Source of the DNA: a virus
Virus record (IMG/VR): IMGVR_UViG_3300044530_001168
Location: 1-34,488 of that record
Length of the DNA: 34,488 nt
Strand: one strand, 5' to 3'
Every line of letters starts with the position of its first letter. Positions within the stretch are counted from its first letter, which is position 1. A program made the position numbers and the translations under genes. Positions 1-34,488 of the stretch are shown here, in pieces. Under the pieces are notes generated by a model. The model was not told the origin of the DNA. It saw only the letters and a list, made by a program, of their open reading frames with translations, and did no database searches.

Positions 1-453
1 ATATTGTGATAATTTCCGACCTGTAAACCATCCATGAATCATACCTTCAAACATGATGTCGGCTGCAATTTGTAAATCACAGGCCAATTCAGGATTGTTC
101 AGCAAATCAACTCCCAACTTTTTACCGGCTTTCTGATAGTTCTCATACCATGTGAGCTGAACGAATCCACGGCCATAATATAATTGGTCGGGCGTTGTGT
201 ACGGCTTTCGGTCCATTCGGATTTTACTACCATAAGGACGCCCTTTGCCTTTGCCAAATTCAACAATGGGCTGCATGGTCTTTGCTGTTTCATGGAATAC
301 CGTTGCCAAACAATACGCCAATCCCTTAATGCCTATTTCTGAATACTTTTGTTCGTATTCATCAATTATCTCATCAATGCCCTGAATCTGCTTTGCATTG
401 TACTTTACAAACAATGGCCTTACCGTATCAAATAATCTTTTGCGCTCAATCAT
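1..453 (-). CDS. Endolysin, GH19 chitinase/lysozyme-like (3' end outside window)
   Basis: The frame is open from ATG at 453 to the window edge, giving 151 codons without a stop, so the C-terminus is missing. The protein carries a glycoside hydrolase family 19 pattern: FHETA near residue 50, with the likely catalytic Glu, then YYGRGFVQLTWYENY around 95-110, followed by LGVDLLNNPEL. The family cleaves beta-1,4 links in chitin or peptidoglycan; in a phage the role is host-wall lysis. No signal peptide is visible, so export would need a holin. It is the last readable gene of the late operon and overlaps the preceding gene by four bases (ATGA). Small membrane proteins just upstream complete a probable lysis group. 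The family call is fairly sure; the exact substrate is inferred. Confidence 0.8.
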   Translation of the reverse strand, partial: MIERKRLFDTVRPLFVKYNAKQIQGIDEIIDEYEQKYSEIGIKGLAYCLATVFHETAKTMQPIVEFGKGKGRPYGSKIRMDRKPYTTPDQLYYGRGFVQLTWYENYQKAGKKLGVDLLNNPELACDLQIAADIMFEGMIHGWFTGRKLSQY

Positions 454-659
454 AAATATACTTTAGTTGTAGGTCCGCCCTGTTCAATTCCGATATATTC
501 AAAAAAGATACCCGCTATGGTTAGTTCATCTTTAAACAGAATCGAATCTGTTACTGAGGTCGATACGGTTACTACACTTGGCGTATTGCAGTCGTAATGC
601 AAGTGGTAGCTAATTCCTAAACCTGATAGGATAGTTGTAATGCGTTGGATGGGAGTCAT
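450..659 (-). CDS. Small hypothetical protein in lysis region
   Basis: This 69-residue protein overlaps the endolysin start and the upstream small gene by four bases each (ATGA junctions), so the three are probably translationally coupled. No signal peptide or long membrane segment is visible. The N-terminal third (TPIQRITTILSGLG) could form a helix and the rest looks beta-rich. I do not recognise the family. The position between a membrane peptide and the endolysin suggests an accessory role in lysis, or a late virion function, but nothing in the sequence proves either. Confidence 0.6.
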   Translation of the reverse strand: MTPIQRITTILSGLGISYHLHYDCNTPSVVTVSTSVTDSILFKDELTIAGIFFEYIGIEQGGPTTKVYL

Positions 660-823
660 CGTGCTTCGTTTTCAGTTGTTTTATCAGGAATCAAACGCCC
701 CAATAACGTGAAGATACTCCAACTTTTTGACGTCGGAACTAAGCGGATAATGACTTCATAAACTGCTATTGCAGCCGTTGTAATTGGCTCCCAATGCTCC
801 TGAATTAATTGAATGATGTGCAT
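656..823 (-). CDS. Small single-pass membrane protein, holin-region
   Basis: ATG at 823 opens a 55-residue ORF ending in TGA that overlaps the next start by four bases. It begins MHIIQLIQEHWEPITTAAI, has a hydrophobic stretch at about residues 13-30 (ITTAAIAVYEVIIRLV), and continues with TSKSWSIFTLLGRLIP and a charged tail. Short proteins of this appearance are common in Bacteroidota phages and prophages near lysis genes. The tight coupling with both neighbours supports it as a real gene. It may be a holin component or an antiholin-like peptide; that is inference. Confidence 0.65.
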   Translation of the reverse strand: MHIIQLIQEHWEPITTAAIAVYEVIIRLVPTSKSWSIFTLLGRLIPDKTTENEAR

Positions 824-833
824 AATTATTTTT

Positions 834-1199
834 TTAAGCGTTATTTAATTTCAATTTCGAAACAGCCTTATCCATGGCGTTTTTTAGTTCGGTGTTATCC
901 GTTACGGCTTTCTCAAGAAACGGCATCAACACATCGAACGCTGAACGTATTTCAATCATTTGCATTTGTATCTCTTCAAGTTGACCCATGACTAACTTAA
1001 ACTCCTTTTGCAGTTCATTGTATTGGGTCATTATTTCATCTCGCCCCAATTTAGCTACTTCTTCTTTTTTTAGCTGAATCCTTCCGTCCGTTTCCGTTTT
1101 CTTTTTTGCGAGGTCAATCCATGCCCGAACCGCTGCCCCGATTAGTAAACATATCGTCGTAATCCAACCTCCGTATTCCTTAATTTCGTCAGCTGCCAT
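834..1199 (-). CDS. Membrane-anchored coiled-coil protein, holin candidate
   Basis: The protein has 121 residues: a short polar N-terminus, one membrane segment at about residues 11-30 (GWITTICLLIGAAVRAWIDL), then a long charged helix (KKKTETDGRIQLKKEEVAKL, and on through QKEFKLVMGQLEEIQMQMIE) typical of a coiled coil. An N-terminal anchor with a coiled coil, close upstream of an endolysin, fits either a holin/spanin-like lysis protein or the small XhlA-type proteins of lysis cassettes. It is the best holin candidate in the window, but one transmembrane helix plus coiled coil is not diagnostic. The gene lies 10 bases from the next ORF in the same operon. Confidence 0.65.
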   Translation of the reverse strand: MAADEIKEYGGWITTICLLIGAAVRAWIDLAKKKTETDGRIQLKKEEVAKLGRDEIMTQYNELQKEFKLVMGQLEEIQMQMIEIRSAFDVLMPFLEKAVTDNTELKNAMDKAVSKLKLNNA

Positions 1200-1211
1200 G
1201 ATTGTTTATTT

Positions 1212-1520
1212 TTAACCTATAAGTAAATCCAAAATCGCATCTGCCAATTTTTGCGTAGTTGTTTGTAAGTGAGCCGTTCCGTTTAATTTAATTACGTTAT
1301 CCTTTGTAAGTATAGGCGAGTTGCGCCCTTCATGCGAAACGACTTGAAAGTAAGCTGCACCTTGTGCATCACCCGCAACGTAATATATTATCGGGTCATG
1401 ATATTGCGCAAATGAATAATTTTCAGCTGGTGTGCTTACTCCTGCTGCAGTGCATTCGGTAATGATGATTGATACATCAGCATTTCCATGCGATGTGGTG
1501 TCGATGTTGTAATAAGTCAT
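1212..1520 (-). CDS. Hypothetical late protein, 102 aa
   Basis: The protein has 102 residues starting MTYYNIDTTSHGNADVSIII and ends in an amphipathic helix (TTQKLADAILDLLIG). The middle looks beta-rich (PIIYYVAGDAQGAAYFQVV). There is no signal peptide or membrane segment. It sits between the lysis group and the accessory virion genes in the late operon. I do not recognise it. A small virion-associated or tail-fibre accessory protein is possible from its position only. Confidence 0.55.
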   Translation of the reverse strand: MTYYNIDTTSHGNADVSIIITECTAAGVSTPAENYSFAQYHDPIIYYVAGDAQGAAYFQVVSHEGRNSPILTKDNVIKLNGTAHLQTTTQKLADAILDLLIG

Positions 1521-1543
1521 GATATTTATTTTTTAGTTTGTGA

Positions 1544-2224
1544 TTAAAATACTGATAATTCCATCCATTTGATTGTGAACCCCGCTACCCATACACCCGT
1601 TGCAGGAACGGTTGAACGAATGATTAAACCCTCGTTTTGAACCAATGTGATAGGATGTTCACCGCTTGCAAGGTCGCACTTGTATAGCTGTGGTGTTGGT
1701 AGGTAAATGCTCCCGATTATGGGCGTAGCGGACCCGACCCCACCGCTTGAATGAGATGTAATCATCCCGATGGGTTGGGAGTCAATGGTTTTTGTTCCTG
1801 CCGTCAATGCTGCCGTTGTTGACACCCTTGCACTACCCATGAGTGAAGCGCCCATAGATGCTCTGAGTTGGTTTGTATCACCCGTCAAAGTGATTGGAGT
1901 ACCGCCTGACCCATCGCCTGACCAACCTCTACAAATAGTTGCATTTAAGGTAATTGAACCCGCAGCAAAAGCGGTAAATGCTACCATCCCATTGCATACG
2001 ATTTCGGTAATAACGCAAACCCTTGTCGAATCCGTCCAACGTAATTGTACAAGTTCGCTATTTGCAGCCGACCCAGCCCCGATTGAGCCCGTTTGAACCG
2101 ATACGGCATAGTGGCCTAATGTGCCGTAATCCTGTGGTTTTGCGATGTTATGCAAGCCCTTTGCAGCTGCTTCGCCAATGTTTACGATTACGCTATCTGA
2201 AGCCCCTGATTGAATGATTGCCAT
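1544..2224 (-). CDS. Probable virion surface/accessory protein, 226 aa
   Basis: The protein has 226 residues with almost no charged helix content and many Gly, Ser, Thr and Val. That is the composition of beta-sandwich virion proteins. The start MAIIQSGASDSVIVNIGEAA, followed by GLHNIAKPQDYGTLGHYAVS, resembles the openings of particle-associated proteins in Bacteroidota phages. The C-terminus (GVWVAGFTIKWMELSVF) closes as a beta strand. It lies three bases downstream of the 174-residue gene in the same run. A capsid decoration, tail or fibre role is inferred from composition and position; there is no enzyme motif. Confidence 0.6.
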   Translation of the reverse strand: MAIIQSGASDSVIVNIGEAAAKGLHNIAKPQDYGTLGHYAVSVQTGSIGAGSAANSELVQLRWTDSTRVCVITEIVCNGMVAFTAFAAGSITLNATICRGWSGDGSGGTPITLTGDTNQLRASMGASLMGSARVSTTAALTAGTKTIDSQPIGMITSHSSGGVGSATPIIGSIYLPTPQLYKCDLASGEHPITLVQNEGLIIRSTVPATGVWVAGFTIKWMELSVF

Positions 2225-2227
2225 TGT

Positions 2228-2752
2228 TTATATTTTTATGTAATTAAATTTGAATTTGCCGACTACCTTCCCGAGTTTAACCGTCCTAAAAAGTCTGTTT
2301 ATGTCCGCTGTTGGATACGCCCCTGTGTTTGGCCTTGATGTCAAAATACCCCCTTTTACGAATCCGCCTGTTATGACGGGAGCCAATACAAAACCCTCGT
2401 TTGCCTCCCAATTAACTTTGAAGTTACCCGTTCCCGCTGTGGCCTTGAGTAGTAAAGTATCCATTTCGTTTTCATCAGCTAATGAACCCTTACCTGTTAA
2501 TGATGACATAGCCTGCCATATCATTATCTTTGTCGTTGAAGTAACCCCTGCATCCGTTACGGTGAATGTTCCTCTGCTTAACGGGGTGCGACCTAAATCG
2601 ACTTCGATGGTAGTCACAACCAACCCACTACCCGCTGCATCTGCATAGGCTCTTGAAGCCGGCCCGTCTGAGGTCTGGTCAAGGTCTGAGTACAACAATA
2701 CCTCACGGCGTTTGTTCTCAATTAGGCTATTATCATCAATATAGAATGGCAT
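2228..2752 (-). CDS. Probable virion/tail accessory protein, 174 aa
   Basis: This 174-residue protein starts MPFYIDDNSLIENKRREVLL and continues with beta-rich, Gly/Thr-rich sequence, ending in a basic strand (VGKFKFNYIKI). No signal or membrane segment is seen. It is three bases from the 226-residue gene in front of it and three bases from the 94-residue gene behind it, so all belong to one late transcript. I cannot name a family. A virion surface or distal-tail role is likely from composition and location. Confidence 0.55.
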   Translation of the reverse strand: MPFYIDDNSLIENKRREVLLYSDLDQTSDGPASRAYADAAGSGLVVTTIEVDLGRTPLSRGTFTVTDAGVTSTTKIMIWQAMSSLTGKGSLADENEMDTLLLKATAGTGNFKVNWEANEGFVLAPVITGGFVKGGILTSRPNTGAYPTADINRLFRTVKLGKVVGKFKFNYIKI

Positions 2753-2755
2753 GGC

Positions 2756-3040
2756 TTACGCTGTTGGTGGTCTTGTGATTCCGTTGTTTATCTGATAGTT
2801 TACGACCTGATAAAAGGCGTTACCGTTATCGTCTGTGATGTAATCAACCTCATTTAGTTGTGCAATTACGTCATCATCAAATGAGCCGGAATAAGCAGAA
2901 GATACGCTACCTGTAACCGTCGTCCCTTGACGTTTAAAAACCGTACCTCTCACGGGTGTTCGGCTATATGCCAAGTAATCAAACCCGCCGTATTGAATTA
3001 GATAAACGGAATCACCCGCCCTGAATTGTTTAGTGGTCAT
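2756..3040 (-). CDS. Hypothetical late protein, 94 aa
   Basis: The protein has 94 residues, beginning MTTKQFRAGDSVYLIQYGGF. The motif RAGDSVYLI, then GTVFKRQGTTVTGSV and a closing beta strand (AFYQVVNYQIN), suggests a small SH3-like or other all-beta fold. It overlaps the stop of the preceding membrane-protein gene by four bases (ATGA at 3037-3040). Not recognised; probably a small virion accessory protein. Confidence 0.55.
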   Translation of the reverse strand: MTTKQFRAGDSVYLIQYGGFDYLAYSRTPVRGTVFKRQGTTVTGSVSSAYSGSFDDDVIAQLNEVDYITDDNGNAFYQVVNYQINNGITRPPTA

Positions 3041-3414
3041 AAATCAATGTTTTTAATGGTTTCATTTGGCTGCTTTTGTGCAAGTGCTTGAGCGTAGAAC
3101 GACAAGCCTCCAAATAAGATATAGAACCCGAACCATTCAAGGCATACAGCCCATGTTTGTCCCGGAAGTTCAAAGTGATAAATCAGAAATGCAAAAGCTA
3201 GGTCTGTAAATCTTTGCACGGTGCAAACCCCACAGCCCCCGATTGACTTGTAAATAAACTTCGAAAGTATGCCGGGTTTATCGCTGAAATATGCAAGTGG
3301 TTTCTGCATAAAAGCGAACAACTGCGCCGGTCGAATCATATACAAATAAAGATTACCGATCCCGACGGACGCGAAGGCAAATATTAAATATGTCAAAATG
3401 AATTCAGTTGTCAT
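3037..3414 (-). CDS. Phage membrane protein with CxxC motif
   Basis: The protein has 125 residues. Hydrophobic segments lie at about 4-26 (FILTYLIFAFASVGIGNLYL), 69-84 (FTDLAFAFLIYHFEL) and 86-110 (TWAVCLEWFGFYILFGGLSF). A short motif, GGCGVCTVQRFTD at about 59-71, places two cysteines at a probable membrane border. Membrane proteins with a CGxC-like motif occur among Bacteroidota phage late genes, but their function is not established to my knowledge. It shares four bases with each neighbour, so its expression is coupled to virion genes. A second holin, an infection-stage channel or a superinfection-exclusion protein are all possible. Confidence 0.65.
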   Translation of the reverse strand: MTTEFILTYLIFAFASVGIGNLYLYMIRPAQLFAFMQKPLAYFSDKPGILSKFIYKSIGGCGVCTVQRFTDLAFAFLIYHFELPGQTWAVCLEWFGFYILFGGLSFYAQALAQKQPNETIKNIDL

Positions 3415-4097
3415 GGTGTATAAATGTATATTGGTGAATAAGGATTATTGCCTACGTTATAGCCCGTTGCAAGACCATCATAGCTTTCAACTTGTGTTTT
3501 GATGTCAATGGTATTGGTACATCCTGAATTGTTGGTCTTAACCCTTACAATGCAGCCCGCACTGGCAAACATAGCGGCGGCATCAAGTATAATTATTTCA
3601 TTATCATTGTTTACATCAAGGTAAGTAACGCCCGGCGGTACTTCAATATCAGGCGTAAATGAAAGGACGCTACTCACAAAACCCAACCTTATAACCGTTC
3701 CGTCCTCAATGGCGGCGTTATCACTGAATTGTATAGCAACCTCAACGGTAAGCGTATTAGTTGTGCATGAGATGAAGCCTATCAAAAAACTTGTATCAAC
3801 GGTATTAGTTTCTATTTCTCCCGATTTAGCGCATGGCATTATCTTGACCTTTGCGCATGCCAATTGAGTACCGTTTTGGTCGAACACACCAAAGGTTGTA
3901 TCTAAATCTTCGTTAAAGAAATCAGCGGGCAAAGTCAGGATTTCGCTATCCATGTCAACGGTATAGGCGCGTTCAACTTCGGCCCCGTTTAGGTCGTATC
4001 GGATAAATATTTTTCTTTGACCCGTTACGCCAATGTCAAGCGTTATGGCTTCACAGCTATTTTTACATCCTAAATCTGTTGGGTTATTGCAGCACAT
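3411..4097 (-). CDS. Cysteine-rich virion/tail protein, 228 aa
   Basis: The protein has 228 residues, opening with a cysteine-dense stretch (MCCNNPTDLGCKNSCEAI). The rest looks like two or three beta-sandwich units, with VFDQNGTQLACAKVKIMPC near the middle. There is no helix-rich or enzymatic part. The gene directly follows the probable tail-terminator gene (ATG at 4097, one base after it in transcription order). In siphoviruses that place often holds the major tail protein, but the cysteine pattern and fold impression fit a minor tail or adhesin-like subunit equally well. Function is uncertain; virion location is likely. Confidence 0.55.
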   Translation of the reverse strand: MCCNNPTDLGCKNSCEAITLDIGVTGQRKIFIRYDLNGAEVERAYTVDMDSEILTLPADFFNEDLDTTFGVFDQNGTQLACAKVKIMPCAKSGEIETNTVDTSFLIGFISCTTNTLTVEVAIQFSDNAAIEDGTVIRLGFVSSVLSFTPDIEVPPGVTYLDVNNDNEIIILDAAAMFASAGCIVRVKTNNSGCTNTIDIKTQVESYDGLATGYNVGNNPYSPIYIYTP

Positions 4098-4580
4098 TTA
4101 ACAATCGCATGGGTTTAGTGAACAATTACGACCCGATATGAGTTGAGTTATATTGAAGTCAACAGATACCAAAGTCAAGTTTTTATTTGTCAAATCCTTG
4201 CCGGTTTCTTCTCTGAACACCGTCGTAGATTCTGTATTTGAACGCAAAACGGTATGGCCTTTAGCCGTTACCGAATTGATTAATGTAGTTAGTATTTCTT
4301 CGGCATCACCATTGGCATACACCCCAACGATTCGGCACTCACTTACCGCCGAATAGAACTGAACATTTGCTCCCCGTCGTTGTGCATCGTAGTTAGTTCG
4401 GCCTGTGAAACGGATGTAGAAATGTTTTGTTTTGGTATCGGTTATGCCTTCAAAGTTTTGCCCGTCGTAATCCGTTAAGATATCTTTGCCTTCTATTTTG
4501 CGCACAGGAGCCGACCCCGTTATAAACGTGGCGTACTTCGTGAGCGCAAAATCTCGTATGGCTTCTAATATCTCTTTCAT
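4098..4580 (-). CDS. Putative tail terminator / tail completion protein
   Basis: The protein has 160 residues. Helix MKEILEAIRDFALTKYATFI is followed by an alternating alpha/beta body and ends in a cysteine-bearing tail (RNCSLNPCDC). The pattern of an N-terminal helix, mixed sheet, and an ORF right after the gp10-like neck protein matches tail terminators of long-tailed phages, which cap the tail tube and join it to the head. There is no strong sequence motif for this family, so the call leans on position (connector, then neck, then this gene) and size. It starts one base after the stop of its upstream neighbour. Confidence 0.45.
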   Translation of the reverse strand: MKEILEAIRDFALTKYATFITGSAPVRKIEGKDILTDYDGQNFEGITDTKTKHFYIRFTGRTNYDAQRRGANVQFYSAVSECRIVGVYANGDAEEILTTLINSVTAKGHTVLRSNTESTTVFREETGKDLTNKNLTLVSVDFNITQLISGRNCSLNPCDC

Positions 4581-4581
4581 T

Positions 4582-5136
4582 TTAGTTCGTGCGTTTATCT
4601 ATGATGATTGCTTGTTTTATTACGTCCTCACGCATAAATTGTTTTTCTTCGGTTGTGAGCGGGTATATTTCGCCGTATTTCTCAGTCATGCCTTCGAACT
4701 TATCCGAAGCGCCTTGATTGGTTGTTCCGTAATAAACGGCTTCGCCTACTTTTACTACCTGAAAGCTCCGTTCTAAATCCCCGCTATATTTTGTTTTCAC
4801 ATTGTCGATTTCACGCCCTTGTATTTGCCTGAATCCTGAATAACCCGTAGTGATAAACATGGATTTACGCTCGTTTCCATTCTTAAACTTACCTTTCTTT
4901 TCTTTGCCCTGTTGCTTAAATGCGGCCTTTCTGATAAAAGCTGACTTTGAAAAATACGCGGGATCCGTTGAATATTCGCCAATCTGTACACCGTCTGAAT
5001 TCAATCCTAAATCAAATACACGTTTCTTGTGCATAGCCATTAAATCAGCCATTGTTTCAATGGCCAATACATCAGGCATTTGTCTATCAAGATTTTCGGC
5101 CATGCCTTCGATTCTATTGATGAACTCCTCCCACAT
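4582..5136 (-). CDS. Virion morphogenesis / neck (tail completion) protein
   Basis: The protein has 184 residues. It begins MWEEFINRIEGMAENLDRQM, has a strongly basic middle (KQQGKEKKGKFKNGNERK), and ends with a region like phage virion-morphogenesis proteins: ERSFQVVKVGEAVYYGTTN, a Gly, then YGEIYPLTTEEKQFMRED. In that family the pattern 'particle built, close to G...IFxLTxEE' is typical, and the protein acts at the head-tail joint. The start overlaps the stop of the connector gene by one base. Family assignment is by eye. Confidence 0.5.
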   Translation of the reverse strand: MWEEFINRIEGMAENLDRQMPDVLAIETMADLMAMHKKRVFDLGLNSDGVQIGEYSTDPAYFSKSAFIRKAAFKQQGKEKKGKFKNGNERKSMFITTGYSGFRQIQGREIDNVKTKYSGDLERSFQVVKVGEAVYYGTTNQGASDKFEGMTEKYGEIYPLTTEEKQFMREDVIKQAIIIDKRTN

Positions 5137-6122
5137 TACACATTCGATTTAATTTGTAAGCCTGAGCAGTCCACACATTTACAGCCCCCATCCATACGGG
5201 TAAGATATTGCCGCATTCCCATTATGGCTTTATCCATGTAGTCACGATATGCCTCAAAACCTGCAACGGCCTGCGCCTTGATTTCTTCGGCTTTATAGAT
5301 GGTCAAATAGTTCATTCGGTTGTTCCTCAACAATTCATCATAAGCCATTGCCCCACATAATTCATAAGCGGCTTGACCAATCAGCCCATCCGTAGCCATG
5401 TCACAAACAATGCTATCCAAATCACATTTCAAAATCATATCAACCTCAATCCCGTAGGTTTCATTTGAATTTAATGTGTAGTTTCCACCGCTGTAACTTA
5501 TGCCTTGTGTGAGCAGGTAGTTTTTATCAGCATGACACCCGCAATTTGGTTTAGCGCTGTAAAGGCTAATATCAGACGGCAAAGTTACCTGAACTTCAAC
5601 GCCTTCTAAGACCTTGTTTAGATTCAATGTCGTTATGTTACCCGCTACTAATGAAACCGCTACGTTATAAGCCGTGCCGGTTCCTACATCGGTAATTCTC
5701 AATGTCGTATCTATTGTTTGATTCGAGTAGATACGAACACGGGTAACGCACATCTTAAACAACCTACACCAAACCTTCACCTTCGATACAACAACCCCGC
5801 GCCTGTTACCTGCGCTCCCTGTTGTTACGACCGTTGAAGGCGTGATAAATTCAGACGCTTTGTAAACATCAAACGGTATTGAATTAACCCTATACTCCGA
5901 ATTAATATAAGCCTTAATATCAGCGTTCAGTTTCATCATTGCCCGCCGTCTTACGTCCTGAAGGAACTTTAACCCGGTCTGTGTGCGTTCATCTGCTGCG
6001 TTGGCTGCGAATTGCATAGTAATGCCCGGGTAATCGTTGATGTGGTAACCGCTTAAAGGGGTTACGTCCGATACCCCTGTGCATGGGTCCTTAATCGCAA
6101 TGATGTTATCTAAACAAGCCAT
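5136..6122 (-). CDS. Putative head-tail connector / adaptor protein
   Basis: The protein has 328 residues. It starts MACLDNIIAIKDPCTGVSD, followed by a PLSGYHINDYPGITM motif near residue 22. I associate that opening with a conserved protein that follows the major capsid gene in Bacteroidota phages. The N-terminal quarter and C-terminal third are helical (AYELCGAMAYDELLRNNRM), with a beta-rich middle. It ends in a cysteine cluster (GGCKCVDCSG). A location after the capsid gene and before the neck and tail-terminator genes fits a connector that closes the portal. The function is inferred; the conservation impression is from memory. Confidence 0.5.
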   Translation of the reverse strand: MACLDNIIAIKDPCTGVSDVTPLSGYHINDYPGITMQFAANAADERTQTGLKFLQDVRRRAMMKLNADIKAYINSEYRVNSIPFDVYKASEFITPSTVVTTGSAGNRRGVVVSKVKVWCRLFKMCVTRVRIYSNQTIDTTLRITDVGTGTAYNVAVSLVAGNITTLNLNKVLEGVEVQVTLPSDISLYSAKPNCGCHADKNYLLTQGISYSGGNYTLNSNETYGIEVDMILKCDLDSIVCDMATDGLIGQAAYELCGAMAYDELLRNNRMNYLTIYKAEEIKAQAVAGFEAYRDYMDKAIMGMRQYLTRMDGGCKCVDCSGLQIKSNV

Positions 6123-6141
6123 TTATTTTTGATTTTAAATG

Positions 6142-6170
6142 AAACAGGGCAGGCATAACCCGCCCTGTTT
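6142..6170 (-). terminator. Stem-loop just after the capsid gene
   Basis: AAACAGGGC (6142-6150) and GCCCTGTTT (6162-6170) form a perfect 9-bp stem with an 11-base loop, where two further pairs are possible. It lies six bases beyond the capsid stop codon. On the minus strand the stem ends in TTT but no longer T run follows. It may be a partial terminator or a 3' stabiliser of capsid mRNA. Confidence 0.55.
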
Positions 6171-6175
6171 ACTAA

Positions 6176-7249
6176 TTAACAAGCTGGGTCAGCAAAAGGA
6201 CAAATATCGTATTTGATAATGCCGTTAAAATCTGCGAATTTGCATCCGGTCAGATTCAGGATTAACCACTTAAATTTCAGGTCAATCTTCCATGTGAACA
6301 ACTTACAACGTGGGTCATAAACCAAGTCGAAATCAAACAACATGCCTGTCGCAGGGTCTTGTAAGACCGTATGCATGTAGCTGTCGTTGTTCGTGTTAAT
6401 CAAGTCCATCGGGTCCATGTTCGACCAATCAATCTCACCGTTACGGCTTGCAAACATTCCTGAATTTTCAGACCATGTTAACAGGTTCACGATTTGCGGT
6501 TGAACTGCAAACACAACTTCGTTACCGCCTGATGTAGGCGCTGTATTGGTTGCGTTGATGTTGATGTCATAGAATGCCGGGATGTCCAACAAGTTCGCAT
6601 TGTTGAATCCTTGATCGCTTACACCACCACGATTTGAAGCGTTACGCAAATAGTTGATTTGACGGTTACCGATTAAAAGCGGCATTGTCGGGTATCCTGC
6701 ATCTGCGAAATCGTTTTCAATCATTGTGATTGTGTGAGGGTAAGGTTTACCCGTTGTAAAGTCCACCAACTTCAACAAGCGCGTAGCTGTTGTGCTGTTG
6801 ATTTCACCGGCGTTTGTGTTCAAACTTGTGATACCGATTAAATCAGCCTCAGCCTTTAATTTCTGCATCTGCTGATAAACGGCATGGAACATGTTTTGTT
6901 GAACCGTCAAACTACCTAAGTCACGGAAACGAGAAACACCCGTTTTAAACCAGATACTTGAACGACCTGTGAATGAATCAAATGATTCACATGTTGGAGC
7001 GCCCGTGTCAACAGGGACATCACTACATGCAATCGTGGATGAATCAACAACCGCGTTACAAACCTCAGACGGGTAAGTGATTGAATACTTTGAATCAAGG
7101 CCGTTTTGTTGAATCATTTGCGCCTGAACCTGAGCGCCGTTTTGAGCGGAGAAAGCCGCGTCGATTAGACCTGTTTGGGCCTGAAAACCTCTGTTTTGAT
7201 AGAGGTCAAAAATCCCTTTCTGTACGTTAGGGGTGCAATTATTAGACAT
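6176..7249 (-). CDS. Major capsid protein
   Basis: The protein has 357 residues. It lies directly after the scaffold gene and before the connector gene, the usual place of the major capsid protein. The sequence fits: a polar, Gln-rich N-terminal arm (VQKGIFDLYQNRGFQAQTG), helix-rich middle (QQNMFHAVYQQMQKLKAEAD), and a beta-rich C-terminal half with PLLIGNRQINYLRN and FDLVYDPRCKLFTWKIDLKF. Cysteines are frequent (at least eight). No protease gene is seen nearby, so the capsid probably matures with the separate scaffold. The HK97 fold is assumed from the phage type, not proved. Stem-loops flank the gene on both sides. Confidence 0.8.
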   Translation of the reverse strand: MSNNCTPNVQKGIFDLYQNRGFQAQTGLIDAAFSAQNGAQVQAQMIQQNGLDSKYSITYPSEVCNAVVDSSTIACSDVPVDTGAPTCESFDSFTGRSSIWFKTGVSRFRDLGSLTVQQNMFHAVYQQMQKLKAEADLIGITSLNTNAGEINSTTATRLLKLVDFTTGKPYPHTITMIENDFADAGYPTMPLLIGNRQINYLRNASNRGGVSDQGFNNANLLDIPAFYDININATNTAPTSGGNEVVFAVQPQIVNLLTWSENSGMFASRNGEIDWSNMDPMDLINTNNDSYMHTVLQDPATGMLFDFDLVYDPRCKLFTWKIDLKFKWLILNLTGCKFADFNGIIKYDICPFADPAC

Positions 7250-7260
7250 TGTTTTTTAGT

Positions 7261-7301
7261 TTTGAAGTGAACAATTATTGGATTTTTTGTTCCACTTCAA
7301 A
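7261..7301 (-). promoter_or_regulatory. Stem-loop in the capsid gene leader
   Basis: TTTGAAGTGAACA (7261-7273) pairs with TGTTCCACTTCAAA (7288-7301), giving 13 base pairs with one bulged base and a 14-base loop. It ends 11 bases upstream of the capsid ATG at 7249 and covers the end of the small ORF at 7275-7391. It may mark an RNA-processing site or stabilise the capsid mRNA. Confidence 0.6.
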
Positions 7302-7391
7302 GGCAGGAACCGCCAACATTTTTAATACTTGTGGGTGTTTATTAGGTACGCCCACGCACCAAATGTTGTTTGTTCTATGTGCCGTAACCAA
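7275..7391 (-). CDS. Small conserved-looking ORF with non-ATG start between scaffold and capsid
   Basis: Directly after the scaffold stop the same frame stays open to TAA at 7275. No ATG is available near the front. The best start is TTG at 7391, giving 38 residues: MVTAHRTNNIWCVGVPNKHP, then QVLKMLAVPAFEVEQKIQ. The only in-frame ATG (7319) would leave 14 residues. The sequence has the look of real protein (Trp, Cys, balanced composition), and the gap is otherwise unexplained. It could be a head decoration or accessory peptide. A start at GTG or ATT, or an extension of scaffold by stop readthrough, are alternatives. Confidence 0.45.
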   Translation of the reverse strand: MVTAHRTNNIWCVGVPNKHPQVLKMLAVPAFEVEQKIQ

Positions 7392-7412
7392 ACGGCGGGT
7401 TGCAAGTGTCTT

Positions 7413-8273
7413 TTAGTCCGCAGTCACACCAGCCATAACCTCAGCAAGTGAAGCGGCTGATTTCGCAGCGGCTCCCATTTGCTTTGGTTCCTGTTGTGAT
7501 TGCGTTATTACCTTTTCATTGCCTCCTGATTTCTTCGCCGGTAGTTCATTTTCGCGGGCAATATCAGCTACAAGCGCATCAAAGGTATATAATTCTGTTC
7601 CTGATTTCTTCAATGGTGTTTCCGGGTTCTTGATGTCGTAAAGGCTCAATCTTCCATCATTACCGGCCTTGATTACGGCACGGGATTTAAGTTCGGCACG
7701 AATCAATTTAGCTGCTGCTGTTGGGTTCAGGCTTGTGATAGCTGAAACGGCACGGGATAACTCAGAATCCAAAGTTCGGTCGGTTTCAATCTCAGAAATA
7801 CGGGCGTTCAATCGCTGTTCGTATTCCGAATCTTTGGCTTCAAGTTGTTCCTTTAATGTGTTTTTCTCAGCATTGGCAGCGTCCAACATTTGACGCAATT
7901 CAGCGCTTTCTTTCGGTGATAACTGCTCAATGGCTTTGGCATGAATAGAGGCAATGACGGCATCAAATGTTTGCCCCTGATTTTCGGGGTTTGATAAAAT
8001 CTTATCAATTTCACCCGATGTCAATAGGTTACCGAATTGCTTGTTAAACTTTTGCACCATTTCTTTGAAGTATTTACCCTTCATTGATTTGCGTTCGTCG
8101 CTCATCTTTTCGCTGAATTCAGACTCCAAAAAAGGACGGGCGTAGGTTTGCGACTTAGATAACAAGTCCTGAACGGTGTCATCATCTTCGGCGTCGGCTG
8201 CCGTTAATTTGGCAATGAGTTCATCGCTGGGTTCTATTCCTAAATTTTGTAAATACTTTTTTAAGGTTAACAT
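7413..8273 (-). CDS. Capsid scaffolding protein
   Basis: The protein has 286 residues, highly charged and mostly helical. An acidic N-terminus (TAADAEDDDTVQDLLSKSQ) is followed by a coiled-coil middle (LRQMLDAANAEKNTLKEQLE, then AKDSEYEQRLNARISEIE) at about residues 125-170. A C-terminal segment with basic and Ala-rich stretches could bind the capsid protein. This composition and the place just upstream of the capsid gene are those of phage scaffolds (GP20-type minor structural proteins). Scaffold assembles inside the procapsid and leaves before DNA packaging. Confidence 0.75.
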   Translation of the reverse strand: MLTLKKYLQNLGIEPSDELIAKLTAADAEDDDTVQDLLSKSQTYARPFLESEFSEKMSDERKSMKGKYFKEMVQKFNKQFGNLLTSGEIDKILSNPENQGQTFDAVIASIHAKAIEQLSPKESAELRQMLDAANAEKNTLKEQLEAKDSEYEQRLNARISEIETDRTLDSELSRAVSAITSLNPTAAAKLIRAELKSRAVIKAGNDGRLSLYDIKNPETPLKKSGTELYTFDALVADIARENELPAKKSGGNEKVITQSQQEPKQMGAAAKSAASLAEVMAGVTAD

Positions 8274-8316
8274 GTTTTGCAGGTTTGGTTTTTATAGGTT
8301 TGAAAAGAATGTACGA

Positions 8317-8553
8317 CTATTTTTTTTTATGCTCAACCACAATATCCCATTTGCCGGACTTCTCATAAATAGGCCATTGTGTTTGATGTATGGTAACAGG
8401 TTCGCCGCCTGTTTTCAACGCTATGATAACATAACCGGGCTTTACTTGTGGGCTTTGAATGATTGCAGGTATTGTTACATCAACTTCAGGCATGAGTTCA
8501 GCGGGTTGTTCCTGCTCAATTGGTTCCATTGCTTCTTTATCTTTTTTTGCCAT
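8317..8553 (-). CDS. Small head-region protein with disordered N-terminus
   Basis: The protein has 78 residues. The first 30 are rich in Glu, Pro and Gln (KEAMEPIEQEQPAELMPEVD) and probably disordered. The last 45 (PGYVIIALKTGGEPVTIHQT, then WPIYEKSGKWDIVVEHKKK) look like a compact beta domain. It lies three bases from the stop of the 104-residue gene, which has the same layout. The two may bind the head as decoration or assist capsid assembly; this is inferred from position only. Confidence 0.55.
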   Translation of the reverse strand: MAKKDKEAMEPIEQEQPAELMPEVDVTIPAIIQSPQVKPGYVIIALKTGGEPVTIHQTQWPIYEKSGKWDIVVEHKKK

Positions 8554-8556
8554 AGC

Positions 8557-8871
8557 TTAATTATTTTCTTCAACAATTTCAACGCGGTTCGGGTATTGCT
8601 TCACTTGCTCACGCGCCAACTTAATATCGATTGGCCCCGCAATGATTCGTTTTGTAGTTTTAGATTTTAGATACACACCCTGAGCCTTTAATATGCCCGA
8701 AGCGGGCGCGGTGTGAGCCTGAGCTGTAACGCCTTGAGTATTGTCCTCAACGGGTTCGATAATGGTTTCAATCAGAGTCGGTTCTGCTGATGTCGTTTCA
8801 AAGATTTCAACTGGTTCCGCTGATTGTTCTTCAATTGGCTCAGCTACTTTTTTTCGTGTTGCTTTAGACAT
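8557..8871 (-). CDS. Small head-region protein, Glu/Ala/Thr-rich
   Basis: The protein has 104 residues. Residues 1-60 are rich in Glu, Ala, Pro and Thr (VAEPIEEQSAEPVEIFETTS) and likely unstructured. The C-terminal 40 residues (GVYLKSKTTKRIIAGPIDIK, then LAREQVKQYPNRVEIVEENN) form a small alpha/beta unit. It is similar in plan to the following 78-residue protein. It lies between the MuF-like gene and scaffold, behind a candidate internal promoter (8889-8920). I do not recognise a family. Confidence 0.55.
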   Translation of the reverse strand: MSKATRKKVAEPIEEQSAEPVEIFETTSAEPTLIETIIEPVEDNTQGVTAQAHTAPASGILKAQGVYLKSKTTKRIIAGPIDIKLAREQVKQYPNRVEIVEENN

Positions 8872-8888
8872 TGCCTTCTAAGTTTTTA

Positions 8889-8919
8889 CAAAGTTATAAT
8901 ATTTTTAAATATCTACTAA
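8889..8919 (-). promoter_or_regulatory. Candidate internal late promoter (TAACTTTG)
   Basis: On the minus strand TAACTTTG (8889-8896) fits the Bacteroidota -7 element TAnnTTTG, with a weak TTAG upstream at 19 bases. The first downstream ATG is at 8871. An extra promoter here would raise expression of head genes including scaffold and capsid. The -33 element is poor, so this is tentative. Confidence 0.35.
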
Positions 8920-9779
8920 GTTTTTTTTGATGGAATGGCAGTATGTGTGCAATTGAACCCACCACGTTTTGCCATGAAGTTTTCCACCGTTGTATTTGGC
9001 ATCATTCCCGACCATTTATGCCCCATCGGGAATTCACGTTTTGCCTTCTCAAACTTGTATGCGTTTCTGATTTCTTCGGATAGTTTATCACGCGGTATTT
9101 TCCCATTGAGTTCACGCACCCACCGCCAACATTGACCCCTGCTATCCGTTTGCGTCCCACCGACGTAAAGAACGGTATTGTATCCGGTTTCATTTGCAAG
9201 GCTCTGCATCTGTTGGCCTTGAAGTTGTGACACGCTATCCCGCGCCGTTTGTGTGATGTATGACTTTAGTTTGCCTGATGAATCAGCCCCCGATTGGATG
9301 AATTCGGTTAATTGTTTCTTTGCGCCATCTATGCTTTCGCCGTAGCTTATGGCATTGTCAAGTATCTGCAATATCGGGCGTTTAAAACTTTCGTTTATGC
9401 CTGAATTCATTAGCGTTTCTGCGGTCTGCGCCTTCCATTTTTTCTCAATCTTTGATAATGGTAACTTCTGATGCGAATATCCGACGGCCTCCAATATGCC
9501 GCTTGTGTTGATTGTGATTTTGCCCAAATCATTGATAAATACTTCTGCTGTTTTATTATAACCGCCCGTTTTGAGTCCGGTATTTATAGCGTCCTCAAAC
9601 CTGAGTAATTGTTCAGCGGTTAATATTCCGTTTGAAAAGTTCCCGCCTGTGGTATCTATTTTGTCCATCTCTTTGAAAATGGATTCCAATATAGAGCGCT
9701 CAACTTCGGGCATCTTCTTTAGGATTGATTCAATCAATTCCTGCTTTAATGCCTCGTTTCTGCTGATTATTTTATTCAT
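8916..9779 (-). CDS. MuF-like head morphogenesis protein
   Basis: The protein has 287 residues. The N-terminal two thirds are helical. The C-terminal part has a MuF-type pattern: ITQTARDSVSQLQGQQMQSL, then VLYVGGTQTDSRGQCWRW near residue 205, and a final GGFNCTHTAIPSKK, where 'FNC.H..IP' matches the usual 'NCRCT.IP' ending. Proteins of this kind enter the procapsid next to the portal and take part in head assembly or are ejected with DNA. Its start overlaps the end of the portal gene by eight bases, the standard arrangement. No toxin domain is fused. Confidence 0.7.
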   Translation of the reverse strand: MNKIISRNEALKQELIESILKKMPEVERSILESIFKEMDKIDTTGGNFSNGILTAEQLLRFEDAINTGLKTGGYNKTAEVFINDLGKITINTSGILEAVGYSHQKLPLSKIEKKWKAQTAETLMNSGINESFKRPILQILDNAISYGESIDGAKKQLTEFIQSGADSSGKLKSYITQTARDSVSQLQGQQMQSLANETGYNTVLYVGGTQTDSRGQCWRWVRELNGKIPRDKLSEEIRNAYKFEKAKREFPMGHKWSGMMPNTTVENFMAKRGGFNCTHTAIPSKKT

Positions 9780-11409
9780 AAATTCCGGTTGGAACCATAC
9801 CCATAGCGCGTTCTGTTACCTCTGTAATCAATGCGTTTACATCGGCTTCAATGAATGCCTTTTGCCCCTTTTCGTAGGCTATGTTTTTCAAAATAACATA
9901 TCCCTTTTCATGGATGGTTTTATCCATAGCGGTAAACACGCCCGAAAGTAGTTTAGACCTCAATGCATTGCCGGAAACGCCGTATAATGGGTCAACGTAA
10001 TATAGCACATCATTTATTCGTATGCTTACGGGATCATCCCTAAACACCTTTGAATTGACCATGAAGCACATTTCCGACAATATCATGCCGTCATCTGTTT
10101 TGCCCTGAACCGCTGCAAACTCATTGACCAAATCCGAATCAGACATCAGGTCGAATTGCTTAGGCCTGATTAAATACACTTCTTGAGGTGTGTAGCCCGT
10201 TGTGGTATAATTGATGTAAGCCGTTATGAACTTTAACCCGTATTCAATTTGGTTAAACAAAAAGTTTGATAGCGATAACAGAAAATAGTATTGGTCTTTT
10301 CGGTCCTCACGTTTGGCCTCCCCGCTTTCCGTAGCGTTTATTTTCTTACTCAGGAACAAAGCCTTTTCAGCCCGTTCATAGAACACCTGCCAACGGTCAA
10401 GATGATATTGAGGTATGCCGACGTCCGGCGTGTGGAATTTAACCACGTCATACATTTGCCCGCCGTTTTTCGCCAATTTTTCCTCAGACATTGTGTAATT
10501 GTCTCCCGGATTGATTGAGATAGTGCCGCGTCCGTCGCATGAATCACACCTACCAACCTTGTTGTTTAACGGGTTCTCTTTATCCTCAATTGTTTTTTGC
10601 CCTGTGCCGAAGCATGTAGGACACGCAGGCAATACTACCTGTTTAATCGGGTAGCTATAATGCTTCGTCATGGCTTCGTCATCGTTCATATTACGAACAA
10701 GATTTTCAGCCCATATAACAAAGGGTTGCATGAATGCGTTATCGGTGTTCCAAAACGGAATTATGCCGAAATTATGAGTAGTCTGAATGCCCGACAAAAC
10801 AAATATTTGTTCCGTAGAATTCAGATAAATGATTTCTTTTTTGTATTTAAAAACAACTGATTCTTCATCAAGTTGTATAATGTCCTCACATTTGATAAAC
10901 ACCATTTTCGGTTTTATCTCACTGCTATCATCTTTTTCGAGGTTGTCCGATTCGATAACCGCTGTGTAACCCGTTGGATTGTTTAAGTAGAACTCAAGCG
11001 CTTCCATTGCCATGATTCGTAAGAATTCATTGGTAACATATTGCCCGCTTGGGTCATCGACGGAAACGCTAAAGTTATTGGGTTGTAATATTGAACCCTT
11101 CGACATTTCTAAAAATCGGTCAAATAATTCCTTACCGATTGGTGCATAAACCGACCGCCTCCAATTGTGATGCTCGTCGTTTTCATTGGGGTGTCGGTTC
11201 AGCAGTCTATACTTAAACACCTCATCATAACGGGTGTCGTATGTTTCAGGTTTAATGCGCATTCCGTTTAATACGAAATCTGGGCGCGCTCCTGTTGAAT
11301 GCACCTGAACTGCTAAGGACGTATCCACCCGCTGAACGAATCCAGCGGGTAGAAAATCCTTATGTTTTTTGTTGGCTTTATAAAGCCTTTGGAATTCTTG
11401 GAATTGCAT
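9772..11409 (-). CDS. Portal protein with zinc-ribbon-like insertion
   Basis: The protein has 545 residues, matching portal size, and is followed by a MuF gene as usual. The N-terminal part includes PIGKELFDRFLEMSKGSILQ. A central long-helix region (LSNFLFNQIEYGLKFITAYI) and a C-terminal helix-rich clip are compatible with the portal fold. Unusual is a segment at residues 263-295 with CPTCFGTG and CDSCDGRG (Cys 263, 266, 288, 291), the CxxCxGxG pattern of DnaJ-type zinc ribbons. The portal forms the dodecameric ring for DNA entry and exit. The call relies on size, neighbours and general pattern. Confidence 0.7.
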   Translation of the reverse strand: MQFQEFQRLYKANKKHKDFLPAGFVQRVDTSLAVQVHSTGARPDFVLNGMRIKPETYDTRYDEVFKYRLLNRHPNENDEHHNWRRSVYAPIGKELFDRFLEMSKGSILQPNNFSVSVDDPSGQYVTNEFLRIMAMEALEFYLNNPTGYTAVIESDNLEKDDSSEIKPKMVFIKCEDIIQLDEESVVFKYKKEIIYLNSTEQIFVLSGIQTTHNFGIIPFWNTDNAFMQPFVIWAENLVRNMNDDEAMTKHYSYPIKQVVLPACPTCFGTGQKTIEDKENPLNNKVGRCDSCDGRGTISINPGDNYTMSEEKLAKNGGQMYDVVKFHTPDVGIPQYHLDRWQVFYERAEKALFLSKKINATESGEAKREDRKDQYYFLLSLSNFLFNQIEYGLKFITAYINYTTTGYTPQEVYLIRPKQFDLMSDSDLVNEFAAVQGKTDDGMILSEMCFMVNSKVFRDDPVSIRINDVLYYVDPLYGVSGNALRSKLLSGVFTAMDKTIHEKGYVILKNIAYEKGQKAFIEADVNALITEVTERAMGMVPTGIYE

Positions 11410-11421
11410 CCAAATTTGTTT

Positions 11422-11895
11422 TTAGTCCTGTGTAATTACTTCGGCCTCAACGCGGGTAGATTGTGTGCCTGTTCCGACACATGCAACACGCAAATATAAC
11501 ACCCTACCCCAATTAGATAATACCGTCGGAGTTGGATTTAATGACCAAATGAAATAAGCAGGTGCAGCAGATGTAACTTGTAAGGTATCGCATTGAATAC
11601 CTGTTGTTCCGGCTGTGCCATAGAAATTAACCCAATTCGTACCGTCAAAGGACCCCTGAAGGATTGCTTTGAAAGTTGAAGTGCCTGAAATGTTGGCTGT
11701 TTTCAATGCCACACGATAACGGCCTGATTTACCTGCATTGATTGCCCCTTTTTGAGTGGTCAAATAAGTAGTGCCGGCATTTGTAACGGTGTCGAAGTAA
11801 GTATGTGAGCCATACAACTTAGCCTGTGCGGTTGCTTTTTCGTTGCAAGCCGTGAAGCATAACACGGTGATAATGAAGAAAAATAACTTTTTCAT
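11422..11895 (-). CDS. Phage-encoded lipoprotein in the structural operon
   Basis: The protein has 157 residues. It starts with a clear signal peptide: MKKLFFFIITVLCFTAC, with Cys17 as the probable lipidated residue, followed by NEKATAQA. The mature part is a beta-rich domain with AILQGSFDGTNWVNFYG, a pattern I associate with small sandwich domains in Bacteroidota phage proteins. It would be exported and anchored to a cell membrane, which is odd for a gene sitting between tail and portal genes. Superinfection exclusion, receptor masking or carriage on the virion are possibilities. There are 12 bases to the portal start. Confidence 0.65.
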   Translation of the reverse strand: MKKLFFFIITVLCFTACNEKATAQAKLYGSHTYFDTVTNAGTTYLTTQKGAINAGKSGRYRVALKTANISGTSTFKAILQGSFDGTNWVNFYGTAGTTGIQCDTLQVTSAAPAYFIWSLNPTPTVLSNWGRVLYLRVACVGTGTQSTRVEAEVITQD

Positions 11896-11932
11896 TTTTG
11901 TTTTGTTTTTTGTTTTTGATTGTTTAAAATAA

Positions 11933-12595
11933 TTAATTAGCGCGGTACATCCATGCCAAACCTAAAGTATCGGTCGGGTCTGCTTGAAGCAAATCCAGAT
12001 ATGGCAATTTCATTGTAGCAATCGGATCGCCTGTGAAATTGATGTTCATAGATTTGAATTCAACGACTTGGCCTTCTACTTCAATATCTTGACCGTACCA
12101 ATGATTCACGTCATAAGACATAAACTCCTGATTTACGTTCAGAAATAAGTATATACGACCATCAGCAGTTATCCAACCTCTGTATTTAGTTGCTGCGTTT
12201 TGCAGTTCGTCAACAAATACGGTTCGGTCATGGAATGGTGATGCGGAACCCGCAGGGTTTACATCCGTAGCGGTGTAGTCACGGGCGGTTAATGTTCGGC
12301 CTGTTGTGATTGTCTTAGCGGGACTGCGACGGCTACGATATTGCTTTGTAGTCGTTGTTGGGTCACTCCATGAGAACTCTGCAAGTTCAAACGTGGCGCT
12401 GATATTGCCAATAGATACAAGCGCTTCAAACGCCGTCGCTAAAGCCAAATCATCATAAATGCCCGTCGGGAACGTGGTGTTACATGTAGCCGTAATTAAA
12501 CGCACAGGAATCTCCGAACGCTGATAAATATCGCATTGGTCTGTGGTTGTGAGTGTGAATGTATCTACACACGCACTATTACAAGTTGATAGCAT
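11933..12595 (-). CDS. Putative major tail (tube) protein
   Basis: The protein has 220 residues. It starts MLSTCNSACVDTFTLTTTDQ, then alternates short beta strands with RGWITADGRIYLFLNVNQEF and WYGQDIEVEGQVVEFKSMNI. The sequence is beta-rich without enzyme motif, and the size suits a tail tube subunit. It lies downstream of the tape measure and two large tail proteins. In standard maps the tube gene precedes the chaperone, so position does not settle the question. A minor tail protein is the main alternative. Confidence 0.4.
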   Translation of the reverse strand: MLSTCNSACVDTFTLTTTDQCDIYQRSEIPVRLITATCNTTFPTGIYDDLALATAFEALVSIGNISATFELAEFSWSDPTTTTKQYRSRRSPAKTITTGRTLTARDYTATDVNPAGSASPFHDRTVFVDELQNAATKYRGWITADGRIYLFLNVNQEFMSYDVNHWYGQDIEVEGQVVEFKSMNINFTGDPIATMKLPYLDLLQADPTDTLGLAWMYRAN

Positions 12596-12639
12596 TTGCT
12601 TATGTTTTTTGTTTTGTTATTAAATGGCTTGCAACCGGG

Positions 12640-13722
12640 TTAAGAACAAACAAAAGTTTTCTCGCACTTGCTTGACAGCAAAGGTACGTTCAAATTTTTG
12701 AATTCATAGCCCGGATTTTCAGGATTTTCTACAAAATTTTCTTGTTCAAAAAAGTATTCGACATTATCAACATAGAAATTTCGCGCTGATAATAGATTCA
12801 GTATAGCAGACTCAAAGAATTCAGGGATAGGTTCAGACAATAGCCGGTATTGTTTGATGACCTCCGATTTATAGCAAAATTGCCTTTCGTTGTACGTTTT
12901 TTTGATTCGTGTCGGTTCGCGGTCAAGGTCTGCGGGTATGCGAAGGAATAACTTAGCTGCATCCCAAAAAGAGCTGTTGCTGCTCGAATGCACATGACCT
13001 TCGCAGTCCGTCATTGCATTTGGAAATGTAGCCGTCAACATCGGGAAACTATCTTCACAATACGGAACCTTATAAGGTTTTGAATACCATGTTTTAACGA
13101 CGCCCAATGTCGAAAAATTAGCCGTAAACTTTACCCTGAAACATCCGAACCCTTCATGCGTTCCTGTTGCAAGGGATGAGGCTATACTTGTGAGCGTAGC
13201 ACTTGCACCATTCTTTTCGAGCGTAACGCCTCCCAATGTAGCCGCATTCAATCCGATACACAAACGCCCTGCTTTCAGTTCGACAAATGGAGTCGGGAGC
13301 GCTTGAGTACCATAGATGAAATAATACACGGTCCCGTTATCATCAAGTTCGATAATATCACCGGCCGCCACATCGAAGTAATACACCGAAAAATTTTGAC
13401 CCGCTGCATTTGGTAATCGCATTGGTGCAAGGATTTGATACTCTGCATGCCCTGAAGCGTTATAAGTTCCCAATAACCAACGGTTTGTCGAAGTCGCACC
13501 ATAACTGACATACGTAGTCGAATCGGTCTCATCAACTATACTCAAAGTGCAATTAGCCCCACTTGGGAGACCGCCTCCGTTCTGTGAAACGTATTGATAC
13601 GGAACAATAACGCGAAGCGCTAAAAAGTCGGTACGTCGTATCGGGATAAAGAAAGGTTTGTCGTTATCCGCTAAGCCACAATTAGCTAAATCTGTATCTG
13701 ATAATTCCCAAAGTTGGTTCAT
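12640..13722 (-). CDS. Tail protein, distal tail/baseplate candidate
   Basis: The protein has 360 residues. It starts MNQLWELSDTDLANCGLADN, has a beta-rich middle and two conserved-looking C-terminal blocks: RIKKTYNERQFCYKSEVIKQ and EFFESAILNLLSARNFYVDN. It lies two genes downstream of the tape measure protein and six bases after a 586-residue tail protein. That order suits a distal tail or baseplate subunit. I know no named family for it. The final CEKTFVCS adds to the many cysteines of these virion proteins. Confidence 0.5.
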   Translation of the reverse strand: MNQLWELSDTDLANCGLADNDKPFFIPIRRTDFLALRVIVPYQYVSQNGGGLPSGANCTLSIVDETDSTTYVSYGATSTNRWLLGTYNASGHAEYQILAPMRLPNAAGQNFSVYYFDVAAGDIIELDDNGTVYYFIYGTQALPTPFVELKAGRLCIGLNAATLGGVTLEKNGASATLTSIASSLATGTHEGFGCFRVKFTANFSTLGVVKTWYSKPYKVPYCEDSFPMLTATFPNAMTDCEGHVHSSSNSSFWDAAKLFLRIPADLDREPTRIKKTYNERQFCYKSEVIKQYRLLSEPIPEFFESAILNLLSARNFYVDNVEYFFEQENFVENPENPGYEFKNLNVPLLSSKCEKTFVCS

Positions 13723-13728
13723 TTCGTT

Positions 13729-15489
13729 TTAGTTTTTAAGGTTACCCGTTAACTTGATTTGCCGTCTGCCATGGTCGAATTCCACGCTTTCGATTTCGCC
13801 TTCATCCGTTCCGTTTGGCATGACTACGGTTTGAAATATGTCTAATGTGTTGTATGTTTCTTGGCAATAATCCAATATTACTTCGAATTGAATCACATCT
13901 TTTTTTGCGGGGTCTGGGGCATCAATTACATGGAATTCACTCCATAGGTTATCGTTTATCGTTGACGCATCGGGGTCATGCGACATCGGATGATTGTAGT
14001 AGTAACAATCAGCAGGGTTTATGATGGTTCCGCTTATATCGCTTGGGTCATCATCATCCAAAGCGGGTATAGTGAGGTAATCGACATAAGGCGCTTTAAT
14101 TGCCCGGGCGTCATCCAAGTCTGATGCAGGGTCATAGATGATAAGTTTTGCAAGTTGCAACGTGTCGGTCATTGATTTCAAACAATGCTTCCAATCATCA
14201 CCGTTCCCCTGCCATATCAATAATTGATTTGCTATGGACTTAACGAGGTTAATATCCCATGGCGAATCCTTACCATCCAAAACAAAGGAAGCTGCGCCGT
14301 AATTCGGTGAAGTGAATTCAATGGTATCTGTATAGTTAGGGCTTGAAGAATCCAAATATTCACCGTTAAATCGTTTCATTAATTCGTTCCCGATTGCGTC
14401 CGTTGCATCAAGTCCGTATTTGTTGTAGATTCGATATGGTTTGCCTTTGCCGTTCCATGAGTAACAAACAGATGAAAGCATATAATCAGCATCCGCCCCG
14501 CTTAAATCTATGGCCGGAGTTGTTCCCCAAATGTTCTCACCTATGCGGTCTTTTCGGTCGAAATACGCTGCCCCTGCTTCGCTGATATACCACCTTGCAT
14601 TAAACACCGGAACCAATGTTTTGAAGAATGCCGTTAATGTCCATGAGGGCTGATTTGCAGGAATAAACCCCTTAGCCGTTGACATCTTAATGCCCTTAGT
14701 TGTGTACGCACTTAGCACCGCTGTATTGTAGTAGATACTGCCGGAATCGTGAAATATAGGGCTTTTGGTTCCGTCAATTGTGATTCCGCATTTGGAACAT
14801 ACATTACTCATGTAATTACGGACAAACGGCGAAGGCCAACCCCTATCACATCCTAAAAACGAATCCGCTAATGTACTCGGCAATGGTATCTGTGGAATGT
14901 TACTACCTATCACAGAAGTGAGCGCCCCCAATATCGCATTAATAGTTACCACAATGATATTGAATGAGGCCAAAAGAAGCGTAATCAAATTAAAGAACGT
15001 CACCAACGCCCCGAATAAAAACGTGGGTTTGATTACGTCGCAATATCTGAATCTTGGGTGTGGGTAGCCGCTTGTGGGAAACTCCTGATATTCGTTTGCG
15101 TGGTTATCTGCAATGGTGGTAAAACTTGCACAATCGTTGTATAGATTTACTTCAGTTAGGTCGGCTTGAAACTCGCATTTGTCATCATCGCACCACCGAA
15201 GTAAACGATTTTCAAACTTAAAAAGATATTGAGGTGCGCCGCTGAAATTTAAATCCGTAATTCTTACACAAATATTATTTGATGCCCGATTTACGGAATC
15301 AATGAGATTTGTTTTGATAAATACATAAGCAGAACCGCTAAACAAAACGCTTGATACCGTCCGCCTAAGTGGTGATTTATCCGCATCCAATTGTCGGTAT
15401 CGCACCATCTTTGAAACGTCGGCATAGTCGCTGTAATCTACCCACGTCATGTTATTACAATTGAGTGTTAGTTCTACCCTGTAACTCAT
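13729..15489 (-). CDS. Tail-tip protein with internal hydrophobic segment
   Basis: The protein has 586 residues and directly follows the tape measure gene with a four-base overlap (ATGA at 15486-15489). The first 110 residues (SYRVELTLNCNNMTWVDYSD) look like a distal-tail domain. At about residues 155-195 there is a strongly hydrophobic stretch (FLFGALVTFFNLITLLLASF and beyond), long enough for one or two membrane passes. The rest is mixed alpha/beta with Asp-rich loops. As a tail-tip component it may form the hub, and the hydrophobic segment may act in membrane contact during DNA entry; both are inferred. Confidence 0.55.
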   Translation of the reverse strand: MSYRVELTLNCNNMTWVDYSDYADVSKMVRYRQLDADKSPLRRTVSSVLFSGSAYVFIKTNLIDSVNRASNNICVRITDLNFSGAPQYLFKFENRLLRWCDDDKCEFQADLTEVNLYNDCASFTTIADNHANEYQEFPTSGYPHPRFRYCDVIKPTFLFGALVTFFNLITLLLASFNIIVVTINAILGALTSVIGSNIPQIPLPSTLADSFLGCDRGWPSPFVRNYMSNVCSKCGITIDGTKSPIFHDSGSIYYNTAVLSAYTTKGIKMSTAKGFIPANQPSWTLTAFFKTLVPVFNARWYISEAGAAYFDRKDRIGENIWGTTPAIDLSGADADYMLSSVCYSWNGKGKPYRIYNKYGLDATDAIGNELMKRFNGEYLDSSSPNYTDTIEFTSPNYGAASFVLDGKDSPWDINLVKSIANQLLIWQGNGDDWKHCLKSMTDTLQLAKLIIYDPASDLDDARAIKAPYVDYLTIPALDDDDPSDISGTIINPADCYYYNHPMSHDPDASTINDNLWSEFHVIDAPDPAKKDVIQFEVILDYCQETYNTLDIFQTVVMPNGTDEGEIESVEFDHGRRQIKLTGNLKN

Positions 15490-18104
15490 AATCGTGCCAT
15501 TTTAATGAGTAACCCCTGACGGTTCAGATGCCCTGCAATTGATGTAGCAAACTGCCCCGAATCAAACCCGTTGTAAATATTTATTTCACGCTCTTTTAGG
15601 AGTTCATTTGTTTTATCTAACTTGCTTTCGACCCCGCTTATATCTAATGACATAGACCGCGCTTGTTGATGGTCGCTTACTGCTTTGTCGATGTCTAAGG
15701 TATCGGTTACGAAATAGCCATTACTTGCACGCATAACCTTTAGTTTGCGTTGGTGTATGCCTTCAAACATTTGTTTATGTTTGGCCGTTAAGTCATGGTC
15801 CATAACGAATTCGCGTTTGTGGTACTTATACGGCCTACGTCCTACGGCTGTGCTTTCCTGCTCAGCCGGACCGTCACCGGTGTATCCGCCATCGTAGAAT
15901 TGATATTCTTGTGATGCATTCCGAATGGCTGCAATACTGGCTGTAATACCTGTTGCAATGGCTAAAACATTTGCTGCAGTTTCAACAAAGCTTTTTGAAT
16001 TCGCTATCTGCCGAATCGCTCCCGATATTGCAACGGCTTGATTTGCAACAATCACACCGGCATCAATAACACGCTGTTGGCGCTCGTATCTTTCGCGTTT
16101 TGCTAAAAGTTCATTTAATCGGTCCTCTTCAATCTTTAGTGATTCCTTAGACCCTTTCTCTTGACTATCTCTTATGGCTTCAACTCTTTGCTCCTGCAAT
16201 TGAATGAGCCTATCGGTTTTGTTTTGTTCGCTTGCAAGAAGTGATTGCGTTGCATCTGCCAACGCCATTGTATTGTCCCATAACTCCTGACGTGCTATTT
16301 GTTTGCGTTTTTCGGATTCCTCTTTTGTTATGCGTGTTATTTCTTTTTGAGTATCTCTTGCGGCTAATGTCTGATTCACTAATTGTACAGACAATTCAGC
16401 ATCTTCGTCTTTTCTTAATTGTTCCCTTCTCTTTTTCTCCCATTGTGAAAAAGGGTCTTGCCCCGGTTTATCTAAGTTGGCAATCTCTTCTTTCGTTAAC
16501 TTATCCGAATCTGCTCTTTCTTTTTGTGCTAGTTTTACTAATTCCTTTTGCCGTTTTTCGGCATCCTCTTTATCTTTCTTTTCTTTTTCTCTTGCGGCTT
16601 TTTCGGCTGCGGCTTGTTTCCTTCTTTCCTCCGCTTCTTTCTTTTTAGCCGCTTTTTCAAGGTCATCAGTTTCATCAAAAAGTTTTGCATTCGGATTCAT
16701 TGGCCCCGGATCACCTTTCCCCTGCGTCAACTGATTAAACGCCCTTCTTAATGTGGTCGCCTTTTGGACATATTTGTTAAACTGCTCTAAATATTTGTCA
16801 AGGTCTTTGCGGGCTTGAATTTCATCCAATGGATTACGCCGTCCTGCTAAAGCGTCATCAAGTCGGGCCTGTGCTTTATCTGCAAATCCTTTGTATTGAA
16901 TGGCTAAACGGGCGTATGTCATAGCCTGCTCCTCCATCTTCTTAATCCCGGCGGGGTCGTTGGCATACTTACCCGCTAAAGCGCCGGCATCTCTGTTTAC
17001 ATGCCTGTTGAATTGTTCGTCTACGCTTTCAAATGTGTAATTAATCCCGTTCAGAATCTCAGTCAAAAACGGCAAAAAACGCATCTTGACCGAATCCAAA
17101 GCGGCGCCGAAATCTTCTTTGATGTTATTGATTAACATCTTGTTTTTCTGTTCAATCCCCTCAGTGGTTTGCGCATAGATAGCTGTTGACCCCTGCAACT
17201 TCGTATAGAAATCACCTAAAACAAGATTTAAGCGGTCATGTTCAGACTTAACGCCCTTAACACTTAGCCCGTAATCTCTGAGGGTTTGACCGCCTCGGCC
17301 CTCCATGATGTTCACGACTTTTTCGGTCGCACTTGCTAAATCAATTCGTTCGGCTGAAGCTAATTCAATAATAACCGGCAACAACTTAGACAATTCCTCA
17401 CGGCTTACTTTGCCGTAATTCACTAAGGCTGTTTGCGCCTTCATGATGTCATCGTTATCAAATAACCCGTTGAATTTAGCTGCTAATTGGTCGGCTTCGC
17501 GTTGTAGCCCAATGAGCATATCACCTTTACCGATGTTGTTTAGTGAACGGCTAAGGTCATTGGCCACCTGTGTAGCCTCGCGAAATTCATCAGTCGCATC
17601 GCCGACAAATCCTGATACAGCATTCATAGCAGTTTGAAACAAGGCCATGCCACCACCAATACCCAAACCCATCGCTAAACTACTCCCGAATGATGATACC
17701 TTGCTGCCAAATGACTGAGCCTTAGTTGACATTGCAGCCAATTGATTATCGACCTTGCCTAACTCCCTGAGTAATGCCTGAACACTTGCGGGATCGTTTG
17801 TCTTTCTGAGTTGTTCGTATAAATCCTTTTGTGAACGCCGTAGTTTTTCTGTAAGGTCTAATTGCTTTTTTTGCGAAGTCGTAATGTTATCCGCAGCGGC
17901 CTGCATCTTCTTGAGTTCGCCGGTAAGCTGTTGAACTTTCGCTGGGTCATTGGTTTTGCGTAGTTGGTCCTCTAACTTTGCGCCGCCGGTCCTGAGTTCG
18001 TCTAATACCTTATCCTGATGCTTCATTTCATCAGTCACTTGCTTCAACTCCTTTAGGTTTGAATCCCAACTAATTCGGGCAATTGCGTCAAATATTTCGG
18101 CCAT
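15486..18104 (-). CDS. Tail tape measure protein
   Basis: The protein has 872 residues and is the longest in the window. The N-terminal 130 residues are coiled coil with a duplicated unit (LRKTNDPAKVQQLTGELKKM at 48-67 and LRKTNDPASVQALLRELGKV at 99-118). Then comes a hydrophobic Gly-rich segment (FGSSLAMGLGIGGGMALFQT at about 139-158), a long helical region with a Lys/Glu-rich coiled coil (KKEAEERRKQAAAEKAAREK) and a second hydrophobic part (VIVANQAVAISGAIRQIANS). This is the typical tape measure plan. The protein sets tail length and is ejected with DNA; at 0.15 nm per residue a tail near 130 nm is expected. It follows the tail assembly chaperone region. Confidence 0.9.
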   Translation of the reverse strand: MAEIFDAIARISWDSNLKELKQVTDEMKHQDKVLDELRTGGAKLEDQLRKTNDPAKVQQLTGELKKMQAAADNITTSQKKQLDLTEKLRRSQKDLYEQLRKTNDPASVQALLRELGKVDNQLAAMSTKAQSFGSKVSSFGSSLAMGLGIGGGMALFQTAMNAVSGFVGDATDEFREATQVANDLSRSLNNIGKGDMLIGLQREADQLAAKFNGLFDNDDIMKAQTALVNYGKVSREELSKLLPVIIELASAERIDLASATEKVVNIMEGRGGQTLRDYGLSVKGVKSEHDRLNLVLGDFYTKLQGSTAIYAQTTEGIEQKNKMLINNIKEDFGAALDSVKMRFLPFLTEILNGINYTFESVDEQFNRHVNRDAGALAGKYANDPAGIKKMEEQAMTYARLAIQYKGFADKAQARLDDALAGRRNPLDEIQARKDLDKYLEQFNKYVQKATTLRRAFNQLTQGKGDPGPMNPNAKLFDETDDLEKAAKKKEAEERRKQAAAEKAAREKEKKDKEDAEKRQKELVKLAQKERADSDKLTKEEIANLDKPGQDPFSQWEKKRREQLRKDEDAELSVQLVNQTLAARDTQKEITRITKEESEKRKQIARQELWDNTMALADATQSLLASEQNKTDRLIQLQEQRVEAIRDSQEKGSKESLKIEEDRLNELLAKRERYERQQRVIDAGVIVANQAVAISGAIRQIANSKSFVETAANVLAIATGITASIAAIRNASQEYQFYDGGYTGDGPAEQESTAVGRRPYKYHKREFVMDHDLTAKHKQMFEGIHQRKLKVMRASNGYFVTDTLDIDKAVSDHQQARSMSLDISGVESKLDKTNELLKEREINIYNGFDSGQFATSIAGHLNRQGLLIKMARL

Positions 18105-18185
18105 AAATAAACCTTTGTTTAGATTTACTCAGTTAAATAGGCCGAAGCACGCCAACGGTTACAAAATTAAACCCTTTCTATGGAA

Positions 18186-18919
18186 TTATTTTCTTTTTTT
18201 TGCGTTCATGGCCTCAGACCTGTTTTTATCCGACTTCTGTTTGGCTTCCAACCGTCGCACCGCTTGTGAATTAGCGTATAAGAATTGGTAAAACGCTTCG
18301 ACACTCCATTTCATTACCTCTTTGATTTCAGAGGGTTTGCGGTCTGCAATGGTGAAGATAAGGTAGTTGTTTTCTTCAATACGCGCCTGTATCTCTAATC
18401 CAATGTCGGCAACTGGCTTTGGCGCTCTTTTACGGCTTGGAATACGGCTAATATATCGCTGTTGGATATATCCGCTGAGTTGTTGATGTAGGCGAAGGCC
18501 TTTGTGATAAAAAAATCCCGATTAGATTCGTCCCTCCTCCAAACCTCTTTTTTCTTCTTTTGAAATTCAACATCCATTTCAATCGGTTCATCATCCATCA
18601 TGAAGTAAACACAAGCCAAATCTTCGTAATGCTGCATTTCTGCTATGCGTTTGATTCGACCTTTGATGTTTTGCCCGATAGCAATACAATCCTGCTTTAG
18701 TTGCTTGATGTCATTGATTGTCATAGCGCGGTCGATTAGTTCAGACATCATGTTATCAAGAAAGTCCTCAGATATCCCCATCCTGATGTATAACTCCTGT
18801 ATTTCGGCCTCCATGTAGCGTTGATAAAGGATTTCATCCGCCTGATGGATTTCATAAAACTTATGGCCGTCTATGACCTTAACGGGTTCACGCCTCAGTT
18901 GTGGGTGTATTGCCTCCAT
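18186..18919 (-). CDS. Tail assembly chaperone, long product by -1 frameshift (G-T like)
   Basis: The 174-residue ORF ends at TAG (18395), but the -1 frame is open through that point and continues to TAA at 18186. A slip at the A_AAA of the 0-frame AAA codon (18428-18430) would join ...FQAVK to RAPKPVADIGLEIQARIEEN and on to a basic end (EAMNAKKRK). The fusion would have 244 residues. The extra part is helical and charged, with EVMKWSVEAFYQFLYANSQA. Location right before the tape measure gene is the hallmark of chaperone pairs such as lambda G/GT. The slip site is a candidate: it is a simple A-rich slip, not a perfect X_XXY_YYZ heptamer. Confidence 0.6.
18395..18919 (-). CDS. Tail assembly chaperone, short product (G-like)
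   Basis: The protein has 174 residues, mainly helical: HQADEILYQRYMEAEIQELY, then MSELIDRAMTINDIKQLKQD, then an acidic/basic segment with FQKKKKEVWRRDESNRD. It ends AVKERQSQLPTLD. Chaperones of this type bind the tape measure protein and prevent it from aggregating until the tube forms. The short form would be the major product and the frameshifted long form the minor one. The start overlaps the preceding 92-residue gene by 32 bases. Confidence 0.65.
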   Translation of the reverse strand: MEAIHPQLRREPVKVIDGHKFYEIHQADEILYQRYMEAEIQELYIRMGISEDFLDNMMSELIDRAMTINDIKQLKQDCIAIGQNIKGRIKRIAEMQHYEDLACVYFMMDDEPIEMDVEFQKKKKEVWRRDESNRDFFITKAFAYINNSADISNSDILAVFQAVKERQSQLPTLD

Positions 18920-19166
18920 TGGTTAGTTTGTTTAGTTGTTCTGTGATTCGGTCGCGTTCAGTCCCGGGCTTGTAATACGGCAGGATATAGTTCAGAATGC
19001 CGGGCCAACCATTGATGATATAAGCAGACCGCATGCGTTGATAGTGGTCAAGATGTTTAACCGCTTGGGGCATCTTTCCTGCTTCGATTAGTACATTTTT
19101 AGGCAATAGCTTTGCCATGTGCTTCATCTCAACTCTGACCTCCTTAGTTATGCCTGCTACAATCAT
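18888..19166 (-). CDS. Hypothetical protein upstream of tail chaperone
   Basis: The protein has 92 residues: MIVAGITKEVRVEMKHMAKL, followed by helical sequence (GKMPQAVKHLDHYQRMRSAY) and a polar tail. No signal peptide or motif is seen. It overlaps the upstream lipoprotein stop by four bases and the chaperone gene by 32. The coupling suggests a tail or packaging accessory role, but I do not recognise it. Confidence 0.55.
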   Translation of the reverse strand: MIVAGITKEVRVEMKHMAKLLPKNVLIEAGKMPQAVKHLDHYQRMRSAYIINGWPGILNYILPYYKPGTERDRITEQLNKLTNGGNTPTTEA

Positions 19167-19657
19167 GCGCGGTTGTATCTTACTACGTTAAAAACGCCGT
19201 TATGAATCAGTATCGTATCTGTGTTGTTATACAGCCTGAGTTGAAACAATCCAGTCATGGTTGTGTCTGTTATTTCTGTGAATTCGATATATGAACTACC
19301 ATCACCATGACTCATTGTATAACCGATGTTATCATGCTTTGCCCATGCATAAAACGGTCGCTGTGGACACGTCCAGCTATCTGAATCGCTATAACAACCG
19401 GTTGTGAGTGTATCGGTAACGATTTGAAATGAAACCCCGTTGTATGCATTACCGGGCTGTGCTTGACTGAATACAAACGGCTGGCATGCTGTAACAGAAC
19501 CCAACCAACCGAAGCTACCTGTTGACCATGTAACGGTATCGGTCTGATTAACAACATAGGAAATCGAACCCGACACAGGCGGTAATTGATAGTTTGGATT
19601 GCTCGATTGATTGCATGACAAAGCGAGGGCAAACAGCCCTATTAATAGGTATTTCAT
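19163..19657 (-). CDS. Second phage-encoded lipoprotein
   Basis: The protein has 164 residues. The N-terminus MKYLLIGLFALALSC is a lipoprotein signal with Cys15 as the likely modified residue, followed by a Ser/Asn-rich linker (NQSSNPNYQLPPVSG). The mature domain is beta-rich and contains two further cysteine pairs (TACQPFVF, TTGCYSDSDSWTC) that could form disulfides outside the cytoplasm. It lies between terminase and tail genes with four-base overlaps on both sides. Like the other lipoprotein (11422-11895), it would sit in the cell envelope; superinfection exclusion is the best-known use of phage lipoproteins. Confidence 0.65.
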   Translation of the reverse strand: MKYLLIGLFALALSCNQSSNPNYQLPPVSGSISYVVNQTDTVTWSTGSFGWLGSVTACQPFVFSQAQPGNAYNGVSFQIVTDTLTTGCYSDSDSWTCPQRPFYAWAKHDNIGYTMSHGDGSSYIEFTEITDTTMTGLFQLRLYNNTDTILIHNGVFNVVRYNRA

Positions 19658-20985
19658 AGTTTAAAAGTTTTCATATAGTCATTCAGATAGGTAGTTAATA
19701 GATATAGGAATCCATCAGTTAAGTGCATACCATATTCGGTATTGCCTGATGTCTTAAACATCTTATCTTTCCCCTCCTCAGTCGTAGCTAACTCAATATC
19801 AGCTATTAAGTCAACGGTTCCGACTGGGCAAAAGTACAACTTTGGATGGTTTTGCAAAATAGTATTTACAAAAATCCTGATTTCCCGCCATGCATTCTCG
19901 CCGGAATAGTTGATTTGGCACTTATCAATCTGATTAATACTAATCTTTAACGCCTCCCTTATCATGGTGTACATCGTAGCATTCGGGCTGTTAAACCCTT
20001 GATTCCGGTTGTGGCCTGATGGGTCGCCGGTTACCCTAAGCACCGCGCCGGGGAAATCAGTAAGTATGCGCTGACATAGCTGTGAAATTGTGCAGTTCGG
20101 TATCTTGTAGGATTTCAAAACGAATATAAACGAACCCGGAACCAATTGAGAAACCACGCATGTAGCGGGGTCGATGTTGAAGTCAAAACTGAGTATCAAC
20201 GGAAACGCTGGGTTGAACGGTATGCGTTCTGGGTAAACATGCCTTGATTTGTCGAATGCGTAGAACCACGGGTTTTTGTTTTCAAAGCTATTCCAATCCC
20301 CCTCAATCATTCGGGCCTTAATGTCGGGCGGCATTCGATTCCACACCTCCCATTGTTGCTTAGTGTTTGAGGGCTCATTAGTCGGGCTAAGTGGCACGAA
20401 TAGTTCCGATTGCGGCAAAGTTCCCGATTTGTAAGGCGTATATATTTCTTTTTTAATCCAACCGGGGTGCGGGTTGCATGTAGTTAATACAAGTGGGTTC
20501 GGTTCATCGGGAATATGCCACGATCCGACACGCTGAAGAACGGCGTTATAATATTCAAAACTCACGTCCTCCAATTGGTCAAAGAATGCGCCGTTAATCT
20601 CAAGGCCTAAAGTATCGGTGAAATCTTTATCCCTGCTTTCGTTTGCGCCTATGAAGAATATCCGCGCGCCGTTTGGTTTGTACAACAAGTGATAGTTAGA
20701 CCTTGATTTACTCCAATGCCATTTCTTTGAGCCTCTAAGTATCTTTGAAAATGTTTCAATCGTTGTGGATTCAAGGATAGTTAAATCCTTCCTGTGAACG
20801 CTCCATTTGCTTAAAGGGTATTGAATTGCAAGGGTAATCAATGCAAGCGAATTGGTAACGGTTTTGCCTCCCCTAATTGCCCCGCCTGAGTGAATCCTGT
20901 TATATGGGTTAAGCCCCTGCGCTGCGCCTATAATGGTTTGGAACAGATTGAATTGTGTGGGCCTATCTTTAAAACTAAATTGCAA
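19654..20985 (-). CDS. terL: Terminase large subunit
   Basis: The protein has 443 residues with the standard parts in order. The ATPase Walker A is GGAIRGGKT (34-42), Walker B is NGAFFDQLED (131-140) with the catalytic acidic pair, and the coupling motif is TTCNP (168-172). The nuclease acidic residues are likely in SFDFNIDP (266-273), VTGDPSG (318-324) and DGFLYLL near the end. It is the motor that drives DNA into the procapsid and cuts it. It lies one base from the small subunit gene and overlaps the lipoprotein gene by four bases. Length is normal for the family. Confidence 0.93.
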   Translation of the reverse strand: MQFSFKDRPTQFNLFQTIIGAAQGLNPYNRIHSGGAIRGGKTVTNSLALITLAIQYPLSKWSVHRKDLTILESTTIETFSKILRGSKKWHWSKSRSNYHLLYKPNGARIFFIGANESRDKDFTDTLGLEINGAFFDQLEDVSFEYYNAVLQRVGSWHIPDEPNPLVLTTCNPHPGWIKKEIYTPYKSGTLPQSELFVPLSPTNEPSNTKQQWEVWNRMPPDIKARMIEGDWNSFENKNPWFYAFDKSRHVYPERIPFNPAFPLILSFDFNIDPATCVVSQLVPGSFIFVLKSYKIPNCTISQLCQRILTDFPGAVLRVTGDPSGHNRNQGFNSPNATMYTMIREALKISINQIDKCQINYSGENAWREIRIFVNTILQNHPKLYFCPVGTVDLIADIELATTEEGKDKMFKTSGNTEYGMHLTDGFLYLLTTYLNDYMKTFKL

Positions 20986-20986
20986 T

Positions 20987-21322
20987 TTATCCGATTGTGA
21001 TTTTTGCGCCGTTTGGTAGTTCTAAAACCTGATGCTCTTTGTCTTTGCCTTCGGAGTCGGTTTCAGCTATTGGCGTCACGACCTTACCATAAGCCCGGTC
21101 TAATAGCAATTCAGCGGCTTTTATGTCTCCATCCAAAGCCCGTTTCTTAACCGCTTCCAATATCTGCTCAGCGGTTTGTATCCCGTTCTTATCTTCGGTT
21201 GACATTATTTTTTTCATCAATTCCTTCAATGCTGGGATTTCTTTAGGCCGTCCGTTCGGGTTCCCTGATTGGCCTTTTTTGAACGGCGTCCCTTTACCGA
21301 CTACGTTTTGTGGGTTTGGCAT
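20987..21322 (-). CDS. terS: Terminase small subunit (DUF5681-type)
   Basis: The protein has 111 residues. A Gly/Asn-rich motif FKKGQSGNPNGRPKE (about 14-28) is the DUF5681 signature, followed by helices (ALKELMKKIMSTEDKNGIQT, AVKKRALDGDIKAAELLLDR). Proteins of this type precede the large terminase in many phages and are taken as the DNA-recognition subunit. It is the first gene of the late operon, 35 bases from the likely transcription start, and is separated by one base from the large subunit. Confidence 0.75.
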   Translation of the reverse strand: MPNPQNVVGKGTPFKKGQSGNPNGRPKEIPALKELMKKIMSTEDKNGIQTAEQILEAVKKRALDGDIKAAELLLDRAYGKVVTPIAETDSEGKDKEHQVLELPNGAKITIG

Positions 21323-21363
21323 AAATGGACTGTTTTAGGACTGTTTGACTTTGAAATACAAAG

Positions 21364-21392
21364 CAAATATAAACTATATTTATCAAAACCAA
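21364..21392 (-). promoter_or_regulatory. Late operon promoter, Bacteroidota type
   Basis: On the minus strand TTG (21390-21392), 18 bases, then TATATTTG (21364-21371) fits TTG-N17-23-TAnnTTTG. Transcription would begin near 21357, 35 bases before the terminase small subunit ATG. It lies just downstream of a hairpin terminator, so late transcription appears to be started anew here. Confidence 0.6.
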
Positions 21393-21417
21393 ACAAGCCC
21401 CTTTTATGGGGCCTGTT
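21392..21417 (-). terminator. Terminator hairpin between early and late genes
   Basis: AACAAGCCCC (21392-21401) and GGGGCCTGTT (21408-21417) form a 10-bp stem, with one G-T pair on the minus strand and a 6-base loop. A T-rich stretch follows on the minus strand. It should stop leftward transcripts from the replication region before the terminase genes. Confidence 0.6.
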
Positions 21418-21499
21418 CAGAAATTGATAAAACAACATGAAAACGGATCAGTGCAAAGGTAATTAATAGGTTTGGAATTGCAAAAGATTTATTTCAGTT

Positions 21500-21516
21500 A
21501 TCCGGTAATTCCGGAT
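21500..21516 (-). terminator. Small hairpin after the 52-residue membrane protein gene
   Basis: ATCCGG (21500-21505) and CCGGAT (21511-21516) form a perfect 6-bp stem with a 5-base loop, four bases beyond the stop of the gene ending at 21520. No strong T run follows. It may be a weak terminator at the end of the leftward early genes. Confidence 0.35.
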
Positions 21517-21519
21517 GGG

Positions 21520-21678
21520 TTAATAAACCCAAATAATACAAATCAAATCTATCACCATTGCAATATAAATAAAATAATTGATTTCGATGTACAGATTTCG
21601 TTTCATCTTCTTTTCATTGTGTTCGATTACCGGAACGGCTGCGAAAAGTAGCAGCAGGATTGTTAGGAGGAGTTTCAT
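21520..21678 (-). CDS. Small two-segment membrane protein, 52 aa
   Basis: ATG at 21678 opens 52 residues. A hydrophobic N-terminus (MKLLLTILLLLFAAVPVI) is followed by a charged link (EHNEKKMKRN) and a second hydrophobic segment (FIYIAMVIDLICIIWVY) running to the end. Either two transmembrane helices or a signal-like start with one helix is possible. It is the last gene of the leftward early cluster, before the terminator and late promoter. Function unknown. Confidence 0.55.
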   Translation of the reverse strand: MKLLLTILLLLFAAVPVIEHNEKKMKRNLYIEINYFIYIAMVIDLICIIWVY

Positions 21679-21751
21679 ATGATTATTGTTTTATTTTTAT
21701 GGTCTGTTATGGCCTTGCGGATTATTGATTGGATGGGCATGGGTTAGTAGT

Positions 21752-21919
21752 TTACAGATGGTCAATATTAATCGGCTCCCAAGTATGCCCGTCTGTGGTA
21801 TAGACAAAACGAATCAGGTCATATACGACCATTTCAACATCGGGGTTAAAATCCTTCTCGGCATCAAACCAATTTGTTAGGAATGGCCGTTGTACGTTTG
21901 TTGTTATAAGGTATTGCAT
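21752..21919 (-). CDS. Small hypothetical protein, 55 aa
   Basis: ATG at 21919 gives 55 residues: MQYLITTNVQRPFLTNWFDA, then EKDFNPDVEMVVYDLIRFVY, ending in TTDGHTWEPINIDHL and TAA at 21752. The composition is balanced and acidic, unlike a random ORF. The start lies six bases from the stop of the preceding gene. I see no motif. The gene belongs to the set of small early proteins common in phages, often host-directed. Confidence 0.55.
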   Translation of the reverse strand: MQYLITTNVQRPFLTNWFDAEKDFNPDVEMVVYDLIRFVYTTDGHTWEPINIDHL

Positions 21920-21925
21920 CGGGTG

Positions 21926-22297
21926 TTATACTAAATAGCAATCTTGAACAAGTGAAACTTCACATTCATGCTTTGGGGTATTTATTTTGTCAGAAATATA
22001 AATTAAATCCACCTCAACGTGACAAACATATAATGTTAAATCATTACGGAAAATAGTATTAGGGGCTTTGATGACATCACCAACTTTAACTTCAACTAAA
22101 ATCTCCTTTCTAATTAGTGTCTTTGATTTGATTGTTCTATTGATAATATCTTTTGTTTCTTTTAAGTTGCAAGCTCTTGAGATAAACTTATCCCCATTAA
22201 AAATTTCGTGCCTGCCGTAAAGTTGCGGGTGATTTGCGTAATAAACATCAAAGCCTTTATATGCCCAATGTCCATATCCTAAGTTTTTAATTTTCAT
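21926..22297 (-). CDS. Hypothetical early protein, 123 aa
   Basis: The protein has 123 residues with an alpha/beta composition. It begins MKIKNLGYGHWAYKGFDVYY and has a basic middle (NRTIKSKTLIRKEILVEVKV). No membrane or known motif is seen. Sequence is AT-rich like its early neighbours. It is third in the transcript that probably starts at the promoter 22948-22978. Function unknown. Confidence 0.6.
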   Translation of the reverse strand: MKIKNLGYGHWAYKGFDVYYANHPQLYGRHEIFNGDKFISRACNLKETKDIINRTIKSKTLIRKEILVEVKVGDVIKAPNTIFRNDLTLYVCHVEVDLIYISDKINTPKHECEVSLVQDCYLV

Positions 22298-22337
22298 ATC
22301 TTACTTTTTACCGTTATCAATTTGATTGGAATGGTGG

Positions 22338-22643
22338 TTATATACCAATTTGTTTTTTAAATTGTGCATATGATTTATCTTGATGGCTGTCAATTATCGC
22401 AATCAATCTTTCTAATGGCATTTCAACTCTTATTAAACTTTTTTCTTCTCTGAATAAAAGGCCACTATCAAAATAAGCAATAACACCATCAAAAGGATTG
22501 TCTATCTTGCTTTTAAAACCATATGTATTTATATAATAGGTATTAACACCCAATAAATCAGCCGCGGTTTTTGCATTTTTGGCACAGACCATTTTTGTGA
22601 TTTGTTGCCCTCTGTACATGGTTGATATTGTATATTTTTTCAT
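22338..22643 (-). CDS. Hypothetical early protein, 101 aa
   Basis: The protein has 101 residues: MKKYTISTMYRGQQITKMVC, a helix over AKNAKTAADLLGVNTYYINT, and a C-terminus in DSHQDKSYAQFKKQIGI. The opening with a helix rich in Ala/Lys resembles small proteins seen in other Bacteroidota phages, but I cannot attach a function. It is second in the small-gene transcript downstream of the promoter at 22948-22978. Confidence 0.6.
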   Translation of the reverse strand: MKKYTISTMYRGQQITKMVCAKNAKTAADLLGVNTYYINTYGFKSKIDNPFDGVIAYFDSGLLFREEKSLIRVEMPLERLIAIIDSHQDKSYAQFKKQIGI

Positions 22644-22683
22644 TTAAAATTGTTTAATAATTACTATAATAAAAGTCTTCACA

Positions 22684-22923
22684 TTAGAAGCCTTTAGGTG
22701 TTTCTTCGCCTCTGTCAATGAAGTAATTTTTAATTATTTTTCTGACTTGTTGAATAGCTTTATCAAGGTCTGCATACTCTACAATGCCGCTTGTATTATA
22801 TCCGTTTTCTGACCATATATAAAACTGATTGCTTTCTTCGTTTTTTTCAATTTGGTAAACATCTTCAATCATTGGTTCTGTGATTGTTACTTTACCAAAT
22901 CCGATTGTTGTTTGAATTTTCAT
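22684..22923 (-). CDS. Hypothetical early protein, 79 aa
   Basis: The protein has 79 residues: MKIQTTIGFGKVTITEPMIE, then DVYQIEKNEESNQFYIWSEN, and a C-terminal helix with LDKAIQQVRKIIKNYF. The beginning MKIQ recurs in a further early gene of this phage (MKIQ at 30197; MRIQ at 30535), perhaps because of shared leader sequences. A very good promoter lies 25 bases upstream. Function unknown. Confidence 0.6.
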   Translation of the reverse strand: MKIQTTIGFGKVTITEPMIEDVYQIEKNEESNQFYIWSENGYNTSGIVEYADLDKAIQQVRKIIKNYFIDRGEETPKGF

Positions 22924-22947
22924 TTTCTTATTGTTTTAAATCTTACG

Positions 22948-22978
22948 CAAATGTATACCATATATTCAAACGAACAAA
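22948..22978 (-). promoter_or_regulatory. Promoter for the small early gene cluster
   Basis: Minus strand TTTG (22975-22978), 19 bases, then TACATTTG (22948-22955) is a near-ideal Bacteroidota promoter. ATGGTATACAT (22951-22961) overlaps the -7 element and resembles sites at other promoters here, so it may be an operator. The first gene starts at 22923. Confidence 0.65.
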
Positions 22979-22979
22979 T

Positions 22980-23819
22980 TTATTTTGAGAATTCTTTCAA
23001 AATATTTTGCGTCACCAAATACATATCCTCGAATGATCGGACGGTGTGGTATATCCCGCCTCCGTCACGGACCCATTGCATGAAGTCCTGTTGGCTCTTT
23101 AGGTGCTTCTCATTGCGTTGCTTAGTTTCGATATAAACGGCCCGCCCCTTGTACATCCCATGCAGGTCGGCAAATCCTTTATTCGGACTTTTGATGTAGC
23201 CAATCCCTACCCTGTAACGCCCCTCTGAACTTATCCGCATTAGCTTAGTGCCGGTATAATACCCCCAAACCGCCTGACATAATGCATTAAAGTTATTGGT
23301 ATTAAACGCCTTCTTAGACACGCCCGGTATTCGTTCCACCAATGTAGGTACCCCGTTTTCATCTGCTTTGTAAATATCCTGTCTTTTCTTGATGACTTTA
23401 GTGGTTATCAGTGGCCATGATTTCTTGAAGAATCCAACCGGCATTTGTTCTTTTCTGCGCTCATTGTAGAGGGCTTCGAATTCGGCTTGGGTGATTAGGG
23501 TTATATCAGATTTGTACTGTTTTTTATCAGGAATTTCGCAATACTCTTTATATTGTTTTGTGTAGTGATACAAAGAATCAAACCCAATCTTTTTTTGTAC
23601 TTCAATCCATTCGGTTAATTTGATAACAATAGCTTCAAATATTTCAGGCTTATATCTGTGTGAATTATCATTTATTCCCTTGAGCATTCCAGATAACCAC
23701 TTTTTTGGTTCCCCGCCTGCACTTCTATAATCATCAAATAATTCCCGCAAATAAGGTACGATTGTTTCAATCGTGAATGACTCGTTTTTTAACAGCTCAA
23801 TGGCTTTTTTTATACTCAT
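22980..23819 (-). CDS. VRR-NUC nuclease (PD-(D/E)XK)
   Basis: ATG at 23819 gives 279 residues. The C-terminal 70 residues carry the VRR-NUC signature: GFADLHGMYKGRAVYIETKQ with Asp218, Glu231 and Lys233, then a Gln at 243 in LKSQQDF, the PD-(D/E)XK catalytic set. The N-terminal 150 residues are helical and of unknown role. Stand-alone VRR-NUC nucleases occur in phages and are thought to cut branched or replication-fork DNA. I prefer this start to a longer frame beginning with TTG at 23918, because the extension reads into the repeat region. It is placed next to the origin candidate. Confidence 0.8.
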   Translation of the reverse strand: MSIKKAIELLKNESFTIETIVPYLRELFDDYRSAGGEPKKWLSGMLKGINDNSHRYKPEIFEAIVIKLTEWIEVQKKIGFDSLYHYTKQYKEYCEIPDKKQYKSDITLITQAEFEALYNERRKEQMPVGFFKKSWPLITTKVIKKRQDIYKADENGVPTLVERIPGVSKKAFNTNNFNALCQAVWGYYTGTKLMRISSEGRYRVGIGYIKSPNKGFADLHGMYKGRAVYIETKQRNEKHLKSQQDFMQWVRDGGGIYHTVRSFEDMYLVTQNILKEFSK

Positions 23820-23847
23820 ATTATGATTTTTTATAACTTTACACTTT

Positions 23848-24074
23848 TTTGACAAATTTGACAAAAATTTGACAACAAGAATGCCCTGTTTATAGGCCTT
23901 TCGGGCGAAAAGTGTCAAATTTTGACAAATTTTACATTTTTTATTTTTTTGACATTTTTATTTACTCTTAATTTTTCATTTTCCATTTTGTCAACTTTAC
24001 AAATCTTTTCTAACTTATTGATTATCAATGATTTACATATTATCGCGTTTGACACTTTTGACAAATTTGACAAT
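23848..24074. repeat. Iteron-like TTTGACAAA repeats, origin candidate
   Basis: Two clusters of three near-tandem copies of TTTGACAAA: 23848, 23857 and 23868 on the left; 24048, 24057 and 24066 on the right. Single copies at 23921 and 23948 and inverted ones near 23913 and 23988 lie between. Copies start 9 (once 11) bases apart, so neighbours within a cluster are on nearly the same helix face. The rest is very AT-rich. It lies between the primase-helicase and the nuclease genes, the usual place of a replication origin. No consensus DnaA box was noticed. The region holds no convincing gene. Confidence 0.6.
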
Positions 24075-24075
24075 T

Positions 24076-26364
24076 TTACATTTTGTCCAACTCTTTTTTC
24101 CAATTGTAAACCGTTTGTCGGCTTACCTCAAGTTGTGAGGCTACAGAAGCCGTTTTTATCTTCGGATTTTTGCGATACATAGCCTCAAATATTTCAAACG
24201 GAGTCCGGCCTTGATTGCTTTTCGATACCTCTTTTATTTGGGCCTCATCTCTGCTCGTTGACCTTATCTTTCGTGACATGGACGTGAAGTACTCCGCCAA
24301 CCTTTCAGCCCCTAAAACGGCTTGTTTTGACACCTCCCTGATATTTACATCCGTTTCGGTAACGGAGGCATTCAGGAAGTGCAATAAAAGCGAAAAACGC
24401 GGTATATAAGATTTCATCTTTGGAAGGCCGCTTTTAGCGTATTCGTTTATCTCGTCGCTGTTCTGTTGATGGGTTATCTTGTTAAATATCCGTATCCATT
24501 CCCGTTTGGCCTCCTGTGACCAATTACACAGCATCGGGACCACTTCGCCATCCAAATCGAATTCGACCATCTCATTGCGGACGGTTTCATACATTGATAC
24601 CACCGCCTCCTCATACCAATGGACAATTACGGGATCGATTTCGTTTTCATTGTATTCATCCACCCGTAACTCAGGGAACGTGAGCAGCATCCTATCTACA
24701 AATCCATTCTCTTTGTTTTCTTCTGTGTACATCGAAGCCAATACACCGGGCTGTATTCCACCCAGTACCGGGATGATGGGCAAATCCACAAACGCAGACT
24801 TTGCCATCTTCCTATTAAACGCCACCGACTTACCGCTCCATGTACTTAACCAGAATTCCAAATCCGAACCCGCCCTATACTTATTCATGTCCTTAAACCA
24901 CCCGTTTAATTCATCCTTAAACACCCCAACCGATACCTTTGATTCACCATGTAATTCAACCAACGCCTCCAATGTGATGTCATTGGCAATGAATTGGGAT
25001 TTGGTAGGCTCTTTGGCCTCTTCTGTGTATTGCTTTTCGTCTTTGGTTAGCTTGCTGTATTCCTCAAACTTTTTCAATGCCTTAATGTACCGCTTTACCT
25101 CACGGCTGTTTTGCTTAAGGAGCGGGAATATAATACTATCAATGCTGGGAGTTTTCCCGATTCCCGCCTGACCTACTACAGAAATCCAAACCGTTGCTAT
25201 TTCGCTCCATCCTGTTTTGACTTTAATGCGCATACTATTACCCACAATTACCGATAACATCCAAAGCATTGAAGCGCCCATATAGTCAAAGCTATGGTTA
25301 AGGTACTTGTTGCATTGAATCATGTATTCCTGAATTGGAGCAGGAAACACATCCAACGGAAAAGCGACTTCGCTTAGGTCCTCAATTTCGGTCTTTAATT
25401 CAGGTACTTTTATCTCTTTAGTCCGGCTGCCGAATCCGTCCTTGTATAGCTGTGAGGCCGCGCGTGAGAAGTCCCCGTTATGGTGCTTGTATGCGTATGC
25501 GCTGAAGGGGCTGATTAGCTTCTCATGCGGGTAAATCGTTCCGGTGCTGAATAGATACATACATCCCGAATTCTTATAAACGTACCCGCTATGCGGACTT
25601 GTTGCACCATGACGGCGAATGATGTATTTGTCGCTCAGTTGCCTAACTATGTCAAAATCAGGCCCAATGATGTCGAAGATGTCCGTCTTATCGTTGAAGT
25701 CCTGCCACGGGGTTACGTCGGATTTTTCGTACTGCTTAATTGGCCTTTCGGTTTCAATCGGGCGGCTTTCATCAACGTAATTGAATGTGGCGCAGATATT
25801 CCATAGTATCTCCCTATCCTGTTTTGTAATCTCTTGAACATCATTATAACCTAATTGGCTTATCTGATTGTCATATATAAACACATAGCCGCCAACTCCT
25901 CTGGATTCAATAACGGCCTCGGTATGGCCTTTTAGTTTGGCAATCTTAGTGTTACCCGCTACGAATTCACATCGGTATAGGATATGATAACCCTGATTAC
26001 GGGTTTTGACTACTACAAATTTGCGGTCGAAGTCATCAATGTTATCTGTAAGGTATGCATATAGTTCATTCCAAAACGCCTGCTGTTCAGGTAGTGAGTT
26101 AAACACTTTGAGGTCAACGTCTATGACCTCAAGGCCATTGAACCCGCATACAAGCCCGACTCCAACGGTCGCCTGCATTTCTTCGCCGTCTTTCTTAATG
26201 TAGCCCCCTGCGTATTGGTATTGTTTTTCAAACGCTGCTTTCTCAAGTGGTTTGTTTTGGCATGGCTTCCATGCGTAGTTAGGGCGTTTATTTTCGCCAA
26301 CCGTGATAAGGCTATACCCGCAGTCGAAGAGCCTATAACATCGGTCTAATGTTGGTTTATTCAT
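24076..26364 (-). CDS. Primase-polymerase / DUF3987 helicase-like replication protein
   Basis: The protein has 762 residues in three parts. The N-terminus (about 1-200) is a PrimPol (archaeo-eukaryotic primase) domain: GLEVIDVDLK with Asp82 and Asp84, GYHILY with His127, and ESRGVGGY at 153-160. The centre (about 330-680) is a DUF3987-type ATPase with Walker A GQAGIGKT (398-405) and FKDELNGWFKDMNKY. The C-terminus (735-762) is a helix-turn-helix (ASQLEVSRQTVYNWKKELDK). Such proteins combine priming and unwinding at phage origins. The stop lies next to the iteron clusters, so it may act there. No separate DNA polymerase gene is in the window. Confidence 0.8.
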   Translation of the reverse strand: MNKPTLDRCYRLFDCGYSLITVGENKRPNYAWKPCQNKPLEKAAFEKQYQYAGGYIKKDGEEMQATVGVGLVCGFNGLEVIDVDLKVFNSLPEQQAFWNELYAYLTDNIDDFDRKFVVVKTRNQGYHILYRCEFVAGNTKIAKLKGHTEAVIESRGVGGYVFIYDNQISQLGYNDVQEITKQDREILWNICATFNYVDESRPIETERPIKQYEKSDVTPWQDFNDKTDIFDIIGPDFDIVRQLSDKYIIRRHGATSPHSGYVYKNSGCMYLFSTGTIYPHEKLISPFSAYAYKHHNGDFSRAASQLYKDGFGSRTKEIKVPELKTEIEDLSEVAFPLDVFPAPIQEYMIQCNKYLNHSFDYMGASMLWMLSVIVGNSMRIKVKTGWSEIATVWISVVGQAGIGKTPSIDSIIFPLLKQNSREVKRYIKALKKFEEYSKLTKDEKQYTEEAKEPTKSQFIANDITLEALVELHGESKVSVGVFKDELNGWFKDMNKYRAGSDLEFWLSTWSGKSVAFNRKMAKSAFVDLPIIPVLGGIQPGVLASMYTEENKENGFVDRMLLTFPELRVDEYNENEIDPVIVHWYEEAVVSMYETVRNEMVEFDLDGEVVPMLCNWSQEAKREWIRIFNKITHQQNSDEINEYAKSGLPKMKSYIPRFSLLLHFLNASVTETDVNIREVSKQAVLGAERLAEYFTSMSRKIRSTSRDEAQIKEVSKSNQGRTPFEIFEAMYRKNPKIKTASVASQLEVSRQTVYNWKKELDKM

Positions 26365-26374
26365 TATTAAAAAA

Positions 26375-26439
26375 CTAAATGCCCGACTTACATGGTGATG
26401 GGCTGTACATCATACAGGTTCATGCAGTCGAGCATTTAG
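26375..26439 (-). promoter_or_regulatory. Structured RNA leader of primase-helicase gene
   Basis: CTAAATGCCCGAC (26375-26387) and GTCGAGCATTTAG (26427-26439) pair 12 of 13 bases. An inner hairpin is formed by TGATG (26396-26400) and CATCA (26408-26412). The structure ends 10 bases before the primase ATG (26364). It could control translation by hiding the start region, or act as a terminator for upstream genes. Confidence 0.45.
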
Positions 26440-26488
26440 ATTAAATGTCGTTTGGAATTATTCGCCATCACACGAATTAATTGAAGCG

Positions 26489-26653
26489 CTAAGTTAGGAA
26501 TTCTTCAGGAATATTATGCATCAAATCTTTTAATTCTTTTGGAACCAGAATTATCCTGAAGTGTCGGATATACCACATGACAAAGGCCGAATCTGTTAAG
26601 TCATACAGATTGCACCCCTTGTACTTGCAGTCGATTCTTATAATGTGTTGCAT
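26489..26653 (-). CDS. Small hypothetical protein downstream of SSB, 54 aa
   Basis: The ATG at 26653 overlaps the SSB stop (TAATG). The 54 residues read MQHIIRIDCKYKGCNLYDLT, DSAFVMWYIRHFRIILVPKE, LKDLMHNIPEEFLT. Composition is normal for protein, with two cysteines at the front. Start-stop overlap points to translational coupling with the SSB gene. Function unknown; a replication accessory peptide is plausible from context. Confidence 0.6.
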   Translation of the reverse strand: MQHIIRIDCKYKGCNLYDLTDSAFVMWYIRHFRIILVPKELKDLMHNIPEEFLT

Positions 26654-27048
26654 TAGAATGGCAGGTCGTTTTCAATGGGTGCTTGTTGCACTTGTGCTGG
26701 TCGTTGCACTTGTTGCACTTGTTGCAGTTGTTGCATTGGCTGCGTTTGCTGCTCACTTGCTCCGCTTAATATGTCAACCTTCCATGCATCGAGTGACGAA
26801 AAGTATTTAACCTCACCGCTTGGCGAAGTCCATGCTCGCCCTCTGAGATTAAAATGCACCCGCACCTGATTACCTATGCTGAACTTGTCTGCCAATTCGG
26901 TCTTGGCGTTTGCCAATTGGAACTCATGCAGGTTTGCATATTCGGGTGCTTGGTCATCGATTACGAATTTTCGTACGCTGAATTTCTCTGATTTAGTTTC
27001 TGTTTGGCCAATGGATATAACACGGCCTTCGATTGTGTAATTGCTCAT
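26653..27048 (-). CDS. ssb: Single-stranded DNA-binding protein (DUF3127-like)
   Basis: The protein has 131 residues. The N-terminal 95 residues match the OB-fold pattern of DUF3127, a Bacteroidota single-strand-binding family: YTIEGRVISIGQTETKSEKF, RKFVIDD, RVHFNLRGRAWTSPSGEVKY, and SSLDAWKVDIL. A Gln/Val-rich flexible linker (QQLQQVQQVQRPAQVQQAP) leads to the acidic tip ENDLPF, the typical SSB tail that recruits other replication proteins. It is located with DnaA-IV and primase genes. Lack of similarity to E. coli SSB in the core is normal for this group. Confidence 0.8.
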   Translation of the reverse strand: MSNYTIEGRVISIGQTETKSEKFSVRKFVIDDQAPEYANLHEFQLANAKTELADKFSIGNQVRVHFNLRGRAWTSPSGEVKYFSSLDAWKVDILSGASEQQTQPMQQLQQVQQVQRPAQVQQAPIENDLPF

Positions 27049-27124
27049 GGTTTATGATTGTTTAATTATTGATTGTTGTTTATTCCCCACATTATCTGGG
27101 TAATTGTTGATAATATGCGACATT

Positions 27125-27520
27125 TTACGATTGCATCATTAGTTTTGGATACGGTCTGTAAAGCAATGCAGCGCCGGGAAATGGTGGTGTGATTCCTTTC
27201 GCTGGTTCAACAGGCGGGTGAAGTTCATCCATCAACTTGAAGTAAATCAGTCCGAATCTGCGTTGTAGATATGGTTCGGTTTCTATTAAATTGTTTATCG
27301 TTTGAATGCTGTACAGTACGGTTGTGTGGTCTCTACCTTCAAGCGTTTGACCGATTGCAGCAAAAGGCATTTCGGTAAATTTCTTCGCTAACTTACAATA
27401 GATTTGGCGGGGTTCGACGTATTCCCGCTTTCTTGATTTGGATTGTATTTGCTCAACGGTTACGCCCCATTCTTCAGCGACCGCATTAAGGATGTACTCA
27501 AGTTTCTGTTCGTTTGTCAT
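27125..27520 (-). CDS. Stand-alone DnaA domain IV (origin-binding) protein
   Basis: The protein has 131 residues. Residues 10-85 match the DnaA C-terminal DNA-binding domain: VAEEWGVTVEQIQSKSRKRE, PRQIYCKLAKKF, and the signature GRDHTTVLYSIQTI (62-75) whose Asp-His-Thr-Thr reads DnaA boxes. The ATPase domain III is absent. The tail (PPVEPAKGITPPFPGAALLY) is Pro-rich. It may mark the phage origin, hijack host DnaA boxes, or act as repressor. It lies in the replication cluster between SSB and a hypothetical gene. Confidence 0.85.
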   Translation of the reverse strand: MTNEQKLEYILNAVAEEWGVTVEQIQSKSRKREYVEPRQIYCKLAKKFTEMPFAAIGQTLEGRDHTTVLYSIQTINNLIETEPYLQRRFGLIYFKLMDELHPPVEPAKGITPPFPGAALLYRPYPKLMMQS

Positions 27521-27531
27521 TGTGTTGTGTT

Positions 27532-27972
27532 TTAATGATTTTGTAATTCTAAATAATACTTTACAAATGATTCAAGGTTGTTCGGCTTTGCAAATGATAC
27601 TTTTTCGATTTGAATATCTACCGAACATACTTTGCCATTCTCATAATCGAAGTCAATGCTTAATCCGTCCTTTTCGTATCGGTTTGTAGTGAATTCGCCA
27701 TGTGGGAACGTGCGTTTCACAAACTCAAACTCATCCACCAACCTATCTTCAAGGCTTTTTGGGGTGGATATGATTTCGGCCCATGTGTCGGTTTCGGAGT
27801 TGTATAGAGGCCCATTCGGAACGTCAACTATAATAAATCGCTCCGCTCCTCCTAAAATTTGAAATAGAATTGTATCTCGAACGGTTACGATATAACCCTT
27901 CCCTGCTCTGATATACTCCGTCCCTTCCGGGTATCTCTTTCGCGCTTCTTCAAGCGCTTGTTGTGGTGTCAT
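27532..27972 (-). CDS. Hypothetical protein in replication cluster, 146 aa
   Basis: The protein has 146 residues. It starts MTPQQALEEARKRYPEGTEY, followed by beta strands (GYIVTVRDTILFQILGG), FIIVDVPNGPLYNSETDTWA, a helical SLEDRLVDEFEFVKRTFPHG and a beta end. The pattern 'TPQQALEEARKRYP' suggests a small host- or DNA-interacting domain but I cannot name it. It is the first gene after the terminator at 27994-28027 and is 11 bases upstream of the DnaA-IV gene. Confidence 0.55.
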   Translation of the reverse strand: MTPQQALEEARKRYPEGTEYIRAGKGYIVTVRDTILFQILGGAERFIIVDVPNGPLYNSETDTWAEIISTPKSLEDRLVDEFEFVKRTFPHGEFTTNRYEKDGLSIDFDYENGKVCSVDIQIEKVSFAKPNNLESFVKYYLELQNH

Positions 27973-27993
27973 ATTGTTATCATTTTAAAGTTT

Positions 27994-28027
27994 AAAAATA
28001 TGGGGCCGGCATCCTCACACCGACCCC
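27994..28027 (-). terminator. Rho-independent terminator after exonuclease gene
   Basis: GGGGCCGG (28002-28009) and CCGACCCC (28020-28027) form an 8-bp stem, with one G-T pair on the minus strand and a 10-base loop. On the minus strand it is followed by TATTTTT (27994-28000). A second small hairpin (CCGGG 28030-28034, CCCGG 28046-28050) lies on its upstream side. Confidence 0.65.
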
Positions 28028-28041
28028 GACCGGGATTACCC

Positions 28042-28764
28042 CTAACCCGGTAATTTGTCAAATACGGTCACGTCCTTATCGTGGATGGTTAAGATTTGTG
28101 GGGTGGTATTCATGACGGTATCAATATAGTTACGGCATTCGATTACCCTATTTTTAATCTGTTCGATTCGTTCAGGGTTGTATTCAATGTCAAATGATTT
28201 GATTCGTAACTCAATCGGAAGGTTACTAAAAGTGTGCCGTTTCAGTACTTCGTCGTAAAGGTCCAAATCGACCTCATCCATGCCCATGTCGTAGGCTTTC
28301 GATCTGGCTTCGCGTTCTACAATGAACTCAGGGGTATCAACAAGGCAATAAACTAACTTTGCGGATCGTTTGCCCGTTAAATCCATGTACACCTGTAATT
28401 GGTCATTATATTGCTCAGGCGCTGTAGTTTCGAAATACGGGAACGTGAAGCAATCCCACGAGGTTTTGACATCAATCACATCATTGGCCGTTATGATGTC
28501 GGGAGTACCTGTGAAGTAATCGTTTTCGAACCAATCCGCGTTCTTGATTAACATTTGCCCGATAAAGGCAGATGTTAATTCGATTGATTGGTTTTCCTGT
28601 AATATTCCTTTTTTGGTGTACTTTGATGAAAACTCTTTTGAGCGTCCATAGATTTGAGATAGTACCCAATCTTTGCAATAACTCTTCGCGGTTTCACCCA
28701 TGCCTGTTTTCGCTCGATTATTGGTCATAATCTGATTTGCTGCGCTGGCTCTTATTTTGAACAT
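28042..28764 (-). CDS. YqaJ/lambda-type exonuclease
   Basis: The protein has 240 residues of PD-(D/E)XK type. Glu57 (KKGILQENQSIE), Asp89 (TGTPDII), Asp98 and Lys100 (VIDVKTSWDCF), and Gln122/124 (YNDQLQVYM) are the expected catalytic and structural residues of phage exonucleases for end resection. These enzymes degrade one strand of double-stranded ends so that an annealing protein can act. The upstream 159-residue gene overlaps the start by 13 bases and may be the partner. A strong terminator follows. Confidence 0.78.
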   Translation of the reverse strand: MFKIRASAANQIMTNNRAKTGMGETAKSYCKDWVLSQIYGRSKEFSSKYTKKGILQENQSIELTSAFIGQMLIKNADWFENDYFTGTPDIITANDVIDVKTSWDCFTFPYFETTAPEQYNDQLQVYMDLTGKRSAKLVYCLVDTPEFIVEREARSKAYDMGMDEVDLDLYDEVLKRHTFSNLPIELRIKSFDIEYNPERIEQIKNRVIECRNYIDTVMNTTPQILTIHDKDVTVFDKLPG

Positions 28765-29231
28765 AATAACTTTTCGTTTTCAGGGGTTAAGGAATACTTT
28801 GTTTTAATCTGTTCGATGGTGTACGACCCCGAATCAAACGCAGCCTTCGCAGCGGTCCATTGTTCGGTGTTCGGCAACAAGTCCGGTTTCTTTGGCGCCT
28901 GCGGTAATACACGAATAGCGTCATGTGTTTCGCCGAATGCGCGAATCTTTTTTACCGTTAGTGTAATCCGTTGACCTATCCATTCTTCGATAAACGATGT
29001 ACCTAATGCCTTCGATATGGCCTTCAGGTTTGTCGAATTAGCAACTAATGGTTTCACGCCATGTAATTGAACCACAGGGCATTCTTCTTGGCCTCCGTTT
29101 CCGTCGTGGACCATTTCTTTTTTTACGCCTGTGATTGTTGTTGTGAGGTCCTTAACGCGGCCTTCTTCATCCATCAGGTCCCATGAACCGATGTAGTTAG
29201 GGTTTTTGAGTTTTTTAAAATGAGTTTTCAT
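28752..29231 (-). CDS. Exonuclease-linked phage protein, possible recombination partner
   Basis: The protein has 159 residues: MKTHFKKLKNPNYIGSWDLM, then DLTTTITGVKKEMVHDGNGG, QEECPVVQLHGVKPLVANST, NLKAISKALGTSFIEEWIGQ, with a basic, beta-rich region (RITLTVKKIRAFGETHDAIR). This layout recurs, from memory, in Bacteroidota phages beside exonuclease genes and looks like an OB-like nucleic-acid-binding domain. It overlaps the exonuclease by 13 bases and has its own promoter, so a single-strand annealing or loading role is a reasonable guess. I cannot name a family. Confidence 0.55.
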   Translation of the reverse strand: MKTHFKKLKNPNYIGSWDLMDEEGRVKDLTTTITGVKKEMVHDGNGGQEECPVVQLHGVKPLVANSTNLKAISKALGTSFIEEWIGQRITLTVKKIRAFGETHDAIRVLPQAPKKPDLLPNTEQWTAAKAAFDSGSYTIEQIKTKYSLTPENEKLLCSK

Positions 29232-29260
29232 TTTTTACTGGGGTTTTGATTAATAATAAG

Positions 29261-29292
29261 CAAAGATAGTTAATGTATATGGTATATCCTAA
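29261..29292 (-). promoter_or_regulatory. Promoter with possible operator for recombination genes
   Basis: TATCTTTG (29261-29268) is a good -7 element on the minus strand; the -33 (TTAG, 20 bases upstream) is weak. ATGGTATATCC (29279-29289, plus strand) lies between them and resembles sites at other promoters of this phage. Transcription would start about 25 bases before the ATG at 29231. Confidence 0.5.
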
Positions 29293-29300
29293 TTTATTTT

Positions 29301-29327
29301 GTCGCAAATTTAGCTGACTTTTGCGAC
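29301..29327. repeat. Inverted repeat upstream of the recombination promoter
   Basis: GTCGCAAA (29301-29308) and TTTGCGAC (29320-29327) form a perfect 8-bp inverted repeat with an 11-base spacer. It lies between the 75-residue gene and the promoter. No T run follows on either strand, so it may be a protein site or a weak terminator. Confidence 0.45.
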
Positions 29328-29347
29328 GGATTTGTAAGGTCATAGGC

Positions 29348-29575
29348 TCACACCGCAAACTCATGTGGATGCCATGCGTCCTCGTCGTGAGTTGGGCGTC
29401 TTTGATTCTTTCGTACCGATTCAGCCACCGGCATTTGTGACGGCTGCCAAACCTCTATTTTATCGTTTTCAAAGGTAATGTTCACAGCTCCTTTGATTCC
29501 ATGAAGGATGCAAAACTGCATGAGTTCAGTTAGTTCTTCGGTTGTGGTTGCGATTGTGTTTGATATTAGTTGCAT
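29348..29575 (-). CDS. Small early hypothetical protein, 75 aa
   Basis: The protein has 75 residues: MQLISNTIATTTEELTELMQ, FCILHGIKGAVNITFENDKI, then a polar C-terminus with RKNQRRPTHDEDAWHPHEFA. The start overlaps the 73-residue gene by 10 bases. Composition is normal. No motif recognised; it belongs to the string of short early genes from the divergent promoter. Confidence 0.55.
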   Translation of the reverse strand: MQLISNTIATTTEELTELMQFCILHGIKGAVNITFENDKIEVWQPSQMPVAESVRKNQRRPTHDEDAWHPHEFAV

Positions 29576-29787
29576 GATATTTGATTGATTAATTGATTAA
29601 TTGTAATTCGATCCTCCAGACCTCTTAGCTTGTTTGTTGCGAACTTGTAAGTGCATAGGCCCTGTTTACAATCGCGGCTCAATTCAGCGCCTATCTTGTT
29701 GTATAGGTCGCATAACTGCTCATAGTCGGTGCTGCGTTTGTTCAGCAGGATATGTAGTTCCATTTCGGCTTCAAATCTGTTCATCAT
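29566..29787 (-). CDS. Small early hypothetical protein, 73 aa
   Basis: The protein has 73 residues, helical: MMNRFEAEMELHILLNKRST, DYEQLCDLYNKIGAELSRDC, then KQGLCTYKFATNKLRGLEDR. Two Cys and many charged residues; no signal or membrane part. It overlaps neighbours on both sides (17 bases with the small membrane peptide, 10 bases with the next gene). Function unknown. Confidence 0.55.
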   Translation of the reverse strand: MMNRFEAEMELHILLNKRSTDYEQLCDLYNKIGAELSRDCKQGLCTYKFATNKLRGLEDRITINQLINQISCN

Positions 29788-29881
29788 CTGGAGTTATTTT
29801 TGAGTAATGGCCCAAAACAATAGCGGAATATATTACCGCTATTGTTAGGACTGAAAGGATAGTTATGTCTATTGGTGTCAT
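29771..29881 (-). CDS. Small single-pass membrane protein, 36 aa
   Basis: ATG at 29881 gives 36 residues: MTPIDITILSVLTIAVIYSA, then IVLGHYSKITPDDEQI. Residues 6-24 are one membrane helix. Its TGA overlaps the next start by 17 bases. The gene contains a perfect 11-bp inverted repeat (29816-29846), so the DNA may have a second role. Its short length keeps the call tentative. Confidence 0.45.
   Translation of the reverse strand: MTPIDITILSVLTIAVIYSAIVLGHYSKITPDDEQI
29816..29846. repeat. Perfect 11-bp inverted repeat inside a small ORF
   Basis: AACAATAGCGG (29816-29826) and CCGCTATTGTT (29836-29846) are exact reverse complements around a 9-base spacer that is itself nearly symmetric (AATATATTA). 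The whole 31 bases can form a hairpin or bind a dimeric protein. On the minus strand TTTT overlaps its end, so a terminator is also possible. Confidence 0.55.
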
Positions 29882-29903
29882 GTGGTGTAAGGTTTAAAGT
29901 TAA

Positions 29904-30197
29904 TTAAATATTTGACTTGTTATAAACATCCTCGCATATTTCGTAGGCCCGGTAAATGTGCGCCCTGAATTCGTTTGCGCTGATTTCTTCATGCTTATAA
30001 GATAGCACTTCTTTAGCGCTGTCTCTCTGTTCAATTTGACCCGCCTTGAAGGTCGGGCCATCCCAAACATGGGCGCAGATAACTTCCGTTTCTGATACGA
30101 TCTTGCAGCATTGGAATTCGCTGATTCGGATGTAGTGGGGGAGTGTGATTTCTCTTTCCTGAGTCGTTGTTGTTGTTGTTGTAATTTGAATTTTCAT
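29904..30197 (-). CDS. Early hypothetical protein with Thr tract, 97 aa
   Basis: The protein has 97 residues: MKIQITTTTTTTQEREITLP, then HYIRISEFQCCKIVSETEVI, and a helical C-terminus (NEFRAHIYRAYEICEDVYNK). The Thr run comes from a short trinucleotide repeat near 30169-30185, a place where length changes may occur. No motif is recognised. It is one of several early genes that begin MKIQ or MRIQ. Confidence 0.55.
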   Translation of the reverse strand: MKIQITTTTTTTQEREITLPHYIRISEFQCCKIVSETEVICAHVWDGPTFKAGQIEQRDSAKEVLSYKHEEISANEFRAHIYRAYEICEDVYNKSNI

Positions 30198-30223
30198 GTT
30201 GTTTATTTTTAAGTGTTTAAAAT

Positions 30224-30535
30224 TTATCTATCTTGCCAATCAGTCCGCTGTTGGTCATCGTCAAGGCTGTTGTCATTGGCCACGTGCCATTCGTAGTCCC
30301 AGTCGATGGAGTCGATTATATCTCTAAAGGCTTCATCATTGACTTCGGCAAGGATGTAGGATAAGTCACCGACAAATTTTCGATCGATATACAAATCAAT
30401 GGCGAAATGTTCGTGTGAAAGGTCGTATGCTTCGCGGGGGCTGCTTACGTTGCAGCTAATCACGATTTCCTGCAATTGGTTTTTACCGCCTTGTTTAAGT
30501 GGTCTGAATTTCTGGAATGATGTTTGAATTCTCAT
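30224..30535 (-). CDS. Acidic early protein, 103 aa
   Basis: The protein has 103 residues. MRIQTSFQKFRPLKQGGKNQ is basic. The second half is strongly acidic (YILAEVNDEAFRDIIDSIDW, then DYEWHVANDNSLDDDQQRTD). There is no membrane or signal part. An acidic surface of this kind may bind a basic partner or mimic DNA, but nothing proves such a role. Neighbouring 87-residue protein is also acidic. Confidence 0.55.
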   Translation of the reverse strand: MRIQTSFQKFRPLKQGGKNQLQEIVISCNVSSPREAYDLSHEHFAIDLYIDRKFVGDLSYILAEVNDEAFRDIIDSIDWDYEWHVANDNSLDDDQQRTDWQDR

Positions 30536-30558
30536 GTTATTGGGGGTTTAGAAATTAA

Positions 30559-30822
30559 TTAATTAGAAAAAGTTTGAGTTAGCCACTCCAGCACTTCGCC
30601 TTCGATTTGAGAATCGATTAAATCGTAAAGGGCGTCGTATCTGTCTTGCCCATCCAAGTCATTAGCCGCATCGTAGCCGGGCATGAAGTTGGTAGTTGCT
30701 ATGAATGATTCTGATTCGCCTTCGCACTCTAATTCGACCTTTATTTTTTTGTGGCCATAGCCGGATGGCAAAGAGTCTGCAAATCTTACTGATACTTTTT
30801 TGTCTTGAAATTGGAAGTTCAT
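30559..30822 (-). CDS. Acidic early protein, 87 aa
   Basis: The protein has 87 residues. A basic start (MNFQFQDKKVSVRFADSLPS) leads to acidic sequence (VELECEGESESFIATTNFMP, GYDAANDLDGQDRYDALYDL, IDSQIEGEVLEWLTQTF). The net charge is clearly negative. It is placed immediately after the first gene of the leftward early operon, where phages often keep host-takeover or anti-defence proteins. Function unknown. Confidence 0.55.
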   Translation of the reverse strand: MNFQFQDKKVSVRFADSLPSGYGHKKIKVELECEGESESFIATTNFMPGYDAANDLDGQDRYDALYDLIDSQIEGEVLEWLTQTFSN

Positions 30823-30846
30823 GTTATTGGGGTTTTTAAATGATTA

Positions 30847-31374
30847 TTAGATTGATTGTAATTGTGCGTAGGCTTTAGCTAACTTTTTTTCGCCATGTAA
30901 TTCAAACAAGACGGTAACGGTCTTGTCATCTTCACTAACCTTAACACCCTTGCCAAATCGTGCGTGCATAACGTCAGCAGATAAGCCATTGAATGCAGCT
31001 ACATTGGCAGCCTTAACTTCTTCAACTTGTTTTTTTGATTCTTTTTTTGCTTGACGTTTTGCAGATTTATGAGCGCGGTCGGCTTCACGCTCCATCTGTA
31101 ATTCATTGTAGAACTCGCTCACAACATTAACGAAGTCCGCGTTTTTTTCTAATTCAAAAGCGATAACCCATAATTGTTTAGCGCTGAACCTGTCAGCAGT
31201 TGAAGCTATCTTGTAAGCCAATGTATCTTGATTCAATGCGCTCATAACTTCCATACGCTTGCTGTCTGCTAATTGTTGATGATTTGCATCAATTACGTTA
31301 CCCATTGAAGAGATGGTAACAGTTGATGGGTTAAGCCCTTGAATGTAGTTGTAAATGTTTGATGTTGTGTTCAT
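30847..31374 (-). CDS. Early protein with PcrA/UvrD-like C-terminal Tudor domain
   Basis: The chosen ATG at 31374 gives 175 residues and lies 22 bases from the promoter -7 element; an apparent start at 31398 falls inside the promoter. The first 95 residues are helical with unknown role. Residues 95-125 are a Lys/Glu/Ala-rich helix. Residues 135-173 (VMHARFGKGVKVSEDDKTVT, then VLFELHGEKKLAKAYAQL) match the Tudor-like domain at the end of PcrA/UvrD helicases (VxHxxFGxGxV...VxFxxxGxKkLxxxYAxL). In PcrA that domain contacts RNA polymerase. As first leftward early gene it could act on host transcription or repair. Confidence 0.65.
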   Translation of the reverse strand: MNTTSNIYNYIQGLNPSTVTISSMGNVIDANHQQLADSKRMEVMSALNQDTLAYKIASTADRFSAKQLWVIAFELEKNADFVNVVSEFYNELQMEREADRAHKSAKRQAKKESKKQVEEVKAANVAAFNGLSADVMHARFGKGVKVSEDDKTVTVLFELHGEKKLAKAYAQLQSI

Positions 31375-31385
31375 TGCTTTATCGT

Positions 31386-31496
31386 TTTGTTGGTACAAAG
31401 ATATATCATATACACATACGCCCGATACCTATATTGTTACCGAATTGTTAATATTAGTTAATAGTGTGTATATTGAAAATATGGTGTATATTTGCA
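31386..31496. repeat. Divergent promoter repeat, copy R1
   Basis: This 111-bp segment is present again at 32082-32192 with about nine differences. On the minus strand it contains TATCTTTG (31396-31403) for the gene at 31374; on the plus strand TATATTTG (31487-31494) just before ATG 31501. GTGTATAT half-sites occur at 31466 and 31484, and inverted at 31408. Its -33 elements are weak, so expression may depend on an activator or be controlled by a repressor. Confidence 0.75.
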
Positions 31497-31500
31497 GGGA

Positions 31501-31596
31501 ATGAAATTGAATACCGTTCATAACATTGATTTCTTAGACAATACCTTACCCGATAAGTGCGTTTGCCACCTCTATTTTGTTTCAACTTTTCCATAA
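31501..31596 (+). pseudogene. Truncated DNA methyltransferase start (remnant)
   Basis: ATG at 31501, seven bases after the R1 -7 element, opens a 31-residue frame: MKLNTVHNIDFLDNTLPDKC, then VCHLYFVSTFP and TAA. The first 20 residues look like the N-terminus of phage adenine methyltransferases (NxDxLxxLPDKC, normally followed by a strand and DPPY). The rest, including DPPY and the SAM-binding FxGxG, is missing; sequence after about 31560 belongs to the end of the oppositely oriented 76-residue gene. This looks like a deletion or insertion that removed the methyltransferase and left its start. Confidence 0.55.
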
Positions 31597-31802
31597 GTTT
31601 CAATCCATACTTTTGCACCGCAAGAAAGAGGCTTATCTGGCGAATAAATAATTTTAGCTGCTATTAAGCCGTCTTGCCCATAAATAACGGCTTCATTAGC
31701 ATAGTTATTTGATTTGTAAGTTTTGCAAGTAATAACAGGTAAATTATCACCTTTGGCGTTTGCCTTAATATTATGCTGATTAACGTGAATTATTGTTTTC
31801 AT
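31572..31802 (-). CDS. Hypothetical protein within duplicated-promoter block, 76 aa
   Basis: The protein has 76 residues: MKTIIHVNQHNIKANAKGDN, LPVITCKTYKSNNYANEAVI, YGQDGLIAAKIIYSPDKPLS, CGAKVWIETYGKVETK. It looks like a small beta-rich domain. The start codon lies just after a terminator-like hairpin (31803-31825), so its translation or transcription may be controlled there. Its end overlaps the methyltransferase remnant on the other strand. Function unknown. Confidence 0.6.
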   Translation of the reverse strand: MKTIIHVNQHNIKANAKGDNLPVITCKTYKSNNYANEAVIYGQDGLIAAKIIYSPDKPLSCGAKVWIETYGKVETK

Positions 31803-31825
31803 AAAAACGTGCGTTACAGACGCAC
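31803..31825 (-). terminator. Hairpin with T run immediately before start codon
   Basis: GTGCGT (31809-31814) and ACGCAC (31820-31825) form a perfect 6-bp stem, 5-base loop, followed on the minus strand by GTTTTT and then the ATG at 31802. It has the form of an intrinsic terminator but leaves no leader for the next gene, so it may work as an attenuator. Confidence 0.55.
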
Positions 31826-31835
31826 CCCTGATTTT

Positions 31836-32063
31836 TTATTTTTTTACCAATTCTATTTCTTTTAACCCGATTCCGTATTCAAAAATAAATCGTGATACTA
31901 TTTTAGAATCACGAGTTATTTCGGCCCATAAACTTTCAGTTGTTGGCCTATACTCGTATTGTTTTGCAAGTTTCATCTCAACGAAATCAGGACTAACATT
32001 TAAGTCTGTTAAGATGCTGTTGAATTGGTAACTACCTTCGTAAAAATTGATTGTTGTTGTCAT
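31836..32063 (-). CDS. Hypothetical early protein, 75 aa, from promoter copy R2
   Basis: ATG at 32063 gives 75 residues: MTTTINFYEGSYQFNSILTD, LNVSPDFVEMKLAKQYEYRP, TTESLWAEITRDSKIVSRFI, FEYGIGLKEIELVKK. A longer frame starting at 32117 would begin inside the promoter repeat, so the internal ATG, 29 bases from the -7 element, is preferred. It occupies the same position to R2 as the Tudor-domain gene does to R1. Mixed alpha/beta; function unknown. Confidence 0.6.
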   Translation of the reverse strand: MTTTINFYEGSYQFNSILTDLNVSPDFVEMKLAKQYEYRPTTESLWAEITRDSKIVSRFIFEYGIGLKEIELVKK

Positions 32064-32081
32064 GATCTTTTCTTTTTGTTG

Positions 32082-32192
32082 TTTGTTGGTACAAAGATAT
32101 ATCATATACATATACACCCGCTACCTATATTGTTATCGAATTGTTAAATATATTTAATAGTGTGTATATTGAAAACATGGTGTATATTTGCA
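32082..32192. repeat. Divergent promoter repeat, copy R2
   Basis: Second copy of the 111-bp segment, exactly 696 bp from R1. Minus strand -7: TATCTTTG (32092-32099) for the gene at 32063. Plus strand -7: TATATTTG (32183-32190), 14 bases before ATG 32205. ATGGTGTATAT (32177-32187) overlaps the plus -7 element. The conserved parts are the promoter elements and GTGTATAT half-sites; differences cluster in the middle. Confidence 0.75.
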
Positions 32193-32204
32193 AAAAAGAA
32201 TAGT

Positions 32205-32408
32205 ATGCAAGAAACTGAAACACAACGCAAAAATATCGACATCCCTTATCCCGTATTGCAAGCGCTTGAGATAATCGGATTAAAAGAGAAGCCAAACGGG
32301 AACAAGTATCCGAAACACATCATCGAGGACCTGTGTATTGATTACACGATCCAATCCGGATATGTGAAGCGGGATAAGGCAGGTAATTTAGTAAGGACTA
32401 ATAAATAG
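32205..32408 (+). CDS. Small regulator candidate, ribbon-helix-helix-like
   Basis: ATG at 32205 gives 67 residues: MQETETQRKNIDIPYPVLQA, LEIIGLKEKPNGNKYPKHII, EDLCIDYTIQSGYVKRDKAG, NLVRTNK. The order of a short strand (NIDIP), a helix (VLQALEIIGLK), and a second helix (YPKHIIEDLCIDYTIQ) resembles ribbon-helix-helix regulators. It is the first gene of the rightward transcript from R2, so it may control the divergent promoters. A longer frame starting upstream would reach into the promoter. The fold is a guess from pattern. Confidence 0.5.
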   Translation: MQETETQRKNIDIPYPVLQALEIIGLKEKPNGNKYPKHIIEDLCIDYTIQSGYVKRDKAGNLVRTNK

Positions 32409-32414
32409 TATACC

Positions 32415-32759
32415 ATGCACTTCAACAACCTAAAACAATTCCTCGAAAGCGGACTGAGCCAAAAGCAATTCGCCATCAGTCAAGGCATAAGCGTAACCGG
32501 AATGGCCGATAGATTAACACGCGAAATGAAGCGTTTGTTAAATACAAACGTAATCGAAGCAAAACGGATCGTCGGCGAAGTATCCATTCACATTGATGAC
32601 GTAAAACGGAATCGGGCTAATTGGCTCAAAGCGATTGAAGCCTATGACCAGACAATGTGCGCACCTGTTGACATTAAAACCGATAACCGAAAGATAAGCG
32701 AGTTGACGGTTAGCGAGTTTGTAGGGGTGATGATGAAGGTGATGGGGAATGAACGATAA
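32415..32759 (+). CDS. Putative helix-turn-helix regulator
   Basis: The protein has 114 residues. Residues 7-40 (KQFLESGLSQKQFAISQGIS, then VTGMADRLTREMKRL) have the spacing of a helix-turn-helix: helix, SQKQFAISQGIS turn, recognition helix. The remainder is helical with KISELTVSEFVGVMMKVMG. It follows the previous small regulator by six bases. Its stop lies in CGATAACGG, the same TAAC context as the next genes. It could be a rightward regulator; a terminase-like DNA-binding protein is less likely. Confidence 0.55.
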   Translation: MHFNNLKQFLESGLSQKQFAISQGISVTGMADRLTREMKRLLNTNVIEAKRIVGEVSIHIDDVKRNRANWLKAIEAYDQTMCAPVDIKTDNRKISELTVSEFVGVMMKVMGNER

Positions 32760-32803
32760 CGGTAGGGCGGTTGGCGCAGTGCATAATTTAAAACTAAAAT
32801 AAT

Positions 32804-33097
32804 ATGACAAACGAAGAAATTAAAACACTTGCAGACGGCTATTATGCTGGTAATGCAGACTGGTTAAACAAGGAACAAGAACAAGATACTAAAGTAGGTT
32901 GGAGGCAAGGGTTTGCTTACGCATTGCGCCAATTTGCTGTTAGCGGTAGTTTTTTTAATGAAGTAGCAATTATGGAAGCGGCAGTTACATGGTGCGAATT
33001 TGTTGGTTATGATAGCAAAGATGAAAAGGTATTTAATGCTTTTGTCATGGGTGCGAAATTAGCAATCAGTAATGATGGTTGGCAAAATTGCCACTAA
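32804..33097 (+). CDS. Cassette-like gene 1, hypothetical, 97 aa
   Basis: The protein has 97 residues: MTNEEIKTLADGYYAGNADW, then WRQGFAYALRQFAVSGSFFN, and EVAIMEAAVTWCEFVGYDSK. Mainly helical; no motif recognised. The stop is within CACTAACGT, where an attC-like element (33091-33183) starts. A 44-base leader without promoter signature precedes it. Short single genes followed by such elements are typical of integron cassettes. Confidence 0.6.
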   Translation: MTNEEIKTLADGYYAGNADWLNKEQEQDTKVGWRQGFAYALRQFAVSGSFFNEVAIMEAAVTWCEFVGYDSKDEKVFNAFVMGAKLAISNDGWQNCH

Positions 33098-33183
33098 CGT
33101 GATGCAGATAAGCGAAGGCACAAATAGCGGTGGCATTCTGCGGTTGGATTTGGGCTTTTGCTTATGTGTTGTTATAACCAATG
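33091..33183 (+). repeat. attC-like element 1
   Basis: Begins CCACTAACG and ends GTTATAACC, with the TAAC/GTTA outer pair. Inside, ATAAGCGAAGGC (33109-33120) is opposed by GGCTTTTGCTTAT (33153-33165), nearly complementary. About 93 bp long. The shape is that of an integron attC site, but the outer box differs from the RYYYAAC consensus at its first positions, so it is called attC-like only. Confidence 0.45.
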
Positions 33184-33258
33184 CTTTTGATATGTAAAGA
33201 AAAGTGCCAAAACCTATACACGTTGTAAAAACATATAAAGAAAACATCAAATATAAAT

Positions 33259-33351
33259 ATGGAACACGAAACATCAATAAACCACGAAACCCAGCCATCT
33301 TGTTTAGGTGCTGTTATAAGCCGTTTTTCTTCACAAATCAAAATAAAATGA
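33259..33351 (+). CDS. Possible 30-residue ORF in cassette region
   Basis: ATG at 33259 gives MEHETSINHETQPSCLGAVI and SRFSSQIKIK; the stop overlaps the next ATG (ATGA at 33348). Coupling to the 57-residue gene argues for translation, but part of the frame runs through GTTATAAGC (33313-33321), which looks like the end of an attC-like element. It may be a chance frame. Confidence 0.25.
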   Translation: MEHETSINHETQPSCLGAVISRFSSQIKIK

Positions 33352-33521
33352 GAAGATTAACAGGAAAATATAGGATTCGCAAAACCTTATTTGGGTGGCA
33401 AATAAAAGTAGAAGTTTATAAAACAGTTTGTGACTTTGTTGGTGATGAAAGTCCAGATATAAAGGTTTGGCGAAAAGCAAGTGTAGAAGATTTGATTGAG
33501 TTAGGTATAAATTGTGCCTAA
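33348..33521 (+). CDS. Cassette-like gene 2, hypothetical, 57 aa
   Basis: ATG at 33348 gives 57 residues: MRRLTGKYRIRKTLFGWQIK, VEVYKTVCDFVGDESPDIKV, WRKASVEDLIELGINCA. A short basic beta-rich protein. A longer frame begins upstream in sequence without coding character, so this start is preferred. The stop TAA is part of GCCTAACGG, the first box of attC-like element 2. Function unknown. Confidence 0.55.
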   Translation: MRRLTGKYRIRKTLFGWQIKVEVYKTVCDFVGDESPDIKVWRKASVEDLIELGINCA

Positions 33522-33645
33522 CGGCAAAATATTGGCGAAGGGCGGGAAAAATAGCACTACTGATGAGTTGTGTAGGAATGTTGCCAAAAGTGCAAATGCT
33601 CATTCTAATTACCGTCAGCCCGCCTTTTGCCAATATATTGTTAGC
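33516..33645 (+). repeat. attC-like element 2
   Basis: Starts GCCTAAC (33516-33522), which fits the attC R-box RYYYAAC, and ends GTTAGC (33640-33645). TAACGGCAAAATATTGGCGA (from 33519) continuing to GGGCGGG (33546) is nearly complementary to CCCGCCTTTTGCCAATATAT (from 33619) continuing to GTTA (33643), with a three-base bulge and few mismatches. The 70-base centre can fold further. Size (130 bp) and plan are those of long attC sites. Confidence 0.55.
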
Positions 33646-33663
33646 TGCTGTTTTTCGTCAGCC

Positions 33664-33710
33664 TATAACTTGACAAATTGATTTTAAAAATAAACTTATA
33701 ACTTGACAAA
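33664..33710 (+). repeat. 14-bp direct repeat before cassette gene 3
   Basis: TATAACTTGACAAA occurs at 33664-33677 and at 33697-33710, 33 bp apart; the second copy ends directly at the ATG (33711). It may be a local duplication or a regulator site. TTGACA within it also resembles a sigma70 -35 box. Confidence 0.5.
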
Positions 33711-33926
33711 ATGAAAATAAGTACAATAGATAAAAACAACTGGTACACAATGGATATTGAAAAATGCGAATGGAGTAGCGACCATATTCCAGTAATTTCA
33801 TTTGAATTAAATAACCTTTCAGATGATACAAAATATCCTATACCAAACGAAACAGGATTTAATATGAGTATTGAAGATGCTAAACAACTTCACGCTTGGT
33901 TGGGTGTCGTTTTAAATGGCTGCTAA
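33711..33926 (+). CDS. Cassette-like gene 3, hypothetical, 71 aa
   Basis: The protein has 71 residues: MKISTIDKNNWYTMDIEKCE, WSSDHIPVISFELNNLSDDT, KYPIPNETGFNMSIEDAKQL, HAWLGVVLNGC. A compact beta/alpha protein; the end (SIEDAKQLHAWLGVVL) is an amphipathic helix. The stop lies in GCTAACCCC, again a TAAC box, but no complete second half of an attC-like element follows before the terminator-like repeat. Function unknown. Confidence 0.6.
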   Translation: MKISTIDKNNWYTMDIEKCEWSSDHIPVISFELNNLSDDTKYPIPNETGFNMSIEDAKQLHAWLGVVLNGC

Positions 33927-33971
33927 CCCCCAAATACACGCAATACCCTGCGTCTATTCATCGTCCGAAAT

Positions 33972-34010
33972 ACCCTACATTAACCCGCATTATGCCCTAC
34001 AATGTAGGGT
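33972..34010. terminator. Inverted repeat between converging genes
   Basis: ACCCTACATT (33972-33981) and AATGTAGGGT (34001-34010) are perfect 10-bp reverse complements with a 19-base loop; an alternative shorter fold uses CCCTACA/TGTAGGG. It lies between the plus-strand cassette gene and the minus-strand phosphoesterase gene and probably ends transcription from both sides, although no T run is evident. Confidence 0.5.
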
Positions 34011-34017
34011 TAATCAA

Positions 34018-34488
34018 TCAATACACGTTCCCGTCAATTACTTTTTTGTTATAGACCGTGAACATCCCTTTTTGGTAAAGTTCAATGATAGCAAATCCGT
34101 GATAGTGGTTATTGTAGGGCATATAGTCAGGCGTTAATTGACATAAGCAGCCCGTACTCCAACATCCGATTAATTTACCCGCATGGGTCTTTTCTGTATG
34201 TTCAGAAACCCTATGTACATGGCTCATTAATGCGCTTTGTTTGGTCCTTAGAAACAAACCTCTTGCAGGATTAACAGGGGCTATCATGCCGTATTTATGT
34301 TCGTGTCCGTGAATGATAGCTAACTTATTGGCCCAAATCGTTGCCATGTTACCGACTTCAACAATGTGCAATTTATCAAATTCAAGTAATGCGCTCAACT
34401 CAAGGCAGTCCAAACCTTTGATTTCATTACGCACTAAAAACTGATTCCATCGGTCATCATGGTTTCCTATCTTGTAAACAATGTGAGC
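34018..34488 (-). CDS. Calcineurin-like metallophosphoesterase (5' end outside window)
   Basis: The frame is open from the right window edge to the stop at 34018, giving 156 residues of the C-terminal part. Residues 8-11 are GNHD (in AHIVYKIGNHDDRW) and residues 61-64 are GHEH (in LAIIHGHEHKYGM), two metal-binding motifs of the calcineurin-like phosphoesterase family; SHVHR follows. The missing N-terminus should hold the first DxH and GDxxD motifs. Phage members may act on nucleotides, RNA or DNA ends. It is the only minus-strand gene right of the cassette array. Confidence 0.78.
   Translation of the reverse strand, partial: AHIVYKIGNHDDRWNQFLVRNEIKGLDCLELSALLEFDKLHIVEVGNMATIWANKLAIIHGHEHKYGMIAPVNPARGLFLRTKQSALMSHVHRVSEHTEKTHAGKLIGCWSTGCLCQLTPDYMPYNNHYHGFAIIELYQKGMFTVYNKKVIDGNVY

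Follow-up and report, generated by a model that had tools for sequence, protein, structure and literature searches.

In T4-type phages, promoter-early stem-loop (PeSL) cassettes (Arbiol et al. 2010; Comeau et al. 2014; via PMC4503421) place a conserved early promoter between exchangeable small genes and are proposed to shuffle genes among related phages; promoter-anchored module shuffling is already known from these elements. Mosaic temperate phages exchange modules at conserved stretches by relaxed homologous recombination, in which Rad52-like phage recombinases drive the formation of mosaics between diverged sequences (De Paepe et al. 2014, PMC3945230). The intergenic repeats of halovirus HF2, as presented in an excerpt of PMC8707807, are short repeated viral promoters, some of them bidirectional, that are conserved in relatives.

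The element described here, R, is present twice (R1 and R2) in the window, the entire 34,488-nt stretch of viral DNA that was analysed. Like a PeSL, it is a conserved promoter-like stretch between exchangeable small genes. Whereas a PeSL (PMC4503421) combines one promoter with a stem-loop or terminator and recurs many times in a genome, R is divergent and without a terminator-like hairpin (no terminator-like site was found within R1 or R2, and their single-strand folding was no better than that of shuffles, z −0.33 and 0.07), and it occurs once per contig in ten relatives and twice in the window. Neither the promoter–terminator pairing nor the many copies per genome that characterize PeSLs are thus found, and R belongs to an unrelated phage family. 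The likeness to relaxed homologous recombination lies in module exchange at conserved stretches and in Rad52-like recombinases, a Rad52/22-family protein being encoded by one relative, L014; that process was demonstrated with E. coli lambdoid phages (PMC3945230), whereas the case for R is drawn from sequence alone. HF2, by contrast, is an archaeal virus, whose repeats keep their positions among relatives and, within the excerpt cited (PMC8707807), are not described as recombination points. R would offer a concrete and well-resolved case, outside T4 and lambdoid phages, of a phage promoter that acts as a common seam between exchangeable modules.

As given in a preliminary description of this DNA, R1 and R2 pair without gaps over 111 nt at a spacing of 696 bp; they lie in the same orientation, with 102 of 111 identities and nine mismatches (92% identity; Table 1). 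A BLAST comparison of the two copies gives an E-value of 2.6e-42, and the runner-up ungapped match of R1 in the window reaches 51 of 111 identities, no other similar stretch being present, so the likeness of the two copies is not due to chance.

Table 1. Features at and around the two copies of R (window positions; -7 boxes are matches to TANNTTTGY).
Feature	Position	Strand	Remark
175-aa gene, leftward of R1	30847..31374	-	common to L003 only (93% identity)
R1, first of the two copies	31386..31496	.	A-type left half; centre same as that of L013
Leftward -7 box TATCTTTGT of R1	31395..31403	-	TANNTTTGY match; TATCTTTG core invariant in 12 copies
GTGTATAT direct-repeat pair of R1	31466..31491	+	starts 31466 and 31484, 18 bp apart; in 12/12 copies
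Rightward -7 box TATATTTGC of R1	31487..31495	+	TANNTTTGY match; invariant in 12 copies
Rightward ORF of R1, 31 aa, DNA methyltransferase stump	31501..31596	+	homology limited to the first 20 codons
Illegitimate junction	31564..31571	.	methyltransferase homology out, 76-aa stop-codon homology in
76-aa gene, PHROG 8676	31572..31802	-	family widespread in phages
75-aa gene, first leftward of R2	31836..32063	-	homologues in ten phage contigs, none with R
R2, second copy	32082..32192	.	A-type left half; centre same as that of L003/L012
Leftward -7 box TATCTTTGT of R2	32091..32099	-	TANNTTTGY match; invariant core
GTGTATAT direct-repeat pair of R2	32162..32187	+	same pair as in R1; in 12/12 copies
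Rightward -7 box TATATTTGC of R2	32183..32191	+	TANNTTTGY match; invariant
67-aa gene, first rightward of R2	32205..32408	+	conserved in all relatives
114-aa gene, second rightward of R2	32415..32759	+	N-terminal three-helix arrangement

At both ends of R, in all 12 copies, an outward TAnnTTTG is found, which is the −7 consensus of Bacteroidota sigma-A (PMC9723704). Judged by its letters, R resembles a promoter that fires both ways, its outward-facing −7 boxes being conserved, and the earlier view that its putative promoter cores are preserved agrees with the invariance of both boxes. A generic sigma-70 scan returned no more sites than it did in shuffles, as expected if the host has sigma-A of the Bacteroidota type. 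The window holds six copies of the octamer GTGTATAT, where 1.2 would be expected, and each of the six lies within R1 or R2; in the ten relatives, 28 copies fall inside R and one falls outside it (109 kb). Preservation of half-sites, also proposed, holds for the right-hand octamers (R positions 81 and 99), which are present in both copies and in 10/10 relatives and the second of which overlaps the rightward −7 box, but not for the left-hand (third) octamer, which is displaced by 6 bp between R1 (31408–31415) and R2 (32110–32117) and is shifted or lost across copies. The right-hand pair is likely to be a regulator site and, given that the pair is identical in R1 and R2, control of both by one common regulator is plausible. 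The model of the 114-aa protein predicts, with confidence, a three-helix N-terminus that is compatible with a helix–turn–helix, making the protein a possible regulator; a fold search of the PDB with it gave no match below E 0.001. A ribbon–helix–helix reading of the 67-aa protein was dropped, as the model was of low confidence (pLDDT 65).

Single-copy versions of R, sought among relatives, were found in all ten: two independent pattern scans and searches with the 67-aa protein located the R core in ten other IMG/VR contigs, with one match in each. A search with the 175-aa protein, which matches no Pfam family above the curated cut-off and no PHROG convincingly, returned one relative, L003, in which a single R lies between the 175-aa and 67-aa genes. 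The 175-aa genes of L003 and the window are about 93% identical; L003 is a separate lineage and not a direct deletion product. The comparisons of R are all drawn from IMG/VR because blastn of deposited phage genomes with positions 30400–33600 returned no match. In bacterial genomes, the first R-core pattern had no match and two scans gave no credible prophage; a shorter R pattern matched once, in a Lactobacillales bin, and this was judged to be chance.

The left neighbours of R vary in most relatives, encoding proteins of 103, 87+85, 114, 50, 58, 65, 56 and 87+175 aa. To its right lies either the pair of 67-aa and 114-aa genes directly or, before that pair, a module of about 2.4 kb with a helicase and an N6_N4 methyltransferase. 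Mean pairwise identity is 0.8–1.0 within R and drops to 0.3–0.45, near chance, 10–30 bp outside the −7 boxes. Since R is the sole well conserved stretch between exchangeable neighbours, it would serve as a homology anchor. The leader to the left of R2 is similar to that of L005.

Exchange can also be traced inside the element. The left half of R comes in two alleles, A and B, which differ at 17–19 of 46 nt; five relatives have exactly the same sequence for one of these alleles. Each left allele is seen with each right module (A–67aa, A–helicase, B–67aa and B–helicase), which implies that exchange takes place within the promoter. The tests were small (12 copies, 111 nt each) but concordant. The four-gamete test rejects 164 of the 300 site pairs and sets a minimum of six exchanges, and after linked patterns were collapsed 32 of 55 were incompatible, with local clustering (p 0.004–0.009). 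R is therefore a conserved stretch with differing modules on both sides and incompatible sites within, as expected of a generic recombination anchor; the suggestion of a recombination platform gains from these sites, from the variable flanks and from the four left/right combinations. The identity of R could also reflect strong purifying selection on the promoter, with modules swapped by other means.

The description of the promoter as duplicated is not borne out, as the two copies hold different population alleles. For eight of the nine differences between R1 and R2, each state is already present among single-copy relatives. Copies made by tandem duplication should be closest to each other, but the centres (R positions 47–75) match those of other genomes instead: R1 has the centre of L013 and R2 that of L012, with 0 differences in either case, against five between R1 and R2. 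On the basis of this polymorphism pattern and of the centres, R1 and R2 are two alleles that have come together and not the outcome of a fresh duplication.

Each copy had also been credited with a leftward and a rightward gene, but the rightward ‘gene’ of R1 is merely a 31-codon ORF, the first 20 codons of which are a methyltransferase stump. This ORF starts with MKLNTVHNIDFLDNTLPDKC, which matches the beginning of phage DNA methyltransferases (identity of up to 90% across 20 residues). The stump breaks off just ahead of the DPPY motif of the full-length phage enzymes and runs on into the end of a foreign gene. Methyltransferase homology stops near 31564 and homology to the 76-aa gene starts at its stop codon, 31571–31572. 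The intervening block, which was thought to be gained or lost by homologous exchange between the copies, is thus not flanked by two clean homologous exchanges; at one end it has an illegitimate junction that falls within a methyltransferase gene. The methyltransferase start codon (31501) lies 5–6 nt past the rightward −7 box of R1, so the predicted transcript would be leaderless or nearly so.

We consider it probable that R is a two-way module-swap anchor and that the two alleles in the window were joined illegitimately from two related phages. R would be the principal two-way promoter in a tailed-phage family, the hosts of which are probably Bacteroidota; the predicted leftward operon takes in genes of recombination and replication, and the predicted rightward one begins with the 67-aa and 114-aa genes. 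Exchange within R, probably aided by phage exonuclease and annealing proteins, would reassort left and right modules. The putative parents are a phage with the order 175aa–R1–methyltransferase and a phage with the order 76aa–75aa–R2–67aa, and a single illegitimate break in the 5′ end of the methyltransferase gene most likely joined them into the two-copy layout. If R1 and R2 recombined, 696 bp would be lost and 175aa–R–67aa would remain, the ordinary single-copy layout of L003. The two-copy state, known from one metagenomic contig, is an unusual product of module traffic, and a genome in this state looks like an intermediate of gene gain. A hunt for the donor yielded 45 relatives with a full-length methyltransferase body (L116–L160), and no R lay upstream in the 12 of these 45 that were viewed; a donor in which R adjoins an intact methyltransferase of this kind was not found.

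Enzymes that may act at R are encoded by these phages. The window encodes a PHROG 5715 exonuclease (28042–28764) and a PHROG 21613 protein (28752–29231, minus strand), and L014 encodes its Rad52/22-family protein (5688–6329, minus strand) next to a protein whose YqaJ match falls short of the curated cut-off (4924–5691, minus strand); L014 has this pair in the place of the window’s two genes, and the recombination genes themselves thus seem to be exchanged. No annealing protein of the window’s own was identified. Action of exonuclease and annealing enzymes at R would be in line with work on lambdoid phages (PMC3945230).

A more far-reaching reading makes R a dedicated, selected recombination hinge, the sequence of which is kept for regulation as well as for early-module reassortment, with two-copy genomes as regular insertion and deletion intermediates of gene gain and with the rightward operon leading downstream into an array of integron-like cassettes. 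We regard this as unlikely. If it were true, the seam sequence could predict the entry points of accessory genes in such phages and could retrieve new accessory genes, such as anti-defence candidates, from metagenomes.

An assembly chimera, in which contigs of two co-occurring strains were fused into a false two-copy layout, is improbable. That the copies are alleles of different strains would suit such a fusion, as would the origin of the window as a metagenomic contig without end repeats and the possibility of joins at R alleles common to other strains; against it, R1 and R2 have no exact match longer than 29 bp, which is too short for merging by an assembler, the usual assembly words being 31 or more. 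The junction between the stump and the 76-aa gene, moreover, offers no obvious common sequence by which a false join could arise, and some molecule must carry it. We give equally little credence to selection for two promoters, by which R2 was kept as the regulated promoter of inserted 75-aa and 76-aa genes in the manner of a moron. The insert does hold two genes of families known in other phages, with an R-type promoter directly upstream, but R was absent from all checked loci that carry these genes in other phages, so the promoter does not travel with them as a unit, and no second example was seen. Recent tandem duplication of one promoter in the phage, with later divergence and gene insertion between the copies, is very improbable and largely refuted by the allele pattern: the shared orientation, gapless alignment and 92% identity fit it, but convergent mutation to known alleles at so many sites is unlikely, each centre is that of a different relative and the left-side leaders of R1 and R2 differ.

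Two more conserved stretches lie between variable genes in most relatives, at window positions 33163–33246 and 33924–34025 (84 and 102 bp; about 93–99% identical), and are possibly additional exchange points. The first of them leads into ORFs with a common MEHET- start and differing bodies.

Clusters of attC sites without an integrase have been reported in virulent phages (PMC9892861). Here, a relaxed pattern returned 19 attC-like sites on the coding strand in 27.7 kb from 12 contigs, with two on the other strand and one in a 62-kb control; the strict attC pattern had no match. Such sites are found in the window at 33093–33176 and 33517–33645, and in L005–L013 downstream of the 114-aa gene. 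They follow the direction of transcription rightward from R, mostly after small ORFs, and form a cassette-like array without a recognized integrase, the content and order of which vary between relatives. The L003 contig stops, at its position 1, exactly where an attC-like site has its 3′ boundary; it looks as though the assembly had broken in the array.
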